Assembly: GCF_005280275.1 (NCBI RefSeq)
Contig: NZ_CP040021.1
Location: 1,327,001-1,391,000 of the forward strand
Reading direction: 5' to 3'
DNA length: 64,000 nt
Source of the DNA: Salinivibrio kushneri
GTDB lineage: Bacteria > Pseudomonadota > Gammaproteobacteria > Enterobacterales > Vibrionaceae
The stretch's first letter is position 1. Each line of letters starts with the position of its first letter. The position numbers and the translations under genes were made by a program. The notes under the pieces are model-generated. The model searched no databases. It had not been told where the DNA came from and saw only the letters and a program-made list of their open reading frames with translations. This document shows positions 1 to 64,000 of the stretch, one piece after another.

Positions 1-1
1 G

Positions 2-364
2 GTGGCGGAGCCAAGCAAGTTAAATGAAGTGATCGCCGCTTTACCATCCGCGCTGCGGGAGGAGTTTACAGTCGTACAAAGTGCGCCTTTCTTCCTCGAG
101 TTTTTAAACCCTGAGAGCAATAAAGGGACGGGGGTGGCCGCCATTGCGGAGCATTTAGGTATTCAACCTAACGAGGTGATTTGCATGGGCGATGCTGAAA
201 ACGATCACGCGATGTTGGAATATGCGGGCCTTGGGATTGCGATGGCGAATGCCATGGAAGCAACCAAGCAAATCGCGGATTACATTACCGAGAGCAATGA
301 TGAGCACGGTGTGGCCAAAGCGATTGAAAAGTTTGTGTTAGCGGCCGATAGCGCCGTAGCGTAA
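2..364 (+). CDS. HAD-IIB family phosphatase (Cof/YidA-like), C-terminal fragment
   Basis: The reading frame is open from the left edge, so the true start lies outside the window and only about 120 C-terminal residues are visible. They contain the typical end of a Cof-type HAD phosphatase: a conserved Lys-Gly pair (NKGTGVAAIAEHLGI) followed by the motif IV stretch VICMGDAENDHAMLEYAG, whose acidic residues bind Mg2+, and a final GVAKAIEKF helix. Members of this family dephosphorylate sugar phosphates or related small phosphate esters in the cytoplasm. The fragment resembles YidA most, but the substrate cannot be told from this part. A probable terminator follows at 386-415. Confidence 0.85.
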   Translation: MAEPSKLNEVIAALPSALREEFTVVQSAPFFLEFLNPESNKGTGVAAIAEHLGIQPNEVICMGDAENDHAMLEYAGLGIAMANAMEATKQIADYITESNDEHGVAKAIEKFVLAADSAVA

Positions 365-385
365 AACGAACAAGCAAGAACAAAT

Positions 386-415
386 GGGGTGGGTGTTTGT
401 GCCTGCCCCGTTTTT
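386..415 (+). terminator. Rho-independent terminator of the HAD phosphatase gene
   Basis: A GC-rich hairpin (GGGGTGGG at 386-393 pairing with CCTGCCCC at 402-409, two G-T wobbles, 8-nt loop) is followed by GTTTTTATTT. It lies about 20 bp after the stop codon. Confidence 0.6.
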
Positions 416-502
416 ATTTCATGGTATTGATGGCGTATTCGTAGCGCGTTTTGGCGTGAGCCTATCTAGCTTTAATGAGCCGATAGCGGTATTCGCGCAA
501 AA

Positions 503-528
503 CAAAAAAGCCTGCTTAAAAGCAGGCT
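503..528 (-). terminator. Rho-independent terminator of the tRNA-Val operon
   Basis: Read on the minus strand, an 8-9 bp perfect stem (AGCCTGCT at 521-528 with AGCAGGCT at 509-516) is followed by a run of six T (503-508). It lies about 10 bp after the last tRNA-Val gene and ends the three-tRNA transcript. Confidence 0.85.
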
Positions 529-537
529 CTCTGGAAA

Positions 538-614
538 TGGTGCGTCCGGGCAGACTCGAACTGCCGACCCCCGCCATGTCAAGGCGGTACTCTAACCAAC
601 TGAGCTACGGACGC
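538..614 (-). tRNA. tRNA-Val (anticodon GAC)
   Basis: A 77-nt minus-strand gene including encoded CCA (TGG at 538-540 on the plus strand). The acceptor stem is GCGTCCG/CGGACGC and the anticodon loop is TTGACAT, giving anticodon GAC, which reads GUC valine codons. The T-arm stem is GGCAG/CTGCC, unlike the GGTGG/CCACT stem of the other two copies, so the change is compensated. It is the last of three genes transcribed leftward. It closely resembles E. coli valV/valW. Confidence 0.95.
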
Positions 615-627
615 GAATTTCAAAATG

Positions 628-704
628 TGGTGCGTCTGAGTGGACTCGAACCACCGACTTCCACCATGTCAAGGTGACACTCTAACCAACTGAGTTACAG
701 ACGC
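628..704 (-). tRNA. tRNA-Val (anticodon GAC)
   Basis: A 77-nt minus-strand gene with encoded CCA. The anticodon loop is TTGACAT (GAC). The acceptor stem is GCGTCTG/CAGACGC, a compensated C-G to T-A change relative to both neighbours, and the anticodon stem TCACC/GGTGG has one wobble pair. It is the middle gene of the cassette, 13 bp from the preceding copy. Confidence 0.95.
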
Positions 705-727
705 ATAGTTTAATTTTTCAAGCAACG

Positions 728-804
728 TGGTGCGTCCGAGTGGACTCGAACCACCGACCCCCGCCATGTCAAGGCGATACTCTAACCAGCTGAGCTACGG
801 ACGC
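728..804 (-). tRNA. tRNA-Val (anticodon GAC)
   Basis: A 77-nt minus-strand gene with encoded CCA, anticodon loop TTGACAT (GAC) and acceptor stem GCGTCCG/CGGACGC. It is the first gene of the cassette, starting about 23 bp after the -10 element proposed at 827-832. Confidence 0.95.
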
Positions 805-826
805 ACAGTGCTTGAAAGCGGGATGA

Positions 827-855
827 ATAGTAGCGAGTTCATCTGTGTCACGCAA
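827..855 (-). promoter_or_regulatory. Sigma-70 promoter of the tRNA-Val operon
   Basis: Read on the minus strand: TTGCGT (-35, 850-855), a 17-bp spacer, then TACTAT (-10, 827-832). Position and spacing fit transcription of the three tRNA genes starting near 820. Confidence 0.7.
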
Positions 856-981
856 GCGCTTAAGCCCATATTTTTGCGTAGAAACGACTGTTTGGCGATT
901 TGATCGTCAATATGGCGATGTTTTCGCTATCTGTCATGCGTGAGTGACTGTTTTAACGGTGACGCGCTGATTGTTGATGCG

Positions 982-1986
982 TTATTGGCCGAGTTTGACA
1001 TCGCAACGCTGGAACAATTGTTGCCAGACATCAGCATGATGTTTAATCGCCGCTTTGTAGGCCTGATAAGCGTCTCCCTTCCAGTAGGCGTTTTTGTAAT
1101 CGTTAAATGTGTCAGGCGTGTTTAAGCTCGCAAGACGCGCAAGAGCCGGGGCAAGATCGCGATACAGCCCATCTACCCGAGCCAGATATGGCTGCACATC
1201 ACCCACGTAAAACTTATAAAAGACAGTCTGCAGGCGTTTTAAACGGGTGGTATCGAAATTACCGCCGCAACGCACTTTATCTTGATGGTTAGCAATCAGT
1301 TCACTGGTTTGGTTAAGCCAAGCGGTGTGATAGCTCAAGCTCACAAACAAATCGCCTAAAATTGGCTGTTTTTCGATGCTTTCTTGCCAGTCTGTAACAG
1401 ACTCTGTGGGCGCTTGGGTTGAGGGTATTAATTGGCTAAATTGCGCAATGGTGTTGACCGCATTGCTATGTGCCGGAAGCTCGATGGGGAGCGTAAACGC
1501 CGGCAAGTTGAGCTGCGCGCGCCAAGCATCACTATCAATCAAGGTATTCCAGATCACTTTCTCCCGCTGCTGGCGTTTAAGCGCCAGCGCCTTTTCTAGC
1601 TCAGCGTGAATACTTGGATCCTTCACTTGCGGCAAACACTGCGCCGCGGTATCGATGAATTTGAGCTCGTAGTCAAGTTGGCGAAAGCGATCCGCGACTT
1701 TACCCAAGGATGAGTTACGTTCTGCAATAAGGTTGAATAAGCCACACTGGCGAAGCTCATAGGCATCGAGCACCCCCATTCGCAGTTCATCAAGCGGCTG
1801 AACCAGATCGCGTTTACGTGGCAATGTCGGTAGCTCAGGGGCGGTGAAATCGGGGGTTGGCGCATCCAACACATTCCCAAGTCGCTGATAGTAGTCGGTC
1901 ATCATGTCCTTGGCTGGATCATCTGATTGGCATCCCGCTAATGCTGCTAACGATATGACGAGTATTGCGGTTTGTATTCGGCGCAT
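982..1986 (-). CDS. DUF3080 family lipoprotein
   Basis: A 334-aa predicted lipoprotein. A short basic start, a hydrophobic stretch and the lipobox LAGC (cleavage before Cys19) are visible, so it should be lipid-anchored in the envelope. The rest is soluble and mostly helical, with several regularly placed Cys and Trp residues. It matches the DUF3080 family as I know it from Vibrionaceae; no function is established for that family. It lies 119 bp downstream of norM on the same strand and could be cotranscribed with it. Nothing indicates damage. Confidence 0.85.
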   Translation of the reverse strand: MRRIQTAILVISLAALAGCQSDDPAKDMMTDYYQRLGNVLDAPTPDFTAPELPTLPRKRDLVQPLDELRMGVLDAYELRQCGLFNLIAERNSSLGKVADRFRQLDYELKFIDTAAQCLPQVKDPSIHAELEKALALKRQQREKVIWNTLIDSDAWRAQLNLPAFTLPIELPAHSNAVNTIAQFSQLIPSTQAPTESVTDWQESIEKQPILGDLFVSLSYHTAWLNQTSELIANHQDKVRCGGNFDTTRLKRLQTVFYKFYVGDVQPYLARVDGLYRDLAPALARLASLNTPDTFNDYKNAYWKGDAYQAYKAAIKHHADVWQQLFQRCDVKLGQ

Positions 1987-2105
1987 GATGTCGTTTTTAT
2001 CCTTTACCTTTTCAGACTCACTGCTTCATTTTACGCGAGCGATCCAACCCGCGATCGCTCTGCGTAGTGTTAGCTTAAGCGCATTGGCGGGGCTATGTCA
2101 TTTAT

Positions 2106-3476
2106 TTACCGCTCTGCCATGGCTAGTTGGAACTCGGGGGATTGTTGGCGCATCCAGCGTAAGCGTAGACCCAACAATACAGCCGCACTAGATAGGCCGA
2201 TAATAATGCCAACCCAGAAACCATGTGCGCCCATGGCCGGCACCAGCCAGTCTGTCATACCAAGCACATAACCGAGCGGCAAGCCCAGCCCCCAGTAGGC
2301 GATTAGGGTGCGTTGGAAAATCGCGCGCATGTCTTTGTAGCCACGCAGGGCACCGGCGGCGACTACTTGAATGGCATCGGTGATCTGATAGATAGCCGCT
2401 AATAACATCAATGATGAGGCCAGCGTGGCGACGTCGGGGTTATCCGAATACAGGGCGATAATGAGATCGCGTAGCCATACGGTGAGTAGAGCAGTGATTA
2501 CGGCCGTGCTGACACCAAGCCAAATACCAATTTTAGCGGAATTGGCCGCGCCTTCGGTGGTGCGTTTGCCCAATAGGTGGCCGACACGAATGCTGACTGC
2601 CACGCCAAGGCTCATCGGTAACATAAAGATCATGGTGGAGAAGTTGATCGCCACCTGATGCGCGGCCACGGTTATCGGCCCAAGTGGGGCGATTAAAATA
2701 GCAATCGCCGCAAACAAGGTCACCTCGAAGAAGAGCGAGGCCGCCACGGGGAAGCCGAGTTTAAATAAGCGGATTTGCTCTTTGATAATCGGCGTGTAAA
2801 GGGTGGCGAATAGGTGTAGACCACTTAGCTTTTTGCTTATCATCACATACGCGGCCATCAGCGCTGCCATCAGCCAGTACACTAGCGCGGTGGCAACGCC
2901 ACATCCGACGCCGCCAAGTTCTGGGGCCCCCAGCTTACCGTAGACGAACATCCAGTTAAGCGGCACGTTAGCGGCCAGGCCGATAAAACCTATTACCATT
3001 GCTGGAACTGTGAGTGACATGCCTTCACATAAGTTACGAATCGCTTGGAAAAGCAAAAAAGCCGGGACGGCCCAAACCACGGCATGTAAGTAACCAATGG
3101 TCTTAACCGTGAGCGCCGCTTCGACATCCATCAAGTCAATAATAAAGCCAGCTTTATATAAAATGAGCCCAATCGGCACGCTTAATAGCAGTGCCATGTA
3201 CACGCCCTGCTGAAATTGAAAAGGGATCTGGTTTGCTTTACCAGCCCCGTTGAGCTGGGCAATCACCGGGACCATCGCCATTAGCAAGCCGATGCCAAAT
3301 AAAATCGCGGGCATCCATATGCTTGAGGCTACCGCCACGGCCGCCATATCGGTAGCACTGTAGCCACCTGCCATCACGGTATCGACAAACCCCATAGAGG
3401 TTTGCGCTATTTGGGCAATAAAAACAGGCACACTCAGCCGAACAATGGCTCTTGCTTCATCATGGTATTGCTGCAC
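2106..3476 (-). CDS. norM: Multidrug Na+-coupled antiporter NorM (MATE family)
   Basis: A 456-aa integral inner-membrane protein with about 12 membrane segments in two halves, closely similar along its whole length to Vibrio cholerae NorM. Recognisable family stretches include QTSMGFVDTVMAGG near the start, GVGLLMAMVPVIAQLNGAG and VAAGALRGYKD in the C-terminal half. NorM exports cationic drugs such as fluoroquinolones and dyes in exchange for Na+. The start used is GTG at 3476 with GAGG 5-6 nt upstream; no better in-frame ATG lies nearby. A DUF3080 lipoprotein gene follows on the same strand. Confidence 0.93.
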   Translation of the reverse strand: MQQYHDEARAIVRLSVPVFIAQIAQTSMGFVDTVMAGGYSATDMAAVAVASSIWMPAILFGIGLLMAMVPVIAQLNGAGKANQIPFQFQQGVYMALLLSVPIGLILYKAGFIIDLMDVEAALTVKTIGYLHAVVWAVPAFLLFQAIRNLCEGMSLTVPAMVIGFIGLAANVPLNWMFVYGKLGAPELGGVGCGVATALVYWLMAALMAAYVMISKKLSGLHLFATLYTPIIKEQIRLFKLGFPVAASLFFEVTLFAAIAILIAPLGPITVAAHQVAINFSTMIFMLPMSLGVAVSIRVGHLLGKRTTEGAANSAKIGIWLGVSTAVITALLTVWLRDLIIALYSDNPDVATLASSLMLLAAIYQITDAIQVVAAGALRGYKDMRAIFQRTLIAYWGLGLPLGYVLGMTDWLVPAMGAHGFWVGIIIGLSSAAVLLGLRLRWMRQQSPEFQLAMAER

Positions 3477-3637
3477 GTTGGCCTCAACATGTTTAAGTGA
3501 AAGGAAGGGAGGAATCGATTGCGCGCAATTATACGTGCGAGTGGAAGAGAAAGGAAAGCGAAAGCACTATCAATTTCGCACCTGCGACGATGCAATGATT
3601 TTAAGATAGCGAGTGGCGGTGGCTGCGAGCCTAACGA

Positions 3638-3841
3638 CTAGAAAATTTGCTCATCGTCTGCATCAATAAACAGATTAATGGTTCGATGAGATTCATCAAT
3701 CTGCATATCGTAATGAATGGCATTGCAACAGTTTGGGCAATCTTCATAAAACTCTTGGTTACCACCACTCAGATCCAATGTGATATCAAAGCGATGGCCA
3801 CAGTGCGGGCAATTAACGATCCGGTCAGTCATATCGTCCAT
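3638..3841 (-). CDS. CPXCG-motif cysteine-rich small protein
   Basis: A 67-aa acidic protein with two CPxC pairs (CPHCGHRF near residue 11 and CPNCCNAIHYD near residue 36), giving a zinc-ribbon-like arrangement. It belongs to the CPXCG small-protein family, whose role is unknown. It stands alone between norM and hxpB on the same strand, with about 160 bp on either side, so it probably has its own promoter. The intact cysteine pattern shows the frame is real. Confidence 0.85.
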   Translation of the reverse strand: MDDMTDRIVNCPHCGHRFDITLDLSGGNQEFYEDCPNCCNAIHYDMQIDESHRTINLFIDADDEQIF

Positions 3842-3998
3842 GGTTACACACCTCTTTTCGGTTCTCTGTACTTAAGGTCAGTATAGATGAGGATGGTAAG
3901 GGGATAAACGTAGGGAAGAATATGATCGATAAACTGGGCTTTGCGTCGCGACAAATGGCATATCACCTGAATGCCGGTGAATGCCATTTATGCTGCTA

Positions 3999-4667
3999 TT
4001 ACGACGTCGACGGCGAGAGCGATTCGAGATTATCTGCGCTAAATGCGCGAAGGCTCGCAAGCTTTTGGTCGGCAATCACGAAACGGGGATCTTCCCACTC
4101 GTGAGCGGCGGGCACAACAATGGTTTTCATTGAGGCCGCCTTGGCGGCAAGTAGGCCGGTAAATGAGTCTTCAAAGGCAACACAGTGCTCGGGATCCACA
4201 TCCAAGGCGTTGGCGGCGTTAAGATAAACCTCTGGATGAGGCTTGCCGTATTTAAGCGCGCCCGCTGACTCGACAATGGCAAATTGCTCACTGAGTCCTA
4301 ACGCATCGAGAGTTGGATGAATAAGCGTAAGGGGCGATGACGAGGCTAAACCCACTTTAAGTCCGGCTTGATGGCAAATTGCTATCGCGTCTTTAACGCC
4401 CGGCATCATCGGTTTTTCGTCTTTCACTAACGCCACCACACGGTCGACGATCCGCGCTTGTACGTCGGCATTGGAGGGACCCTGCCAAGGCTGAGTGCGT
4501 GCGTAGTATTTGACTATCTCGTCAATTCGAACGCCTGTGGTATCACGTGTGTCTTGCAAACTGATGGAAACACCCAGCTCGCTCAATACGTCAATTTGTG
4601 CACGTTGCCAAAACGGCTCTGAGTCAACCAACAGGCCGTCCATATCAAATATTGCGGCAGATAACAT
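3999..4667 (-). CDS. hxpB: HAD phosphatase HxpB (YniC), hexitol phosphatase B
   Basis: A 222-aa cytosolic HAD-IA hydrolase, the same length as E. coli HxpB/YniC and similar throughout. The nucleophile motif AIFDMDGLLVDSEP is at residues 5-18; motif II LASSSP, the Lys of KYGKPHPEVY and the acidic motif FEDSFTG follow in order. The E. coli enzyme dephosphorylates 2-deoxyglucose-6-phosphate and sugar-alcohol phosphates. I chose ATG 4667 over the ATG four codons upstream because GAGG sits 6 nt before it. It lies 35 bp downstream of the broken yniA, matching the yniA...yniC neighbourhood of E. coli. Confidence 0.88.
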   Translation of the reverse strand: MLSAAIFDMDGLLVDSEPFWQRAQIDVLSELGVSISLQDTRDTTGVRIDEIVKYYARTQPWQGPSNADVQARIVDRVVALVKDEKPMMPGVKDAIAICHQAGLKVGLASSSPLTLIHPTLDALGLSEQFAIVESAGALKYGKPHPEVYLNAANALDVDPEHCVAFEDSFTGLLAAKAASMKTIVVPAAHEWEDPRFVIADQKLASLRAFSADNLESLSPSTS

Positions 4668-4702
4668 TGCCAACCTCATTCTCAGTTTGTGTGCTCCGCA
4701 TC

Positions 4703-5591
4703 CTACACCGTGAGTGTGAGTTTTGTCAGCAATTGTTCTGCTTGCGTGAGGTATGGCCCGCCGAATAAGTTGACGTGGTTAAGCACATGATAAAGGTTAT
4801 AAATATCTTTTCGTTGTTGATAGCCCTCATCTAACGGCCACTCGGCTTGATAGCCGTTGTAAAAGCTTTGCGGGAAACCGCCAAAGAGCTCTGTCATGGC
4901 GATATCGGCCTCACGGTCGCCCCAATAACAAGCCGGGTCAAACACCACAGGGCCGTTGACCGACAGCCCCATGTTGCCCGACCAAAGATCCCCATGCAGT
5001 AACGAGGGCTTAGGCGTGTGGCCGACAAGTTGGGCTTTAACATTTTCGGTAATGGTATCGATGTCGCCAAAATGCAGCGAGCGCTCAGCCGCCAATTGCA
5101 ATTGCCAACCAATGCGTTGTTCAGCAAAAAAACGACACCATTTGCGGTGCCAACAGTTTCTCTGCTCCGTGGTGCCAATGTAATTATCATCATCAAAGCC
5201 GTATTCTGCTTGTTCCCCCCAACGATGATGGCGCGCTAAGTGTTGCCCCAGCAAATACGCTTGCGTATCGTCTATCGGTTTGATGGGCAGATAGTTGAGC
5301 ACTAAGACAGCGTTATCTTTCACGGGACCAACAAAATACACCTGAGGCACACGAATATGGCCGCTCATCGCGAGTTGACGTAACCCTTCTGCTTCGGCTT
5401 CAAAGGCGGGGAGTAGGGCACGCTCGTTCACCTTGACGAAAATCGTTCACCTTGACGAAAAAACGTTGATCGCCGCCATCGCTAATGCAATAGGCATCAT
5501 GGATGTCGCCACCACTGAGAGCGTGTTTTTCGGTGATCTCAAAATCAATCCCGAGTTGATCGGATAGGTGTACAGACAGGGCATGCCACAT
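4703..5591 (-). pseudogene. yniA: Fructosamine kinase family protein YniA, frameshifted by a 19-bp duplication
   Basis: Two overlapping frames together encode a complete YniA-like kinase. The N-terminal part starts at ATG 5591 (MWHALSVHLSDQLG, with CGGAG upstream) and runs to FFVKVN. The C-terminal part resumes at VNERALLPAFEAEAEGL and includes the kinase motifs LLHGDLWSGN and FDPACYWGDRE. At the junction a 19-bp unit is present twice (5424-5461); removing one copy restores one continuous frame of about 290 residues. As written the product would stop after a short N-terminal piece. Family members are thought to phosphorylate glycated amines or related small molecules. It may be a true pseudogene, a reversible slippage allele or an assembly error. 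Confidence 0.9.
5424..5461. repeat. 19-bp perfect tandem duplication inside yniA
   Basis: The unit TCGTTCACCTTGACGAAAA occurs at 5424-5442 and again at 5443-5461 with no mismatch and no extension on either side. Nineteen is not a multiple of three, so the extra copy shifts the yniA frame. Confidence 0.98.
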
Positions 5592-5694
5592 AAGCGACTC
5601 CGTTACATCGAGGTAAAGGGGGAAGTAACAGTAACTGGTTATATAGTAGCCTAGGATGTCGCCTAATATCTGTGGATATGACAACAGTTTGAAT

Positions 5695-5720
5695 AAAAAA
5701 CGGCTCATAAAGAGCCGTTT
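5695..5720 (-). terminator. Rho-independent terminator of the hutIGUH operon
   Basis: On the minus strand AAACGGCTC (5712-5720) pairs perfectly with GAGCCGTTT (5698-5706) over a 5-nt loop, followed by a run of six T (5695-5700). It starts about 30 bp after the hutH stop codon and separates the hut operon from yniA. Confidence 0.9.
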
Positions 5721-5749
5721 AACTGTCGGTTTGGTGTTTATTGCCACGG

Positions 5750-7294
5750 TTAAGAGACGGTAGACAAGCTCGGCAAGAGGCTATTTGGCATTAAGCGATT
5801 ATAGGTGCCGGTTTTAAGCAGTGCATTAGCCTTTTCGATATCGGGGGCAAAGTAGCGGTCTTTATCATAAAACGGCACCACGCCACGCAATTCCGCTTTG
5901 GCTTGCTCCAAGCGCTCAGAACTTTTATGAGGGGCACGAAAGTCAATGCCTTGACTGGCTGAGAGCAGTTCAACGGCCAAAATACCGCGTGTGTTGCTGC
6001 TCATATCATGTAGGCGGCGAGCAGCAAAGGTCGCCATAGAGACATGATCCTCTTGGTTTGCAGAGGTAGGCAGGCTGTCAATCGAGGCGGGGTGGGCCAG
6101 GGTTTTGTTTTCACTGGCCAACGCCGCAGCAGTGACCTGTGCGATCATAAACCCAGAGTTAACCCCCCCATTGTTCACCAAAAAGGCAGGGAGTTTACTG
6201 AGGTTAGTGTCGATGAGCAGTGCCATCCGACGTTCCGACAAGCTGCCAATCTCTGCAATCGCTAATGCGAGGTTGTCTGCAGCCATGGCAACGGGCTCGG
6301 CGTGGAAGTTGCCCCCAGAAATGATGTCGCCATCTTCTGGGAACACCAGTGGGTTATCGGATACCGCATTGGCTTCCGTAATGAGCACGTCGGCGGCTTG
6401 GCGAATTTGCTGCAAGCAAGCGCCCATCACCTGTGGTTGGCAGCGCAGTGAGTAAGGGTCTTGAACCTTTTCGCAGTTTTGGTGGCTATCGCCAATTTCA
6501 CTGGACTCATTCAATAGGTGGCGATAGGCGGCAGCGGCATCCATTTGGGTTTGGTGGCCGCGTACGGCGTGAATGCGTGGATCGAAGGGGCGGCGGCTGC
6601 CGAGGGCTGCTTCCACTGATAATGCACCACAAACCGTGGCGGCGGCGTACAGATCTTCGGCCTCGAACAGGCCTTCGAGGGCAAAGGCCGTAGACGCCTG
6701 AGTACCATTAAGTAGCGCCAGACCTTCTTTTGGCCCCAGTGTAATAGGCGATAACCCAGCGATTTTTAACGCGGCTTCACCAGAAATCACTTCGCCTTTA
6801 TAACGCGCTTGGCCTTCTCCCAATAGTACCGTGCTCATATGCGCGAGAGGCGCAAGGTCGCCTGAAGCGCCCACGGAGCCTTTTTTGGGGATGCAGGGAT
6901 ACACCTCGCGGTTGACCAACTCTGCCAGCGCTTTGACGACCTCAAAGCGGATCCCGGAATAGCCACGCGCCAAGCTCGCAATTTTGAGCACCATCATCAG
7001 GCGCACGGTGGCATCGTCCATAAACTCACCAATGCCCGCTGCGTGAGACAGCACAATCGAGCGTTGGAGTGTTTCCAGATCGTCCAGCTCAATGCGGGTA
7101 TTGGCCAATAAGCCAAAGCCCGTATTGATGCCGTAGACCACCCGTCCTTGCTCAAGGACGTTGGTGACAGTGTCGGTGCTGGTTTTCATAGTGGCTTCAA
7201 TGCCGTCAGCAAACGCCAGTTGCACGGGCTCTCGGCTGACTTGTCGTAGTTGGTCTAGGGTGAGCTCACCAGGTTGTAGCGTTAATGTGTACAT
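5750..7294 (-). CDS. hutH: Histidine ammonia-lyase HutH
   Basis: A 514-aa cytosolic enzyme that converts L-histidine to urocanate and ammonia, the first step of histidine degradation. The Ala-Ser-Gly triplet that forms the MIO prosthetic group is at residues 143-145 ([14 protein letters not shown]), and YGINTGFG near residue 54 is a family signature. The frame is open further upstream, but ATG 7294 is right: it has AAGGAG 6-7 nt before it and the N-terminus [13 protein letters not shown] aligns with the family. It is the last gene of the operon, 10 bp after hutU, and is followed by a strong terminator. Confidence 0.96.
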
Positions 7295-7304
7295 CTTGCT
7301 CTCC

Positions 7305-8993
7305 TTAGCGCAGCGGTTGGTTAGGTAAGTCCAACAGCGGCAGATCGAGTTGTTCTTCTTTGGCGCAATCAATGGCAATATCGTACCCGGCATCGGCGTG
7401 GCGCATGACGCCGGTCGCGGGATCGTTGCGCAGCACGCGTGCCACACGTTGGTGTGCATCGTCGGTACCGTCACACACTATGACAACGCCAGAGTGTTGT
7501 GAAAAGCCCATACCAACACCGCCACCATGGTGCAAAGATACCCAGGTGGCCCCTGATGCTGTGTTTAGCATCGCGTTGAGCAATGGCCAATCTGACACCG
7601 CATCTGAGCCATCAAGCATGCCTTCGGTTTCACGGTTCGGGCTCGCCACTGAGCCTGAGTCTAAGTGGTCACGGCCAATCACCACGGGCGCTTTGAGTTC
7701 GCCATTTTTCACCATTTCGTTAAAGGCAAGGGCGAGGCGGGCACGGTCTTTGACACCCACCCAGCAAATACGAGCCGGTAAACCTTGGAACTGAATGCGC
7801 TCTTTGGCCATATCAAGCCAGTTGTGCAGGTGTGGGTCGTCCGGGATCAGCTCTTTGACTTTCTGATCGGTTTTATAGATATCTTCCGGATCGCCTGACA
7901 GGGCCGCCCAGCGGAACGGGCCAATTCCTTGGCAGAATAACGGACGAATGTAGGCAGGGACAAACCCTGGGAAATCAAAGGCATTGTCAACTCCTACCTC
8001 GAGCGCCATTTGGCGAATGTTATTGCCATAATCCAAGGTTGCTGCGCCGCGCGTTTGCAAATCAAGCATCGCTTTTACTTGTACGGCCATTGACGCTTTC
8101 GCCGCTTTCACAACCTCTGCTTCGTTTTCTTTGCGCTGAGCAGCGGCTTGCTCCATGGTCCAACCTTGCGGTAAGTAACCATTGAGAGGGTCGTGGGCTG
8201 AGGTTTGGTCGGTGACCACATCGGGGGTGATATTGCGCTTCACCAGCTCAGGGAAAACATCAGCCGCATTGGCCAGTAACCCAATGGAAACGGGCTTGCC
8301 AGCTTGATTGGCTTGCTCAATCATCTCCAGGGCTTCGTCAAGCGAGGTAGCTTTGCGATCGACATAGCCAGTGCGCAAGCGATAATCGATACGGCTTTCA
8401 TCACACTCAACCGCAATCATTGAAAAGCCAGCCATGGTGGCTGCCAGTGGCTGTGCGCCACCCATGCCACCCAGACCACCGGTCAAGATCCAACGCCCCT
8501 TGGCTTCACCATCGAAATGCTTCTTAGCGACGGCAACAAAGGTTTCGTAAGTGCCTTGAACAATGCCCTGTGAGCCGATATAAATCCAGCTCCCCGCGGT
8601 CATTTGGCCATACATCATTAACCCTTGCTTATCGAGCTCATTGAAATGTTCCCAGTTTGCCCAGTGCGGCACCAAGTTTGAGTTGGCAATAAGCACACGG
8701 GGTGCATCTTTGTGGGTCGGGAATACCCCGACAGGCTTACCGGATTGCACCAACAAGGTTTGGTCGTCATCAAGACGTTTAAGCACCTCGACAATTTTAT
8801 CGAAACATTGCCAGTTGCGTGCGGCCCGTCCAATTCCCCCGTAGACAACTAAGCCATTAGGGTGTTCGGCCACGTCTGGATGTAGGTTATTCATTAGCAT
8901 GCGAAGGGGGGCTTCGGTTAGCCAGCTTTTTGTATTTAGCTCTGGTCCGGTTGGGGCTTTAACCGTGCGTGAATCAAAACGTGGATCCGTCAT
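7305..8993 (-). CDS. hutU: Urocanate hydratase HutU
   Basis: A 562-aa NAD+-dependent enzyme converting urocanate to imidazolone propionate, the second step of the hut pathway. Full length for the family, with characteristic stretches [16 protein letters not shown], a glycine-rich [15 protein letters not shown] and the C-terminal [15 protein letters not shown] region. It starts 2 bp after the hutG stop and ends 10 bp before hutH, so it is cotranscribed and probably translationally coupled. Confidence 0.97.
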
Positions 8994-8995
8994 GG

Positions 8996-10006
8996 TTACT
9001 CTCCTTGTGAATCAATGTGGTGCGACGTCGCGTGTAGCATGGTCCAAGCCATGCGAGCCGCTAATCGACTGGTTTGCTGGTCGCGGTCGTAGTTGGGATT
9101 AACTTCAGTGATGTCGAACACGGGGACACGAACACCTTGTCGGTCGGCTTCACCAAAAATAAACTGAATCAGTGGTTCAATGACCTGTACTGGCACGCCG
9201 ATTGTCCCTGGCGCGCTCACACCCGGCGCGGCACTAGCGGGAAAAACATCCATATCAAGCGTGAGGTATAAGTAATCACACCCTTGGATAAATTCGCTTA
9301 ATTTCGCCTTCAGCGCGGGGATAGCCGCCACATGCATCTCAGTATCGTCTTCTACCCAGCATCCAAGTTGATCGGCTTTATCAAATAGTGCCTGGGTGTT
9401 GCTGGTTTGGCTTACGCCTAAGCAGGCGTAGTGAAATGGCCAGCCTTTTTGCTGACAAAGCTGGGCGATCTGCGCGAAGGGTGTGCCTGAGCTGCCGGCT
9501 TCGCTGATCCCTTGTGGCGTACGCAAGTCAAAGTGCGCATCAAAATTAATGATGCCAATCTTGGGTGCCTTCTGGGATGAGACATGACGTGACAAGTAGC
9601 CGGATAAACCTTGAAAACTGGCCCACGCGGTTTCATGTCCGCCCCCCAGCACCAGAACATTATGCTGTGATAGTGTTTGGTGAATGTGTTGACTTAGCCC
9701 TTGCTGTGCAAGAACGAGGTCGGTGTCATCACAGACGATATTGCCACCATCATAGAGGGCAGGGGCGTTGTGCCAGGCAAAGTTCGCTAATGCCTGCCGA
9801 ATGGTATCCGGTGCCAGTGCCGCACCTTGACGACCTTTGTTGCGGGCGACACCTTCATCGCAAGCAAAACCGTAGATCACTACGCCGCCTTGTTCACAAG
9901 AAGACGTGTACGAGGTCACCGTTTGGTGCAAGCGTCGTCCGCGCTCGCCGTCCTCTGGGTCAACACGCCCTTGCCACAGCGTCATATCAGCCGGTAAGTG
10001 TTTCAT
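8996..10006 (-). CDS. hutG: Formimidoylglutamase HutG (arginase/agmatinase fold)
   Basis: A 336-aa ureohydrolase-fold enzyme that cleaves N-formimidoyl-glutamate to glutamate and formamide, the last step of the pathway. The metal-binding motifs of the family are present in order: [22 protein letters not shown] and [17 protein letters not shown]. The start ATG at 10006 overlaps the hutI stop codon by one base (TGATG on the minus strand), which suggests coupling. Having HutG of this family means the operon uses the direct formamide-releasing route and needs no separate deiminase. Confidence 0.95.
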
Positions 10007-11226
10007 CAGCGGCTCCCCTGGTTGTCATACCATGTTCCGCCAACGATGCGCCCAGCCAGTGGCGCAGTGCCCACCATGTAACTAAGCTCAGCCGGGGATT
10101 GGCAATGCCAAACCGCCAAATCCGCATCAAATCCGACAGCGATTTGCCCTTTGTTGTCTAGCCCCATGGCTTGTGCAGCATGGCGGGTGACACCGTAGAG
10201 GTTCTCTTTAGGCGTCAATTTAAAAAAGGTTGAGGCCATGTTCATCATCAGGGTTAACGAGGCAAAGGGTGACGTTCCTGGGTTAAAGTCCGTCGCGAGT
10301 GCCATGGGTACTTGGTTGTCACGCAATGCTTGAATCGGAGGGAGTTGAGTTTCACGGAGAAAGTAAAACGCACCAGGAAGCAAGGTCGCAACTGTGCCGC
10401 ACTCTGCCAAAAGCTGAGCGTCGGCTTCTGATAAGTATTCAATATGATCCACCGACAAGGCGCCTGCTTTTGCGGCTGCCACACTGCCACCGAGATCGCT
10501 GAGCTGTTCGGTGTGCGCTTTAATCTTTAATCCATGCGCATTGGCTGCGGCATAGACTTTTTCTGCTTGGTCGACGCTAAAGGCTATTTTTTCACAAAAG
10601 ACGTCTACGGCGTCAGCCAGTTGCTGTTCTGCCGCGGCGGGGATCACCGAGTGACAAATATAATCAATATAATGGTCGGCATCGTGTTGATACTCAGGCG
10701 GTAATGCATGCGCCGCTAACAAAGTCGTTGAGATCTTGATAGGCAAGTGCTGTTCAATGGCTCTTGCTACACGCAGCATTTTGAGCTCGTCTTCGAGGGT
10801 AAGCCCATAGCCTGATTTGACTTCGATTGTTGTGACACCGTCACGCATTAACGCCTCTGCCCGAGGGAGAGCAAGCGCCAGTAATGTCTCTTCGCTGGCC
10901 GCACGGGTAGCATTCACGGTCGATAAAATCCCCCCACCTTGTTTTGCAATGGTTTGATAGGGCACACCGTTGAGGCGCTGCTCGAATTCACCGGCGCGGT
11001 TACCTGCAAACACGAGGTGGGTATGACTGTCGATCAGTCCCGGGGTGACGAGACACCCTTTTAACGACTGCGTAGGCCAATCGAGCTGCTTGGCTTGCTG
11101 TCCTACCGCAACAATTTTGCCGTTCTCGACGGCGATCGCTGTATTGGGTTGGCACTGGTAGCCAGTACTGTCACGAATATCGCTCGCCATACTGACCACA
11201 TTTGCGTCGGTAAATACCTTCTTCAT
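10006..11226 (-). CDS. hutI: Imidazolonepropionase HutI
   Basis: A 406-aa amidohydrolase that opens the imidazolone ring to N-formimidoyl-glutamate, third step of the pathway. The metal-binding [12 protein letters not shown] motif is near residue 66, with later KAHTEQLSD and [12 protein letters not shown] motifs typical of HutI. It is the first gene of the hutIGUH operon; the likely HutC operator lies 26 bp upstream of its start. A perfect matS sequence lies inside the gene at 10832-10844. Confidence 0.95.
10832..10844. other. matS site (MatP-binding motif), in hutI
   Basis: GTGACACCGTCAC, a perfect match to the matS consensus GTGACRNYGTCAC. It lies inside coding sequence. One of eight perfect matches in this window. 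Confidence 0.8.
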
Positions 11227-11251
11227 GGCGAATACCTTACTGCTTTATAAA

Positions 11252-11273
11252 TGTCTATACAAATGTATAGACA
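11252..11273. promoter_or_regulatory. HutC operator upstream of hutIGUH
   Basis: A perfect 22-bp palindrome: TGTCTATACA (11252-11261), AA, TGTATAGACA (11264-11273). It lies 26-47 bp before the hutI start and shares TGTnTATACAAAT with the site before hutC. Published HutC sites contain TGTATAGACA-like half sites. On the minus strand a TTGTCT within the site could serve as -35 and TTATAA just downstream as -10, so bound repressor would cover the promoter. Confidence 0.8.
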
Positions 11274-11420
11274 AATAAGGGCGCGAGCACAAGAGGGGTT
11301 GTAAAGGTTTTGTGATCGGCTCGATCGTTTTTCGGCGAGAAGCGAGACGTTTAACGTAGAAGGGGAGGATGAGCCTTAATCATAAAGGCCCACTTTAAAG
11401 TCTGAACCCGTTCATCATAG

Positions 11421-11448
11421 CGGCCGGATTGACGCGGCCGGATTGACG
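11421..11448. repeat. 14-bp perfect tandem duplication between hutI and hutC
   Basis: CGGCCGGATTGACG occurs at 11421-11434 and again at 11435-11448. It lies in the 293-bp gap between hutI and hutC and breaks no gene. Apart from this repeat and the operator I see nothing else definite in the gap. Confidence 0.95.
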
Positions 11449-11519
11449 CAATTGTTGTAAACCTTGATTTAGCGCTGAGAGGTATTCATCCAACAAGCAT
11501 CGCCTAACGAGACGCTAGG

Positions 11520-12224
11520 CTATCTGTCTGTACGTGATGTTAGCTTATAACGTGAACCAGGATGGTAGAGTAATGCGGCGCTGACCAGCGTTTGCTGACT
11601 CCAGGTGCGGCGGTGGAGTAAAAGGCAGGGCTCATCAGACTTCATCGCCAATGCCTCTTTGACTGCTGCTGATGGATTAATCGCTTCGACACTATGCTCA
11701 ATGGTGTTAACCGGGCATACTGAAGACAAGTACTCATTGGGGGTGGTCTGGTTGAAGTCTTGTTCCAGATAGGCAGGCGCAAGCGCCGGGTTCACCCAGC
11801 GCTGCTCGAGCTGGAGCGGTATCTCATCACCGTAGTGGACAATTTCGCTGTAGTAGACGTCGGTGCCTAACATCACACCCAAGCGCATTGCCACATCAAC
11901 GGGCGCAGAGAGGCGTTTCAATGCATGGATGACGCTGTGATAGTGCTGACCGCGTGCAGTGACTTCATCGGCAATATTGCGAATGTCCATCAACGGTGAT
12001 TCCGCTTTGGGTTCAGTAACAAACGTGCCTAGCCGCGGCGTGCGTTCAAGTAACCCATCAGTCACCAAGTCACGAACCGCCTTATTGACCGTCATCCGGC
12101 TAACATTGAATAGGTCGCACAGTTCGTACTCGGTGGGGATACGCGTACCAACCGGCCAAACCCGTGTCTCAATTTTTTCTTCAATATAGGCTTTGATTTG
12201 TTGATAACGGGGCGCATTGGCCAT
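11520..12224 (-). CDS. hutC: Histidine utilisation repressor HutC (GntR/HutC family)
   Basis: A 234-aa regulator with an N-terminal GntR winged helix (residues about 5-70: YQQIKAYIEEKIETRVWPVGTRIPTE...NVSRMTVNKAVRDLVTDGLLERTPRLGTFV) and a C-terminal UTRA ligand-binding domain (about 90-230). HutC represses the hut genes and is released by urocanate. It is on the same strand as the operon but 293 bp upstream of hutI. A half-palindrome like the hutI operator lies 20 bp before its start, so it probably controls its own expression. Confidence 0.93.
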   Translation of the reverse strand: MANAPRYQQIKAYIEEKIETRVWPVGTRIPTEYELCDLFNVSRMTVNKAVRDLVTDGLLERTPRLGTFVTEPKAESPLMDIRNIADEVTARGQHYHSVIHALKRLSAPVDVAMRLGVMLGTDVYYSEIVHYGDEIPLQLEQRWVNPALAPAYLEQDFNQTTPNEYLSSVCPVNTIEHSVEAINPSAAVKEALAMKSDEPCLLLHRRTWSQQTLVSAALLYHPGSRYKLTSRTDR

Positions 12225-12243
12225 ACGGTTTCCTTGTCAAAAT

Positions 12244-12256
12244 TGTGTATACAAAT
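12244..12256. promoter_or_regulatory. Probable second HutC site, before hutC
   Basis: TGTGTATACAAAT matches the left half of the hutI palindrome (TGTCTATACAAAT) at 12 of 13 bases. Its second arm is degenerate. It lies 20-32 bp upstream of the hutC start, fitting autoregulation. Confidence 0.6.
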
Positions 12257-12435
12257 CAGGGTTAATGAAGTTTCATGTAAAATCAAGTGAATGATAGAAA
12301 ACTTGATTGTTTATCACGCTGATTCTCGCGTAGAAATTATTATTGGGATGACTTGCATCACAAATGCGGGATCTTCATAATCGTCATTCTACTCGCACTG
12401 TGCGGTTACTTACTAATCGCCAAAATACACTTCAT

Positions 12436-12456
12436 GTGCCACTTGGTGTGTGGCAC
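12436..12456 (+). promoter_or_regulatory. tRNA-Thr anticodon-arm mimic in the thrS leader (translational operator)
   Basis: GTGCCAC (12436-12442) and GTGGCAC (12450-12456) form a perfect 7-bp stem with a 7-nt loop TTGGTGT. The three bases at anticodon positions of this loop are GGT, the anticodon of tRNA-Thr(GGU), preceded by TT as in a tRNA. The hairpin ends just before the Shine-Dalgarno AAGGA (12464-12468) of thrS. In E. coli ThrRS represses its own translation by binding such a mimic; here the loop mimics GGU. I did not find a convincing second anticodon-like arm upstream. Confidence 0.7.
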
Positions 12457-12477
12457 CACTGAGAAGGATTGTTATCA

Positions 12478-14406
12478 ATGCCTCTAATTACTCTCCCTGA
12501 CGGCAGTCAGCGTTCTTTTGACCACCCTGTTTCGACTTATGATGTTGCCAACGATATTGGCCCAGGCCTTGCCAAAGCCTGCATTGCCGGCCGTGTAAAT
12601 GGTGAGCGTGTTGACGCGTGTGATCTTATCGAGCACGACGCGCAACTGGAAATCATTACCGCGAAAGATGAAGACGGGTTAGAAATCATTCGCCACTCTT
12701 GTGCGCACCTTTTAGGTCATGCGATTAAGCAGCTTTTCCCTGACACTAAGATGGCGATTGGTCCAACCATCGACAACGGTTTCTACTACGACATAGACAT
12801 GGATCGCTCGCTCACCCAGGATGACCTGGACGCCATTGAAAAGCGTATGAAAGAGTTGGCGAAAACCAAATATCAGGTCGTGAAGAAAAACGTCAGCTGG
12901 CAAGAGGCGCGCGACACGTTTGAAGCGCGTGGTGAATCATACAAGATGGAAATCTTGGATGAGAATGTATCACGTGACGACCGTCCGGGCTTGTACCACC
13001 ACGAAGAATACGTTGATATGTGTCGTGGCCCACACGTGCCAAACATGAGCTTTTGTCAGAACTTCAAAGTCCTGAATGTGGCGGGTGCTTACTGGCGTGG
13101 CAATAGCGACAACAAAATGTTGCAGCGAATCTATGGCACGGCGTTTGCGGATAAAAAGCAACTTAAAGCGCACTTAGTGCGTCTCGAAGAAGCCGCGAAG
13201 CGCGATCACCGTAAGCTGGGTAAGCAACTTGACCTGTACCATATGCAGCAAGAAGCACCTGGGATGGTATTTTGGCACCATAACGGCTGGACTATTTTCC
13301 GTGAACTTGAGCAGTTTATCCGCGACAAGTTGACTGAGTATGATTACCAGGAGGTCAAAGGGCCGCTGATCATGGATCGCGTGCTTTGGGAGCGCTCGGG
13401 CCACTGGGATAAGTATGCGGACTACATGTTCACGACGAATTCTGAGAACCGTGAATACGCCCTTAAGCCGATGAACTGCCCCGGTCATGTTCAGATCTTT
13501 AACCAAGGTCTGAAGTCTTACCGTGACCTACCGTTGCGTATGGCGGAATTTGGTAGCTGCCACCGTAATGAGCCCTCTGGTGCGCTGCATGGCTTGATGC
13601 GTGTTCGTGGCTTTACTCAAGACGATGCGCATATCTTCTGTACCCCAGAACAGGTACAAGAAGAAGTCAGCGCGTGTATCGAGATAGTCTATGAGACGTA
13701 TCAGACTTTTGGCTTTAACAACATTGAAGTCAAGCTGTCGACACGTCCTGAAACACGTGTCGGCTCTGACGAGATGTGGGATAAAGCCGAGCAAGCCTTG
13801 AATGAAGCCCTAACGGCAATGGATATTCCATTTGAAATTCAAGAGGGTGAAGGTGCATTCTACGGACCTAAGATTGAGTTTACGCTACATGATTGTCTCG
13901 ATCGCGCTTGGCAGTGTGGTACAGTACAACTTGATTTCGCGTTGCCCGAGCGCTTAAGCGCGACCTATGTAGGGGAAGACAACGAACGCCATACGCCGGT
14001 TATGATTCACCGCGCTATTTTGGGCTCGTTGGAACGTTTCATCGGGATTCTTATCGAAGAATACGCGGGACACTTCCCAGCGTGGTTATCACCACAACAA
14101 GCGGTTGTGATGAATATCACGGATAAACAAGCAGGTTACGCGCAAGAGATTGCGAAAAAACTGCAAAAAGCTGGATTTAGAGCCTCTGCGGACTTGAGAA
14201 ACGAGAAGATTGGCTTTAAAATCCGCGAACACACTTTGAAGCGTGTTCCGTATATGTTGGTTTGTGGTGACCAGGAAATGGAAGCTGGCGAAGTCGCAAT
14301 ACGGACCCGTAAAGGTAAAGATTTGGGTAAAATTAAGATTGATGACTTCTTAGCGCAGTTGCAGCAAGAAGTGCAAGATCGAACACTCAATATTGTGGAG
14401 GAATAA
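12478..14406 (+). CDS. thrS: Threonyl-tRNA synthetase
   Basis: A 642-aa class II aminoacyl-tRNA synthetase that charges tRNA-Thr. Domains in order: TGS ([15 protein letters not shown], residues 1-60), editing domain with [10 protein letters not shown] near residue 73, the catalytic core with motif 2 ([28 protein letters not shown]) and motif 3 ([11 protein letters not shown]), and the anticodon-binding domain at the end. I start it at ATG 12478, which follows AAGGA by 9 nt; an in-frame ATG three codons earlier overlaps that Shine-Dalgarno. First gene of thrS-infC-rpmI-rplT, with a tRNA-like operator in its leader. Confidence 0.97.
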
Positions 14407-14409
14407 GGT

Positions 14410-14955
14410 ATTAAAGGCGCAAGAAAAGCCCCGGCAAAGAAAAACGCTCATCGTCTAAACAACGAAATTCGTGGTGTTAAGGAAGTCCGTCTGACTGACG
14501 CCGACGGTGAACAAGTGGGGATTGTCCCATTTGACGAAGCACTCGCCAAAGCAGAAGAGGCGACTCTTGACTTGGTAGAGATCAGTCCGAACGCTGAGCC
14601 GCCGGTTTGTCGTATCATGGATTACGGCAAATTCCTTTACGAGAAGAGTAAAGCTGCGAAAGAGCAGAAGAAAAAACAAAAGACTATTCAGGTTAAGGAA
14701 GTTAAATTCCGTCCTGGCACAGATGTAGGCGACTATCAGGTAAAACTACGCAACCTGGTTCGCTTCATTGAAGAGGGCAACAAGGTCAAGGTCACTATCC
14801 GATTCCGCGGTCGCGAAATGGCGCACCAAAGCATCGGTGTTGACGTGCTGAACCGCTTGAAAGAAGACACTGCTGAAATTGCTTCAGTAGAAAGCTTCCC
14901 TTCACGCATCGAAGGCCGTCAGATGATCATGGTTCTGGCCCCAAAGAAGAAGTAA
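14410..14955 (+). CDS. infC: Translation initiation factor IF-3, AUU start codon
   Basis: A 181-aa protein that binds the 30S subunit and proofreads start codon selection. The frame has no ATG or GTG at the expected N-terminus; it begins at ATT 14410, 3 bp after the thrS stop, behind GGAGGAATAAGG, and reads [27 protein letters not shown] onward, aligning with IF-3 from its first residues. The rare AUU start is the known basis of IF-3 autoregulation in enterobacteria. The N-domain ends near residue 80, a Lys-rich linker ([14 protein letters not shown]) follows, and the C-domain ends with MVLAPKKK. Confidence 0.95.
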
Positions 14956-14973
14956 TTCTGGCTTCCAAGTAAC

Positions 14974-15009
14974 AAGCGGCTGCGCCTGCTGGGTGCAGCC
15001 GCTTTGTTC
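14974..15009 (+). promoter_or_regulatory. Hairpin in the rpmI leader (attenuator or L20 control region)
   Basis: AAGCGGCTGC (14974-14983) pairs perfectly with GCAGCCGCTT (14995-15004) over an 11-nt loop and is followed by TGTTC. The U-run is weak, so it may be a partial terminator between infC and rpmI or part of the leader through which ribosomal protein L20 represses rpmI-rplT. Position is seen; function is inferred. Confidence 0.55.
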
Positions 15010-15051
15010 GCCAAATTGCTATGTTATTAACACAATGCGGAGTTATTCATC

Positions 15052-15246
15052 ATGTCTAAGATGAAATCCAACAAAGGTGCTGCTAAGCGTTTCAAAAAAA
15101 CGGCTGGTGGCTTCAAGTACAAGCGTGCAACCAAGCGTCATATCTTGACTAAACGTACTACTAAGAACAAGCGTCAGCTTCGTCCAAATGCGGTTCTTCC
15201 TGCGTGTGAAAACGCGCAAGTTGCTCGCATGCTGCCATACGCATAA
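15052..15246 (+). CDS. rpmI: 50S ribosomal protein L35
   Basis: A 64-aa very basic protein with the L35 pattern [17 protein letters not shown]...[23 protein letters not shown]. Part of the large ribosomal subunit. It lies 96 bp after infC, behind a stable hairpin, and 36 bp before rplT, the conserved order in gammaproteobacteria. Expression is expected to be coupled to rplT and controlled by L20. Confidence 0.97.
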
Positions 15247-15282
15247 GTTTTTAGTTTTATTATTTAGTTTAGGAGAGAGACA

Positions 15283-15636
15283 ATGGCTCGCGTAAAACGT
15301 GGTGTACAAGCTCGTGCACGTCACAAGAGTGTAATGAAGCAAGCGAAAGGTTACTATGGTGCGCGTTCACGCGTATACCGCGTAGCTTTTCAGGCGGTAA
15401 CGAAAGCAGGTCAATATGCTTACCGTGACCGTCGCAACAAGAAACGCCAATTCCGTCAACTGTGGATCGCACGTATCAACGCTGCGGCTCGCCAAAACGG
15501 TATGTCATACAGCCGTCTGATTAACGGTCTTAAAAAGGCATCGATCGAAATCGATCGTAAGATCCTTGCCGATATCGCGGTATATGACAAAGCAGCATTC
15601 TCTGTGCTGGTAGAAAAAGCGAAAGCTTCACTGTAA
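15283..15636 (+). CDS. rplT: 50S ribosomal protein L20
   Basis: A 117-aa basic protein of normal length, with [39 protein letters not shown] and [23 protein letters not shown]20 binds 23S rRNA early in 50S assembly and represses translation of the rpmI-rplT mRNA. GGAGAG lies 8 nt before the ATG. It is the last gene of the thrS operon; a strong terminator follows. Confidence 0.97.
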
Positions 15637-15660
15637 TTTTTACAGTAAAGAATTGCTGAG

Positions 15661-15688
15661 AAAGGAGAGCTTCGGCTCTCCTTTTTTG
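15661..15688 (+). terminator. Rho-independent terminator after rplT
   Basis: AAAGGAGAGC (15661-15670), a TTCG tetraloop and GCTCTCCTTT (15675-15684) form a perfect stem that runs into a T tract ending at 15687. Confidence 0.93.
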
Positions 15689-15892
15689 TTATTTGTTGGT
15701 GTCTAGATAATTGCACTTTGTGCATATGAAAGTGAGTGGTGCATTATACCATTTAACTAAAATATCGTGTTATATTGCTTACATAATAAGATGCATAATG
15801 CCTTCGCACTTTAAGCAGGCACAGTGTCACTGATGCTTTGTTGAGCTATTAAATCTTCATCTGCCTCCGGCCTTAGTTAGAAGGATAATAGC

Positions 15893-16525
15893 ATGATAAC
15901 TGTAAATAAGTGGGAAGCATTTTCTGATAGCTTCGAGCAGAGAAATACCTACGTTGTTGGGCAGGCCATTATAGACACAGTCAAATAGAGGCTTGCTGGA
16001 TTACAGAACCTCGGGGTAGTACTTGAGCTTGGTTGTGGAAATGGTACGTATACGAGCAGCCTTCTCCATAATGCTACATCGATCCTAGCGACTGATTTAT
16101 CAGAGAAAATGGTCGAAACCACAAAGCAGCGTTTTCAAGGTCATGCAAATGTCCACGCAGATGTCGCTAATTGTACGCAGTTACCATATTCAGATGATCA
16201 GTTTGATACAGTCTTGATGGCTAACCTTTTGCACATCATTCCCTGTCGACATGCAGCATTACTTGAAGCAAAGCGAGTATTAAAACCTGGTGGCCGATTG
16301 ATTGTGATGAGTATGACTCAATACAGTATGGGGTTCTTCCAGCAGTTTGGGCTCATATATCGTTATATCAAAATGTACGGTAGCAAGCCTGCCGGTGCGA
16401 TTAAGCTCACCCCTAAAAGAACACAGCATTATCTTGATGCGGCGATGTTTGAGGATGTTCAAATCGAAGTTCTAGGAAATGGAGTAAAAGCGTTGTATGC
16501 AGAAGCAGTGAAAGCGCGCCGTTAA
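15893..16525 (+). pseudogene. Class I SAM-dependent methyltransferase with an in-frame amber codon
   Basis: Starting at ATG 15893 (AGAAGGA 8-9 nt upstream), the frame reads MITVNKWEAFSDSFEQRNTY, meets TAG at 15986-15988 (codon 32), and continues without another stop to TAA 16523-16525, 211 codons in all. After the amber codon come the SAM-binding motif VLELGCGNGTYT, an acidic ATDLSE at the end of strand 2, and LKPGGRLIVMS, the post-motif of class I methyltransferases. Codon 32 would be Gln or another single-change residue in a relative. It may be a pseudogene, a read-through gene, or be translated from an internal start that would lack the N-terminal helices. Substrate unknown. It is the first gene of a tight operon. 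Confidence 0.8.
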
Positions 16526-16535
16526 CAACAGGTTC

Positions 16536-17534
16536 TTGGCGCTAGGGGGGCCACTCATCAATACTAAAGATTTACATAGACTGTTAATGCATTGGCCTTA
16601 CATCGGTCAGTGCTCGTCTATTGAAGAAATCGAATGCGGGGCAGTGAATGTTACGTACAAGGTCCATGCTAGACACACTTACTTTTTACGCGGTTATCAA
16701 ACGTTAACGGACGCGCAAATCTTACAGTCTCATCAGATTCAGCGCTCGCTAGCAACCCAGCTGCCATTTGTGATTGCCCCTTGCTTCACGGAAAAAGCGC
16801 TAACGTTGATCAAATTTAATGGTGCATCTTACGCTTTGTACTCTGCTGCTCATGGAAAATCCGTGAGCAAACTCTCGTCAGTTCAGGCTCAATCGGCGGG
16901 TTTTGCTCTCGCACTAGTGCATAGCGCGCTAGTTCAGCATGATGGTAGCGCCTTTCCAACTATTACCCTTAGTTGGGAAAAAGAGGTTTGGTTACGCAAA
17001 CTAGAAACGATCATTAAACAAATTCGTCAAGCACCTACCAGTGATGACAGCTACTGGGCAATGCGGCGTGCTGAACAACAGCAAGAGTACTTAGCGAATA
17101 ACAACAGTGAGCACCAATATAAGATAGTCACTCAGCGTCAGCTAATCCACGGCGACTACCATCAGGCTAACCTCTTTTTCGATAGGCATAATGCAGTGTC
17201 AGGGCTGATTGATTGGGATTTATTGCAGAATATGCCACGTGCCTATGATGTGATTCGGGCATGTGCATATATGTTTCAAATGGATCCTCTGCTATCAAGT
17301 GCCTTTATTAGTGGCTATACGTCGCAATTACCACTGACTGCCGAGGAGCTAATAGATGATGGAGCCAGAGCTTGGGGTATGTATGCGGATCACCATATTT
17401 GGCCGCTAGAGCAGGTGTACTTACATAATAATGTTGCTGCAAAGCGCTTTTTTCCTAATCAAGATTTTCTGCCTTTTTCTCAGCAGTGGTGTCGCGTCGC
17501 TTACCACCTAAAAAACGATAAGGATATACGATGA
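16536..17534 (+). CDS. APH/ChoK-type phosphotransferase family protein
   Basis: A protein of up to 332 aa with the aminoglycoside phosphotransferase/choline kinase fold. The N-lobe has a shortened nucleotide-binding region (ECGAVNVTYKV near residue 30); the C-lobe carries the catalytic loop LIHGDYHQANLFFD with catalytic Asp207 and the metal motif LIDWD at about 224-228. Such enzymes phosphorylate small molecules (homoserine, choline, sugars, aminoglycosides); the substrate here is unknown and I would not call it a resistance gene. The start is uncertain: TTG 16536 gives the full N-terminus but has a weak ribosome site; ATG 16587 would drop 17 residues. It overlaps the next gene by 4 bp. Confidence 0.8.
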   Translation: MALGGPLINTKDLHRLLMHWPYIGQCSSIEEIECGAVNVTYKVHARHTYFLRGYQTLTDAQILQSHQIQRSLATQLPFVIAPCFTEKALTLIKFNGASYALYSAAHGKSVSKLSSVQAQSAGFALALVHSALVQHDGSAFPTITLSWEKEVWLRKLETIIKQIRQAPTSDDSYWAMRRAEQQQEYLANNNSEHQYKIVTQRQLIHGDYHQANLFFDRHNAVSGLIDWDLLQNMPRAYDVIRACAYMFQMDPLLSSAFISGYTSQLPLTAEELIDDGARAWGMYADHHIWPLEQVYLHNNVAAKRFFPNQDFLPFSQQWCRVAYHLKNDKDIR

Positions 17535-17821
17535 ACCAATACGTCTTTTTTTGTCAGCCTAACAATTGTGACCAGTTTACTTACTTGATCAAGGAATCCC
17601 CCAACTACCTAGCCGAAAAAGAAGCATTGTTAGAGCAGGGGTTGATCATCGAAGGAGATGTGATTGTTGCTGATTGTGCGGAGACTGCGATTGAAAAATT
17701 CCGCCAGATTAATCTCAATGCAATCGAGGATTACATTCAGCACGATCCTACCGTTGGCTTTACGACTTTTATCGTGGAAATCTATCATTCGCTGCGTCGC
17801 CGGCTTGGAATGAAATCATGA
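17531..17821 (+). CDS. Unknown small protein in the methyltransferase-kinase-PhzF operon
   Basis: A 96-aa protein I do not recognise. It is acidic in the middle (DVIVADCAETAIEKF) and ends in a basic tail (YHSLRRRLGMKS); there is no signal peptide or membrane segment. Two Cys lie close to the N-terminus (FFCQPNNCDQF). It overlaps the upstream kinase gene by 4 bp (ATGA) and the downstream PhzF gene by 4 bp (ATGA), which is strong evidence that it is translated and acts with them. No function can be given from sequence alone. Confidence 0.75.
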   Translation: MNQYVFFCQPNNCDQFTYLIKESPNYLAEKEALLEQGLIIEGDVIVADCAETAIEKFRQINLNAIEDYIQHDPTVGFTTFIVEIYHSLRRRLGMKS

Positions 17822-18621
17822 TTGTTGATATTTATCAGGTTGATGCCTTTAGCGCGTCATTGTTTCAAGGAAACCCGGCAGGGGTGTGTATCTCGACGTC
17901 CATGTTGGATGAAGCAACTATGTTATCCATTGCCGAGGAAATGACTGTCTCTGAAACGGCGTTTCTTGCCTTAGATACCATGTCCTTACGCTGGTTTACA
18001 CCGAGAGTAGAAGTCGCACTCTGCGGTCATGGCACGCTTGCAACAGCACATATTTTAGCTGAGCGCGGTGATGTTAACATGGGTGACAATGTCACTTTTT
18101 ATACCCAGTCTGGACCGCTTGAGGTGACGATACAACGCGAGGGGATCGCGATGGCATTTCCTGTTCCAGAGCTGGTAGAGGTAACGCCAAATCCATTGCG
18201 GCTAGAAGGTTTAGGTATACATGGCTCTGTTATCCGCGCGAGTTATTGCTTTGGCGAAAAAGAGCTATTGGTGGTTAATACTGAAGACGATGTAAAAGCG
18301 CTGTCTCCTGATTTTGCTGCGCTAACTACGCAGCCTGGACGTGGCGTGGTGGTGACTGCAGCAAGCTCTGATAACACGGTCGATATTGTCTCTCGCTACT
18401 TCGCCCCTTGGGTAGGGGTGAATGAAGATCCCGTGACGGGTTCGGCGCATTGCGCGCTGGCAGCGTATTGGTCACAAGCATTGAGTAAAAAGCAGCTTAT
18501 CGGTTATCAAGTGTCCGCGCGCGGTGGGCATATCAAGATGACGCTTACCAACGAGCATGTGTTGCTACAAGGCCAAGCAGTGACCGTATTTGGCGGAAAG
18601 TTAGATTTAAGTAAGACCTAG
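17818..18621 (+). CDS. PhzF family phenazine-biosynthesis-like isomerase
   Basis: A 267-aa protein of the PhzF/diaminopimelate-epimerase fold. The family hallmarks are present: QVDAFSASLFQGNPAGVC at residues 7-24, the catalytic Glu46 in TVSETAF, LCGHGTLATAH and the C-terminal DPVTGSAHCAL loop. PhzF itself isomerises a phenazine precursor, but most genomic members act on other small metabolites or are uncharacterised; no phenazine genes are visible here. It is the last gene of the operon, coupled by a 4-bp overlap to the 96-aa unknown gene. A perfect matS lies within the gene at 18083-18095. Confidence 0.87.
   Translation: MIVDIYQVDAFSASLFQGNPAGVCISTSMLDEATMLSIAEEMTVSETAFLALDTMSLRWFTPRVEVALCGHGTLATAHILAERGDVNMGDNVTFYTQSGPLEVTIQREGIAMAFPVPELVEVTPNPLRLEGLGIHGSVIRASYCFGEKELLVVNTEDDVKALSPDFAALTTQPGRGVVVTAASSDNTVDIVSRYFAPWVGVNEDPVTGSAHCALAAYWSQALSKKQLIGYQVSARGGHIKMTLTNEHVLLQGQAVTVFGGKLDLSKT
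18083..18095. other. matS site, in the PhzF-family gene
   Basis: GTGACAATGTCAC, a perfect match to GTGACRNYGTCAC. Confidence 0.8.
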
Positions 18622-18639
18622 CAAAAATCAGCGCAACCA

Positions 18640-18665
18640 AAAAAGAGGCCAAACGGCCTCTTTTT
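18640..18665. terminator. Bidirectional terminator between the PhzF gene and the peptide transporter gene
   Basis: AAAAAGAGGCC (18640-18650), loop AAAC, GGCCTCTTTTT (18655-18665): a perfect 11-bp stem with A and T runs on both sides. It can end both convergent transcripts. Confidence 0.9.
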
Positions 18666-18681
18666 CAGTGGTGAAGTGGGG

Positions 18682-20070
18682 TTACGCCACTTGTACTTGT
18701 TGTTGTTCGATGTCTTCACTGGGTGTGGCACCAGACTCAGCACCGTGCATCCAACGAATCAGCGTGCCGGATAGCGCGAGTAAGATCACACCGGAAATCG
18801 CAGCGGTTGCCGCGATACCACCGAAGATCGCCAAGGCGCCATAATCACCGACATGTGAGCCAATGATGCCCGCCACATAGTTGGCAATCGCGTTGAAGCC
18901 AAACCAGGCGCCCATCATTAGAGAGGCCAAACGCAGTGGTGCGAGTTTGGTGACCAGCGATAATCCAATTGGAGAGAGGCAAAGTTCGCCTAACGTGTGG
19001 AAGAAGAACGCGCCCACTAGCCAAAACATCGACGTCTTCACTGCGGTGTCGCCGCCTTGCTCTAACACGGCCCCGATCATGCACAAAAAGCCAAGCGCCA
19101 GCATAAATAACGCCATGGCAAATTTGACCGGTGAGCTAGGCTCTTTAGAACCCAGGCGCACCCACAATGATGCCGCTATAGGGGCACAAACAATGATGAA
19201 GAAAGGGTTGAGTGACTGGAACCAAGCCGCTGGGATTTCAAACCCACCCACCATGCGATCCGTGTACTCCTGGGTGTAAATATTCATCAACCCGCCAGCT
19301 TGTTCAAAGCCAGCCCAGAAAATGATCACGAACAAACCCATCAATAAGATGACTTTAAGGCGATCGATTTCTTGCTTAGTCAGTGGGGCATTGGTCTTGG
19401 AGTGATTGGCGTCTCGCGCTTGCTGTGCGGCTGGGACTCGGCCTATTTCACCTAACCAAGAATTGGCCATGGTTAGCTGGATCAGCAAGCTGAACACCAT
19501 ACCCACACCGGCGGCAAAGAAGCCATATTGCCAGCCGTAAGCGCTGGTCACAGAGCCAGAGACGAAGCCTGCTAACAATGAGCCAATGTTGATGCCCATA
19601 TAAAAGATGGTAAACGCACCATCACGACGATGATCGCCTTCATCATAAAGGTCACCGACCATCGTCGAAATGTTGGGTTTTAACAGGCCACAACCGGTGA
19701 TGAGCAACGCGAGACCGGCGTATAGCGTATGAACAATGTCTAAACCGTATTGTTGAGCAGGGAAAGCTAAGGTGAATTGTCCAATTGCCATCAGTGCACC
19801 ACCGACAACGACAGCGCGACGTTGGCCAATAAAGTTATCGGCAATCCAGCCACCAATCAGTGGCGTGATATAGACGAGGCCAGTGTAGTAGCCATAAAGT
19901 TCGAGTGCGTCTTTGGTTGACCAGCCTAAACCACCGTTAATGGTTTGATCGGTCAAGTAAAGGACGAGGATGGCACGCATGGCGTAGTAGGAAAAGCGCT
20001 CCCAAAGCTCAGTGCCAAAAAGTAAGAACAGTCCCCGAGGGTGACCAAGTATTGTTTTTTGGTTTTCCAT
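18682..20070 (-). CDS. Proton-coupled di/tripeptide transporter (POT/PTR2 family, Dtp-like)
   Basis: A 462-aa inner-membrane protein with 12-14 membrane segments. The family signature ELWERFSYYAMRAILVLYL, with the ExxER proton-coupling motif, is at residues 21-39, and a second signature NIGSLLAGFVSG follows near residue 160. POT proteins take up di- and tripeptides with H+. It looks closest to the E. coli DtpA/DtpB group, but which paralogue cannot be said, so no symbol is given. The start ATG 20070 is the only sensible one. A 17-bp palindrome lies about 100 bp upstream. Confidence 0.9.
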   Translation of the reverse strand: MENQKTILGHPRGLFLLFGTELWERFSYYAMRAILVLYLTDQTINGGLGWSTKDALELYGYYTGLVYITPLIGGWIADNFIGQRRAVVVGGALMAIGQFTLAFPAQQYGLDIVHTLYAGLALLITGCGLLKPNISTMVGDLYDEGDHRRDGAFTIFYMGINIGSLLAGFVSGSVTSAYGWQYGFFAAGVGMVFSLLIQLTMANSWLGEIGRVPAAQQARDANHSKTNAPLTKQEIDRLKVILLMGLFVIIFWAGFEQAGGLMNIYTQEYTDRMVGGFEIPAAWFQSLNPFFIIVCAPIAASLWVRLGSKEPSSPVKFAMALFMLALGFLCMIGAVLEQGGDTAVKTSMFWLVGAFFFHTLGELCLSPIGLSLVTKLAPLRLASLMMGAWFGFNAIANYVAGIIGSHVGDYGALAIFGGIAATAAISGVILLALSGTLIRWMHGAESGATPSEDIEQQQVQVA

Positions 20071-20165
20071 AACTATCTAATTATTCGTTGAATGATTGTT
20101 GGGTCTGCATGGGGCTAGCCGGGTGCAGGGTGTTGGCCTTAACGCCTTTGTAAAATGGCCTCCTG

Positions 20166-20182
20166 TATTTTGTAACAAAATA
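20166..20182. promoter_or_regulatory. Palindrome upstream of the peptide transporter gene, possible operator
   Basis: TATTTTGT-A-ACAAAATA is a perfect 17-bp palindrome 96-112 bp before the transporter start, in the 322-bp AT-rich gap shared with lplA. OmpR is known to control the Salmonella peptide permease gene tppB, and a TGTAAC core is visible, but the regulator here is not established. I see nothing else definite in 20071-20392. Confidence 0.4.
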
Positions 20183-20392
20183 TGTAAAACTAGCGTAATG
20201 GTTTTTTACCAAAATTAAAAACTATTATTCAAGTCGCTTGCGCGTGGATAATAATATTCCATCTGTTATTTGTGGGATATATAACCAAAGTAGACCTGCC
20301 ACCTATAGTGACGTGACAGGCGTTAACGTCTTTGCGTGGGATCAAAGGAGAGGGGATTATGTGATAGAGGTCACTTTAGAGGTGTTCAGCGA

Positions 20393-21421
20393 TCAGGCGA
20401 TGGCTTGACGTAACCACAGGGCTATATCTTCGTACATAACTTGGTGACTTTGATCGGCATCAGCCCAGCTCATCACAAACTGGTAAAGTTTTTCTGGATG
20501 GTAGGCTTGTCCGATCAATTGATTGGCCAGGGTTTCTAGCGGTCCTGGCGTTAAACTGTCAGTGAATAACTGGCAATCGATGATTTCTCCATTTTTCACA
20601 TCCAAATGCAGCTCAACCCCTCCCCATTCAAAACGCACATCAAAGGTATGCATGAACTGCGGGCTGTTACCGAAATTCCATGCCCAACTGCACTGTTTTT
20701 CATAAATAGCGTCAAACCCTTCGACATCGGGCTTGGCGTTGGGGGAAATATACTCAACCTCAGTGGTATGGCCGTAATGGCGGAAAAAGGCGGTTTTAAT
20801 TGCGTCACACACGCGTTGGTGATCAATGTCTGGGACAAAGTCAGCGATATTGGCCACGCGCGCACGCACAGATGAAATCCCCTTAGCTTGTAGTTTTTTA
20901 GGATCAGGGTTGAGGTAGTCACCCAGTCGCGACAAGTTGGCATTAATCAAGAGCGTACCGTGGTGAAAGCCGCGATCTTTGGCCTCTTTGTAGGCAGAGC
21001 CCGATACTTTTCTTGGGCCTTCGGGCGTGTCCATGGTGAGATCATTTCGGCCACTGGCTGAGGCACTGATCCCGAGCGTTTTCAGCGCATCAAGGACGAT
21101 TTGGGTGGACACTGACTTATCATAGCCCGGCTTACCTGCCATAAAGGTAAAATTGGTGTTGCCCAAGTCATGAAATACCGCGCCTCCACCGCTTTGGCGT
21201 CTCGCCAACACCACAGCATCTTGCTCCATTTTGCGCGTATTACACTCGCGCCATGGGTTTTGGCCGCGTCCAATGACCACCGTATTGTCATTACGCCAGA
21301 GGAACAGGACGTTCTGCTGTGCCGACATGGTACGAAATATGGTGTCTTCCACGGCCAGATTGAACCAAGGGTGAGTGGACGTCGAAACAAACACACGTAA
21401 AGGGCGACTGGTGTCTTGCAT
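20393..21421 (-). CDS. lplA: Lipoate-protein ligase A
   Basis: A 342-aa enzyme that activates free lipoate with ATP and attaches it to lipoyl domains of 2-oxoacid dehydrogenases and the glycine cleavage H protein. The catalytic-domain motifs are visible: [18 protein letters not shown], the [20 protein letters not shown] lipoate/ATP loop at about residues 70-89, and [21 protein letters not shown]. The C-terminal accessory domain is present, so it is the full E. coli-type enzyme rather than the short form. It is a single gene; the promoter is probably in the region to the right of 21421. Confidence 0.93.
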
Positions 21422-22848
<1,427 letters not shown>

Positions 22849-22867
22849 TCAGTGGGGCAAGGTAATA

Positions 22868-25270
22868 ATGAAATTCAGTGAATCTTGGTTGAGAGAGTGG
22901 GTAAATCCAGCAAACGACACCGACGCGCTGGCCCATCAGATCACCATGGCCGGCCTTGAAGTCGATGAAATTGCACCCGTTGCTGGCGACTTTAGCGGTG
23001 TCGTTGTGGGTGAAGTCGTTGAGTGTGGCCAACACCCAGATGCAGACAAACTGCGTGTGACCAAAATCAATGTCGGCGACGATGAATTGCTTGATATCGT
23101 TTGTGGGGCACCTAACTGTCGTCAAGGCTTGAAAGTCGCGGTCGCGATGGTGGGCGCCGTATTACCCGGTGACTTCAAAATCAAAAAAGCGAAGCTGCGT
23201 GGTCAACCGTCCTTCGGTATGCTGTGCTCATTTACCGAGCTGGGTATTGATGTGGAATCAGACGGCATTATCGAGCTGCCTGCCGACGCGCCAATTGGAA
23301 CCGACATTCGTGAGTACCTCGCACTAAACGACGTCACCATCGATGTCGACTTAACCCCGAACCGTGCTGATTGCTTGAGCCTGCGTGGTTTGGCGCGTGA
23401 AGTCGGCGTATTGAACCGCGCCGATGTCACCGAGCCAACCATCACTCCGGTCGCTGCCAGCATTGAAGATAAGGTATCCGTGCGTATTGATGCGCCAAAA
23501 GCGTGCCCACGTTATTTAGGGCGTGTGGTAAAAAATGTGGATCTTAATGCCCAGACCCCGCTGTGGATGCAAGAGAAATTGCGCCGCAGTGGCATTCGCG
23601 CTATCGACCCTGTGGTGGATGTCACTAACTATGTGATGCTTGAGCAAGGTCAGCCGATGCATGCCTTTGATCTTAGCAAGCTTGAGGGTGGCATTGTGGT
23701 GCGTATGGCAGAAGAGGGTGAAACCCTCACACTGCTGGATGGCAACGAAGCAACCCTTAACGCTCAGACATTGGTGATCGCGGATGAGAAAAAAGCCTTG
23801 GCGATGGCCGGAATTTTTGGCGGGCAATACTCTGGCGTCACCACCGACACGCAAGATATCTTACTCGAATCGGCGTTTTTTGCCCCTGATGTGATCCGCG
23901 GCCGTGCACGTAGCTATGGGCTACATACAGATTCCTCTCACCGTTTTGAGCGTGGCGTCGACCCAGCTTTACAAGCAGCGGCGATGGAGCGGGCGACTGA
24001 ACTGCTATTAGCGATTTGTGGTGGTGAAGCGGGAGAGATTGTTACCGCTGAGTCGGCAGAAACACTGCCAACTCGTGACACTGTCACCCTCCGTCGTGAG
24101 AAGTTAGATGGTCTATTGGGTCATTCTATCGATAACAGTGATGTACAAGCTATTTTGTCCCGTCTAGGGTGTGCGGTAACAGAAACGGAGAAGGGCTGGC
24201 AAGCAACGGCACCTAGCTGGCGTTTTGATATTGCCATTGAGCAGGATTTGATTGAGGAAGTCGGGCGTATTTATGGTTACGACAACATTCCAACCCGTGC
24301 GCCTACAGCGGCACTGGCTATGCGCGAATACAAAGAGGCAGCGATGCCACTGAAACGTGTCCGCGATTTATTGGTTGACCGTGGCTTCCACGAGGCGATT
24401 ACCTACAGCTTTGTTGAACCTAAACAGCAAGCGCTGATTGTTCCCGATGTTGAGCCACTGATCCTGCCAAGCCCAATCTCTGCGGACATGTCAGCCATGC
24501 GGCTGAGCTTGCTTCCTGGGCTTTTAAACACGGTGGCCTATAACCAAAAACGTCAGCAGCCTCGTGTGCGCTTGTTTGAATTCGGCTTACGCTTTACCCC
24601 GGAAGGTGACACCGGTGGGACCGTTCGTCAATCGAGCATTCGCCAAGAGAGCATGCTTGCGGGTGTGATTGCAGGCCCTGGCAATGAAGAGCATTGGGAT
24701 CTGGCAAGCGCAACCGTCGACTTTTTTGATTTGAAAGGCGACCTAGAAGCGGTACTGGAACTCACCGGTAAGTTGAAAGACTTCCGTTTCGTGTCAGCAT
24801 CCCATCCTGCCATGCACCCAGGTCAAACTGCCGCGATCGAGTTTGACGGCAAAGTAGTGGGTCATATTGGTACCTTGCACCCTGAGCTTGAGCGTGAGTT
24901 TGGCTTAAATGGCCGAACGGTGGTGTTTGAGCTGGAGTGGCAAGCCATTGACGAACGCTTTATTCCCGAAGCGGCAGGGCTGTCGAAATTCCCTGCCAAC
25001 CGCCGTGATATTGCGGTGATTGCCGATCAATCGCTTGCGTCGGGCGATGTGGTAGACGCGTGTTTGCAAAGCGGCAACCCATTGCTTAAGGACGCACAGC
25101 TTTTCGACCTTTACACTGGCAAAGGTGTGGAAGAGGGCAAGAAGAGCTTGGCAATCGCACTGACCTTGCAATCTGATGCGCGCACGCTTGAGGAAGCCGA
25201 TATCAATGATGCCGTGTCTGGTGTTGTTAGCCATTTATCAGAGAAATTAGGCGTTACCTTGCGTGATTAA
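22868..25270 (+). CDS. pheT: Phenylalanyl-tRNA synthetase beta subunit
   Basis: An 800-aa protein, close to the E. coli 795 aa. From the N-terminus: [17 protein letters not shown], the tRNA-binding EMAP-like domain (residues about 40-150), the B3/B4 editing domain, the B5 domain, the catalytic-like core and the C-terminal anticodon-binding FDX-ACB domain ([23 protein letters not shown]). It forms the tetramer with PheS and hydrolyses Tyr-tRNA-Phe. A matS lies inside at 24075-24087. A strong terminator follows, so ihfA, often cotranscribed with pheST, is separate here. Confidence 0.97.
24075..24087. other. matS site, in pheT
   Basis: GTGACACTGTCAC, a perfect match to GTGACRNYGTCAC. Confidence 0.8.
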
Positions 25271-25284
25271 GCTAACGTCATCCC

Positions 25285-25312
25285 AAAAAGCAGCGGAAAC
25301 GCTGCTTTTTTT
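25285..25312 (+). terminator. Rho-independent terminator after pheT
   Basis: AAAAAGCAGCG (25285-25295), a GAAA tetraloop and CGCTGCTTTTT (25300-25310) continue into a T tract to 25312. It begins 14 bp after the pheT stop. Confidence 0.93.
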
Positions 25313-25553
25313 ATGCCTAAATGGCCTAACATCTATCCATTTGAAAAACTAAATAAATTCACTATATTTGATGAGTAAGTGTTCAAATATTGATAAAAAA
25401 GCCTAATATTAAGCAGCTTAGTAGTCTATGACCTATGCTGGTTAAGAAAACGCTTGTAACACCTTGGTTTAAAAGGTCAATTTTTTGGACATTGCTCGTG
25501 ATTTTTTAATGTAAAAAAGTTGGCGCAAATCAGCCAGTTGGCATACACTTGTT

Positions 25554-25582
25554 TTGAGCTGGCCTGCAAATATCCCTAAAAT
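25554..25582 (+). promoter_or_regulatory. Candidate sigma-70 promoter of ihfA
   Basis: TTGAGC (25554-25559), a 17-bp spacer and TAAAAT (25577-25582). It lies about 95 bp before the ihfA start in the 363-bp gap after the pheT terminator. The remainder of the gap is AT-rich with no gene that I can see. Confidence 0.5.
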
Positions 25583-25675
25583 ACAAGGGCTAAAGACGTA
25601 TGGGTCAAGTGTAGAATGGTGGTGTCGATACTGCGGTATTGCATATGTGTTCAACAATTCTTGAGGGAAAAACCT

Positions 25676-25972
25676 ATGGCGCTCACTAAGGCCGATTTGG
25701 CTGAGAACCTGTTTGAAAATATCGGGATTAGCAAACGGGACGCCAAGGAGACAGTCGAGGTGTTTTTCGAAGAAGTTCGGAAAGCGCTCGAAAGTGGCGA
25801 ACAGGTCAAGTTATCAGGGTTTGGTAACTTCGACTTGCGAGACAAGAATGAACGTCCCGGTCGAAATCCCAAAACAGGGGAAGATATTCCGATCACTGCG
25901 CGCCGCGTCGTGACATTTCGACCTGGCCAGAAACTCAAAGCGCGAGTTGAAAACGCAGACGTTGAACAATAA
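25676..25972 (+). CDS. ihfA: Integration host factor alpha subunit
   Basis: A 98-aa nucleoid protein that with IhfB binds and sharply bends DNA at specific sites. The whole HU/IHF fold is present: [48 protein letters not shown] and the DNA-binding arm [29 protein letters not shown]. The open frame extends 20 codons upstream, but ATG 25676 with TTGAGGG before it gives the family N-terminus. It has its own probable promoter and terminator. Confidence 0.96.
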
Positions 25973-26011
25973 CGCTGCGTGACCCCGACAGTGGTGACGA
26001 TACCACACTAG

Positions 26012-26042
26012 AAAGCCGTGTGCCGATGCGCCACGGCTTTTT
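26012..26042 (+). terminator. Rho-independent terminator after ihfA
   Basis: AAAGCCGTG (26012-26020) pairs with CACGGCTTT (26032-26040) over an 11-nt loop, followed by TTAATTT. Confidence 0.8.
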
Positions 26043-26142
26043 AATTTGTCTATACATGATCACATTGTGAGGGGAAAACACTGGGTTTATTGGTTATCTC
26101 GCTGTAACGTTTTGTTGTCTAGTTGTAATAAAAGGAAGCATT

Positions 26143-27183
26143 ATGCTGACAGCACGCCCAGGTGCCTTTATTGATGCCGCACTCACCGCCCCCCATGCCT
26201 TTACGCCAGACTCATGGCGAGTGGGCTCGCTTACCTTCAATCACAGTGCCCCCGGTATTATTTCGATACAGCCCGATGTCGCCAAGGTTTCACGTTGCGT
26301 CGTATTGTCATCAGGTATTCATGGTGACGAAACCGCGCCCATCGAGCTTATTGACCGGCTACTCGCCGATATCTTGTCAGAGCAATTTATCCCCAATGTG
26401 CCGCTATTACTGATTATTGGTCATGCCGAAGCGATTAAAGCGCACACTCGCTTTATTGAAAATAACCTTAATCGTCTATTTGGTGGCTGGAATGAAGAAA
26501 AGAATGAAGAGCACTATCTTGCTAACCAATTGCAAACAGCCGTGAGCGACTTCTTTGCCGCCCAGCCAGACGATATGACTCGTTGGCACCTCGACTTACA
26601 CAGTGCGATTCGTGAGTCCTATCATTATATGTTTGGTGTGATCCCCACCACGCCGACCGCGAGAGATGTACGTCCAATGGCCGCATTACTCAATGACGCC
26701 AAAATGGATGCCACTGTCCTTTCCCAATCGCCATCACCCACCTTTAGTTGGTATAGCGCCAACCACCACGGTGCGCTGGCTGCCACCTTAGAAATGGGCC
26801 GGGTCGCGCCATTGTTTGAAAATGATATGCGTGAGTACGAGCCGCTTGATCGCACCTTACGAGGCTTACTCAAAGCCGCCACATTACCGACTGAATTAGC
26901 GCCGATGCGCTTTTACCGTGTGACGCGAACCTTGACCAAGCACACCGATCAGTTCGCGCTCACTTTTCCCTCGTCGGCTAAAAACTTTACACCGTTCGAG
27001 CAGGGGGCATTATTGGCCACCGACCAGGGACAAGAAATCTATGCCGAGCATGAGGGAGAAGTGGTGATCTTTCCCAATGCCAATGTCCACGTTGGTCATC
27101 GGGCTGGGTTACTCGCCACCCCCTTTGAGCCCACTGTCAATCAACCGATCTATGTGCACGCACCACAAAAAGCCTCGGCGTAG
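26143..27183 (+). CDS. astE: Succinylglutamate desuccinylase AstE
   Basis: A 346-aa zinc carboxypeptidase-like enzyme that releases succinate from N-succinylglutamate, the last step of the arginine succinyltransferase pathway. Zinc ligands are seen in SGIHGDETAPIE (His59/Glu62 region) and WHLDLHSAIR about 95 residues later, and a C-terminal beta-barrel follows. The other ast genes are not next to it, as in several Vibrionaceae. AAGGAAG lies 5-6 nt before the ATG. btuC follows 62 bp downstream on the same strand. Confidence 0.92.
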   Translation: MLTARPGAFIDAALTAPHAFTPDSWRVGSLTFNHSAPGIISIQPDVAKVSRCVVLSSGIHGDETAPIELIDRLLADILSEQFIPNVPLLLIIGHAEAIKAHTRFIENNLNRLFGGWNEEKNEEHYLANQLQTAVSDFFAAQPDDMTRWHLDLHSAIRESYHYMFGVIPTTPTARDVRPMAALLNDAKMDATVLSQSPSPTFSWYSANHHGALAATLEMGRVAPLFENDMREYEPLDRTLRGLLKAATLPTELAPMRFYRVTRTLTKHTDQFALTFPSSAKNFTPFEQGALLATDQGQEIYAEHEGEVVIFPNANVHVGHRAGLLATPFEPTVNQPIYVHAPQKASA

Positions 27184-27245
27184 CGCTTTTCAAGCGGGGA
27201 ATCAGTCGGTAAAGTGCGTCGCAGTATTGGTTTAATGGATGACGC

Positions 27246-28229
27246 ATGCGAGTGTCAGAACTTACCGCCCGCCAACAGAGCCGTTGGCGGCGCGCGTTAC
27301 TTACTTTCTCGGCTTTGCTTTTGTTGGTGTGTGGGCTTGCACTGAGTGTGGGCGAAATATGGATCAATCCTTTTGCGCCCGGCTCAACATTAGAGCAGCA
27401 GTTACTCCTACAACTTCGCCTCCCTCGTGTGCTAGTCAGTGTGATGATAGGCGCCTCACTGGCGATGGCTGGGGCAAGTTTACAAGTGCTATTGGGTAAC
27501 CCACTGGCGGAGCCAGGTGTCTTAGGCATTTCCGGCGGCGCAAGCATCGCCGTGGTCTTACTGTTGTTGCTCGCCCCGGCTTGGGCGTCGAGTGGCAGTA
27601 TGGCCGTCGCTGCCATGTTGGGCGCGAGCTTGTTTACCTTCATATTAGTGATATTAGCCCGTCGCGCTCTAGCGACGGCTCGCATTTTATTGGTCGGTGT
27701 TGCGCTTAGCATTTTAGCGGGGGCAGGCGTCACCTTGGCGTTTTACTTCAGCACTGACTTTAATTTGCGCCAATTAATGGTTTGGTTAATGGGATCGCTG
27801 TCCGGCATGCGATTGGAGCATGTGGGTATACTGACAATGACCTTACCTTGTATTGCACTATTGTGGCGATACGGGCATAAGCTTGACCAGCTTATGCTCG
27901 GCGAGTCTCAGGCGCAGCAATTAGGGCTAGACACACATCAACTACGTTGGCAATTGATCGCCTTAATCAGCGTTTTAGTCGGGGTGTCTGTGGCTGTGGC
28001 GGGTGTTATTGGCTTTATTGGCCTCATTGTTCCGCACTACTTACGCCTTTGGCTCGGCAGCCGTAACCGTACCTTGTTACCCATGTCTGCGTTGGCAGGG
28101 GCGCTATTATTGGTCAGCGCCGATACCGTTGGCCGACTTATTCTTCCCTCAGCGGAACTGCCGGTGGGGGTAGTGACCAGTGTGCTTGGTGCGCCATTAT
28201 TTATTTGGATGTTGGTGAGGGCGGGATGA
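27246..28229 (+). CDS. btuC: Vitamin B12 ABC transporter permease BtuC
   Basis: A 327-aa permease of the FecCD family with about ten membrane segments, which together with BtuD moves cobalamin across the inner membrane. The early conserved block LRLPRVLVSVMIGASLAMAGASLQVLLGNPLAEPGVLGISGGAS and the late GVIGFIGLIVPHYLRLW cytoplasmic loop, which contacts the ATPase, are visible. The stop codon overlaps the btuD start (ATGA). No cobalamin riboswitch is present in the 62 bp upstream. The binding protein gene btuF is not here. Confidence 0.92.
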   Translation: MRVSELTARQQSRWRRALLTFSALLLLVCGLALSVGEIWINPFAPGSTLEQQLLLQLRLPRVLVSVMIGASLAMAGASLQVLLGNPLAEPGVLGISGGASIAVVLLLLLAPAWASSGSMAVAAMLGASLFTFILVILARRALATARILLVGVALSILAGAGVTLAFYFSTDFNLRQLMVWLMGSLSGMRLEHVGILTMTLPCIALLWRYGHKLDQLMLGESQAQQLGLDTHQLRWQLIALISVLVGVSVAVAGVIGFIGLIVPHYLRLWLGSRNRTLLPMSALAGALLLVSADTVGRLILPSAELPVGVVTSVLGAPLFIWMLVRAG

Positions 28230-28999
28230 TCGTTGACGCTAAAGACTTAAGCTTAGCACCACGTCTGCTGCCGATATCTTTATCGGTTGAGGCCGGGCAA
28301 GTGGTACACCTTATCGGCCCCAACGGAAGTGGTAAAAGTACTTTACTGGAACTCTTGTCGGGCTTGGAAGTGCCGCAGTCGGGGAGTGTTTGGCTGCAAG
28401 GGCAACCGGTATCAGGACAAACCCGATACGATTTGGCGCAAGTGCGGGGATACCTGATGCAACAACAGCGCCCCGCGTTTGTCATGGTGGTATTTGAATA
28501 CCTCAACCTGGTGCTCGATAGTGTGCAATTGGCAACCGGTGAGATTCGCGACAAGGCCGTCGCTGACGTGGTGTCTCGCTTGGCCATCAGCGACAAGCTC
28601 CACCGAAGAATAGACAGCTTATCGGGCGGTGAGTGGCAGCGGGTGCGTTTGGCGGGCGTTTTATTGCAAGTCTCAAAAGCGTTAAATCCACATGCGTGTT
28701 TACTGTTGCTAGATGAGCCGTCAACTGGGCTCGATGTCGCGCAACAGGCGGTGATTTATCAAGAAATAACCGCCTTGGCGCGAGAGCAGGAGATTGCGAT
28801 TATCATGGCCAATCACGACTTAAACCGTACCCTTGAGCACGCGGATACGGTGGTGGTGCTTCAACAAGGGCGTATTGTTTCGCTTGGCCCACCGAAGGCA
28901 GTATTGACCGATCGGCTGCTTTCAGATGTTTTTGCCACGCCGCTAGAGCAAGTATCGACCGCCAATGGCCCGGTGATCATGCGCGCGTCCTCGTCATGA
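28226..28999 (+). CDS. btuD: Vitamin B12 ABC transporter ATPase BtuD
   Basis: A 257-aa ABC ATPase. Walker A GPNGSGKST is at about residues 33-41, the signature LSGGEWQRVRLAG in the middle, Walker B LLLLDEPSTGLD and the switch His in NHDLNRT follow. I use ATG 28226, which overlaps the btuC stop by 4 bp, rather than the ATG seven codons upstream inside btuC, because MIVDAKDLSL aligns with the family start. It pairs with BtuC to power cobalamin import. Confidence 0.92.
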   Translation: MIVDAKDLSLAPRLLPISLSVEAGQVVHLIGPNGSGKSTLLELLSGLEVPQSGSVWLQGQPVSGQTRYDLAQVRGYLMQQQRPAFVMVVFEYLNLVLDSVQLATGEIRDKAVADVVSRLAISDKLHRRIDSLSGGEWQRVRLAGVLLQVSKALNPHACLLLLDEPSTGLDVAQQAVIYQEITALAREQEIAIIMANHDLNRTLEHADTVVVLQQGRIVSLGPPKAVLTDRLLSDVFATPLEQVSTANGPVIMRASSS

Positions 29000-29015
29000 G
29001 TTTGCACATCTTAAA

Positions 29016-29480
29016 CTAGCTTTCGTCGTCGTTTTCAATCACATTAAGCTTGGCGCGAATAAACTCGGCATGATCCACATAAAGTAGCTCGGCGGTTTTA
29101 CGGATCACCGCTTCCTCGAGCGGATCAATGTTCTCGTCAGCATATGCCACCGACCACATCGCCTCGATTAGGGCTATCCGCGCTTGTGGGTCAAGATCGC
29201 GCAGTTTATCCGTATATTCATACAGCGAGGTCGCATGCTCACTGTGTTGCCTTGCATCGTCCAACAATTGCTCAGCTTGTGCGGTGTCCAGGGAAAGGAG
29301 CTGGCATATTCGATCACGTTTCGTGGCCTTCTCGCGCTCGTCGATATCGTGATCGGCCATCGCCACTTCACTTAATAGTCCCGCCATCGCTTGGTGGAGG
29401 GATAGCCCCGCTTGCTGACCCGATTGTCCTATATCAGCGTTCAGCGCCGACTCTAACTTATTCAGTAGTTGTTTAAGCAT
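29016..29480 (-). CDS. TerB-like (tellurite resistance TerB family) protein
   Basis: A 154-aa all-helical acidic protein with a TerB fold: a first helical repeat AGLLSEVAMADHDIDEREKATKRDRI and a second IALIEAMWSVAYADENIDPLEEAVIRKTAELL, each carrying the acidic D-x-x-I-D pattern thought to bind a metal. Function is unknown and the name does not imply tellurite resistance. I use ATG 29480 because GGAGAGTGACC precedes it. It is convergent with btuD, 16 bp away, so the two transcripts probably meet. Confidence 0.85.
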   Translation of the reverse strand: MLKQLLNKLESALNADIGQSGQQAGLSLHQAMAGLLSEVAMADHDIDEREKATKRDRICQLLSLDTAQAEQLLDDARQHSEHATSLYEYTDKLRDLDPQARIALIEAMWSVAYADENIDPLEEAVIRKTAELLYVDHAEFIRAKLNVIENDDES

Positions 29481-29752
29481 GGTCACTCTCCTCACTGCGG
29501 AGCGAAATTGTGATTGGTTTATTCAGACACTGTCGCGGTTTGGCCATTTGCTAGATAATACGTCGCAAATGCGCTCAGCGTTTACTTATTACCGGCATGG
29601 TATAGAGGGCGGGTCACTCAATGACACGCAGCCTCACCCATCCCGCTTTGATTCTTTTTACTTTGTGATAGGATGCGACACCAATCAACCTTATTTATCG
29701 GCTGTGACACTGATAAACGCCTTAAAAGATTAAGCAGTAAGCAGGAATCGCC

Positions 29753-32700
29753 TTGAGTTCACGTCATCACAACACGCCAGAGACACTGTTTGCAGCGCTA
29801 AACGATTGTATGCTGCAAGACCGTTTTCGTTTTAAAAAGCGCATCCACGGCGCGCAAAAAATCAAAAAAGACGACGCCAAACAGGCGGTGTACGATCAAA
29901 TCGCCGCCGAGATGGCGCAGAGTATGCAGCGTTTGTTATCGCGACAAGCCAGTACGCCAACCGTTCGCTATCCAGAAGAACTGCCTGTTAGTCAGAAGAA
30001 AGATGACATTGCCGAGGCAATCGCGAACAACCAAGTGGTGATCATTGCGGGGGAAACGGGCTCAGGTAAAACCACTCAGCTGCCCAAAATCTGTATGGAG
30101 CTTGGGCTAGGCGTCGCCGGTACCATTGGTCACACTCAGCCACGTCGCTTGGCCGCGCGCTCGGTCGCCTCACGGATTGCTGAAGAACTCGACGTCGAGT
30201 TAGGCAGCAGCGTGGGCTATAAAGTGCGCTTCAACGACAAAGTCTCAGAGTCGACGCAAGTCAAACTGATGACGGACGGGATCTTGCTGGCCGAAATCCA
30301 GCACGATCGGTATCTGAATCAGTACGATTGCATCATTATCGATGAAGCCCACGAGCGCAGCCTAAATATCGACTTTATTCTCGGCTATTTGCGCGAGTTA
30401 TTGCCCAAGCGTCCCGATCTCAAAGTCATCATTACCTCGGCAACCATCGATCCTGAGCGCTTTTCCAAGCACTTCAATAATGCGCCTATGATAGAGGTGT
30501 CTGGCCGAACGTATCCGGTGGAAGTGCGCTACCGTCCATTAGTGGAAGAGGACGATAGCGATCGTGACCAGCTGGAAGCGATCAGCGATGCGGTCGATGA
30601 ACTGTGTCAGGAAGGGCCGGGTGATATCCTGATTTTTATGAACGGTGAGCGTGAAATTCGCGACACCGCTGAGCACCTTCAGCGCCGTCAACTGCGCGAT
30701 ACCGAGATTTTACCCTTGTACGCGCGACTGTCTGCTGGCGAGCAAAACCGTGTATTCCAATCTCACTCGGGACGCCGGATTGTACTGGCCACCAACGTCG
30801 CTGAGACCTCACTAACCGTACCGGGCATTAAGTATGTGATTGATCCCGGCACGGCGCGGATTTCTCGCTATAGCTACCGGACCAAGGTGCAGCGACTGCC
30901 GATTGAGCCGATTTCACAGGCCAGTGCTAATCAGCGTAAAGGACGCTGTGGCCGTGTGTCGGAAGGTATTTGTGTGCGTCTGTATAGCGAAGAGGACTTT
31001 TTAGGCCGTCCGGAATTTACCGATCCAGAAATTTTGCGGACGAATCTAGCCTCCGTTATCTTGCAAATGACGGCACTAGGGCTCGGTGATATTCAAGCCT
31101 TTCCGTTCGTTCAACCGCCTGACAGCCGTCATATTAAAGATGGTGTCCGCTTGCTTGAAGAGCTGGGCGCGATTAAGCCCGGCCAAGCCACCGACAAACG
31201 TAAACTGACCGCCATCGGTAAGACCTTGGCCAAACTGCCGATTGACCCGCGTTTGGCACGCATGGTGATTGAGGCACCTAAGCATGGTGCCTTACATGAG
31301 GTGATGGTGATTGCCGCGGCCTTGGCAATCCAAGACCCGCGTGAACGACCTGCCGATAAGCAGCAACAAGCGGATGAAAAACATCGTCGTTTTGCCGATA
31401 AAGAATCGGACTTTTTGGCCTATGTAAACCTTTGGGATTACGTCAAAGAGCAGCAAAAAGCGTTATCGAACAACCAGTTCCGTAAGCAGTGCAAAAAAGA
31501 CTACCTCAATTACTTGCGCGTGCGAGAGTGGCAAGACGTCCACTATCAAATCACCCAGGTGATGAAAGAGCAGAAGGTACAATTTAACCAAGAGCCCGCC
31601 AGTTATCAGGCCATTCATATGGCACTGCTTGCCGGGCTATTGAGCCACATTGGCCTGAAAGACCAAGAAAAGAATGAATACCAAGGTGCTCGGAATGCAC
31701 GGTTCCATATTTTCCCCGGCTCTGGGCTTTTCAAAAAGCAGCCTAAATGGGTGATGGTGGCCGAGCTGGTTGAAACCTCCAAACTTTGGGGGCGAATTGT
31801 CGCGCGTATCCAACCCGAATGGGTGGAGCCACTGGCGCAGCATTTGATTAAGTGCAGCTACAGTGAGCCACATTGGTCACGCAAGCAAGCGGCGGTGATG
31901 GCCAGTGAGAAGGTTACGCTATATGGGATCCCGATTGTGGCGAGCCGTAAAGTCAATTATGGCGCCATCGATCCGGTGCTCAGCCGTGAACTGTTTATTC
32001 GTTCGGCATTGGTTGAGGGGGATTGGCAAACCAAGCATGCCTTTTTCCACCAAAACCAAAAGCTGCTGGAGGAAGTGGAGGAGCTCGAGCTCAAATCTCG
32101 CCGGCGCGATATTTTGGCAGACGACGATACTTTGTTCGACTTTTACGATCAGCGCCTCGATCACAGCGTGGTCAGTGGGCGTCACTTCGATACCTGGTGG
32201 AAAAAGGCACGTCAAGACAATCCGGACCTGCTCAACTTTGAAAAAGCCATGCTATTGCAAGGCGACGCCAGCCATGTCACGGAGCTGGATTACCCCAACT
32301 TTTGGTATCAAGGCAACTTGAAACTCAAGTTGAGCTACCAATTCGAGCCTGGCCAAGACCACGATGGGGTGACGGTGCATATCCCACTGCCGATCCTCAA
32401 TCAGGTATCAGAGGAAGGGTTTGATTGGCACGTGCCCGGGCTACGCCACGAGCTGATTGTCGCGCTGATTAAATCGCTGCCTAAACCGTTGCGACGTAAC
32501 TTTGTACCCGCGCCGAACTATGCCGATGCGATCTTACAGCGGGTGACGCCGATGGAGGCGCCCTTGCTCGATAGCATGGAGAAAGCCTTAAAGCAGATGT
32601 CCGGTGTCACCATTGAGCGCGACAGTTGGAACTTTAGCCAGCTCCCCGAGCATTTGCGCATCCAGTTCCGCGTTGTGGATGATAAAAACCGCACCTTGGC

Positions 32701-33646
32701 TGAAAGCGAAGACTTAAACACACTCAAAGTCTCGCTAAAAGACAAAGTACAAGCGACCTTATCGGATGTCGCGGACGATGATATTGAGCAGCAAGGGATC
32801 ACCCAATGGAGCTTTGGGGCATTGCCTCAGCGTTATCAGCAGAAAAAGCATGGCTTTGAAGTCAAAGCCTATCCGGCTTTGGTGGATGAAAAAGACAGTG
32901 TGGCGATTCGTCTGTTCGAAACCGAATACCAGCAACAAAAAGCCATGCAAGCGGGTCAACGTCGGCTGATCTTGCTCAATGTGCCATCGCCAATTAAATA
33001 TCTACATGCGCATTTGCCCAACAAGTCGAAACTCGGTCTGTATTTTAATCCATATGGCCGTGTGTTGGATTTGATCGATGATTGCATCGCCTGTGGCGTG
33101 GATAAGCTCATTGCGCAACACGGCGGCTTAACCTGGGAGGCGCAAGCATTTGAGGCGCTTAAAGAGACGGTGCGTGCGGAGCTAGGCGATACCGTCGTGG
33201 ATATCGCGCAACAGGTCGAACAAATATTGACGCACGCGTTCAATATCAACAAAAAGCTCAAAGGCAAAGTGGATCTCTCGATGGCGTTTGCGATGTCGGA
33301 TATCAAAGCCCAACTAGAAGGGCTGATTTATAAGGGCTTTGCCACCGAATCAGGCTGGCAACGCTTACCCGATATTCTGCGCTATATGAAAGCGATCGAA
33401 CGTCGATTGGAAAAGCTCCCCGTGGATCCTACCCGCGATCGCAACCACATGCTCAAAATTGAATCGGTGATGAATGATTATAAGGCGTTGCTGAACAAGG
33501 TGCCTAAGGGAAAGCCTGTGCCTGATGAAGTAAAAGCGATTCGTTGGATGATTGAAGAGCTGCGCGTGAGCTATTTCGCGCAACAACTCGGCACGCCTTA
33601 CCCCGTCTCGGATAAGCGGATTAAAAACGCCATTGCGGCGATATAA
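29753..33646 (+). CDS. hrpA: ATP-dependent RNA helicase HrpA (DEAH box)
   Basis: A 1297-aa protein, nearly the same length as E. coli HrpA. The DEAH helicase core has motif I GETGSGKTTQ (about residue 101), motif II DEAH, motif III SATID, motif V TNVAETSLTVPG and motif VI QRKGRCGR, followed by the winged-helix, HA2 and OB regions and the long C-terminal DUF3418 domain. E. coli HrpA resolves stalled or collided ribosomes. The start is TTG 29753 with AGGA upstream; it gives MSSRHHNTPETLF, and no ATG in frame is better placed. A terminator follows. Confidence 0.95.
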   Translation: MSSRHHNTPETLFAALNDCMLQDRFRFKKRIHGAQKIKKDDAKQAVYDQIAAEMAQSMQRLLSRQASTPTVRYPEELPVSQKKDDIAEAIANNQVVIIAGETGSGKTTQLPKICMELGLGVAGTIGHTQPRRLAARSVASRIAEELDVELGSSVGYKVRFNDKVSESTQVKLMTDGILLAEIQHDRYLNQYDCIIIDEAHERSLNIDFILGYLRELLPKRPDLKVIITSATIDPERFSKHFNNAPMIEVSGRTYPVEVRYRPLVEEDDSDRDQLEAISDAVDELCQEGPGDILIFMNGEREIRDTAEHLQRRQLRDTEILPLYARLSAGEQNRVFQSHSGRRIVLATNVAETSLTVPGIKYVIDPGTARISRYSYRTKVQRLPIEPISQASANQRKGRCGRVSEGICVRLYSEEDFLGRPEFTDPEILRTNLASVILQMTALGLGDIQAFPFVQPPDSRHIKDGVRLLEELGAIKPGQATDKRKLTAIGKTLAKLPIDPRLARMVIEAPKHGALHEVMVIAAALAIQDPRERPADKQQQADEKHRRFADKESDFLAYVNLWDYVKEQQKALSNNQFRKQCKKDYLNYLRVREWQDVHYQITQVMKEQKVQFNQEPASYQAIHMALLAGLLSHIGLKDQEKNEYQGARNARFHIFPGSGLFKKQPKWVMVAELVETSKLWGRIVARIQPEWVEPLAQHLIKCSYSEPHWSRKQAAVMASEKVTLYGIPIVASRKVNYGAIDPVLSRELFIRSALVEGDWQTKHAFFHQNQKLLEEVEELELKSRRRDILADDDTLFDFYDQRLDHSVVSGRHFDTWWKKARQDNPDLLNFEKAMLLQGDASHVTELDYPNFWYQGNLKLKLSYQFEPGQDHDGVTVHIPLPILNQVSEEGFDWHVPGLRHELIVALIKSLPKPLRRNFVPAPNYADAILQRVTPMEAPLLDSMEKALKQMSGVTIERDSWNFSQLPEHLRIQFRVVDDKNRTLAESEDLNTLKVSLKDKVQATLSDVADDDIEQQGITQWSFGALPQRYQQKKHGFEVKAYPALVDEKDSVAIRLFETEYQQQKAMQAGQRRLILLNVPSPIKYLHAHLPNKSKLGLYFNPYGRVLDLIDDCIACGVDKLIAQHGGLTWEAQAFEALKETVRAELGDTVVDIAQQVEQILTHAFNINKKLKGKVDLSMAFAMSDIKAQLEGLIYKGFATESGWQRLPDILRYMKAIERRLEKLPVDPTRDRNHMLKIESVMNDYKALLNKVPKGKPVPDEVKAIRWMIEELRVSYFAQQLGTPYPVSDKRIKNAIAAI

Positions 33647-33732
33647 CCCGGCAAGCTTATGCCGCTGCGGATTAGATGAAGACGGGCAAAGTGTCGACGT
33701 GAAATAATTTATATAAATATCAATAAGTAATC

Positions 33733-33765
33733 AAAACCGTGTCATATGGCACGGTTTTTGTTTTT
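33733..33765 (+). terminator. Rho-independent terminator after hrpA
   Basis: AAAACCGTG (33733-33741) pairs with CACGGTTTT (33750-33758), the stem extending to an ATAT loop, and is followed by TGTTTTTG. Confidence 0.85.
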
Positions 33766-33826
33766 GTCAATACGAACGACAGACCGCTCGGTAGTTCGTG
33801 TTGCCGTGGCAAGAAAGGAGCAAAAA

Positions 33827-34456
33827 ATGAAACAAGCAGGTGTGGCCCCTTGGTATCGGGTCGTTTTGTATGTATTGGCGATCAGCATGCCAACCTCGGT
33901 TTGGGCCAGTTTTAAAGATGAGGTCAGTGGGTTGTACCAATCTCTCAATCTCGCTGGGGAGGTGTCATACCAGGCCTTCGCAGATGCGTATCGCCACTTT
34001 GCCCATAACCGTAGCCGCAAACCTGTAATGACGCTAATTGACTATGGCAAGCCTTCGTCAGAAAAGCGATTTTGGGTGATCAATGTGAAAAAGCGTCAAG
34101 TGTTATTTCGTTCCTACGTGTCACACGGCAAAAACAGTGGCTCCCTTTACGCAAAGCGTTTTTCGAATCAGATTAATTCCTTGCAAACATCATTGGGGGT
34201 CTATCGTGCGGCGGAAACCTATCATGGTAAGCACGGCTACTCACTGCGTTTAGATGGCCTTTCCAAGGGATTAAACGATAATGCGCGCGCAAGGGCGATT
34301 GTGATCCACGGTGCCGATTATGCGCACCCTAAGGTGATTAAACAAAGCGGCCAATTAGGCCGAAGCTGGGGCTGCCCGGCGTTACCTAGCTATTTATCGG
34401 CCCGCGTGATTGATGCGATCAAAAACGGCACCTTTATCTATGCGTTTACCAGCTAA
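33827..34456 (+). CDS. Exported murein L,D-transpeptidase-like protein (YkuD-related catalytic domain)
   Basis: A 209-aa protein with a signal peptide (basic start, hydrophobic VVLYVLAI, cleavage near SVWAS at 24-28). The mature part carries the L,D-transpeptidase-like catalytic region with IVIHGADYAHP (His161) and GRSWGCPALP (Cys183), the catalytic pair. The family cross-links or remodels peptidoglycan, but this branch (murein L,D-transpeptidase catalytic domain family) is little studied. The start is ATG 33827 with AAAGGAG 6 nt before it; upstream frame would lack a ribosome site. It has no close partner; ligE follows 179 bp later. Confidence 0.87.
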   Translation: MKQAGVAPWYRVVLYVLAISMPTSVWASFKDEVSGLYQSLNLAGEVSYQAFADAYRHFAHNRSRKPVMTLIDYGKPSSEKRFWVINVKKRQVLFRSYVSHGKNSGSLYAKRFSNQINSLQTSLGVYRAAETYHGKHGYSLRLDGLSKGLNDNARARAIVIHGADYAHPKVIKQSGQLGRSWGCPALPSYLSARVIDAIKNGTFIYAFTS

Positions 34457-34635
34457 GCGTGAGGATACGAAGACGCCGTACTTGACGAGGTTTCACGAGT
34501 TATTTCACGGTGGATGATGTAACACCTGCGCATTGTTCACGGTGAACGCTAATTCTCTACCACGAAAAAATAAAGGCATGTTGATACGCCTTTTATCGCG
34601 CTAGCGTATGCTCCTTACCACTAAGGAGGAATGCC

Positions 34636-35493
34636 ATGGCACGCCTAAATCCTTTTACTTTGTGCTTACTCTCCGCATTTACCCTGTTTCCCACCAGTGA
34701 TGTTGATGCTGCACCGTCGGCACCAGCGCTGATGCATGGTATTGACGGACAGATTGCCGAACACGACTATCGTGGCTATTGGGTCAGTGAAAAACTGGAT
34801 GGGATCCGCGCCTATTGGACCGGCACGCAACTCTTAACGCGACAAGGAAATCTCATTCACGCACCGGATAGATTGATTCAATCACTGCCAACCACGCCTT
34901 TAGATGGTGAGCTATGGGCCGGAAGAGGTGGGTTTCAAACCGTGTTGCGTACCGTGTTGGACGATAAACCGGATCCTGACGCGTGGCAGAACGTTGGTTT
35001 TTATGCGTTTGATTTACCGGATCAACCCGGCCCGTTTTCTGCTCGCTATGCAGCACTGAAAAAGATAGTCACAAACAGCGCATCGCCGTTCTTAGCCTTG
35101 GTAAAGCAAACGCCGGTGACTGATAATAATGAACTCGAGGCACAGCTTTCTGCTATTGATGAATCGGGCGGTGAAGGCTTGATGCTGCATCATCCTGATA
35201 GTGTGTATGTGGGGCAGCGCGTAGACAGCGTCGTTAAGTTGAAAACCTACCAAGAAAAAGAAGTGACTGTGGTAGGAGTGAATCCGGGAAAAGGGCGGTT
35301 ACAAGGTTTGATGGGCTCTCTGGTAGTACGCCTTGCTGACGGCACCGAGTTTAGCGTGGGATCGGGCTTTAGTGATGTGCAACGGGCTGATCCACCACAG
35401 ATTGGTAGTACTATCTTGGTGCGGCACAACGGTGTCACTCAAAAAGGCATCCCACGCTTTGCGCGTTTTATTCACGAGAAACCAACGCGTTAA
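34636..35493 (+). CDS. Periplasmic ATP-dependent DNA ligase (LigE-type)
   Basis: A 285-aa minimal ATP-dependent DNA ligase. An N-terminal signal peptide (LCLLSAFTLFPTSDVDAA) points to the periplasm. The adenylated lysine is Lys53 in SEKLDGIRAYW; LDGELW, GEGLMLHHP and VVKLKTYQEKEVTVVG are further nucleotidyltransferase motifs, and an OB domain ends the protein. There is no extra DNA-binding domain. Such Lig E enzymes are common in competent proteobacteria and have been proposed to seal extracellular or incoming DNA; no competence genes are nearby. A strong ribosome site AAGGAGG lies before ATG 34636. Confidence 0.9.
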   Translation: MARLNPFTLCLLSAFTLFPTSDVDAAPSAPALMHGIDGQIAEHDYRGYWVSEKLDGIRAYWTGTQLLTRQGNLIHAPDRLIQSLPTTPLDGELWAGRGGFQTVLRTVLDDKPDPDAWQNVGFYAFDLPDQPGPFSARYAALKKIVTNSASPFLALVKQTPVTDNNELEAQLSAIDESGGEGLMLHHPDSVYVGQRVDSVVKLKTYQEKEVTVVGVNPGKGRLQGLMGSLVVRLADGTEFSVGSGFSDVQRADPPQIGSTILVRHNGVTQKGIPRFARFIHEKPTR

Positions 35494-35520
35494 AAAAGAA
35501 CCCGCCAAACGGTTGGCGGG
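35492..35520 (-). terminator. Rho-independent terminator of dld
   Basis: On the minus strand CCCGCCAA (35513-35520 complement) pairs with TTGGCGGG (35501-35508 complement) over a 4-nt loop and is followed by TTCTTTTTTA. It lies 13 bp after the dld stop and directly at the end of the ligase gene. Confidence 0.8.
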
Positions 35521-35533
35521 GTTGTGGGTCCAT

Positions 35534-37324
35534 TTAGTGCTCGTGCGTGGCGGGTGACGTGTCCTGACTTGCGCGAGGGCGCAGTTGGTGGTCTAAGCAC
35601 TGGCAATCAACACTGTATTTTTTCTTCCCGGTCTTTCCAATTCCGGGGTTAAAGCTGTTGGTCGGGTCTAACTGGTGATAGAAATTAGCCAAGTCCGGCT
35701 CCGCGGCATAAAGGTGTCCCACATTATGCTCTGCTGGGTATTTGGCGCCTCGCTCATTCAGCAACGCTAGCATTTTCGCCTTAATTGCCGAAACGTCCGC
35801 ACCTTTTCTCACCACGTAGTCTTGGTGGAAGACGTGGCAGAAAAAGTGTCCGTAATAAAGCTTGGCGACCATTTCTTGCTCTATCTCGACGGGCAAATGT
35901 TCTTCCCACTCGGTCTCGTTGCGCTTCAGGGCAATATCTAACGCAAGAATGTCTTCCACATCGCGACTGTGCATCGTGTGGTAGCGAATCGCCGCACCGG
36001 CCGCGGCAAAGCGGTGAAGCATGGCTTTTTTCGCTTCATCCTCACTGCAGGCAAAGTAATCACTGTCTGCGTGTTCGGCAAAAAAACGGCTTAAAAACGC
36101 CGAAGCCTCCTCGATTCCCTCCTCTGAGGCTTTGAATATTAGGTGGTGCTCAAACCTATCGCGAAACGCGAGCATACGTTTGGGTAAGTGCTGCGGAAAA
36201 AGCTGACTGGCGTATTGCATCACTTTATCGGGTAATGCGTTAGGCAGTAACGGCACCTTATCCAGCCAAGCGGTGATTTTTGCTTTTAGTGCAAACATTT
36301 TCGGGATTGAATCCGTGCCCAGTCGACCAATCGCTAAAAACACATCTTTTCCGTAACGCTCAGCGATATCAAAGGCGTCACGGTGCATATATTCCGCCAC
36401 TTCAGGCAAGTGTGAAAGCTCGGTAAGTACACGGCGACGCAATGTATTGAGCACATCTGGGTTGTTAGTGCCAATGTAAAAGACTTGCTCACGTTCAGGG
36501 ATCGGGTAGGTATCAAGGCGCACGGCAAAGACAGCCAGTTTCCCTGCACAGCCGCTCACTTCATGTAAGCGGTGTTTGTCGGCGTTATAGCGCGCGGGGC
36601 TGTCAGCATCGACATCACGCAAGATTTGCTCGTAGTCATCCGCAGACGCCTTACGCGCGTCATAGGTGATATCAATGGCTGTGTAATCACCACGCTCCAC
36701 GCGCGAAAGAATGGTTTCTGGGTCATCACCCAGGGCAATGCCTAAATGATTCACCAGCGTCAGTTCACCATCCTCATTTAACTGTGCAAATAATGAATAT
36801 TCGGTATAAGCCGGGCCGCGTTTAACCAACGCGCCGCCGGAATTATTGGCCACACCACCAACAATCGATGCGCCAATGCACGACGAACCGATGACCGAAT
36901 GCGGCGCGCGCTTAAGAGGCCTGAGCGTCTGCTCTAGCTGATGCAATGTTGTGCCGGGAAAACTCAGTACCTGCTTACCGTTATCGATAAGCTGTAATCC
37001 GTCTAAGCGTGTGGTGTTGATTATTACCACATCACGATCGTAGTCGCTGCCTTTGGGGGTTGAGCCTTCGGTTAAGCCCGTATTCGCGGCTTGCATGATC
37101 ATTACCACATCCGCGTCGACACAGGCTTGGAGCACCCGCCATTGCATCACTAAAGAGGTGGGAAAAATAACGGCGAGCGCAGGACCACCTCCCGAGCGAA
37201 AGCCAGTCCGATAATGCTGGGTCTGGTTTGTCTCAGTGAGTAAGTTATTCTTGCCTACGATGTCGGTTAAGGTGGAAATAAATGCTTGTTGCTGTGATGA
37301 CGACAAACGTGATGGGGTGTTCAT
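35534..37324 (-). CDS. dld: Quinone-dependent D-lactate dehydrogenase
   Basis: A 596-aa FAD enzyme that oxidises D-lactate to pyruvate and passes electrons to quinone at the inner membrane. The FAD-binding PCMH-type domain is at about residues 40-220 (MIMQAANTGLTEGSTP, SVIGSSCIGASIVGGVANNSGG), followed by the cap domain and the Dld-specific membrane-binding domain. The protein resembles E. coli Dld and its end has an acidic-His tail. AAAGGAACG lies before ATG 37324. It follows lldP by 103 bp and probably shares its transcript. Confidence 0.93.
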   Translation of the reverse strand: MNTPSRLSSSQQQAFISTLTDIVGKNNLLTETNQTQHYRTGFRSGGGPALAVIFPTSLVMQWRVLQACVDADVVMIMQAANTGLTEGSTPKGSDYDRDVVIINTTRLDGLQLIDNGKQVLSFPGTTLHQLEQTLRPLKRAPHSVIGSSCIGASIVGGVANNSGGALVKRGPAYTEYSLFAQLNEDGELTLVNHLGIALGDDPETILSRVERGDYTAIDITYDARKASADDYEQILRDVDADSPARYNADKHRLHEVSGCAGKLAVFAVRLDTYPIPEREQVFYIGTNNPDVLNTLRRRVLTELSHLPEVAEYMHRDAFDIAERYGKDVFLAIGRLGTDSIPKMFALKAKITAWLDKVPLLPNALPDKVMQYASQLFPQHLPKRMLAFRDRFEHHLIFKASEEGIEEASAFLSRFFAEHADSDYFACSEDEAKKAMLHRFAAAGAAIRYHTMHSRDVEDILALDIALKRNETEWEEHLPVEIEQEMVAKLYYGHFFCHVFHQDYVVRKGADVSAIKAKMLALLNERGAKYPAEHNVGHLYAAEPDLANFYHQLDPTNSFNPGIGKTGKKKYSVDCQCLDHQLRPRASQDTSPATHEH

Positions 37325-37393
37325 AAGCGTTCCTTTCCTTTACGTTACGACAAAGGCTGGGGTCAGCCTAGCTGGCCCGCTTGTGGAGAGAAA

Positions 37394-37413
37394 GGCCGAG
37401 AGGTGGTTCGGCC
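37394..37413 (-). repeat. Intercistronic hairpin between lldP and dld
   Basis: GGCCGA (37394-37399) pairs with TCGGCC (37408-37413) over 8 nt. On the minus strand it is followed by TTTCTCTC, a poor U-run. It may dampen or stabilise the message rather than end it. Confidence 0.4.
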
Positions 37414-37427
37414 AATAACATGTAAGA

Positions 37428-39119
37428 TTACGCCCCGGAGAGGACATCGGCAAACTGCAACACATTGACCAAGACAATGCCGATGACAGCGGCGGCAATC
37501 AGGTAATAAAGCGTGGGTAAGACGGTTTTACGCAGGGTCACGCCCTCACGGCCGAGTAAGCCGACCGTCGCGGATGCGGCGACCACGTTATGGATAGCGA
37601 TCATATTGCCGGCTGCCGCACCGACGGCTTGCAGGGCAATCACCACTACGGTCGATGCTCCTAAGGTTTGTGCCACTTCAAACTGAAACTGGCTAAACAT
37701 CATATTGGACACTGTATTGGAGCCTGCAATAAAAGCGCCCAATGCGCCAATGGTAGCGCTCAACGCTGGGAAGCCATCTCCTACTAAATCGGCCGCAAAG
37801 CGTGCGGTCATGACCGGCATACTCACCAAATCGGCACCATTCACGCCTGAGTTAATAAAAATACGTACCATAGGGATGGTAAACACCAACACAAACCCGG
37901 CACCAATCAATGTTTTACTCGATTCACGCGCCGCGGTTAACAGCGGCGACAATTGACGCGCCTGAAGCAACACGGCTAACAAAGCCACGAACGCAAGGAT
38001 GCCGCCTGGCAGATAAAGCGGCTGAATGGCAGCGTTGACCCCAGTTTCACCAAACAACGCGGAGAAACCAAGGCTGACATCGGTCAGTGCCGTTTTGACC
38101 GTCGGGCTGACGCGGCTGATCACCAAGAAAACCGCCAACAACACATAGGGCGTCCAGGCCATGGCCATGCTCATCGGTTTTTCTTGAACCTTGAGATCCA
38201 TTTTCAGCGAGCCTAGCCAATGGCTCGGCCAGGTCGACTCATCATCAAAATCCCACTGATTTTTCGGGACTAAAAAGCCTTTACGTGCGGCAGTTGTGAC
38301 CAACACGATCCCTGCCAGACCACCGAGTAATGAAGGGAATTCAGGTCCTAACAACCAGCCGGTGAGGGCATAAGGAACGGTGAAGGCTAACCCGGCGAAA
38401 ATCGCAAACGGCGCCACCTCTAAGCCTTCTTTCCAGCTCTTATTTTTGCCGAAAAAGCGGGTCAACATCATTGCCATTAGCAAAGGCATCAGTGTGCCAA
38501 TCACCGCGTGAATAAAGGATACTTGCGTGGTAATAGATTGCAGGTAGGTCGCCCAATCACTGCCATTAGCGGCGAGCGTTTGCCCAATCGCATGGCTGTC
38601 TAACCCTTTGTTGACGCCCACAATAATAGGCGTGCCGACCGCACCAAAGGAGACCGGCGTCGATTGGATCATCATACCGACGACAACTGCGGCGAGAGCA
38701 GGGAAGCCGATGGCGACCAACAACGGCGCGGCAATGGCGGCGGGCGTACCGAAACCTGATGCGCCCTCGATGAAAGATCCAAAGCACCATGCAATGATGA
38801 TGGCCTGAATGCGTCTGTCATCGGAGATGGTGGTAAAGCCGTTACGTATTACAGTAATCGCGCCGGTGTGTTTTAAAGTGTTGAGCAAAAGGATGGCACC
38901 AAACACGATCCAAAGGACGGCTGCCGTAATGATCAAGCCTTGTGCGATGGAGGCCGACACACGTGCTGCACTCATCTGCCACTGGAAGAGTGCGATTAAG
39001 ACTGTCATGATAAAGGCAACGGGCATCGCCTTTTTAGCTGGCCAATTTAAGCCGACCAGTAAGATCGCCGCGACCACGATGGGTGAAAACGCGATGAGGG
39101 CGTATAGGGTATCTGTCAT
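37428..39119 (-). CDS. lldP: Lactate permease LldP
   Basis: A 563-aa inner-membrane protein with about 12-14 membrane segments, of the LctP family, importing L- and D-lactate with protons. Family stretches [24 protein letters not shown]-like (here [19 protein letters not shown] near residue 118) and [14 protein letters not shown] near the C-terminus are clear. AAGGAACACCT precedes ATG 39119. It heads the lldP-dld operon and is divergent from a LysR-type regulator, which probably controls it. Confidence 0.93.
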
Positions 39120-39255
39120 AGGTGTTCCTTATTAGGTGTCTCTTCCGTTGAATCACGTTGAATAAACAAGTCACCGATGTGTTGTTATTTTGCTGACAGT
39201 TCGGTGACTCGATGTTAACTGTATGTGACATTACGCGTTTGCATTTTTCTGATAT

Positions 39256-39284
39256 ATGGAAATAATGAAAATAATTACTTCCAT
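39256..39284. promoter_or_regulatory. Probable LysR-type operator between lldP and its regulator
   Basis: A 29-bp imperfect palindrome from ATGGAA (39256-39261) to TTCCAT (39279-39284), centred near 39270. Eleven of the 12 outer base pairs except position 7 match. It lies 12 bp before the regulator start and 137 bp from the lldP start, a usual place for a shared LysR operator. Confidence 0.6.
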
Positions 39285-39296
39285 AATTGACATAAT

Positions 39297-40199
39297 ATGC
39301 CGAAAACAGATGATCTCGTCCTCTTTGCTCAAGTCGCCGAATGTGGCTCTTTTAGCAAGGTAGCGGAAATAAATTCGCTGACAAATTCCGTAGTTAGCAA
39401 GCGGATTAAAAAACTCGAAGAAGGCTTAGGTGTGCAGCTTTTGTATCGCACCACGCGCAAACTGACACTGACCGATGCCGGGCGTACCTTGTATCAAGGT
39501 GCAAAAAATGTGAAGCAGGCCGCTGATGAGGCCTTTGATGCGGTCGCAGGGCTCGGAGAGTCAATAACCGGCCAGATTAAAATTTCAGTGCCGACCATTT
39601 CTGGCGAGCTATTACTCGCTGAAGCGGTGGCAGCGTTTTGTGGGCAATATCCGGGCCTTAACATTGATATGTCGCTGGACAATCGCTTTGTTGATTTAAT
39701 TGATGAAGGCTTTGATTTGGTTATCCGCACCGGTTACCTCGAGGACTCTAGCTTAATTGCACGCCATATTATCGACTCACAATGGGTAGTGTGTGCGGCA
39801 CCCAGCTATATTGCGCGTCATGGCCGGCCGCAACATCCGATTGAGTTAAAACAACATAATTGCTTGCAATATGCCTACCAAACCACGGGGGCCAGTGACT
39901 GGGAATTTAAAGGCGAGCACAAAAACCAAGTCATTAAAGTGGCCGGTAATTTTTCGACCGACAACCCCATCGCCTTGCGACAAGGCGCGCTAAGTGGTCA
40001 TGGCATCGCGTATGTACCGCGGTGTTTAGTCTATGACGACTTGATGCAGGGCGTATTGGTTGATCTTTTTCCTGACCAAGTAGGCAAAAAGCTCGGGATT
40101 TATGCGGTATATCCATTCACTCGCCAGCCGCCTAAAAAAGTGCGTTTGCTGATAGAGCACATCCGCAATAAATACCTTGCCATTCAGCATTGCTTTTAG
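39297..40199 (+). CDS. LysR-type transcriptional regulator, probable regulator of lactate genes
   Basis: A 300-aa regulator: N-terminal winged helix (residues 1-60, DLVLFAQVAECGSFSKVAEINSLTNSVVSKRIKKLEEGLGVQLLYRTTRKLTLTDAG) and a substrate-binding domain in the rest (GQIKISVPTISGELLL...). It is divergent from lldP-dld with a 177-bp gap holding a palindromic site, so control of lactate use is the natural inference; no effector can be read from sequence. ATG 39297 has little ribosome-site sequence. Confidence 0.87.
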   Translation: MPKTDDLVLFAQVAECGSFSKVAEINSLTNSVVSKRIKKLEEGLGVQLLYRTTRKLTLTDAGRTLYQGAKNVKQAADEAFDAVAGLGESITGQIKISVPTISGELLLAEAVAAFCGQYPGLNIDMSLDNRFVDLIDEGFDLVIRTGYLEDSSLIARHIIDSQWVVCAAPSYIARHGRPQHPIELKQHNCLQYAYQTTGASDWEFKGEHKNQVIKVAGNFSTDNPIALRQGALSGHGIAYVPRCLVYDDLMQGVLVDLFPDQVGKKLGIYAVYPFTRQPPKKVRLLIEHIRNKYLAIQHCF

Positions 40200-40254
40200 G
40201 AAGCAGCGCGCCGTGGGCTCATAGATTGAGCCCATGCGATAGCTGTTAGAAGCG

Positions 40255-41079
40255 CTATTTAAGCATTTTGGCCATTTCACGCCCTGAGCCAATGACATCG
40301 TCGATATTCGCGACCACGGTTTTAGGCAAACCGAGAATGTTGTACTCGAGCTGCTGTTCGAGCCAATCGAGCTTGGAGTCGGTGGTAACAAACTCCCCCC
40401 AAGCGACGTCGATTTTATTGGCTAAGCGAAGTATGCCCGCCAATGGCGAAAACTGCTCATCGTGTACGGGAGAAAACTGATAACGAATCGCATCGCTTAG
40501 CCCTTGAGGGAAATTCCAAGTTTGTGCAAGCTCGCCACCTAACTCGGCGCTGGTGATCCCCAAAATAAGCTGCTGTGCCTCTTGCTTGGGCTTACCCGCT
40601 TCCATATGGAGATTAATGCGGTCTAACTTGTCGTAAGCGGTGGTCATGATCAGCAACTCACCGAGATTATGGAGCATCCCTGCAGTGAATGCCTCGTTAC
40701 CGTCCATTCTTAATGCATGTGCCAGGGCTTTACTCAAGGTTGCAATTTCGAACGTGTGTTGCCAAAAGGCATCCATATCCACTTCGTCATCGACGTCAAA
40801 AGCACTCATCAGTGCGCTAGACACCACCAGGGTTCTGACAGGGCCCAAACCAAGCCGGATAACGGCCTCGTTGACAGAGCCCACGTTTCGGGCGCGACCA
40901 AAATAGGCTGAATTAGACAAGCGAAGCACACGCGCGGAGATGACCTGGTCGTAGGCGATTTTTTCGGCGATTTGATTAAGCTCAGCGTCATGGCTGTTGA
41001 CCAACTCAATCAATTCTTGCACGACTTTGGGGATCTTGGGGAGACGATCGATAAGCTCGACTAAGCGACTGGATTCCAT
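40255..41079 (-). CDS. HDOD domain protein
   Basis: A 274-aa cytosolic protein, nearly all of it an HDOD domain (residues about 5-210): LPKIPKVVQELIELVNSHDAELNQIAEKIAYDQVISARVLRLSNSAYFG, then AFTAGMLHNLGELLI, where the HD-type metal ligands are degenerate as in the family. HDOD proteins act as signalling or scaffold modules and are not expected to hydrolyse c-di-GMP. No EAL or receiver domain is attached. A perfect 11-bp inverted repeat lies just upstream. Confidence 0.87.
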   Translation of the reverse strand: MESSRLVELIDRLPKIPKVVQELIELVNSHDAELNQIAEKIAYDQVISARVLRLSNSAYFGRARNVGSVNEAVIRLGLGPVRTLVVSSALMSAFDVDDEVDMDAFWQHTFEIATLSKALAHALRMDGNEAFTAGMLHNLGELLIMTTAYDKLDRINLHMEAGKPKQEAQQLILGITSAELGGELAQTWNFPQGLSDAIRYQFSPVHDEQFSPLAGILRLANKIDVAWGEFVTTDSKLDWLEQQLEYNILGLPKTVVANIDDVIGSGREMAKMLK

Positions 41080-41096
41080 AACAACTTCCTTCAGCG

Positions 41097-41128
41097 TTGG
41101 CTCTGATTTAACTATAGATCAGAGCCAA
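41097..41128. repeat. Perfect inverted repeat upstream of the HDOD gene
   Basis: TTGGCTCTGAT (41097-41107) and ATCAGAGCCAA (41118-41128) with a 10-nt loop. No T tract follows on either strand, so it does not look like a terminator. It begins 18 bp before the HDOD start and could be an operator or an mRNA leader structure. Confidence 0.75.
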
Positions 41129-41146
41129 AGGCTTTAGGGAAGAAAA

Positions 41147-41866
41147 TTACTCTGTGGCGGGGGTGGCGCAGTAAGCCTGTTTTCTGGCATTAAATCGGTC
41201 TACCAGGTTTTGAATGGCCTCTTCGCAGTAGGGGCGCAAACCACTGGCCACCATGGTTTTGCATCCGTGTCCCACACGCTGCCCATCGACAATAAAATCA
41301 AAGGCAAGATCGACTTTTCCGCGTTTGCCGCTCACGTGCATCATCGAATCTGATAAAGCGACATCGGCAGAGTTGATTGAGAGATCATCAAACGCCAAGC
41401 TCATTTTCTCGTACATGACTAAAGGACGTTCCGTGTTGATCATCATTTGTTGCTCCCGCATCAGTGGCACCATGATATGCGGGAAGTTCTTACCGGAAAA
41501 CTGCACGTAGTGCTCGGCGATCTCTGTTGCTAATGCTTTATCGTGACGTGTCTGACCATGGCGTGTCATGGTGAGATAAAGCTTTTGGTTATCATCGATG
41601 ACGGTAACGCTATTGCCTGTATCGACAATTGATAAGGGCGTGTTGGCACTGATCATACCATTGAATTGAATCTCGATTTGCTCGCTGATCCCTGTTTTAG
41701 CCAATAAGATAGAAAGCAGCAAATCTCCAGGCACACAGAAGCGTGACGCGTCCGTGTCATGAATCGGGTTAAAGTCGCCGGCGATACGTTTAGCAAAGTC
41801 ACTTGCTTGCTGGCGAGTAAAAATCAGTTTGCCATCTTGCTCGTTGTAATAATCTTCTAGTTTCAT
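41147..41866 (-). CDS. DUF3581 family protein, MaoC-like hot-dog features
   Basis: A 239-aa protein matching DUF3581 of Vibrionaceae and relatives. The N-terminal region FTRQQASDFAKRIAGDFNPIHDTDASRFCVPGDLL has the D-F-N-P-x-H pattern of MaoC-type hot-dog hydratases, so an acyl-thioester ligand is conceivable; this is inference. I prefer ATG 41866 (MKLEDYYNEQDGKLIFTRQQ) to the ATG eleven codons upstream because it gives the family length; neither has a good ribosome site. It lies 67 bp upstream of the HDOD gene on the same strand. Confidence 0.8.
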   Translation of the reverse strand: MKLEDYYNEQDGKLIFTRQQASDFAKRIAGDFNPIHDTDASRFCVPGDLLLSILLAKTGISEQIEIQFNGMISANTPLSIVDTGNSVTVIDDNQKLYLTMTRHGQTRHDKALATEIAEHYVQFSGKNFPHIMVPLMREQQMMINTERPLVMYEKMSLAFDDLSINSADVALSDSMMHVSGKRGKVDLAFDFIVDGQRVGHGCKTMVASGLRPYCEEAIQNLVDRFNARKQAYCATPATE

Positions 41867-42054
41867 AATGGTTAACAGATGCGAGAAATAGGCAGACATT
41901 GTAACTCAAGCGACGCGCGGCATTGGTCTAGCCAGTCGTTGCATTGTCCTTTTGTGATTAGAGTCAACGACTAAGGTCTAAAGCCTTACTACTTCAATGG
42001 TAAGCATGAGCGTGTTATAAACTCAATAAACAGGTCACGGCATAGGAACGACGT

Positions 42055-42771
42055 ATGGCATTCCCTTATCGACACATCGTAGTTTTGACAGGTGCGGGCA
42101 TATCTGCAGAGTCAGGGATTAGAACCTTCCGAGATCAAGATGGCCTTTGGGAAGAGCATCATATTGAAGACGTTGCAACGCCTGAGGGCTTTGAGAGAAA
42201 CCCGACCCTTGTTCAGCAGTTTTATAATGATCGTCGGCGCCAGTTACAAGGAGAAATCACCCCCAACCCGGCCCACGAGGCTCTGGCACGCCTAGAGCAG
42301 GAAACCGAGGCCACTGTGCTTGTTGTGACCCAAAACATTGATAATCTTCACGAGCGCGCGGGCACACACAATATCATTCATATGCACGGTGAGCTGTTAA
42401 AGGCGCGTTGTAGCCACTCGCAGCAAACCATCGATTGGACCGGCGATATTCAGGTGTCCGATCACTGCCATTGTTGCCAGATGCCCGCTCCGCTGAGACC
42501 ACACGTGGTGTGGTTCGGAGAGATGCCCCTGGGAATGGGGAAAATTCATGATGCCCTTAATCAAGCGGATTTGTTTATTTCTATTGGCACCTCTGGGGCG
42601 GTGTATCCCGCGGCAGGGTTTGTGCACGAAGCGGCAATGCATGGTGCGCACACTATTGAAATAAACTTGGAGCCCAGCGCCGTGGAAAGTGAATTTAATG
42701 AGCGGCGTTACGGGAAGGCGAGCACACTCGTGCCTAAGCTGGTGGAGGAAATTCTGGCACTGGAGCAGTAA
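42055..42771 (+). CDS. cobB: NAD-dependent protein deacylase CobB (sirtuin)
   Basis: A 238-aa class III sirtuin that removes acetyl and succinyl groups from protein lysines using NAD+. Motifs: [20 protein letters not shown] (NAD), [12 protein letters not shown] with the catalytic HMHGEL, and [12 protein letters not shown]. The FYNDRR stretch supplies the Tyr and Arg typical of desuccinylating sirtuins. The Zn region has the reduced cysteine set also seen in E. coli CobB. It faces the pot genes tail to tail, 58 bp away. Confidence 0.93.
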
Positions 42772-42790
42772 CGCAAGAGGATACAGATAG

Positions 42791-42819
42791 AAAAGGGCTG
42801 CTGGTGGAATAGCAGCCCT
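42791..42819 (-). terminator. Rho-independent terminator after potC
   Basis: AGGGCTGCT (42794-42802) pairs with AGCAGCCCT (42811-42819) over 8 nt; on the minus strand it is followed by TTTTCTATC. It lies directly after the potC stop, showing that the operon ends without potD. Confidence 0.8.
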
Positions 42820-42829
42820 AGCGCACGGG

Positions 42830-43600
42830 TTACTGTAACCTGTCTTTCGCGAGCCACTGCGAGCACATAACCAACACCAATGACACCAACAGCATGATGG
42901 TGGCAAGCGCATTCACTTCTGGTGACACGCCCACTTTTACCATCGAATAGATCTTTAATGGCAAAATTTCATAGCTTGGCCCTGTCACAAACGAGCTAAC
43001 GATGACGTCGTCCAGCGAAAGAGTAAAACTTAGTAGCCAACCTGCACCGACCGCCGGTGCCGCCAGTGGCAAAATAATCTTGCTAAGGATCACCCATTCG
43101 CTCGCGCCTAAATCACGCGCCGCTTCAAGCATTTTAACGTCAAAGCCATTTAAGCGGCTATAAACAGTGACTACTACGAATGGTAAGCAGAAGGTGATAT
43201 GAGAAAGCAGTAGGGTCAAAAAGCCCAGTTGTGCGCCCATCAACACAAATAGCGCCAATAACGAAATAGCCATCACAATGTCCGGGGACATCATCACCAC
43301 AAAGAGCATGCCATTGACAAATTGTTTGCCACGAAAGCGGTAGCGAAAGAGGGCGACGGCGGTCAAGCTACCAATAATGGCAGCAGCACTAGCAGAAAAG
43401 ACCGCAATGGTTAATGAGTTACCCGCCGCTTGCATCAGGCTATGATTATTGATCAGCTGCCCATACCACTCCCAGGTAAAGCCTTTCCAACTCATGCCGA
43501 ATTTGCTGGCATTGAACGAGTTAACGATCAGAACCAGGATAGGGATGTAGAGAAAGGCGTAAACCAAGGAGAGAAAGCTGTTTCTAAGCCACCGGATCAT
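42830..43600 (-). CDS. potC: Spermidine/putrescine ABC transporter permease PotC
   Basis: A 256-aa permease with six membrane segments and the cytoplasmic [25 protein letters not shown] loop that contacts the ATPase. ATG 43600 overlaps the potB stop (ATGA); the frame is open 8 codons further up, but those lie inside potB. It forms the polyamine importer with PotA and PotB. In E. coli potD, the periplasmic binding protein gene, follows; here a terminator and convergent cobB take its place. Confidence 0.92.
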   Translation of the reverse strand: MIRWLRNSFLSLVYAFLYIPILVLIVNSFNASKFGMSWKGFTWEWYGQLINNHSLMQAAGNSLTIAVFSASAAAIIGSLTAVALFRYRFRGKQFVNGMLFVVMMSPDIVMAISLLALFVLMGAQLGFLTLLLSHITFCLPFVVVTVYSRLNGFDVKMLEAARDLGASEWVILSKIILPLAAPAVGAGWLLSFTLSLDDVIVSSFVTGPSYEILPLKIYSMVKVGVSPEVNALATIMLLVSLVLVMCSQWLAKDRLQ

Positions 43601-44448
43601 AATGCCTCCTTGCGATTCATCCACTTACCCACACGCCAATACGCAAACAGCAACAGCCCCATTAACACTGTCAGAGAAATACTGGCCGCTGAGCCAAACG
43701 GCCAATCGCGAACGTTCAAAATCTGACTTTTAATCACGTTACCAATCAGTAGGTTTTTTGCGCCTCCGAGCAAATCCGAGACGTAGAACATGCCTAGCGC
43801 AGGGAGAATCACTAGCAAGCTGCCGGCAATAATGCCGGGTGTGGTCAGTGGTAGGATCACCCGCAAAAAGCATTGGAGTTTATTGGCACCTAAATCACGC
43901 GCCGCCTCCAAATAGCTACGATCGAGTTTCTCGATGCTCGAATACAAGGGCAGGATCATAAATGGCAGCAAAATATAGACAAGGCCCACCATCACCGCAT
44001 ATTCGGTATACATGATGCGAACGGGGCGTTCTATTAAGCCAAGCCACATCATACTTTCATTGAGCAGCCCTCGAGTGCCAAGAAAGATTTTTAGTCCGTA
44101 CGTGCGGATCAAAGAGTTGGTCCAAAAGGGGACAATCACTAAAAACAGCATCAAAGGTCGTGTGCTTTTCGGCATTTTGGCAATAATAAACGCGAATGGA
44201 TAGCCAATCAGTAGGCAAATCAGGGTCGCCAAGGCCGCCATGTAGAATGAGTGCCAGACCACTTTGGCATAAAGCGGATCGAGCAGTTTTGCATAATTGC
44301 TCAGCGTAAAGGTCATCTCGATGAGATCAGCGTCATCGCGGGTTAAAAAGCTGGTCGCGATAATCATTAGGTTGGGTAAAAAAACAAAGACCAGCAACCA
44401 ACCCACGACCAAGCCTACGATGGCGGTTTGCAGATTAAGCTTTTTCAT
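43597..44448 (-). CDS. potB: Spermidine/putrescine ABC transporter permease PotB
   Basis: A 283-aa permease with six membrane segments and the ATPase-contact loop [27 protein letters not shown]. It starts 14 bp before the end of potA and overlaps potC by 4 bp. Full length compared with E. coli PotB. Confidence 0.93.
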
Positions 44449-45550
44449 CGGCCAATACCACCTCCCAGCTTTCTACCCAGGTCAGAGCGACTTTCTGATC
44501 GATGGAGTGATCAACGTCAGGATCGTCTTCATTAAAGAACTCGCTCACCATCACGGTTTGCCCTGATGGCAACTCGAGTACCGAGTCGAGGGTCATGCCC
44601 TTGTAATTTCGCTCGCGTACGTAGCCCACAATACCATTGGGCTCGGCATTGCCATGAATTTCTTCTAAGCGGATGTCTTCAGGGCGAAGCAATACCTTGA
44701 TCGCGTCACCCGGATGCACATCGAGCTTGCAATAAACCTCACACTCACGAGATTCAACCCGGGCCCAAATACGCTTGTCATCAATGTGTTTGATGACAGT
44801 GGCATCAAACACATTGATTTCGCCAATAAAGCGTGCCACGAATAAATTCTTAGGCTCTTCATAAATCTCACGCGGTGAGCCGTCTTGCTCGATTTCGCCA
44901 TCACGCATAACGATAATACGATCTGACATCGAGAGGGCTTCTTCTTGGTCGTGGGTGACGAAGATAAAGGTAATCCCAAGCTTGCGCTGCAGCTGTTTCA
45001 GCTCCATCTGCATTTGTTTGCGCAGTTTGTAATCGAGTGCAGAAAGGGATTCATCCAGCAAGAGCACGCTCGGTTTATTCACCACGGCACGTGCGATAGC
45101 GATACGTTGCTGCTGTCCGCCAGACAATTGATGAGGTTTACGAGAGGCATAATGGTCAAGTTGTACCATTCGCAGCGCTTCCATCACTCGAGGTTCAATC
45201 TGGTGATGATCCACGCCCTGCATGCGTAGGCCAAAAGCGACGTTTTCAAACACTGTCATGTGTGGGAAAAGGGCATAGCTTTGAAAGACAGTGTTTACAT
45301 TGCGTTTTTCTGCTGGCAGGTTAGTGACATCTTTACCATCGATAACGACAGCGCCACTGTCGGCATCTTCCAGCCCCGCAATCAAACGGAGCACTGTTGT
45401 TTTGCCACAGCCTGAAGGGCCAAGGATAGTTAGGAATTCTCCGTTATTGACCGTTAGGTTGAAACGGGAGATGATTTCTTTGCCGTCGAAACTTTTGGTT
45501 AGTGACGCGAGCTCGACAACCGGTTTGTGAGATACATTTGCGTGCTTCAA
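44435..45550 (-). CDS. potA: Spermidine/putrescine ABC transporter ATPase PotA
   Basis: A 371-aa ATPase very like E. coli PotA. Walker [10 protein letters not shown], signature [14 protein letters not shown], Walker [12 protein letters not shown] and a C-terminal TOBE regulatory domain ([48 protein letters not shown]) are all present. The start is TTG 45550 behind AGAGAGAACG; it gives [21 protein letters not shown], which aligns with PotA from the first strand. First gene of potABC. Confidence 0.93.
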
Positions 45551-45821
45551 TGGTTCGTTCTCTCTCTACCTGGCAAATTGTCTTGTACATTCGTACCCAT
45601 AAAACAGACGGCGCATAATAGACGCGTGGCAATCGAAGTTAAAGCAGTTTTTCGCGCGTGTTGGCACTTGTGTCTCTGTTGTCCATTAAGGTATCCAGCC
45701 TAAACCAGACCATTATCTACGCAAAGCCAATCTGGTTATTTTTCCTTATTTGTCAGAATGGTTTTTGGCTATGGGTTACAGTCAGATATACTGGGTGCAT
45801 TAGTCATGATAGATAACGATT

Positions 45822-46649
45822 ATGAGTCAACAAGAATACAATAATGCTTTACATATCGGTGGGTCGGTAGAAACGGCGCTAAACGGTCGCTACCGGCTCG
45901 ATCCATTTGAGATAATCAAAGAAGCCTTCTCTCAGACCTTCAAGCACTTCTGGTCGTTTTTGCCCGCCACCTTGTGCCTATTCGCGGCTCAAATAGGTAT
46001 TTTAATGCTGATGCTGACGTTGTTGTTGGGGGCACCGTCGCATTTATTTGAGGCATTGGTCGGTCAACGTGAGCTGACCACAGATATGATTTCATCTGTG
46101 TGGTTGGCGAATTTTACTTCTGAGGTTCTGATTGCGCCATTATATGCGGGGGCGAGCTTAATGGGCTTGAGTCACGCTATAGGGTTTCGTTCTAAACCAC
46201 GCCATTTGCTAAAAGGGTTGGTATTTGCGTTGCCCGTGACGGTGGTGATCTGCCTGTCAGCGACACTGCAAAGTGTGGCGAGTATGATTTTTCCATTGCT
46301 GAGCCTGTATGTTGCGATGGCATTTTCCATGTCGCCGTTATTGATTTGTGAAAAGCGTCTCACGCCAGTTAAAGCACTTACCGTATCCTTTCGAGCGGTA
46401 AACAAGAAATTGTTCCAAATGGCAACCATCTATGCGGTTGTAGGCGTGCTATTTCTCATTTCTTTTGCCACTGCTGGCTTTGCCTTGGTTTGGGCGTTAC
46501 CCTTTCTCTTCAACGTTAAAGGTGTGATTTACCGAGAAATGTTTGGCGTTGGTGTCGAGGTGACAGTGTCACAAAACGAGAATAAAGAAGGGGCGTCACA
46601 CAGTACGACTAACTCGTCGTCACCTGACCAAGACACCTTTGACGCCTAA
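45822..46649 (+). CDS. Polytopic membrane protein of unknown function
   Basis: A 275-aa protein I do not recognise. A soluble N-terminus (about 45 residues, RLDPFEIIKEAFSQTFKHFWSFLPA) leads into five or six hydrophobic segments between residues 45 and 240, and a Ser/Thr/Asp-rich cytoplasmic tail ends it. The FEIIKEAFSQTFKHFW start resembles small integral-membrane families that have an amphipathic helix before the first span. It is followed 30 bp later by a DUF2987 gene on the same strand, so they may act together. A matS site lies near its 3' end. Confidence 0.75.
   Translation: MSQQEYNNALHIGGSVETALNGRYRLDPFEIIKEAFSQTFKHFWSFLPATLCLFAAQIGILMLMLTLLLGAPSHLFEALVGQRELTTDMISSVWLANFTSEVLIAPLYAGASLMGLSHAIGFRSKPRHLLKGLVFALPVTVVICLSATLQSVASMIFPLLSLYVAMAFSMSPLLICEKRLTPVKALTVSFRAVNKKLFQMATIYAVVGVLFLISFATAGFALVWALPFLFNVKGVIYREMFGVGVEVTVSQNENKEGASHSTTNSSSPDQDTFDA
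46560..46572. other. matS site, in the 275-aa membrane-protein gene
   Basis: GTGACAGTGTCAC, a perfect match to GTGACRNYGTCAC. Confidence 0.8.
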
Positions 46650-46679
46650 TTCCGCTTTAAGCCTGCAACTGGAGTTCCG

Positions 46680-47330
46680 ATGAAAAAACTAGCCAGTGTA
46701 CTGGTTATGCTGGGAATGGTGAGTGTCCCGGCCAGTGCCGATACATACCGCTTTAGCTACAGCAAGCTATTTACTCAGCTTAAACATAACATAGAAGAAG
46801 GGCACCCTGATATTGGCGTGGCGTACTTTATGGTCTCCGCCGAGTCGGGAGAGGTTTGTCCGATTTCTCGCGCATGGATGAGCAAGGAAGAACATTATGA
46901 AGCGTTTGATATCCCAGCCTCTCAAGCGTTACCGCTTCCTCTTGATAACCAGCTCCGCAAAGTGAATCCGGATGTTTTTGTTGAAACGCCTGCCGATCGA
47001 AACTGTGATATCTCGTTCCAAGTGTTGGTTGATAAGCCCGTAGGAAAGCAATTAACTAGCCAGCAGATCCAGGGCTGGTTGCCTCAGATGGACACCATGA
47101 TGGAAAACTTAGGCGGGATGTTTGCTTCTTGGTTTATGCCTAAGGCACAGGGCGTGGTTCTACATTTTGCGCCCTCGGTGACCGGCGCGGTGACCAGCAG
47201 TGAGGGGAATAAATACCCCATCGATGCTCACCAAGCCATTATCGATGTTAATCGTCTTGGCGATAGCACCACGTTAACGCTGCCAGATGCCCCCATCAAA
47301 GTGTCGCCTTGGTTGCCTAAAAACGGATAA
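46680..47330 (+). CDS. DUF2987 family exported protein
   Basis: A 216-aa protein with a clear signal peptide (MKKLASVLVMLGMVSVPASA). The mature protein begins DTYRFSYSKLFTQLKHNIEEGHPDIGVAYF, matching DUF2987 of Vibrionaceae and Shewanella relatives. Two Cys (EVCPISR and RNCDISF) could form a disulphide in the periplasm. Function unknown. CTGGAG precedes the ATG. It follows the membrane-protein gene by 30 bp, and a terminator lies 76 bp after its stop. Confidence 0.85.
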   Translation: MKKLASVLVMLGMVSVPASADTYRFSYSKLFTQLKHNIEEGHPDIGVAYFMVSAESGEVCPISRAWMSKEEHYEAFDIPASQALPLPLDNQLRKVNPDVFVETPADRNCDISFQVLVDKPVGKQLTSQQIQGWLPQMDTMMENLGGMFASWFMPKAQGVVLHFAPSVTGAVTSSEGNKYPIDAHQAIIDVNRLGDSTTLTLPDAPIKVSPWLPKNG

Positions 47331-47405
47331 ACGGGTAGAGGCTTTAAGTCTGTACTGAGCTTCAAAGATACAATGCGCACTATGATGTAGAAGATTGAAA
47401 CGACA

Positions 47406-47437
47406 AAAAACGCCCACTGTCTGAAGTGGGCGTTTTT
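47406..47437. terminator. Bidirectional terminator between the DUF2987 gene and ttcA
   Basis: AAAAACGCCCACT (47406-47418) and AGTGGGCGTTTTT (47425-47437), a perfect 13-bp stem with a 6-nt loop and A/T runs on both sides. It serves two convergent genes. Confidence 0.93.
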
Positions 47438-47485
47438 ATTAGCAGGCCATTTAGCGCCAACTATGATTCTGTCATGCTTCAAACA

Positions 47486-48415
47486 CTATGTGCCGACATT
47501 GACCACGTCGAGTGATAAATTGGGGTCAACTTCCACAGGGCTTTCTGAAACGGGCGCCGGATCGGTAAAGTTTTCTTTATCGAATGCAGTATCGCCGTCT
47601 CCCTCAAACGCCATCCCCGCTGCGACGGATTTAAAATCAAACAGCTCGATATCGGCCATATGGGAAGGGACGATATTTTGCATGGCTCGGAACATCGTCT
47701 CAATACGGCCTGGATACCGCTTGTCCCAATCTCGGAGCATATCTTTGATCACTTGGCGTTGTAGGTTGGGCTGTGAGCCACAAAGGTTACACGGAATGAT
47801 CGGGAAAGCTTTTTGCTCTGAGTAACGCTCAATGTCTTTTTCTCGACAATAGGCCAGTGGACGGATCACCACATGTTCGCCGTTATCAGAGACGAGCTTC
47901 GGTGGCATGCCTTTCATCTTGCCGCCGTAGAACATGTTTAAGAGCAAGGTCTCTAATATGTCGTCTCGATGGTGACCCAATGCAATTTTGGTCGCCCCCA
48001 GCTCTTTCGCTGTGCGATATAAGATACCGCGGCGAAGTCGCGAGCATAGGGAACAGGTTGTCTTGCCCTCAGGCACTTTCTCTTTGACAATGGAGTAAGT
48101 GTCTTCTTCAACAATTTTGTACTCGACGCCTAAGCTCTCCAAATACGCTGGCAAAATGTGCTCAGGAAACCCAGGTTGCTTTTGATCTAAATTGACCGCA
48201 ATGAGTTGGAATGAAACTGGCGCGCTCTTTTGCAGGCTTTGCAGCATATCAAGCAAGGTATAGCTGTCTTTGCCGCCTGATAAACAAACCATGATGCGAT
48301 CGCCGTCTTCAATCATATTAAAGTCGGCAATCGCTTGTCCGGTGTTGCGACGAATGCGCTTTTGCAGTTTATTAAATCCGTATTTTTGTGCTTTGCTCAG
48401 CTCTTCGGTGCTCAT
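47486..48415 (-). CDS. ttcA: tRNA 2-thiocytidine(32) synthetase TtcA
   Basis: A 309-aa PP-loop enzyme that thiolates cytidine 32 of certain tRNAs using an Fe-S cluster. The PP-loop [11 protein letters not shown] is near residue 36; CxxC pairs TCSLCSR and CNLCGSQP bind the cluster. ATG 48415 gives [22 protein letters not shown], the family start; the frame upstream is open but unlike the family. The C-terminal 45 residues are acidic and vary in the family. A second inverted repeat separates it from uspE. Confidence 0.93.
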
Positions 48416-48514
48416 AAGTACTATCGCGTTGTCAGGCAAGGTAAACGCATTACACTGCCAGTGTGCATGAATGGCGGGTATGATACGGATTTTGACCACA
48501 AATGCCAGTCACCC

Positions 48515-48539
48515 GCAGGCAGTGAATGCCACTGCCTGC
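48515..48539. repeat. Perfect inverted repeat between uspE and ttcA
   Basis: GCAGGCAGTG (48515-48524), loop AATGC, CACTGCCTGC (48530-48539). A strong 10-bp stem without a T tract on either strand; it may protect or process an uspE-ttcA transcript. Confidence 0.7.
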
Positions 48540-48560
48540 TAGATAAGGGAATGAGAAAGG

Positions 48561-49508
48561 TTAATCGTTAGCGCGAGGATCGAGTGGGCTAATGTAGCCA
48601 TCAGGTTTAATGGCAAGTAAGTCACAGTCGAGTTGATCAATCATGTGCTCTGCGGTGTTGCCAATGAACACCGCGGATAAGCCAGTGCGTCCTGTGGTAC
48701 CGAGAATAACAAGCTCGGCATCCAGCTCTCGGGCAATGTTGGGGATAACATCTTCCGGCAACCCTTCTTGGACATGCGTGCGTGTTTCTTCGATATGATG
48801 GCGCTGACGCAAGGCTTTCATGGCGGTGAGATGATGACCTCTCACCGCATCGGTATAGGATGTCGGATCAAAGTCAGGCAGCTCGATAGTAATATTCACC
48901 GGGGTGGCGGGGTAGGCATTAGCCAGGTGCAACTCAGCCCCTAGCATAGCACTCATGATATTCCCCTCATCGACTAATTTGTCGTTGAGTTCAGCGTGGG
49001 TTTCGGTTTCAGATGCCACATGCACAGAGGCAACGATCTTGCCTTTATCCGGCCAACCGTGGTCTTTAACTAATAACACTGAACTTGGGCATTTGCGTAA
49101 CAAGTGCCAATCGGTGGGTGTAAAGATGACCGAGCCTAGTGTGTCGTGCTGGTGTGTCGCTTTAACCACCAAATCGTGGTGGTGGCTCAGCACGCGTTCA
49201 ACGATCGCCTCGTAAGGACGATTATGCCATACCACGACTTTTTCGATTTCACACTCTTGAGCTTGATGCGTTTGAATAATCTCATTCATCCACTCTTCAC
49301 GTTGGTGCATCACACCTTGACGCATCGCTTGCCGCTCATCCGATGAGAGCATGGATGTCATTTCGTAAGAGAAATCATAAATAGCAAGAAAGAGGGTGAG
49401 CTTAACCTTTGCATCACTTCGCTGGCTAAGCGTGACCGCACGCGAAAGTGCAGGCTGTTGTTCTTGGGAAGGATCAATGACGACGAGCAGGTTCGTGTAC
49501 CTAGACAT
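48561..49508 (-). CDS. uspE: Universal stress protein E
   Basis: A 315-aa protein with two tandem Usp domains, the UspE arrangement. The first begins YTNLLVVIDPSQEQQPALSRAV; the second ends ELDAELVILGTTGRTGLSAVFIGNTAEHMIDQLDCDLLAIKPDG, carrying the G-x2-G-x9-G(S/N) nucleotide-type motif. UspE helps survival under stress and affects motility and adhesion in E. coli. AAAGGAGG lies before ATG 49508. It is next to fnr, as in E. coli and Vibrio. Confidence 0.93.
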   Translation of the reverse strand: MSRYTNLLVVIDPSQEQQPALSRAVTLSQRSDAKVKLTLFLAIYDFSYEMTSMLSSDERQAMRQGVMHQREEWMNEIIQTHQAQECEIEKVVVWHNRPYEAIVERVLSHHHDLVVKATHQHDTLGSVIFTPTDWHLLRKCPSSVLLVKDHGWPDKGKIVASVHVASETETHAELNDKLVDEGNIMSAMLGAELHLANAYPATPVNITIELPDFDPTSYTDAVRGHHLTAMKALRQRHHIEETRTHVQEGLPEDVIPNIARELDAELVILGTTGRTGLSAVFIGNTAEHMIDQLDCDLLAIKPDGYISPLDPRAND

Positions 49509-49595
49509 ATCTGCCTCCTTTGCACAGATGCATCGGTTAATGTCACTTTAACCTACTTCGCCCGTTCACGCGAAAGAAATTGCTTACCATAGAGC

Positions 49596-49627
49596 AAAAA
49601 AGAGAAATGGCGCATAAAGCGCCATTT
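49596..49627 (-). terminator. Rho-independent terminator of fnr
   Basis: AAATGGCGC (49605-49613) pairs with GCGCCATTT (49619-49627) over 5 nt; on the minus strand it is followed by TCTTTTTT. It separates fnr from uspE. Confidence 0.85.
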
Positions 49628-49653
49628 ATTAACAACTTATTTACTTCTGTCTG

Positions 49654-50403
49654 CTAAACAACGCATTCTTCATCCGCAAGACGAGCAAGCTCTTCTAAGT
49701 CTAGAACCGTGATATATTTCCCTTTGACCGCCAAGATTTCTGACTTTTGGAAGCGACCTAATAAACGACTGATCGTTTCAACGGTCAGGCCAAGGTAGTT
49801 ACCAATGTCACCTCGTGTCATGGTAAGGCGGAACTCACGCGGAGAGAACCCACGCTGAGAAAAGCGCTTCGAGAGGCTATAGAGGAAAGCGGCCAAGCGT
49901 TCTTCAGCCGTTTTCTTCGATAAAAGCAAAATCATATCCTGATCGCCTTTTATCTCATTGCTCATTAGTCGCATGATTTGCTGGCGAAGCTTAGGCACCT
50001 TCCCAGAGAGGTCATCAAGCGTCTCGTAGGGGATCTCACAAATCATTGACGTTTCTAGCGCTTGAGCAAAGCTGGGGTGTTCACTATCGTTAATAGCATC
50101 AAAGCCTACCAAATCGCCGGCAAGGTGGAAGGCAGTTATCTGCTCATCCCCTTGTTCTGTGATTGTGTAGGTCTTAACCGTACCTGAACGAATCGCATAT
50201 AGCGCTCGTAGACTATCACCGGCTTTGAACAACTCTTGGCCTTTCTGAATAGGTTTTTTTCGCTCAATGATGCTATCCAGTTGATCCAACTCTTGCTCAT
50301 TTAACGTATAAGGGATACACAGTTGGCTAATGCTGCAATCTTGACAATGAATTGCGCAGCCGCCTGACTGAACCCGCCGAGTGATGATCTTATTAGACAC
50401 CAT
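49654..50403 (-). CDS. fnr: Fumarate/nitrate reduction regulator FNR
   Basis: A 249-aa CRP/FNR activator that senses oxygen through a [4Fe-4S] cluster. The four ligands are in place: Cys20, Cys23 and Cys29 ([11 protein letters not shown]) and Cys122 (MICEIP). The cyclic-nucleotide-like domain, dimer helix and DNA-recognition helix ([18 protein letters not shown] with the E-x-x-S-R pattern that reads TTGAT) follow. A near-perfect FNR box lies just before the gene, so autoregulation is likely. It sits between uspE and the cbb3 oxidase assembly genes, a major FNR target cluster in many bacteria. Confidence 0.96.
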
Positions 50404-50417
50404 ACACCTGCCTGAAA

Positions 50418-50431
50418 TTGATTAACGTCAA
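50418..50431. promoter_or_regulatory. FNR box upstream of fnr
   Basis: TTGATTAACGTCAA, 9 of 10 defined bases of TTGATNNNNATCAA. It is centred 21 bp before the fnr start codon, a position that fits repression of its own transcript. Confidence 0.75.
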
Positions 50432-50468
50432 TATACATATTACACCATGATTATGTGCTAGGTCGACC

Positions 50469-51143
50469 TTATATCAGGAGTTTGAGCGCTGAATAGGCCG
50501 TATAAAAGCCATAAAGCGCCAACATTGTGGCACATATCAAACGCAGTAAGTGGTTGTTAAGAATGGGCTTAACCCGCTCGGCAAGGGCGCCAACAGTTAA
50601 CATCGCCGGTAACGTTCCGAGGCCAAACCCCAGCATTACAAGGCCGCCACCTGAGGCACTGCCAGCGACGGCAGCCCAACTGAGCGCTGAGTAAACCAGC
50701 CCGCAGGGAAGCCAGCCCCATACAAGGCCAAAGGGATAGGCATATAACGGCGAACGCAGTGGCATTAGCTTGGATGTTAGTGGAGAGATAAATCGCCAGA
50801 GTTTGCTACCCATTCGCTCAATATAGCTAAGGCCATTCCATATTTGGGCCATATAGGCTGCCAATAGCAACATCATGATGGCCGCAAACAGTCGCAATAC
50901 CGCAAGATGCTGCGTTAAATCGGACAAAGCAAGCAACGAGGCCACAGCGCCACCAATCATCGCGCCAGCAAGCGTATATGAGCTGATACGCCCCAAGTTA
51001 TACAAGAGAAGGTATGGCCATTTGGCCTTTTGCGAAGGAATGCCAAGCGACATAGCCGCAGCGACCCCGCCACACATCCCCAAGCAGTGACCTGCCCCGA
51101 GCAGACCAATGATGAGGGCACCTATAAAATCAACGTTTGTCAT
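50469..51143 (-). CDS. TauE/SafE-type (DsbD_2-like) membrane protein associated with cbb3 oxidase assembly
   Basis: A 224-aa protein with about six membrane segments. The early motif GHCLGMCGGVAAAMSLG is typical of the DsbD-like/SafE proteins found next to ccoS and ccoI; it may handle copper or thiols during oxidase maturation, but this is inferred from context. I use ATG 51143, which overlaps ccoS by 14 bp; the longer frame would lie inside ccoS. It is the last gene of the cluster. Confidence 0.82.
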   Translation of the reverse strand: MTNVDFIGALIIGLLGAGHCLGMCGGVAAAMSLGIPSQKAKWPYLLLYNLGRISSYTLAGAMIGGAVASLLALSDLTQHLAVLRLFAAIMMLLLAAYMAQIWNGLSYIERMGSKLWRFISPLTSKLMPLRSPLYAYPFGLVWGWLPCGLVYSALSWAAVAGSASGGGLVMLGFGLGTLPAMLTVGALAERVKPILNNHLLRLICATMLALYGFYTAYSALKLLI

Positions 51144-51345
51144 CTTGGGTCGACGCGTCAGGAGCGGTGGGTTGGCTTGAGTGTGATCCGGCGTTTTTTT
51201 CTGGCTCTTCTTCATCGAAAAGGATCGAAGAGCCTTGCCGTTCTAGATCCTCGAATTGATCAGATTTGACCGCCCAGATAAAGACAACGGCCGCCACGCA
51301 AACTAACATGATGGCGATCGGGATCAAAATGTACAAACTAGCCAT
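51130..51345 (-). CDS. ccoS: cbb3 oxidase maturation protein CcoS
   Basis: A 71-aa protein with one membrane segment (LYILIPIAIMLVCVAAVVFIWAVKSDQFEDLERQG), the CcoS pattern, followed by an acidic soluble tail. CcoS is needed to assemble active cbb3-type cytochrome c oxidase. It begins 4 bp after the ccoI stop and overlaps the TauE-like gene by 14 bp. Confidence 0.92.
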   Translation of the reverse strand: MASLYILIPIAIMLVCVAAVVFIWAVKSDQFEDLERQGSSILFDEEEPEKNAGSHSSQPTAPDASTQDDKR

Positions 51346-51349
51346 AACG

Positions 51350-53728
51350 CTAATCCTCTTTTTTGTTCAGTAGGCGCAGCGAGTTAGATACCACAATGAT
51401 CGAGCTTGCTGACATGCCTACCACCGCCACGTATGGGGCAACATAGCCCATAACCGCCAACGGCAGAATGGTAACGTTGTAGCCTAAGGCCCAAATTAAG
51501 TTTTCGCGGATAATACGGCGCGTTTGCTGGGCAAGATGCCTGGCGGTCAGCAGTTTTTCTAAATCGTCACTCAACAACACCATATCGGCGGAAGATTTAG
51601 CAATATCAGTGCCTCCGCCCATCGCAACCGACAAGTGGGCACCGGCTAAAACCGGCGCATCATTGACGCCATCACCGACCATCAGGGTCACGGTGTCATC
51701 ATCAAGGCTTTGAAGGTACGCCAGTTTTCCTTGCGGCGATACCCCTGAAATCACAGAATCTATGCCAAGGGTGCCCGCGACTTGTTCCACATTGCGTGAC
51801 TGATCACCGGTTAGCATGGTGGTTTGGATGCCAGATTGTCTCAATGCGGCGATTAATCGTGCGCTGCTTGGCCGAATCGGATCGGTCAGTGAAAACGCAG
51901 CCACTACTTGCCCGTTGCAACTAAGCACGACGGGATAGGCATCATACTCAGTTTTAGGCGAGGATAGAGCAAATGCAGCCTTACCAATACGCCACTGTTG
52001 GCCATTGATCTCGCCGCTTACCCCTTGACCAATATGGTTGTCCGCTGCTTTGACTGTCAGAGACTCAGTCGCTTTTGCTTGGAACGCGTTGGCGATGGGG
52101 TGATTGGCAAACCCTTCTAAGCTGGCTGCAATGTTCAAGGCCGCTTGTTCGCTAATGTCAGCGGCAAATACGCGGACGGAATCAATTTTTACCTCACCCT
52201 CGGTCAGTGTGCCTGTTTTATCAACCACCAATCGATTCACCTTGGTTAAGGTTTCTAAGACGTGGCCTCGGCGTAACATGATGCCGAGCTGGCCAAAGGT
52301 CGATGTTGAGCAAGTAAGGGCCGTAGGGGTGGCGAGCGATAATGCGCAAGGGCAGGTCGCAACAAGCACGGATAACATGATCCAAAAGGCATCGTCAGGC
52401 TGAACAACATGCCAATAGAGCCAAGTCGACGCGGAAATGATTAAGATGGCGGCGACAAAGTAACGCGCGATATGGTCTGCCAGCACCGCTACTTTGGGCT
52501 TTGCCATTTGAGCTTCATCTTGCAAACGCACAATATGAGCCACGAGAGACTCTTTGTGATTACTCGTGACACATATATCGACATTCCCTTCCACATTCAT
52601 GGTGCCGGCATAAACGGCATCACCGAGTTGCTTAGTTTGTGGCAGCGATTCCCCCGTCAGCATGGCTTCATCGACAGAGGTCGTGCCAGACAGTATTTTT
52701 CCATCGGCAGGGAAGGGCTCACCGGGCAACACACGAATGTGATCGTTTTCTTTAAGACTGTTAGCGGGCACGGCTTCACCGTTAAGACGACGCGCCATTT
52801 TGGGGACCAGTTTTAACAAGTTAGCGCTGGCCGCCGCCGCAGTACGGCGTGCGCGCATTTCCAGAAAACGCCCGAGCAATAAGAAGAAGGTGAACATCGC
52901 TACCGATTCGAAAAACACTTCTCCTTTTCCGGTAACGGTCGCATACAAGCTAGAAAAATAGGCGAATAACAAAGCAATAGAAACGGGGACATCCATGCCC
53001 AGTGTGCGTGCCTTAAGGTTGCGCCACGCATTGATATAAAAAGGTAACGCGGAATAAAGCAAGACAGGCGTCGCGAAGATTAAACTTATCCACCGGAAGT
53101 AATTGCGAAAGGTTTCGTCCATATCGCCAAACACTTCGAAGTACATCGCCACCGCTAACATCATGACCTGCATGGTGGCTAAGCCAGCAATACCTAATCG
53201 GTATAAGTACTGCTTCATGTTGCGATGATATTGTTGTTCTTGCTTGTCGGCCTCAAAAGGTGCCGCTTTATAACCTAGATGATGAATGTGTGTGAGTACC
53301 GTACTCAGGGAGGTTTCATTCTCATCCCAACGCACCTGGGCGCGGTTCGTGGTAGTGTTGACCTGAATATGTGTCACGCCCGCTGTACGTTGCAACTGCT
53401 TTTCAATCAACCACGCACAAGCGGCGCAGGAGACACCATCAAGTGACAACGTCACCTCTTTTTGGTCTGCCACATCGCGGACAAACTCTTGTTGTACATC
53501 TTGATTATCGTATAGGTTCAGTGCTTTGAGCTCTTCGGGGACCAAGTCGGCCTTATCGGCGTTCTCTGTCCGATATTGATAATAAGAACTCAAACCACTG
53601 TCTACGATCGTGGTTGCCACGGCTTGGCAGCCAGGGCAACACATAAGGCGAGGTTTATCGAAGATCACTACTTGGTAGGTGTCTCCTGTCAGTACAGGAT
53701 CACCACAGTGATAACAGGATGTGGTCAT
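51350..53728 (-). CDS. ccoI: Copper-translocating P1B-type ATPase CcoI (FixI)
   Basis: A 792-aa P-type ATPase. From the N-terminus: Cys-rich CYHCGDPV and CCPGCQAV metal sites, an HMA domain with SCAACAWL, eight membrane segments with the ion-site ATCPCALSLATP, the phosphorylation motif DKTGTLTEG and the hinge MVGDGVNDAPVL. CcoI supplies copper to the cbb3 oxidase. It follows ccoH by 2 bp. A matS lies in the HMA region at 53443-53455. Confidence 0.93.
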   Translation of the reverse strand: MTTSCYHCGDPVLTGDTYQVVIFDKPRLMCCPGCQAVATTIVDSGLSSYYQYRTENADKADLVPEELKALNLYDNQDVQQEFVRDVADQKEVTLSLDGVSCAACAWLIEKQLQRTAGVTHIQVNTTTNRAQVRWDENETSLSTVLTHIHHLGYKAAPFEADKQEQQYHRNMKQYLYRLGIAGLATMQVMMLAVAMYFEVFGDMDETFRNYFRWISLIFATPVLLYSALPFYINAWRNLKARTLGMDVPVSIALLFAYFSSLYATVTGKGEVFFESVAMFTFFLLLGRFLEMRARRTAAAASANLLKLVPKMARRLNGEAVPANSLKENDHIRVLPGEPFPADGKILSGTTSVDEAMLTGESLPQTKQLGDAVYAGTMNVEGNVDICVTSNHKESLVAHIVRLQDEAQMAKPKVAVLADHIARYFVAAILIISASTWLYWHVVQPDDAFWIMLSVLVATCPCALSLATPTALTCSTSTFGQLGIMLRRGHVLETLTKVNRLVVDKTGTLTEGEVKIDSVRVFAADISEQAALNIAASLEGFANHPIANAFQAKATESLTVKAADNHIGQGVSGEINGQQWRIGKAAFALSSPKTEYDAYPVVLSCNGQVVAAFSLTDPIRPSSARLIAALRQSGIQTTMLTGDQSRNVEQVAGTLGIDSVISGVSPQGKLAYLQSLDDDTVTLMVGDGVNDAPVLAGAHLSVAMGGGTDIAKSSADMVLLSDDLEKLLTARHLAQQTRRIIRENLIWALGYNVTILPLAVMGYVAPYVAVVGMSASSIIVVSNSLRLLNKKED
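53443..53455. other. matS site, in ccoI
   Basis: GTGACAACGTCAC, a perfect match to GTGACRNYGTCAC. Confidence 0.8.
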
Positions 53729-53730
53729 GG

Positions 53731-54216
53731 TTACTGCTTACCGCTTAACGTCAGGGGAGTTGAGACAGGGAAATCGACACGACCGTGAACTTTCCATTGC
53801 TTATCGAATGAAGTGATTTCGATAAACCAGGGCCCAGATATTGGCTCAGCCAGATCGATATGATAAACCCCTGCTTGGTTTGGGTTTACCATCACATTCA
53901 CATCTTTTCGCTCGAGTGTACGGTGCTGAATATGCACCTTAAGCGCAGGAAATGACGCGAGATCACCTTTATCTAGTGTTATCGCGATTGCTTGGTTGCT
54001 TGACGACAGTTGCGCTGAAACACCTAGCTGTGCCGCGACTTTCAGCTTGGAGAGATCAACATTGATCGCTTTGCCTTTCTTATAGTAATCCTCTGCCACG
54101 AGAGACACAGAGTTCATTGAAAAGACGGTCACAGTTAACAAACTCGCGACGACAACAGAAGCGGGAAGGGCAATCAGGAACCAAGGCCAAAACTGCTTGT
54201 ACCAGGGTGTTACCAT
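53731..54216 (-). CDS. ccoH: FixH/CcoH family protein
   Basis: A 161-aa protein with one N-terminal membrane segment (FWPWFLIALPASVVVASLLTV) and a periplasmic beta-rich domain. The EDYYKKGKAIN stretch after the membrane segment is the FixH signature. FixH/CcoH helps assemble cbb3 oxidase. ATG 54216 has GAGGAGC upstream; the frame upstream is open 12 codons but without a ribosome site. Confidence 0.9.
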   Translation of the reverse strand: MVTPWYKQFWPWFLIALPASVVVASLLTVTVFSMNSVSLVAEDYYKKGKAINVDLSKLKVAAQLGVSAQLSSSNQAIAITLDKGDLASFPALKVHIQHRTLERKDVNVMVNPNQAGVYHIDLAEPISGPWFIEITSFDKQWKVHGRVDFPVSTPLTLSGKQ

Positions 54217-54251
54217 CAGAAGCTCCTCGGTTTGAGCATTTACATTTAACA

Positions 54252-54271
54252 AGCCCCTGCAAGCAGGGGCT
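54252..54271 (-). terminator. Intercistronic hairpin between ccoP and ccoH (weak terminator)
   Basis: AGCCCCTGC (54252-54260) pairs with GCAGGGGCT (54263-54271); on the minus strand it is followed by TGTTAAAT. The U-run is weak, so it may lower expression of the assembly genes relative to ccoNOQP or protect the 3' end of that message. Confidence 0.55.
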
Positions 54272-54290
54272 GTGTATCACACCTAAGTGC

Positions 54291-55271
54291 TTATTCTACT
54301 TCAGGATTACTCAAACGCCATACATAGGCAGAGAGTATCTGAATTTTTTCTTCGCCAAGGTGAGCTTCCCACGCGGGCATCACGCCTTGACGACCACCAC
54401 GAATGGTTTGTTCAACCGCGCGGCGAGAGCCACCATATAGCCAGATATTGTCAGTTAAATCCGGCGCACCAAAGGCAGGATTACCTTTGCCGTCCGTGCC
54501 GTGACATGCGGCACATACAACAAAGCGAGATTTACCCTTAGCAGCCATTTGCGGATCCACTTTACGGCCTGACAAGCTCAGCGCATAAGCCGCAACTTCT
54601 TTAACGCCGTCTTCACCCATGGTATCTAACCAAGCTGGCATGTTGCCTTTTCGGCCATGGAGAAGAGTGGCTTTAATGGTTTCAGGCTCGCCACCGTACA
54701 ACCACGCATCGTCGGTAAGGTTCGGGAAACCAGCCTGACCGCGCGCATCCGATCCATGACAGGCCGCGCAGTTTTGGCTAAACAAACGTTGACCAACCTT
54801 TAAGGCTTCTTCATTACGTGCGATTTGAGTAATCGGGCGCAATGATTTGCCATCTTCTTGGTACGCCAGTTTGCGGAATGCTTCACCAAATACCTTGTCA
54901 GCCGCCTCGAGCTCCATCGCATATTGGTTAATGTGCTGCGCTTCTTGCGCTTTTGCCATTAACTCACGCGACTCCTCGACACTGCTTACGTCTTGGTACG
55001 AACTTTTCCACCCTAACACGCCGGCAAAGTTACCCAGCCCCGGATAGAGGATAAGGTACCCTAAGCCGAACACCAGGGTTGCCCAAAACATATACGACCA
55101 CCACTTAGGTAGTGGGTTATTGAGTTCACGAATACCATCATACTCGTGACCCATGTCATCGCCTTCTGCGACGCCCATTTTATCTTTGGTTGTCCAAATG
55201 ATAAGAGCAGCACAGCCAGCAATCGTGCCGAGTACGATGACTGTTACGAAGATACTCCAAAACGTACTCAT
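54291..55271 (-). CDS. ccoP: cbb3 oxidase diheme subunit CcoP
   Basis: A 326-aa membrane-anchored diheme cytochrome c. Two N-terminal membrane segments are followed by heme sites CAACH (Cys168-His172) and CAACH (Cys253-His257), each with a distal Met (NMPAWL, VMPAWE). It accepts electrons and passes them via CcoO to the CcoN active site. Its start overlaps the ccoQ stop by one base. Confidence 0.95.
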   Translation of the reverse strand: MSTFWSIFVTVIVLGTIAGCAALIIWTTKDKMGVAEGDDMGHEYDGIRELNNPLPKWWSYMFWATLVFGLGYLILYPGLGNFAGVLGWKSSYQDVSSVEESRELMAKAQEAQHINQYAMELEAADKVFGEAFRKLAYQEDGKSLRPITQIARNEEALKVGQRLFSQNCAACHGSDARGQAGFPNLTDDAWLYGGEPETIKATLLHGRKGNMPAWLDTMGEDGVKEVAAYALSLSGRKVDPQMAAKGKSRFVVCAACHGTDGKGNPAFGAPDLTDNIWLYGGSRRAVEQTIRGGRQGVMPAWEAHLGEEKIQILSAYVWRLSNPEVE

Positions 55272-55453
55272 TAGCGATTATCTCCTGTCTTGTGATTGGA
55301 CTTATCCTGATTGTTCTCCTCATCGTCGAAAATCAGGTTAGCCGCTTCATCAAAGTGCTTTTTGCGACGTTTGCTATAAGCCCAAACAACGATCCCAATG
55401 AAGCTCACAAATAGGACAACTGTCCAGATACTATGAAAGGTGCCGATATCCAT
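55271..55453 (-). CDS. ccoQ: cbb3 oxidase small subunit CcoQ
   Basis: A 60-aa protein with one membrane segment (WTVVLFVSFIGIVVWAYSKRRKKHFDEAA) and an acidic tail, the usual CcoQ/FixQ shape. CcoQ stabilises CcoP in the complex. It lies 12 bp after ccoO and overlaps ccoP by one base. Confidence 0.93.
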   Translation of the reverse strand: MDIGTFHSIWTVVLFVSFIGIVVWAYSKRRKKHFDEAANLIFDDEENNQDKSNHKTGDNR

Positions 55454-55465
55454 AGGCCCTCCTTA

Positions 55466-56077
55466 TTACTTCATTGCGTGACCTAGTGACTGAAGATAAG
55501 CAATCAACGCTTCTATCTCCGTTTTACCTTCAACCGCTGCCTTAGCATTCTCGATGTCCTCATCGGTGTATGGCACACCAAATTGGTCACGGAATAACTT
55601 CAGCTTCGCGGCCGTTGTTTCCCCATCTAGCTTGTTCTCTGCTAACCAAGGGAAGCCAGGCATGTTCGATTCAGGTACTACGTCACGTGGATTAATTAAG
55701 TGAACGCGGTGCCATTCGTCAGAGTAACGATCCCCAACTCGGGCAAGGTCAGGGCCAGTACGCTTAGAGCCCCATAAGAAAGGGTGCTCCCAAACACTTT
55801 CTCCTGCGACGGCATAGTGACCGTAACGCTCGGTTTCAGCACGAAATGGACGAACCATTTGACTGTGACAAACGTTGCACCCTTCACGGATGTAGATGTC
55901 ACGTCCTTCCATTTCTAGCGCTGTGTACGGACGAAGGTTATCTACCGGTTCAGTGGTTTGCTTTTGGTAAATCAATGGCGTTATCTCCACCAATGCACCA
56001 AAGCTGATTGCAACGATGATCAAAATCGCTAGCAAACCTGTGTTTTTTTCTACTATCTCGTGGCGATTTGAACTCAT
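55466..56077 (-). CDS. ccoO: cbb3 oxidase monoheme subunit CcoO
   Basis: A 203-aa monoheme cytochrome c with one N-terminal membrane anchor ([18 protein letters not shown]) and the heme site CNVCH (Cys67-His71); SNMPGFPWL supplies the axial Met. It carries electrons between CcoP and CcoN. It follows ccoN by 13 bp. Confidence 0.95.
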
Positions 56078-56090
56078 TTAATCGTCCTCC

Positions 56091-57518
56091 TTACACCGCA
56101 GGCTCAAGCGATTTCAAGCTAGCTTCAGGCGCACGAATTGTTTTATATGCGTTGTAAGCCATCAAGAACATGCCTGATAGGAAAATCGCACCGCCGATAA
56201 AGCGGACGAAGTAGAACGGGTAGGAGGCTTCCAATGACTCCACAAAGCTGTATGTCAACGTACCGTCAGTGTTGACAGCGCGCCACATCAGACCTTGCAT
56301 CACACCAGAAATCCACATGGCAACGATGTAAAGTACGGTACCAATCGTGGCAAGCCAGAAGTGTACGTTCACCAAAGACACCGAGTACATACGCTCTTGA
56401 CCAAACAGTTTTGGAATCAAGTGGTAGATGGAGCCGATAGAGACCATCGCAACCCAACCAAGTGCACCGGAATGAACGTGACCGATTGTCCAATCGGTGT
56501 AATGCGACAAGGCGTTAACTGTCTTGATCGACATCATTGGGCCTTCAAACGTGGACATGCCATAGAATGACAAAGACACAATAAGGAAGCGCAAGATGGG
56601 ATCATAGCGGAGTTTATGCCACGCACCTGATAACGTCATAATACCGTTAATCATCCCGCCCCAAGAAGGTGCAAACAAGATTAACGACATCACCATCCCC
56701 AGTGACTGCGTCCAGTCGGGTAGTGCCGTGTAATGAAGGTGGTGAGGACCCGCCCAGATATAGAGAGAAATCAATGCCCAGAAGTGGACGATGGAGAGTC
56801 GATAAGAGTAAACAGGGCGTCCCGCTTGCTTGGGAACGAAGTAATACATCATACCCAGAAAGCCTGCTGTTAGCAGGAAACCAACCGCGTTATGTCCGTA
56901 CCACCACTGTACCATCGCATCGACTGCGCCAGCATAGATGGAGTAAGACTTCATCGGTGAAACAGGGATTGCCATGCTGTTAACGATGTGCAACACCGCG
57001 ATGGTCAGAATAAAGGCACCGAAGAACCAGTTGGCCACATAAATATGTGACGTCTTACGCTTGATAAGCGTGCCAAAGAACACGATAGCGTATGCGACCC
57101 ATACCACCGCGATGGCGATATCAATTGGCCACTCTAGTTCCGCGTACTCTTTAGAGGTGGTGTATCCCATTGGCAGCGAGATGGCTGCAGAAAGGATAAT
57201 GGCTTGCCAACCCCAGAAGGTGAACTCTGCTAACTTCCCTCCGAACAACCGTGTTTGACAAGTTCGCTGCGCAACATAATAAGAGGTTGCAAACAACGCA
57301 CTGGTACCGAATGCGAAGATCACTGCGTTAGTATGCAGTGGACGCAAACGGCTATACGTCAAATACGGAATATCAAAGTTCAGTGCAGGCCACACTAATT
57401 GAGCGGCAATAAGTACACCTACAGCCATGCCCACAATACCCCACAAAATGGTTGTTAGAGTAAATAAGCGGACAACGCGGTAGTTGTAGTCTTGTTCAAG
57501 CTGCTTAACTTGGCTCAT
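56091..57518 (-). CDS. ccoN: cbb3 cytochrome c oxidase catalytic subunit CcoN
   Basis: A 475-aa subunit with 12 membrane segments, holding heme b, heme b3 and CuB of the high-affinity oxidase used at low oxygen. The His residues of [31 protein letters not shown] and [13 protein letters not shown] are the metal and heme ligands. I start it at ATG 57518 with GGAAG upstream rather than the ATG five codons earlier. It heads ccoNOQP-HIS, probably under FNR control. Confidence 0.95.
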
Positions 57519-57795
57519 ATTGCATGCTTCCACTTTTAGTTAACTACACTCACGTTTGATACGGACGAAGCCTCCGCTTCGCCTGTTAACATACCATTTT
57601 TAAGAAAACGCCCCGTTGCGTATGGTTTTTAACCACTTTGCACACTCCGTTGCTATTTCTTTGTAAAAATGGCATTTTCGACCAGAATCATACTGTAGAT
57701 ACTGGTTAAAAAACAGGGTCTAACCCACACACTTAGTGCGGCTTACCTACCTTTCTTATAAAACTTTGACCTCTGTAACACGGAGAAAGCTACCC

Positions 57796-58215
57796 ATGGC
57801 AGCAGAAAAACTCACTCGAGGACGACTCGCGCAAATTATCGTTATGCTTACACTTTTAGTGGTTGCTTTCTTCTGGAGGACGCTGGTCTATACACCCGGA
57901 TTGACCATTATAGACTGTGAAGGTGAGCGTGGATTTTGTGGCACGTCACAATCTCAGCAAGCGATAGCGTTCTCATGGAGAAAAGAGCAGAATAGTGTAA
58001 TTTTTTCAGCTACTTCAGACCAAAAGCCACACTTGGCTTATTGGGGAGAGGAAGGGAATAAGCAGATCGAAATTAGCGATCAGCAGGACCGAGATGGGGA
58101 GAAGATCACGCTGACTTGGCAGTGGAAAACACAAGATTTACCTCGCGACGCCATGAGCTTTAACCTTGTCTTTGATCAATATCAATTTAAATTTAATTAC
58201 CCTAAAAGCGAGTGA
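57796..58215 (+). CDS. Small membrane-anchored protein of unknown function, divergent from ccoN
   Basis: A 139-aa protein with one N-terminal membrane segment (LAQIIVMLTLLVVAFFWRTLVYTPG) after a basic start, then a soluble, probably periplasmic domain rich in beta strands. Two Cys (IIDCEGERGFCG) could form a disulphide. I use ATG 57796 with CACGGAGAA upstream. I know no function; a similar small gene lies at this position, beside ccoN, in Vibrio genomes as I recall. It may be linked to the oxidase or to vpsV-vpsS. Confidence 0.72.
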   Translation: MAAEKLTRGRLAQIIVMLTLLVVAFFWRTLVYTPGLTIIDCEGERGFCGTSQSQQAIAFSWRKEQNSVIFSATSDQKPHLAYWGEEGNKQIEISDQQDRDGEKITLTWQWKTQDLPRDAMSFNLVFDQYQFKFNYPKSE

Positions 58216-58260
58216 AAAACTGCGGTTTAAAGCTTATTTTTTCTCGTTTATGACGATTAT

Positions 58261-58296
58261 AAAAGGAAATGCTTATTTATGAGTGTTTCCTTTTTT
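58261..58296. terminator. Bidirectional terminator between the small membrane-protein gene and the SDR-like gene
   Basis: AAAAGGAAA (58261-58269) pairs with TTTCCTTTT (58286-58294), the stem continuing with wobble pairs to a 6-nt loop, with T runs on both sides. It lies between two convergent genes. Confidence 0.75.
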
Positions 58297-58302
58297 ATCT
58301 TG

Positions 58303-58863
58303 TTACAGCTTAATTTTAAACTCTTGATCGTTAATGCTATTTGACTCATCACTCAAAAGAAAGCATACCAAAGGAGATAAAACTTCGCTCTTTTTACGCG
58401 ACGGTAATATTTCCACATCAGTGTTAATATTGTGATCCGACCAGAAACTTATACTGTTAATCCGTTGCAGGCGATTTGTAGCCGGCTTGTCATTGAGAGA
58501 CACGCTACCCAGGTGCCTGTTTGTAGCAATAACGACACAACGAGCCTCCACCTGACAAAACGCATCTAACCCATCAATCCCCAGCGATTGTATATAGGCA
58601 TGCCCGAGCTCAGAGACGATAACGGCACCGATAAAAGGGGAGAGTTGCGCAGTACACTGATCAAGCGTGACTTGGAGCGTATCTTGCGTGAGCGCAGGGG
58701 CTTCTTTAAACCTGACTCGGGGATCATGAGCGACAATGTCGAGCGCTGTCGTTTGATTATGATCGATAATAACAGGGGTATAGCCTTTCGCGGCTAATTG
58801 ATAGGCGATAGTGGCACCTAAGGTGCAGGCCCCACCGAATAACGCAACGGGTCGACAATCCAT
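58303..58863 (-). CDS. Short Rossmann-fold protein resembling a degenerate SDR
   Basis: A 186-aa protein that opens with a nucleotide-binding turn, VALFGGACTLGATIAYQLAAKGYTPVIIDHN, the G-x3-L-G-x-x-I-A type of short-chain dehydrogenases. It then loses similarity: the Ser-Tyr-x3-Lys catalytic set is not visible and the protein is about 60 residues short of a normal SDR. It could be a nucleotide sensor or a decaying gene. It is divergent from vpsV with 142 bp between them. Function unknown. Confidence 0.65.
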   Translation of the reverse strand: MDCRPVALFGGACTLGATIAYQLAAKGYTPVIIDHNQTTALDIVAHDPRVRFKEAPALTQDTLQVTLDQCTAQLSPFIGAVIVSELGHAYIQSLGIDGLDAFCQVEARCVVIATNRHLGSVSLNDKPATNRLQRINSISFWSDHNINTDVEILPSRKKSEVLSPLVCFLLSDESNSINDQEFKIKL

Positions 58864-59005
58864 GTTGAGCGCTCTAGCGATATAAATGAAGTGATAGAAT
58901 ACGTGATTTCAAGCGCGATTTCAGTGGGTAGCGCAATGATTTGATTGCCTGATACAAGTATCATTAAAATCGTGATAAATAGCGAAAACAATAACGAACG
59001 TTAAG

Positions 59006-60196
59006 ATGAAAATAGCCACAGCATGCACACAACAACCAGACGCAGTGGACGCCGCGCAAACACTGGCGCGCACTTTATTGAGCCGCTTAAGCGCACCGAG
59101 GCTTTTAATGGTCTACTGCACGGAGCAATACGATGTTGATGCACTTCAGCGAGCAATGGTTGCACTCTTTCCTAGCGTGCCATTGATAGGTTGTACGACC
59201 TGCGGTGGTGTCATGACGCAAGCCGGTTACATCGAAGGGCCAACAGCCGCAGTGTGGGCTTGCAATGATGAAAAGGGGAGTTACGGTACATCCCTTGTGC
59301 CACATCAAGCCCATCGCCCAATACGCGATTCAGCACGTATTGCGCTTAATCAAGCCATAGAAGAGAGCGGCCGTTGTGGTGAACTTCCCAAACTCATCGC
59401 TTTACACAGTACACCGGGGGATGAAGAGACGACGTTAGCTGCCATTCGCGAAGAGTTGGGCGTATCGGTTCCGGTGATAGGTGGCTCAGCGGCGGCCGAT
59501 ACCGTCGGCGGACGATGGGCCATTTTCGATAACAAGCAAACCGCGCAATCTGGCATCGCAATCAGTGTTTTTTATCCAACCGCACGGGTGAGCTATTCAT
59601 TCCACTCCGGTTATGCCGCCACAACGAAGAAGGCCATCGTTACAGAGGTACGTGGTCGCACCTTAGTGAGTTTGGATCACAAACCCGCATCGGTGGTTTA
59701 TAGAGACTGGTACGAAGAAGAAACCGGGCAGACGCTAGACTTAGATGATTCGTTATTTGCGCGATCAACCTTGTATCCGCTCGGGACACAAACGGGCAAG
59801 ATACACGGCTTACCCTATTACACCTTGTCACACCCCATGTTTGTGAACCAAGACGGACATATGGAGCTCTTCTCGCAAATCGCCGTTGGGCAAACCGCAC
59901 ACTTTATGACAGGCACCAGTGAAGGGTTAATCGCCCGTGCAAGTCGAGTCGTGGAATCGGCAAACGATCATGCATTGCGGACACCTCAACCTCTTGGTGG
60001 GCTGGCGATTTATTGTGCAGGGTGTATGCTTCACGTCAAAGATCGCTTGGATCAAGTCGCCGACAATATCAACACGGCCTTATACACTGCGCCGTTTGTG
60101 TGCCCGTTTACCTTTGGTGAACAAGGCCTGTTTAAGGGTGGGGAATTGTCCCATGGTAATTTAATGATCTCGGCTGTGTTATTTCATAAGGATTAA
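59006..60196 (+). CDS. vpsV: FIST domain sensor protein VpsV/NosP-like
   Basis: A 396-aa cytosolic protein with a FIST N-domain (PLIGCTTCGGVMTQAGY, VIGGSAAADTVGG near residue 150) and a FIST C-domain (GGLAIYCAGCMLHVKDRLDQV, PFVCPFTFGEQGLFKGGELSHGN). NosP proteins of this family bind heme and sense nitric oxide, controlling a partner histidine kinase. The partner gene begins 2 bp after its stop. The V. cholerae pair vpsV-vpsS is also beside ccoN, as I recall. The start ATG 59006 has only a weak ribosome site. Heme binding is inferred from the family. Confidence 0.85.
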   Translation: MKIATACTQQPDAVDAAQTLARTLLSRLSAPRLLMVYCTEQYDVDALQRAMVALFPSVPLIGCTTCGGVMTQAGYIEGPTAAVWACNDEKGSYGTSLVPHQAHRPIRDSARIALNQAIEESGRCGELPKLIALHSTPGDEETTLAAIREELGVSVPVIGGSAAADTVGGRWAIFDNKQTAQSGIAISVFYPTARVSYSFHSGYAATTKKAIVTEVRGRTLVSLDHKPASVVYRDWYEEETGQTLDLDDSLFARSTLYPLGTQTGKIHGLPYYTLSHPMFVNQDGHMELFSQIAVGQTAHFMTGTSEGLIARASRVVESANDHALRTPQPLGGLAIYCAGCMLHVKDRLDQVADNINTALYTAPFVCPFTFGEQGLFKGGELSHGNLMISAVLFHKD

Positions 60197-60198
60197 TC

Positions 60199-62319
60199 AT
60201 GACGTCGAAACGCGTATCGACCTTTGAACGTTCAGACTCTGACTCTTTACAAGAAACCTTATTTGAACTCAGTCGTGTTGAAGCAAGAGAAAAGCGTTTA
60301 AGGGAAGAAAACGACGCAATTTTATCGGCGATCTCAGCCATGACGGAAGCGACGTCAAAAACCGATATTTTTGCTTCCTTACTTGATGTGATCCGCCGTT
60401 ATGTCAGCTTTGATAGCGCCGTGGCGCTAAGCCGTAACCGAGAAACAGAAGATGCGTTTCGCTGTTTAGTATCGACTGAACGCTTGCTCGAAACCGTCAC
60501 TTGGCAAACAGGGGATGTGTTTCGCCGCTGTGTGAGTGGCGAAACGGTTGCTATCTATAAACCTGGCATGGTGAAAGAGCTGCATTGCTTAACGCATCAA
60601 TATGCCAGTTATTTACAAGGCACTGCGCTGATTAGCGGGCTGACGGTCAATGACAGTGAAGTCATGCTTATTTTACTGTCACACCGCCGCGATGCATTTA
60701 ATAACGAAGCTCAGCAAGTTATCGACCGGTTTCGCCCCTTGATTGAGCGGACCATTATGGATATCGACTACCGCCATCGCCTCCATGCATTAGTGGGGAG
60801 TCGCACCCAGGAACTGAATGCTAGCCGCCAGCGCTTTCAAGACTTTGCCCAAACAGCCAGTGATTGGTTTTGGGAGCTCGATAACCAATTTCAACTGACT
60901 TACCTGTCGTCACCCAATACTGATACCGACATTGATGCTGAAGCCCTGCTGGCAAAACTCAAATCAGATGCCGAATTAAAAACGACGTTAGAAGCGTACA
61001 TATACACAGAAAAAGCCTTTAGCGATATTGAGTGGCATATAGCATCTCGTCACCATGATTATTGGGTAAGTCTATCAGGCCGTCCTTGCTACAATAAGCG
61101 CGGTGAACTTGCAGGTTATCGGGGGACGGCTAAAGATATCACCGCGACCAAACGTCGCGTCGTTGAATTGCAGCAGGCGCGTCAGCAAGCTGAGTTGGCG
61201 AATAATGCCAAGTCGCAATTCCTTGCGGTCATGAGCCACGAGATCCGCACACCACTCAATGCTGTTTTGGGATTGATCGATGCATTGCAACACTCTTCAT
61301 TGACGCAAGAGCAAAAGCAGTGGGTAGGGCAAATGGATAAATCTGCTCAGTTATTGCTGACATTGATCAGCGATGTGCTAGATTTGTCTAAAATTGAGTC
61401 TAACCGCTTTTCACTCTCTCCCTCATTGATGAAGCCCAGCGATAGTGTGTTGAATGTCTATCAACAGTTGATTGAGCGGGCTGATAAAAAGCGCATTAAC
61501 CTCTCTGTCAGTGTCTCTCCTTCTGTGCCTAACACCTTGTTTATGGACGAGAACCGCTTTACGCAAATACTGCTTAACTTGGTGGCCAATGCTTTAAAAT
61601 TCACGGACCGTGGTGGGGTGACAGTGTCACTTGACGCTCATGGTGAGCACCTTGAGCTATGGGTGAGAGATTCGGGAATAGGTATCGACGAAAAGCAGAT
61701 TGATCGAATCTTTGAGCCTTTTACTCAAGCGGATGGCAGCATTACTCGCCGCTTTGGTGGTACCGGCCTCGGATTATCCATTTGCAAAAAACTGGTAGAG
61801 ATGATGGGGGGCAGTATTCACGTAGAAAGTGAGCCTTATCAGGGAACTGACTTCTGCGTTCGCTTGCCGATTGTCGAAACACCTCAAGATGCAGAAAAGT
61901 ACCAAGCACCGCCCAATGTCCCGGCTGATGCCGTGCAGCCTATGTCGATATTGGTCGCCGAAGATAGCCGCGCTAATCAGATGGTGGTGAGGTTAATGCT
62001 TGAAAAACAAGGCCATACCGTGACGCTCGCATCCAATGGCGAAGAGGCTCTGGCACGGGTTGAACAAACAGAATTCGATCTTGTGCTCATGGACATGTCG
62101 ATGCCCGTAATGGATGGCATCGCAGCCACCAAAGCACTGCGCGCGTCTGGATTTAAACGTCCAATTGTTGCGTTAACGGCTAATGCGATGGATGAAGACA
62201 AACAACGGTGTGTCCGTGCCGGTATGGACGACTTTGTGACTAAACCTATTAGAGCCGCGAGTCTTACCGCCGTACTGCATGTTCATCAGCCATTAGATCT
62301 GTCCACTAATTACCGCTGA
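60199..62319 (+). CDS. vpsS: Hybrid sensor histidine kinase VpsS/NahK-like
   Basis: A 706-aa hybrid kinase without membrane segments. An N-terminal coil and GAF-like region (about 40-190) precede a PAS-like domain (about 205-320), then the dimerisation domain with His347 (MSHEIRTPLN), the ATPase domain (NLVANALKFTDRGG, VRDSGIGI, FGGTGLGLSIC) and a receiver domain with Asp632 (DLVLMDMSMPVMDG). In V. cholerae VpsS feeds the LuxU-LuxO phosphorelay and promotes biofilm formation. It should be regulated by the FIST protein encoded just upstream. A matS lies at 61618-61630. Confidence 0.87.
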   Translation: MTSKRVSTFERSDSDSLQETLFELSRVEAREKRLREENDAILSAISAMTEATSKTDIFASLLDVIRRYVSFDSAVALSRNRETEDAFRCLVSTERLLETVTWQTGDVFRRCVSGETVAIYKPGMVKELHCLTHQYASYLQGTALISGLTVNDSEVMLILLSHRRDAFNNEAQQVIDRFRPLIERTIMDIDYRHRLHALVGSRTQELNASRQRFQDFAQTASDWFWELDNQFQLTYLSSPNTDTDIDAEALLAKLKSDAELKTTLEAYIYTEKAFSDIEWHIASRHHDYWVSLSGRPCYNKRGELAGYRGTAKDITATKRRVVELQQARQQAELANNAKSQFLAVMSHEIRTPLNAVLGLIDALQHSSLTQEQKQWVGQMDKSAQLLLTLISDVLDLSKIESNRFSLSPSLMKPSDSVLNVYQQLIERADKKRINLSVSVSPSVPNTLFMDENRFTQILLNLVANALKFTDRGGVTVSLDAHGEHLELWVRDSGIGIDEKQIDRIFEPFTQADGSITRRFGGTGLGLSICKKLVEMMGGSIHVESEPYQGTDFCVRLPIVETPQDAEKYQAPPNVPADAVQPMSILVAEDSRANQMVVRLMLEKQGHTVTLASNGEEALARVEQTEFDLVLMDMSMPVMDGIAATKALRASGFKRPIVALTANAMDEDKQRCVRAGMDDFVTKPIRAASLTAVLHVHQPLDLSTNYR
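61618..61630. other. matS site, in vpsS
   Basis: GTGACAGTGTCAC, a perfect match to GTGACRNYGTCAC. It lies 0.85 kb from dif. Confidence 0.8.
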
Positions 62320-62474
62320 CTTGAATCGATTTAGGCCAATTCATTTGGAATAATCAAGATTAAAGGAAGTAGTAATTAGCTATTTTATGGTAAATAGATA
62401 ATTACGTTTAATGACAGCAAGCGAGTAGTGCTGGGCGAGCAGAAACAGTGTCCAACGTCAGACCTCAAACCATT

Positions 62475-62502
62475 ATTTAACATAATCTATATAATGCGCA
62501 CT
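62475..62502 (-). other. dif: dif site, XerC/XerD recombination site of the chromosome terminus
   Basis: Read on the minus strand, 28 bp: XerC arm AGTGCGCATTA (62492-62502), central hexamer TATAGA (62486-62491), XerD arm TTATGTTAAAT (62475-62485). Both 11-bp arms match those I recall for V. cholerae dif1; the XerD arm also matches E. coli dif. It lies alone in a 248-bp gap between vpsS and a DUF3634 gene, close to matP. XerCD resolve chromosome dimers here, activated by FtsK. Confidence 0.92.
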
Positions 62503-62567
62503 TAAAGGTGTGCGTTAAGATAGGAGCGATATGGCATTTCTCGTCCCGCACGGCGTGTAATCTGATG

Positions 62568-62858
62568 CTATTTGAATGACTGATGTGGAAATACGTTTTT
62601 GATACGTTGTTGAATACGGTTATCGATGCTGCGCGACATCACCACCTTCGCGGGTTTAAAGCGATTGCTATACACTTTCACTGTGCCCGTAAACGGATGG
62701 CGCTTCGCGATGTCTTGGCAGTCATGTAAGAAACCTTTCGGCACTTTTCCTTTATGACGCACTAACTGACCATCTTTAAATGCAATCACGATCAGTGGCC
62801 GGTCGATCAACATGAATGCGAGGAAAATGGCAAAAGAGATCAGTAAAAAGTAGCCCAT
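62568..62858 (-). CDS. DUF3634 family small membrane protein
   Basis: A 96-aa protein with one N-terminal membrane segment (YFLLISFAIFLAFMLI) and a basic soluble part (GKVPKGFLHDCQDIAKRHPFTGTVKVYSNRF), matching DUF3634 of Vibrionaceae. The role is unknown. It lies 31 bp after matP on the same strand, so it is probably cotranscribed, and it is the gene nearest to dif. Confidence 0.83.
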   Translation of the reverse strand: MGYFLLISFAIFLAFMLIDRPLIVIAFKDGQLVRHKGKVPKGFLHDCQDIAKRHPFTGTVKVYSNRFKPAKVVMSRSIDNRIQQRIKNVFPHQSFK

Positions 62859-62889
62859 ACTGCAATGCTCGCTTATCGGTTAACAGGTT

Positions 62890-63339
62890 TCACATTCCTA
62901 GCAAGTTACTCAGATCTTGCTTTAAGGTGTCTACCTGCTTATTGGCACTCTCTGAGCGATTAGCCTCAGAAAGTAAGTATTCGATGGTGTCTGACAAGGT
63001 CGCGTCAAGCTCGTGTGCTTTTTGCGAGAGTTTCTCCCACACCCGGTAATCCAAATCGATGGATTTTTTCCGCGTTTGCTCTTGCTCAGCGTTAAAGTGA
63101 CGCTTGCGCTTGGCGCGAATCGCTTGTTTTAGCTTTTTCTCCAACGACGGCGCCATGTGCTTTTCAATCCATTGATGCACCCGCGTGGGTTCATGTTCTA
63201 AGGCTAACAAAGCATCAACGGCTGTTTTAGCCTCATCGCTATCAATGTATTTTGTGACAGTGTCACCGTCTTTCCACTTTTTCACCAGGTAGGCCCATTT
63301 CCAGCCTGCCTCAAGGTTCTCGAGTTGTTGATATTTCAT
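62890..63339 (-). CDS. matP: Macrodomain Ter protein MatP
   Basis: A 149-aa protein, E. coli length. N-terminal four-helix bundle (MKYQQLENLEAGWKWAYLVKKW), then the ribbon-helix-helix DNA-binding domain (RKKSIDLDYRVWEKLSQKAHELDATLSDTIEYLLSEA) and a C-terminal coiled coil. MatP binds matS sites and holds the Ter region together during segregation. I start at ATG 63339 because it gives MKYQQLENLE as in the family; the frame is open 20 codons upstream. A matS site lies inside the gene and a near match just upstream. Confidence 0.95.
   Translation of the reverse strand: MKYQQLENLEAGWKWAYLVKKWKDGDTVTKYIDSDEAKTAVDALLALEHEPTRVHQWIEKHMAPSLEKKLKQAIRAKRKRHFNAEQEQTRKKSIDLDYRVWEKLSQKAHELDATLSDTIEYLLSEANRSESANKQVDTLKQDLSNLLGM
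63254..63266. other. matS site, inside matP
   Basis: GTGACAGTGTCAC, a perfect match to GTGACRNYGTCAC, within the N-terminal part of matP. A near match with one mismatch (GTGACAGCGTAAC, 63366-63378) lies upstream of the gene. Confidence 0.82.
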
Positions 63340-63522
63340 ATGCCAAGCTTTTGTCACGCCAAGTGGTGACAGCGTAACACTAACGCGCTGTCTGTTCAAT
63401 TATCACACACCGAAATGATGCTAGGTGCGCCAATGGTTGATCCAGTGGCCCCACTATCCTATTACCACAGTGTGTTATCCTTTATACTCTATCCATTCTA
63501 ATCTTAGTCAGTAATCATAGAC

Positions 63523-64000
63523 ATGCATGAAGTTGATTGGCGTGATGCCAAACCACATTATTCTCAGTTTTCTCTCGACATTGCACAATTTGCGCATTTA
63601 GAGGCGGCGTCACTGTTATCACTGCAATCACGCTTAAAAAAGGCGCTGACTTGGTTAATGTCACCTTCGTGTCCAACGGCTTGTCTTACCGTGATGTCCG
63701 CTGACTTACCTCAATACCTTAATGCCTATCAAGCAGAATTAGCGACACAGTACCCAGAGGTGCCGGTTGTGATCGGTGATGCGATTACTGAATCAACACT
63801 GTTTGGCTTTGCTTACGATGCGAATAAAAATGTGACAGCGTCACAAAGAAGGTACGGTTTGCTACATCAAGCTCACGATGGCGTATTGATTTTAAAAGTC
63901 GCGGATATACTGCAGCAGCCGCGCATTTGGGTGCGTCTCAAGCAATACTTGTCAACGGGCAAGCTCGCTTGGCAAACCGCTCGCGCCGATCAAGTGACGG
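63523..64000 (+). CDS. Lon-like ATP-dependent protease (YcbZ/LonB type), N-terminal part
   Basis: The frame opens at ATG 63523 (MHEVDWRDAKPHYSQFSL) and stays open to the window edge, so about 159 residues are visible. YGLLHQAHDGVLILKVADILQQPRIWVRLKQYL matches the region of E. coli YcbZ that reads LVHQANGGILII and LLWMRLK, part of its AAA-like N-domain. The protease domain would lie outside. It is divergent from matP, the same neighbour as in E. coli and Vibrio. A matS site lies inside at 63832-63844. The start lacks a strong ribosome site. Confidence 0.8.
   Translation, partial: MHEVDWRDAKPHYSQFSLDIAQFAHLEAASLLSLQSRLKKALTWLMSPSCPTACLTVMSADLPQYLNAYQAELATQYPEVPVVIGDAITESTLFGFAYDANKNVTASQRRYGLLHQAHDGVLILKVADILQQPRIWVRLKQYLSTGKLAWQTARADQVT
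63832..63844. other. matS site, in the Lon-like protease gene
   Basis: GTGACAGCGTCAC, a perfect match to GTGACRNYGTCAC. Confidence 0.8.

Follow-up and report, generated by a model that had tools for sequence, protein, structure and literature searches.

The question raised by this locus is whether the 28-bp sequence close to the end of the 64-kb stretch of DNA analysed here (the window, C1:1327001-1391000) is the dif site of the main chromosome, as an earlier note on this DNA had proposed, and whether it is a bare recombination site or part of a larger arrangement. The proposed sequence was found at 62475-62502, on the minus strand, as AGTGCGCATTA-TATAGA-TTATGTTAAAT with 0 mismatches, and its two 11-bp arms around a 6-bp centre match the Vibrionaceae consensus for dif. 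Nowhere else does the window come within 3 mismatches of the 28-mer, and 100 shuffles of the window yielded no place within that distance. The features of the locus are collected in Table 1.

Table 1. Features of the dif locus and its surroundings, in window coordinates
Feature	Position	Strand	Remark
dif of chromosome I	62475..62502	minus	pattern search, sequence
XerC arm AGTGCGCATTA of dif	62492-62502	minus	
central hexamer TATAGA of dif	62486-62491	minus	
XerD arm TTATGTTAAAT of dif	62475-62485	minus	
spacer from XerD arm to box, 79 bp	62396..62474	minus	in phase with the family series
XerD-arm-like half-site ATTAAACGTAAT	62401..62412	minus	just before the box, in the orientation opposite to that of the dif XerD arm
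conserved box ATTTACCATAAAATA	62381..62395	minus	
inverted repeat after box, 5' arm CTAATTAC	62372..62379	minus	only 8 bp in this window
inverted repeat, 3' arm GTAATTAG	62306..62313	minus	within the final codons of the kinase gene
hybrid histidine kinase/response regulator, 706 aa	60199..62319	plus	XerD-side neighbour
DUF3634 protein (PF12321), 96 aa	62568..62858	minus	XerC-side neighbour
matP, macrodomain Ter protein	62890..63339	minus	NF003471, 228 bits, cut-off 165
matS site GTGACNNNGTCAC	61618..61630		0.8 kb from dif
other matS sites	starts 10832, 18083, 24075, 46560, 53443, 63254, 63832		

The window belongs to a 3.44-Mb genome made up of contig C1 (2.84 Mb) and contig C2 (0.60 Mb). With dnaA at C1:16, the dif site at C1 1,389,475 is 31 kb away from the antipode of dnaA. 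In a contiguous 400-kb stretch of C1, the cumulative GC skew reached its maximum at C1 1,376,185, 13.3 kb from dif; nine of the ten 20-kb blocks to the left of dif were positive, the block adjoining dif having a skew of -0.005, and all ten to the right were negative. KOPS motifs (GGGNAGGG) in the same 400 kb were directed at dif in 34 of 37 cases. Exact matS sites numbered 44 genome-wide (27 on C1 and 17 on C2), with the reversed pattern found only 5 times, and 23 of the 27 on C1 fell within 224 kb of dif. Perfect dif sites were detected once on C1 and once on C2, the sole further place in the genome having 3 mismatches, and the 2.84 Mb of C1 held no second place within 3 mismatches of the pattern used. 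A skew turning far from the site, or a better match on the same chromosome, had been named as grounds for rejecting the proposal, and neither was encountered. The site on C2 (dif2) lies at 77,610, where the skew turns between the sampled blocks at 60-80 kb and 90-110 kb.

The genome encodes XerC (360 bits, cut-off 335), while XerD and FtsK were scanned as fragments of 174 aa (262 bits, cut-off 330) and 567 aa (887 bits, cut-off 1566), respectively; the XerD fragment scored best with subfamily PRK00283, over its cut-off, and next with XerD ahead of XerC. Skew, KOPS, the matS cluster, the dnaA antipode and the XerC, XerD and FtsK genes all agree with the proposal, and from homology and genome context 62475-62502 is almost certainly dif1 of chromosome I in a two-chromosome genome of the Salinivibrio type. 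By homology, XerCD would bind and cut this site, and XerC and XerD, activated by FtsK, would there resolve dimers of chromosome I. Two further recombinase-related sequences were observed in the same genome. A tyrosine-recombinase-like ORF (C2:81445-81924, 319 aa open frame) lies about 4 kb from dif2, and an integron integrase fragment (C1:1081997-1082593) scored 267.5 bits against an NCBIfam cut-off of 265, from which the genome may carry a chromosomal integron.

The earlier note gave the arms as those of V. cholerae dif1, which is right for one V. cholerae sequence and not for another. The XerC arm of N16961 dif1 is given as AGTGCGTATTA (PMC2731167), one base different from AGTGCGCATTA, whereas the record of the V. 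cholerae TLC-Kn1 junction carries AGTGCGCATTA itself. The V. cholerae hexamer given in the note, TGTATG, agrees with both the table in PMC2731167 and the TLC-Kn1 record. TATAGA departs from V. cholerae dif1 at the centre bases beside the XerC arm, and the centre bases adjoining that arm are described as setting phage receptivity (PMC4246890). The present genome has TATAGA on chromosome I and TGTATG on chromosome II. Of 8 Salinivibrio genomes, 7 combine a chromosome I hexamer of the TATxxA type with TGTATG on the second chromosome; in S. proteolyticus (G003), the pair is TGTATA (chromosome I) and TCTATC (chromosome II).

The site had been placed in a 248-bp interval between matP and a gene named vpsS in the note, where the analysis shows a hybrid histidine kinase gene. 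The gap has that length (62319 to 62568), whereas matP is not the next gene, as the DUF3634 gene lies between. With just 248 bp between the flanking genes and no inserted element, the description of the site as clean stands, and no integrated phage DNA of the attP or IMEX kind separates dif from its neighbours. Elsewhere in the window, three tandem tRNA-Val (gac) genes occupy 538-804 on the minus strand. The dif core itself is an ordinary dif, correctly read; its surroundings are not ordinary. The 28-bp site is not bare: on its XerD side, 79 bp away, it is accompanied by a module that consists of an XerD-like half-site, the box ATTTACCATAAAATA and, after the box, TAAT with an inverted repeat. 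This module also adjoins dif2 and the dif of several large Vibrio plasmids.

In 45 genomes, the XerD-side flanks of dif1 and dif2 had a median score of 89 within a genome and 48.5 between genomes, and the XerC-side flanks 19 and 18, respectively; the shared core of the XerD-side flanks is the box. In counts compiled after inspection of the data, 210 of 232 Vibrionaceae dif sites had the 15-mer with no more than 1 mismatch on their XerD side; these sites include some species twice and represent 186 unique box regions. Even when 3 mismatches were allowed, the 15-mer was found in just 1 of 220 XerC-side flanks and in 5 of 232 shuffled ones. An exact copy of its first 14 bases was present at 71 of 76 sites on chromosome I, at 41 of 45 on chromosome II and at 77 of 111 named loci; XerC-side or reversed matches to the 14-mer had 3 mismatches or more throughout. 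Bases 1-11 of the box are one base off the reverse complement of the XerD arm. Allowing up to 2 mismatches, 177 of 180 unique flanks have the half-site directly before the box; the controls gave 3 of 180 at more distant places and 8 of 180 after shuffling. Conserved DNA thus lies within about 200 bp of the Xer core, as at sites of the cer/psi type.

The box was missing (more than 2 mismatches) at 15 of the 111 named loci, including V. ruber, V. litoralis, V. hibernica and V. albus, and at 4 of 121 other loci, so that it is dispensable in some lineages; the loci of these four species, together with related loci, offer a natural comparison set for identifying a box-binding protein. Outside the family, the box was absent from the one dif flank searched in each of E. 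coli K-12, Aeromonas caviae, Catenovulum and Motilimonas.

Following the box, an inverted repeat opening with TAAT was detected in 101 of the 186 sequences (controls 4 and 3), the stem threshold not being reached in 85; in Salinivibrio the repeat has just 8 bp. It has 26 different arms, a case of covariation. Among 107 mismatches between the repeat arms, 20 were G-T, which is no excess as G-T makes up 2 of the 12 mismatch types, and a DNA palindrome is therefore favoured over an RNA hairpin. This bears on the possibility that the dif is bare and ordinary and that the adjoining element has another function, for example as a transcript end or as the promoter of a neighbouring gene. In the window, the box does have dif on one side and the 3' end of the kinase gene on the other. 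On the other hand, the box goes with dif on chromosome I, chromosome II and plasmids despite other neighbours, and it stands in helical phase with dif (see below); the lack of a G-T excess likewise counts against this reading. In addition, the 16-mer TATTTACCATAAAATA has two exact copies, both at dif, in the 1.14 Mb examined of the 3.44-Mb genome, and away from dif the same 1.14 Mb contain no exact copy of the box and a single one with 1 mismatch (near C1 1.80 Mb, locus L100). We consider a neighbour-gene element unlikely.

Among the Vibrionaceae plasmid dif loci, on replicons of 79-519 kb, 11 of 16 had the exact box on the XerD side, a fraction that is biased upwards because the loci were chosen from BLAST matches to queries containing the box; the distances were mixed (56-163 bp), and 3 of 11 plasmid dif copies had 1 or 2 arm mismatches. 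At the V. cholerae TLC-Kn1 junction, the box was present with 0 mismatches, 69 bp from dif. Three of the large Vibrio plasmid loci (L474, L478 and L482) also have an ISNCY-family transposase gene on the XerC side of dif, which recalls the IS1202-family elements described as targeting dif sites in Acinetobacter (PMC10132070).

It could be asked whether the element goes back to a dif-integrating phage that inserted long ago and whose attachment site has persisted as a fossil. The geometry is similar, as CTX attP has two inverted dif-like sites 90 bp apart (PMC4246890) and the XerD-like half-sites of the element are inverted relative to dif and mostly 57-123 bp away. A relic, however, would not be expected to be near-invariant across the family and on both chromosomes, and the phage-bearing, more variable side of dif is the XerC side, whereas the box is on the more stable one. 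Moreover, in 15 of 80 viral contigs scanned a dif has the box at a distance of 62-163 bp, matching the host arrangement, which also argues against a fossil origin. That the element derives in this way seems quite unlikely.

Both dif sites were observed on one contig in G198 C1 (L348/L349, 3.24 Mb), G254 C1 (L350/L351, 4.07 Mb) and Enterovibrio norvegicus FF-33 (G036 C38, 3.23 Mb), which are either fused chromosomes or misassemblies. The box is present with 1 mismatch at the G198 sites and absent from those of G254.

The distance between the XerD arm and the box is not free. It peaks at about 68, 79, 90, 100, 111 and 121 bp, and among the periods scanned, 4-25 bp, the best was 10.5 bp (R 0.638, 140 non-redundant spacers of at most 125 bp), a value reached by 0 of 5000 smoothed null sets; the count left out 15 of 213 spacings, those above 125 bp. 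Bands at 5-7 (a harmonic), 7-9 and 12-15 bp were also above the null, with lower R (0.25-0.34). By genus, and with redundant sites included, R was 0.77 in Vibrio (110 sites), 0.69 in Photobacterium (40), 0.91 in Enterovibrio/Grimontia (7) and 0.97 in Salinivibrio (20), and each of these four gave separately a common phase of 5.1-5.8 bp. No phasing was seen in the 20 sites of Aliivibrio (R 0.24). Within a genome, the spacings of dif1 and dif2 differ by loosely phased amounts (mean cosine 0.41, 31 genomes), and a tree-pair test of the spacings gave p 0.00035, a value driven partly by differences of 1-2 bp and given no weight here.

Spacing in helical phase is the usual sign of two protein complexes that touch each other across bent DNA. 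Since the distance comes in whole helical turns in four of the five genera tested, a protein bound to the element most likely contacts XerCD-dif, and it would do so from the same face of the helix through bending or looping of the spacer. From these regularities, we hold it probable that the element serves dif in cis, as an accessory site. The two tandem XerD-like half-sites suggest that XerD itself may occupy part of the element, with the palindrome bound by a second protein; this is a tentative proposal, to which we give somewhat less than an even chance. In that case, the complex might act as a gate on XerD-first strand exchange, or determine which copies of dif synapse.

If the element instead were a replication fork barrier or terminus-binding site, its place beside dif would be a matter of chance. 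It is indeed located at the skew switch of both chromosomes. A fork barrier, however, has no need of a fixed orientation and phase relative to dif, and V. cholerae is reported to have no replication fork trap (PMC6549158), which lowers this reading further; we regard it as very improbable. Other candidates were set aside. The box as an RNA element was rejected, as the window had no Rfam match at gathering score save three tRNAs and the repeat showed no G-T excess; the box as part of a phage gene was likewise rejected, and a likeness to Tus Ter or parS2 was considered and dropped.

The element beside dif, with its box, is apparently unreported. Neither the box nor hexamer swaps were mentioned in the titles and abstract openings found for conserved or accessory motifs near Vibrio dif, for the centre of dif in connection with chromosome fusion and for Salinivibrio dif, and a string search of the literature with TTTACCATAAAAT and ATTTTATGGTAAA returned no match on bacteria by title. 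Val et al. (2008) mention, as data not shown, no conserved motif immediately upstream or downstream of Vibrio dif1 and dif2 (PMC2533119), a statement about the immediate flanks, whereas the box starts at least 57 bp from dif. The account there of dif1 and dif2 cutting in vitro and of plasmid recombination names FtsK and no other accessory factor (PMC2533119), and in a passage of PMC2731167 recombination at chromosomal dif is inferred to need no accessory elements.

The accessory site is one side of the argument, and the central hexamers are the other. A dif match within 2 mismatches was found in 321 of 329 Vibrionaceae genomes, and hexamers were tabulated by hand for 136 of the 329, taking the dif beside matP as that of chromosome I. 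Genomes were counted when matP was among the matches listed (or was found by tblastn, its place being estimated) and shared a contig with one dif. In genomes with a third dif-like place (e.g. G121, G127, G141, G147, G181, G185, G207, G215, G216 and G292) the chromosome II site was chosen by contig and hexamer class, and G248 and G021 were excluded. Divergent dif centres on the chromosomes of one cell have been described, together with the idea that they keep the chromosomes apart (PMC2533119, PMC2731167). Equal hexamers on both chromosomes occurred in 0 of the 136 genomes, while 2000 shuffles within genera averaged 22.8 and never gave fewer than 11, which extends the published idea to 136 genomes without exception.

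The same hexamers nevertheless change places between chromosomes. Eight of 33 unordered pairs were found in both orders on chromosomes I and II, and TGTATA, for instance, is the chromosome I hexamer of 77 genomes and the chromosome II hexamer of 28. Within reciprocal pairs, at least 17 changes are needed on a quick tree of 81 MatP-LonB rows, that is, a quick search with two neighbouring proteins in which 17 of 78 inner branches have support below 80 and G000 and G024 are long branches. In 18 near pairs with differing order, some genomes being reused, the XerD-side flank was kept over more than 1 kb on chromosome I in 15 and over more than 0.5 kb on chromosome II in 14, the XerC-side flank of chromosome I matched over more than 1 kb in 6, and XerD-side matches across chromosomes came to at most 180 bp in total. 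As the XerD-side flanks stay with their own chromosome in most pairs, it is the centre that moved, and not the terminus.

The simplest route for such swaps would be a rare crossover between dif1 and dif2, fusing the chromosomes, and then a second crossover that separates them; this double event can leave the flanks in place with the hexamers exchanged, and we put it at about an even chance. Alternatively, the centres may have been rewritten by phages, converted by homologous recombination in shared flanks, or changed by parallel point mutations, and this group of explanations is a serious possibility, although one that we place a little short of even. In its favour, the two hexamers of a genome differ by 2 bases in 83 of the 136, and in the pair G219/G327 the XerC arm moved together with the hexamer. 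The XerC-side DNA is near-identical at dif1 and dif2 of the same genome in G240, G139, G301 and G085, where one dif-integrating phage is probably present twice, and the satellite phage TLC alters dif, according to the title of a 2010 paper. A single rewriting or conversion, however, tends to pass through identical hexamers, the state seen in none of the 136 genomes, and the eight pairs are exactly reciprocal.

Overall, a dif1 with a dif-proximal phased element, together with hexamer exchange, is the best explanation and in our judgement a reasonably probable one. Its more specific form, a two-part dif of core and phased accessory site that would gate or identify recombination, with hexamers exchanged via fusion and fission, is plausible and rather under an even chance. 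If true, dimer resolution in most of the Vibrionaceae, a family that includes the model two-chromosome genomes, would have an unstudied component; the conserved phased element names one box for mutation. The hexamers preserve traces of earlier exchanges between chromosomes, which can be mapped onto a tree.

As in V. cholerae dif1 and dif2 (PMC2533119, PMC2731167), the locus has a 28-bp XerCD site, one per chromosome, with divergent centres and converging KOPS; unlike V. cholerae, the present genome has the divergent hexamer (TATAGA) on chromosome I and the near-canonical TGTATG on chromosome II. The element resembles CTX attP in its inverted Xer-like sequences about 90 bp apart (PMC4246890), but CTX attP is phage DNA that works as a folded single strand, whereas the Vibrionaceae element is host DNA with half-sites and no full second dif. 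It also resembles the plasmid sites cer and psi, in which a Xer core and about 180 bp of accessory DNA with proteins (PepA and ArgR or ArcA) form an oriented synapse (PMC5357621). In contrast to cer and psi, the Vibrionaceae element is found on chromosomes too, lies on the XerD side and contains XerD-like half-sites. In Bacillus subtilis, XerD-only sites in the terminus unload SMC; there are several of them, not known to be phased to dif. The Vibrionaceae element would be analogous to these in placing XerD in the terminus away from a full dif, with the difference that the Vibrionaceae have one element per dif.
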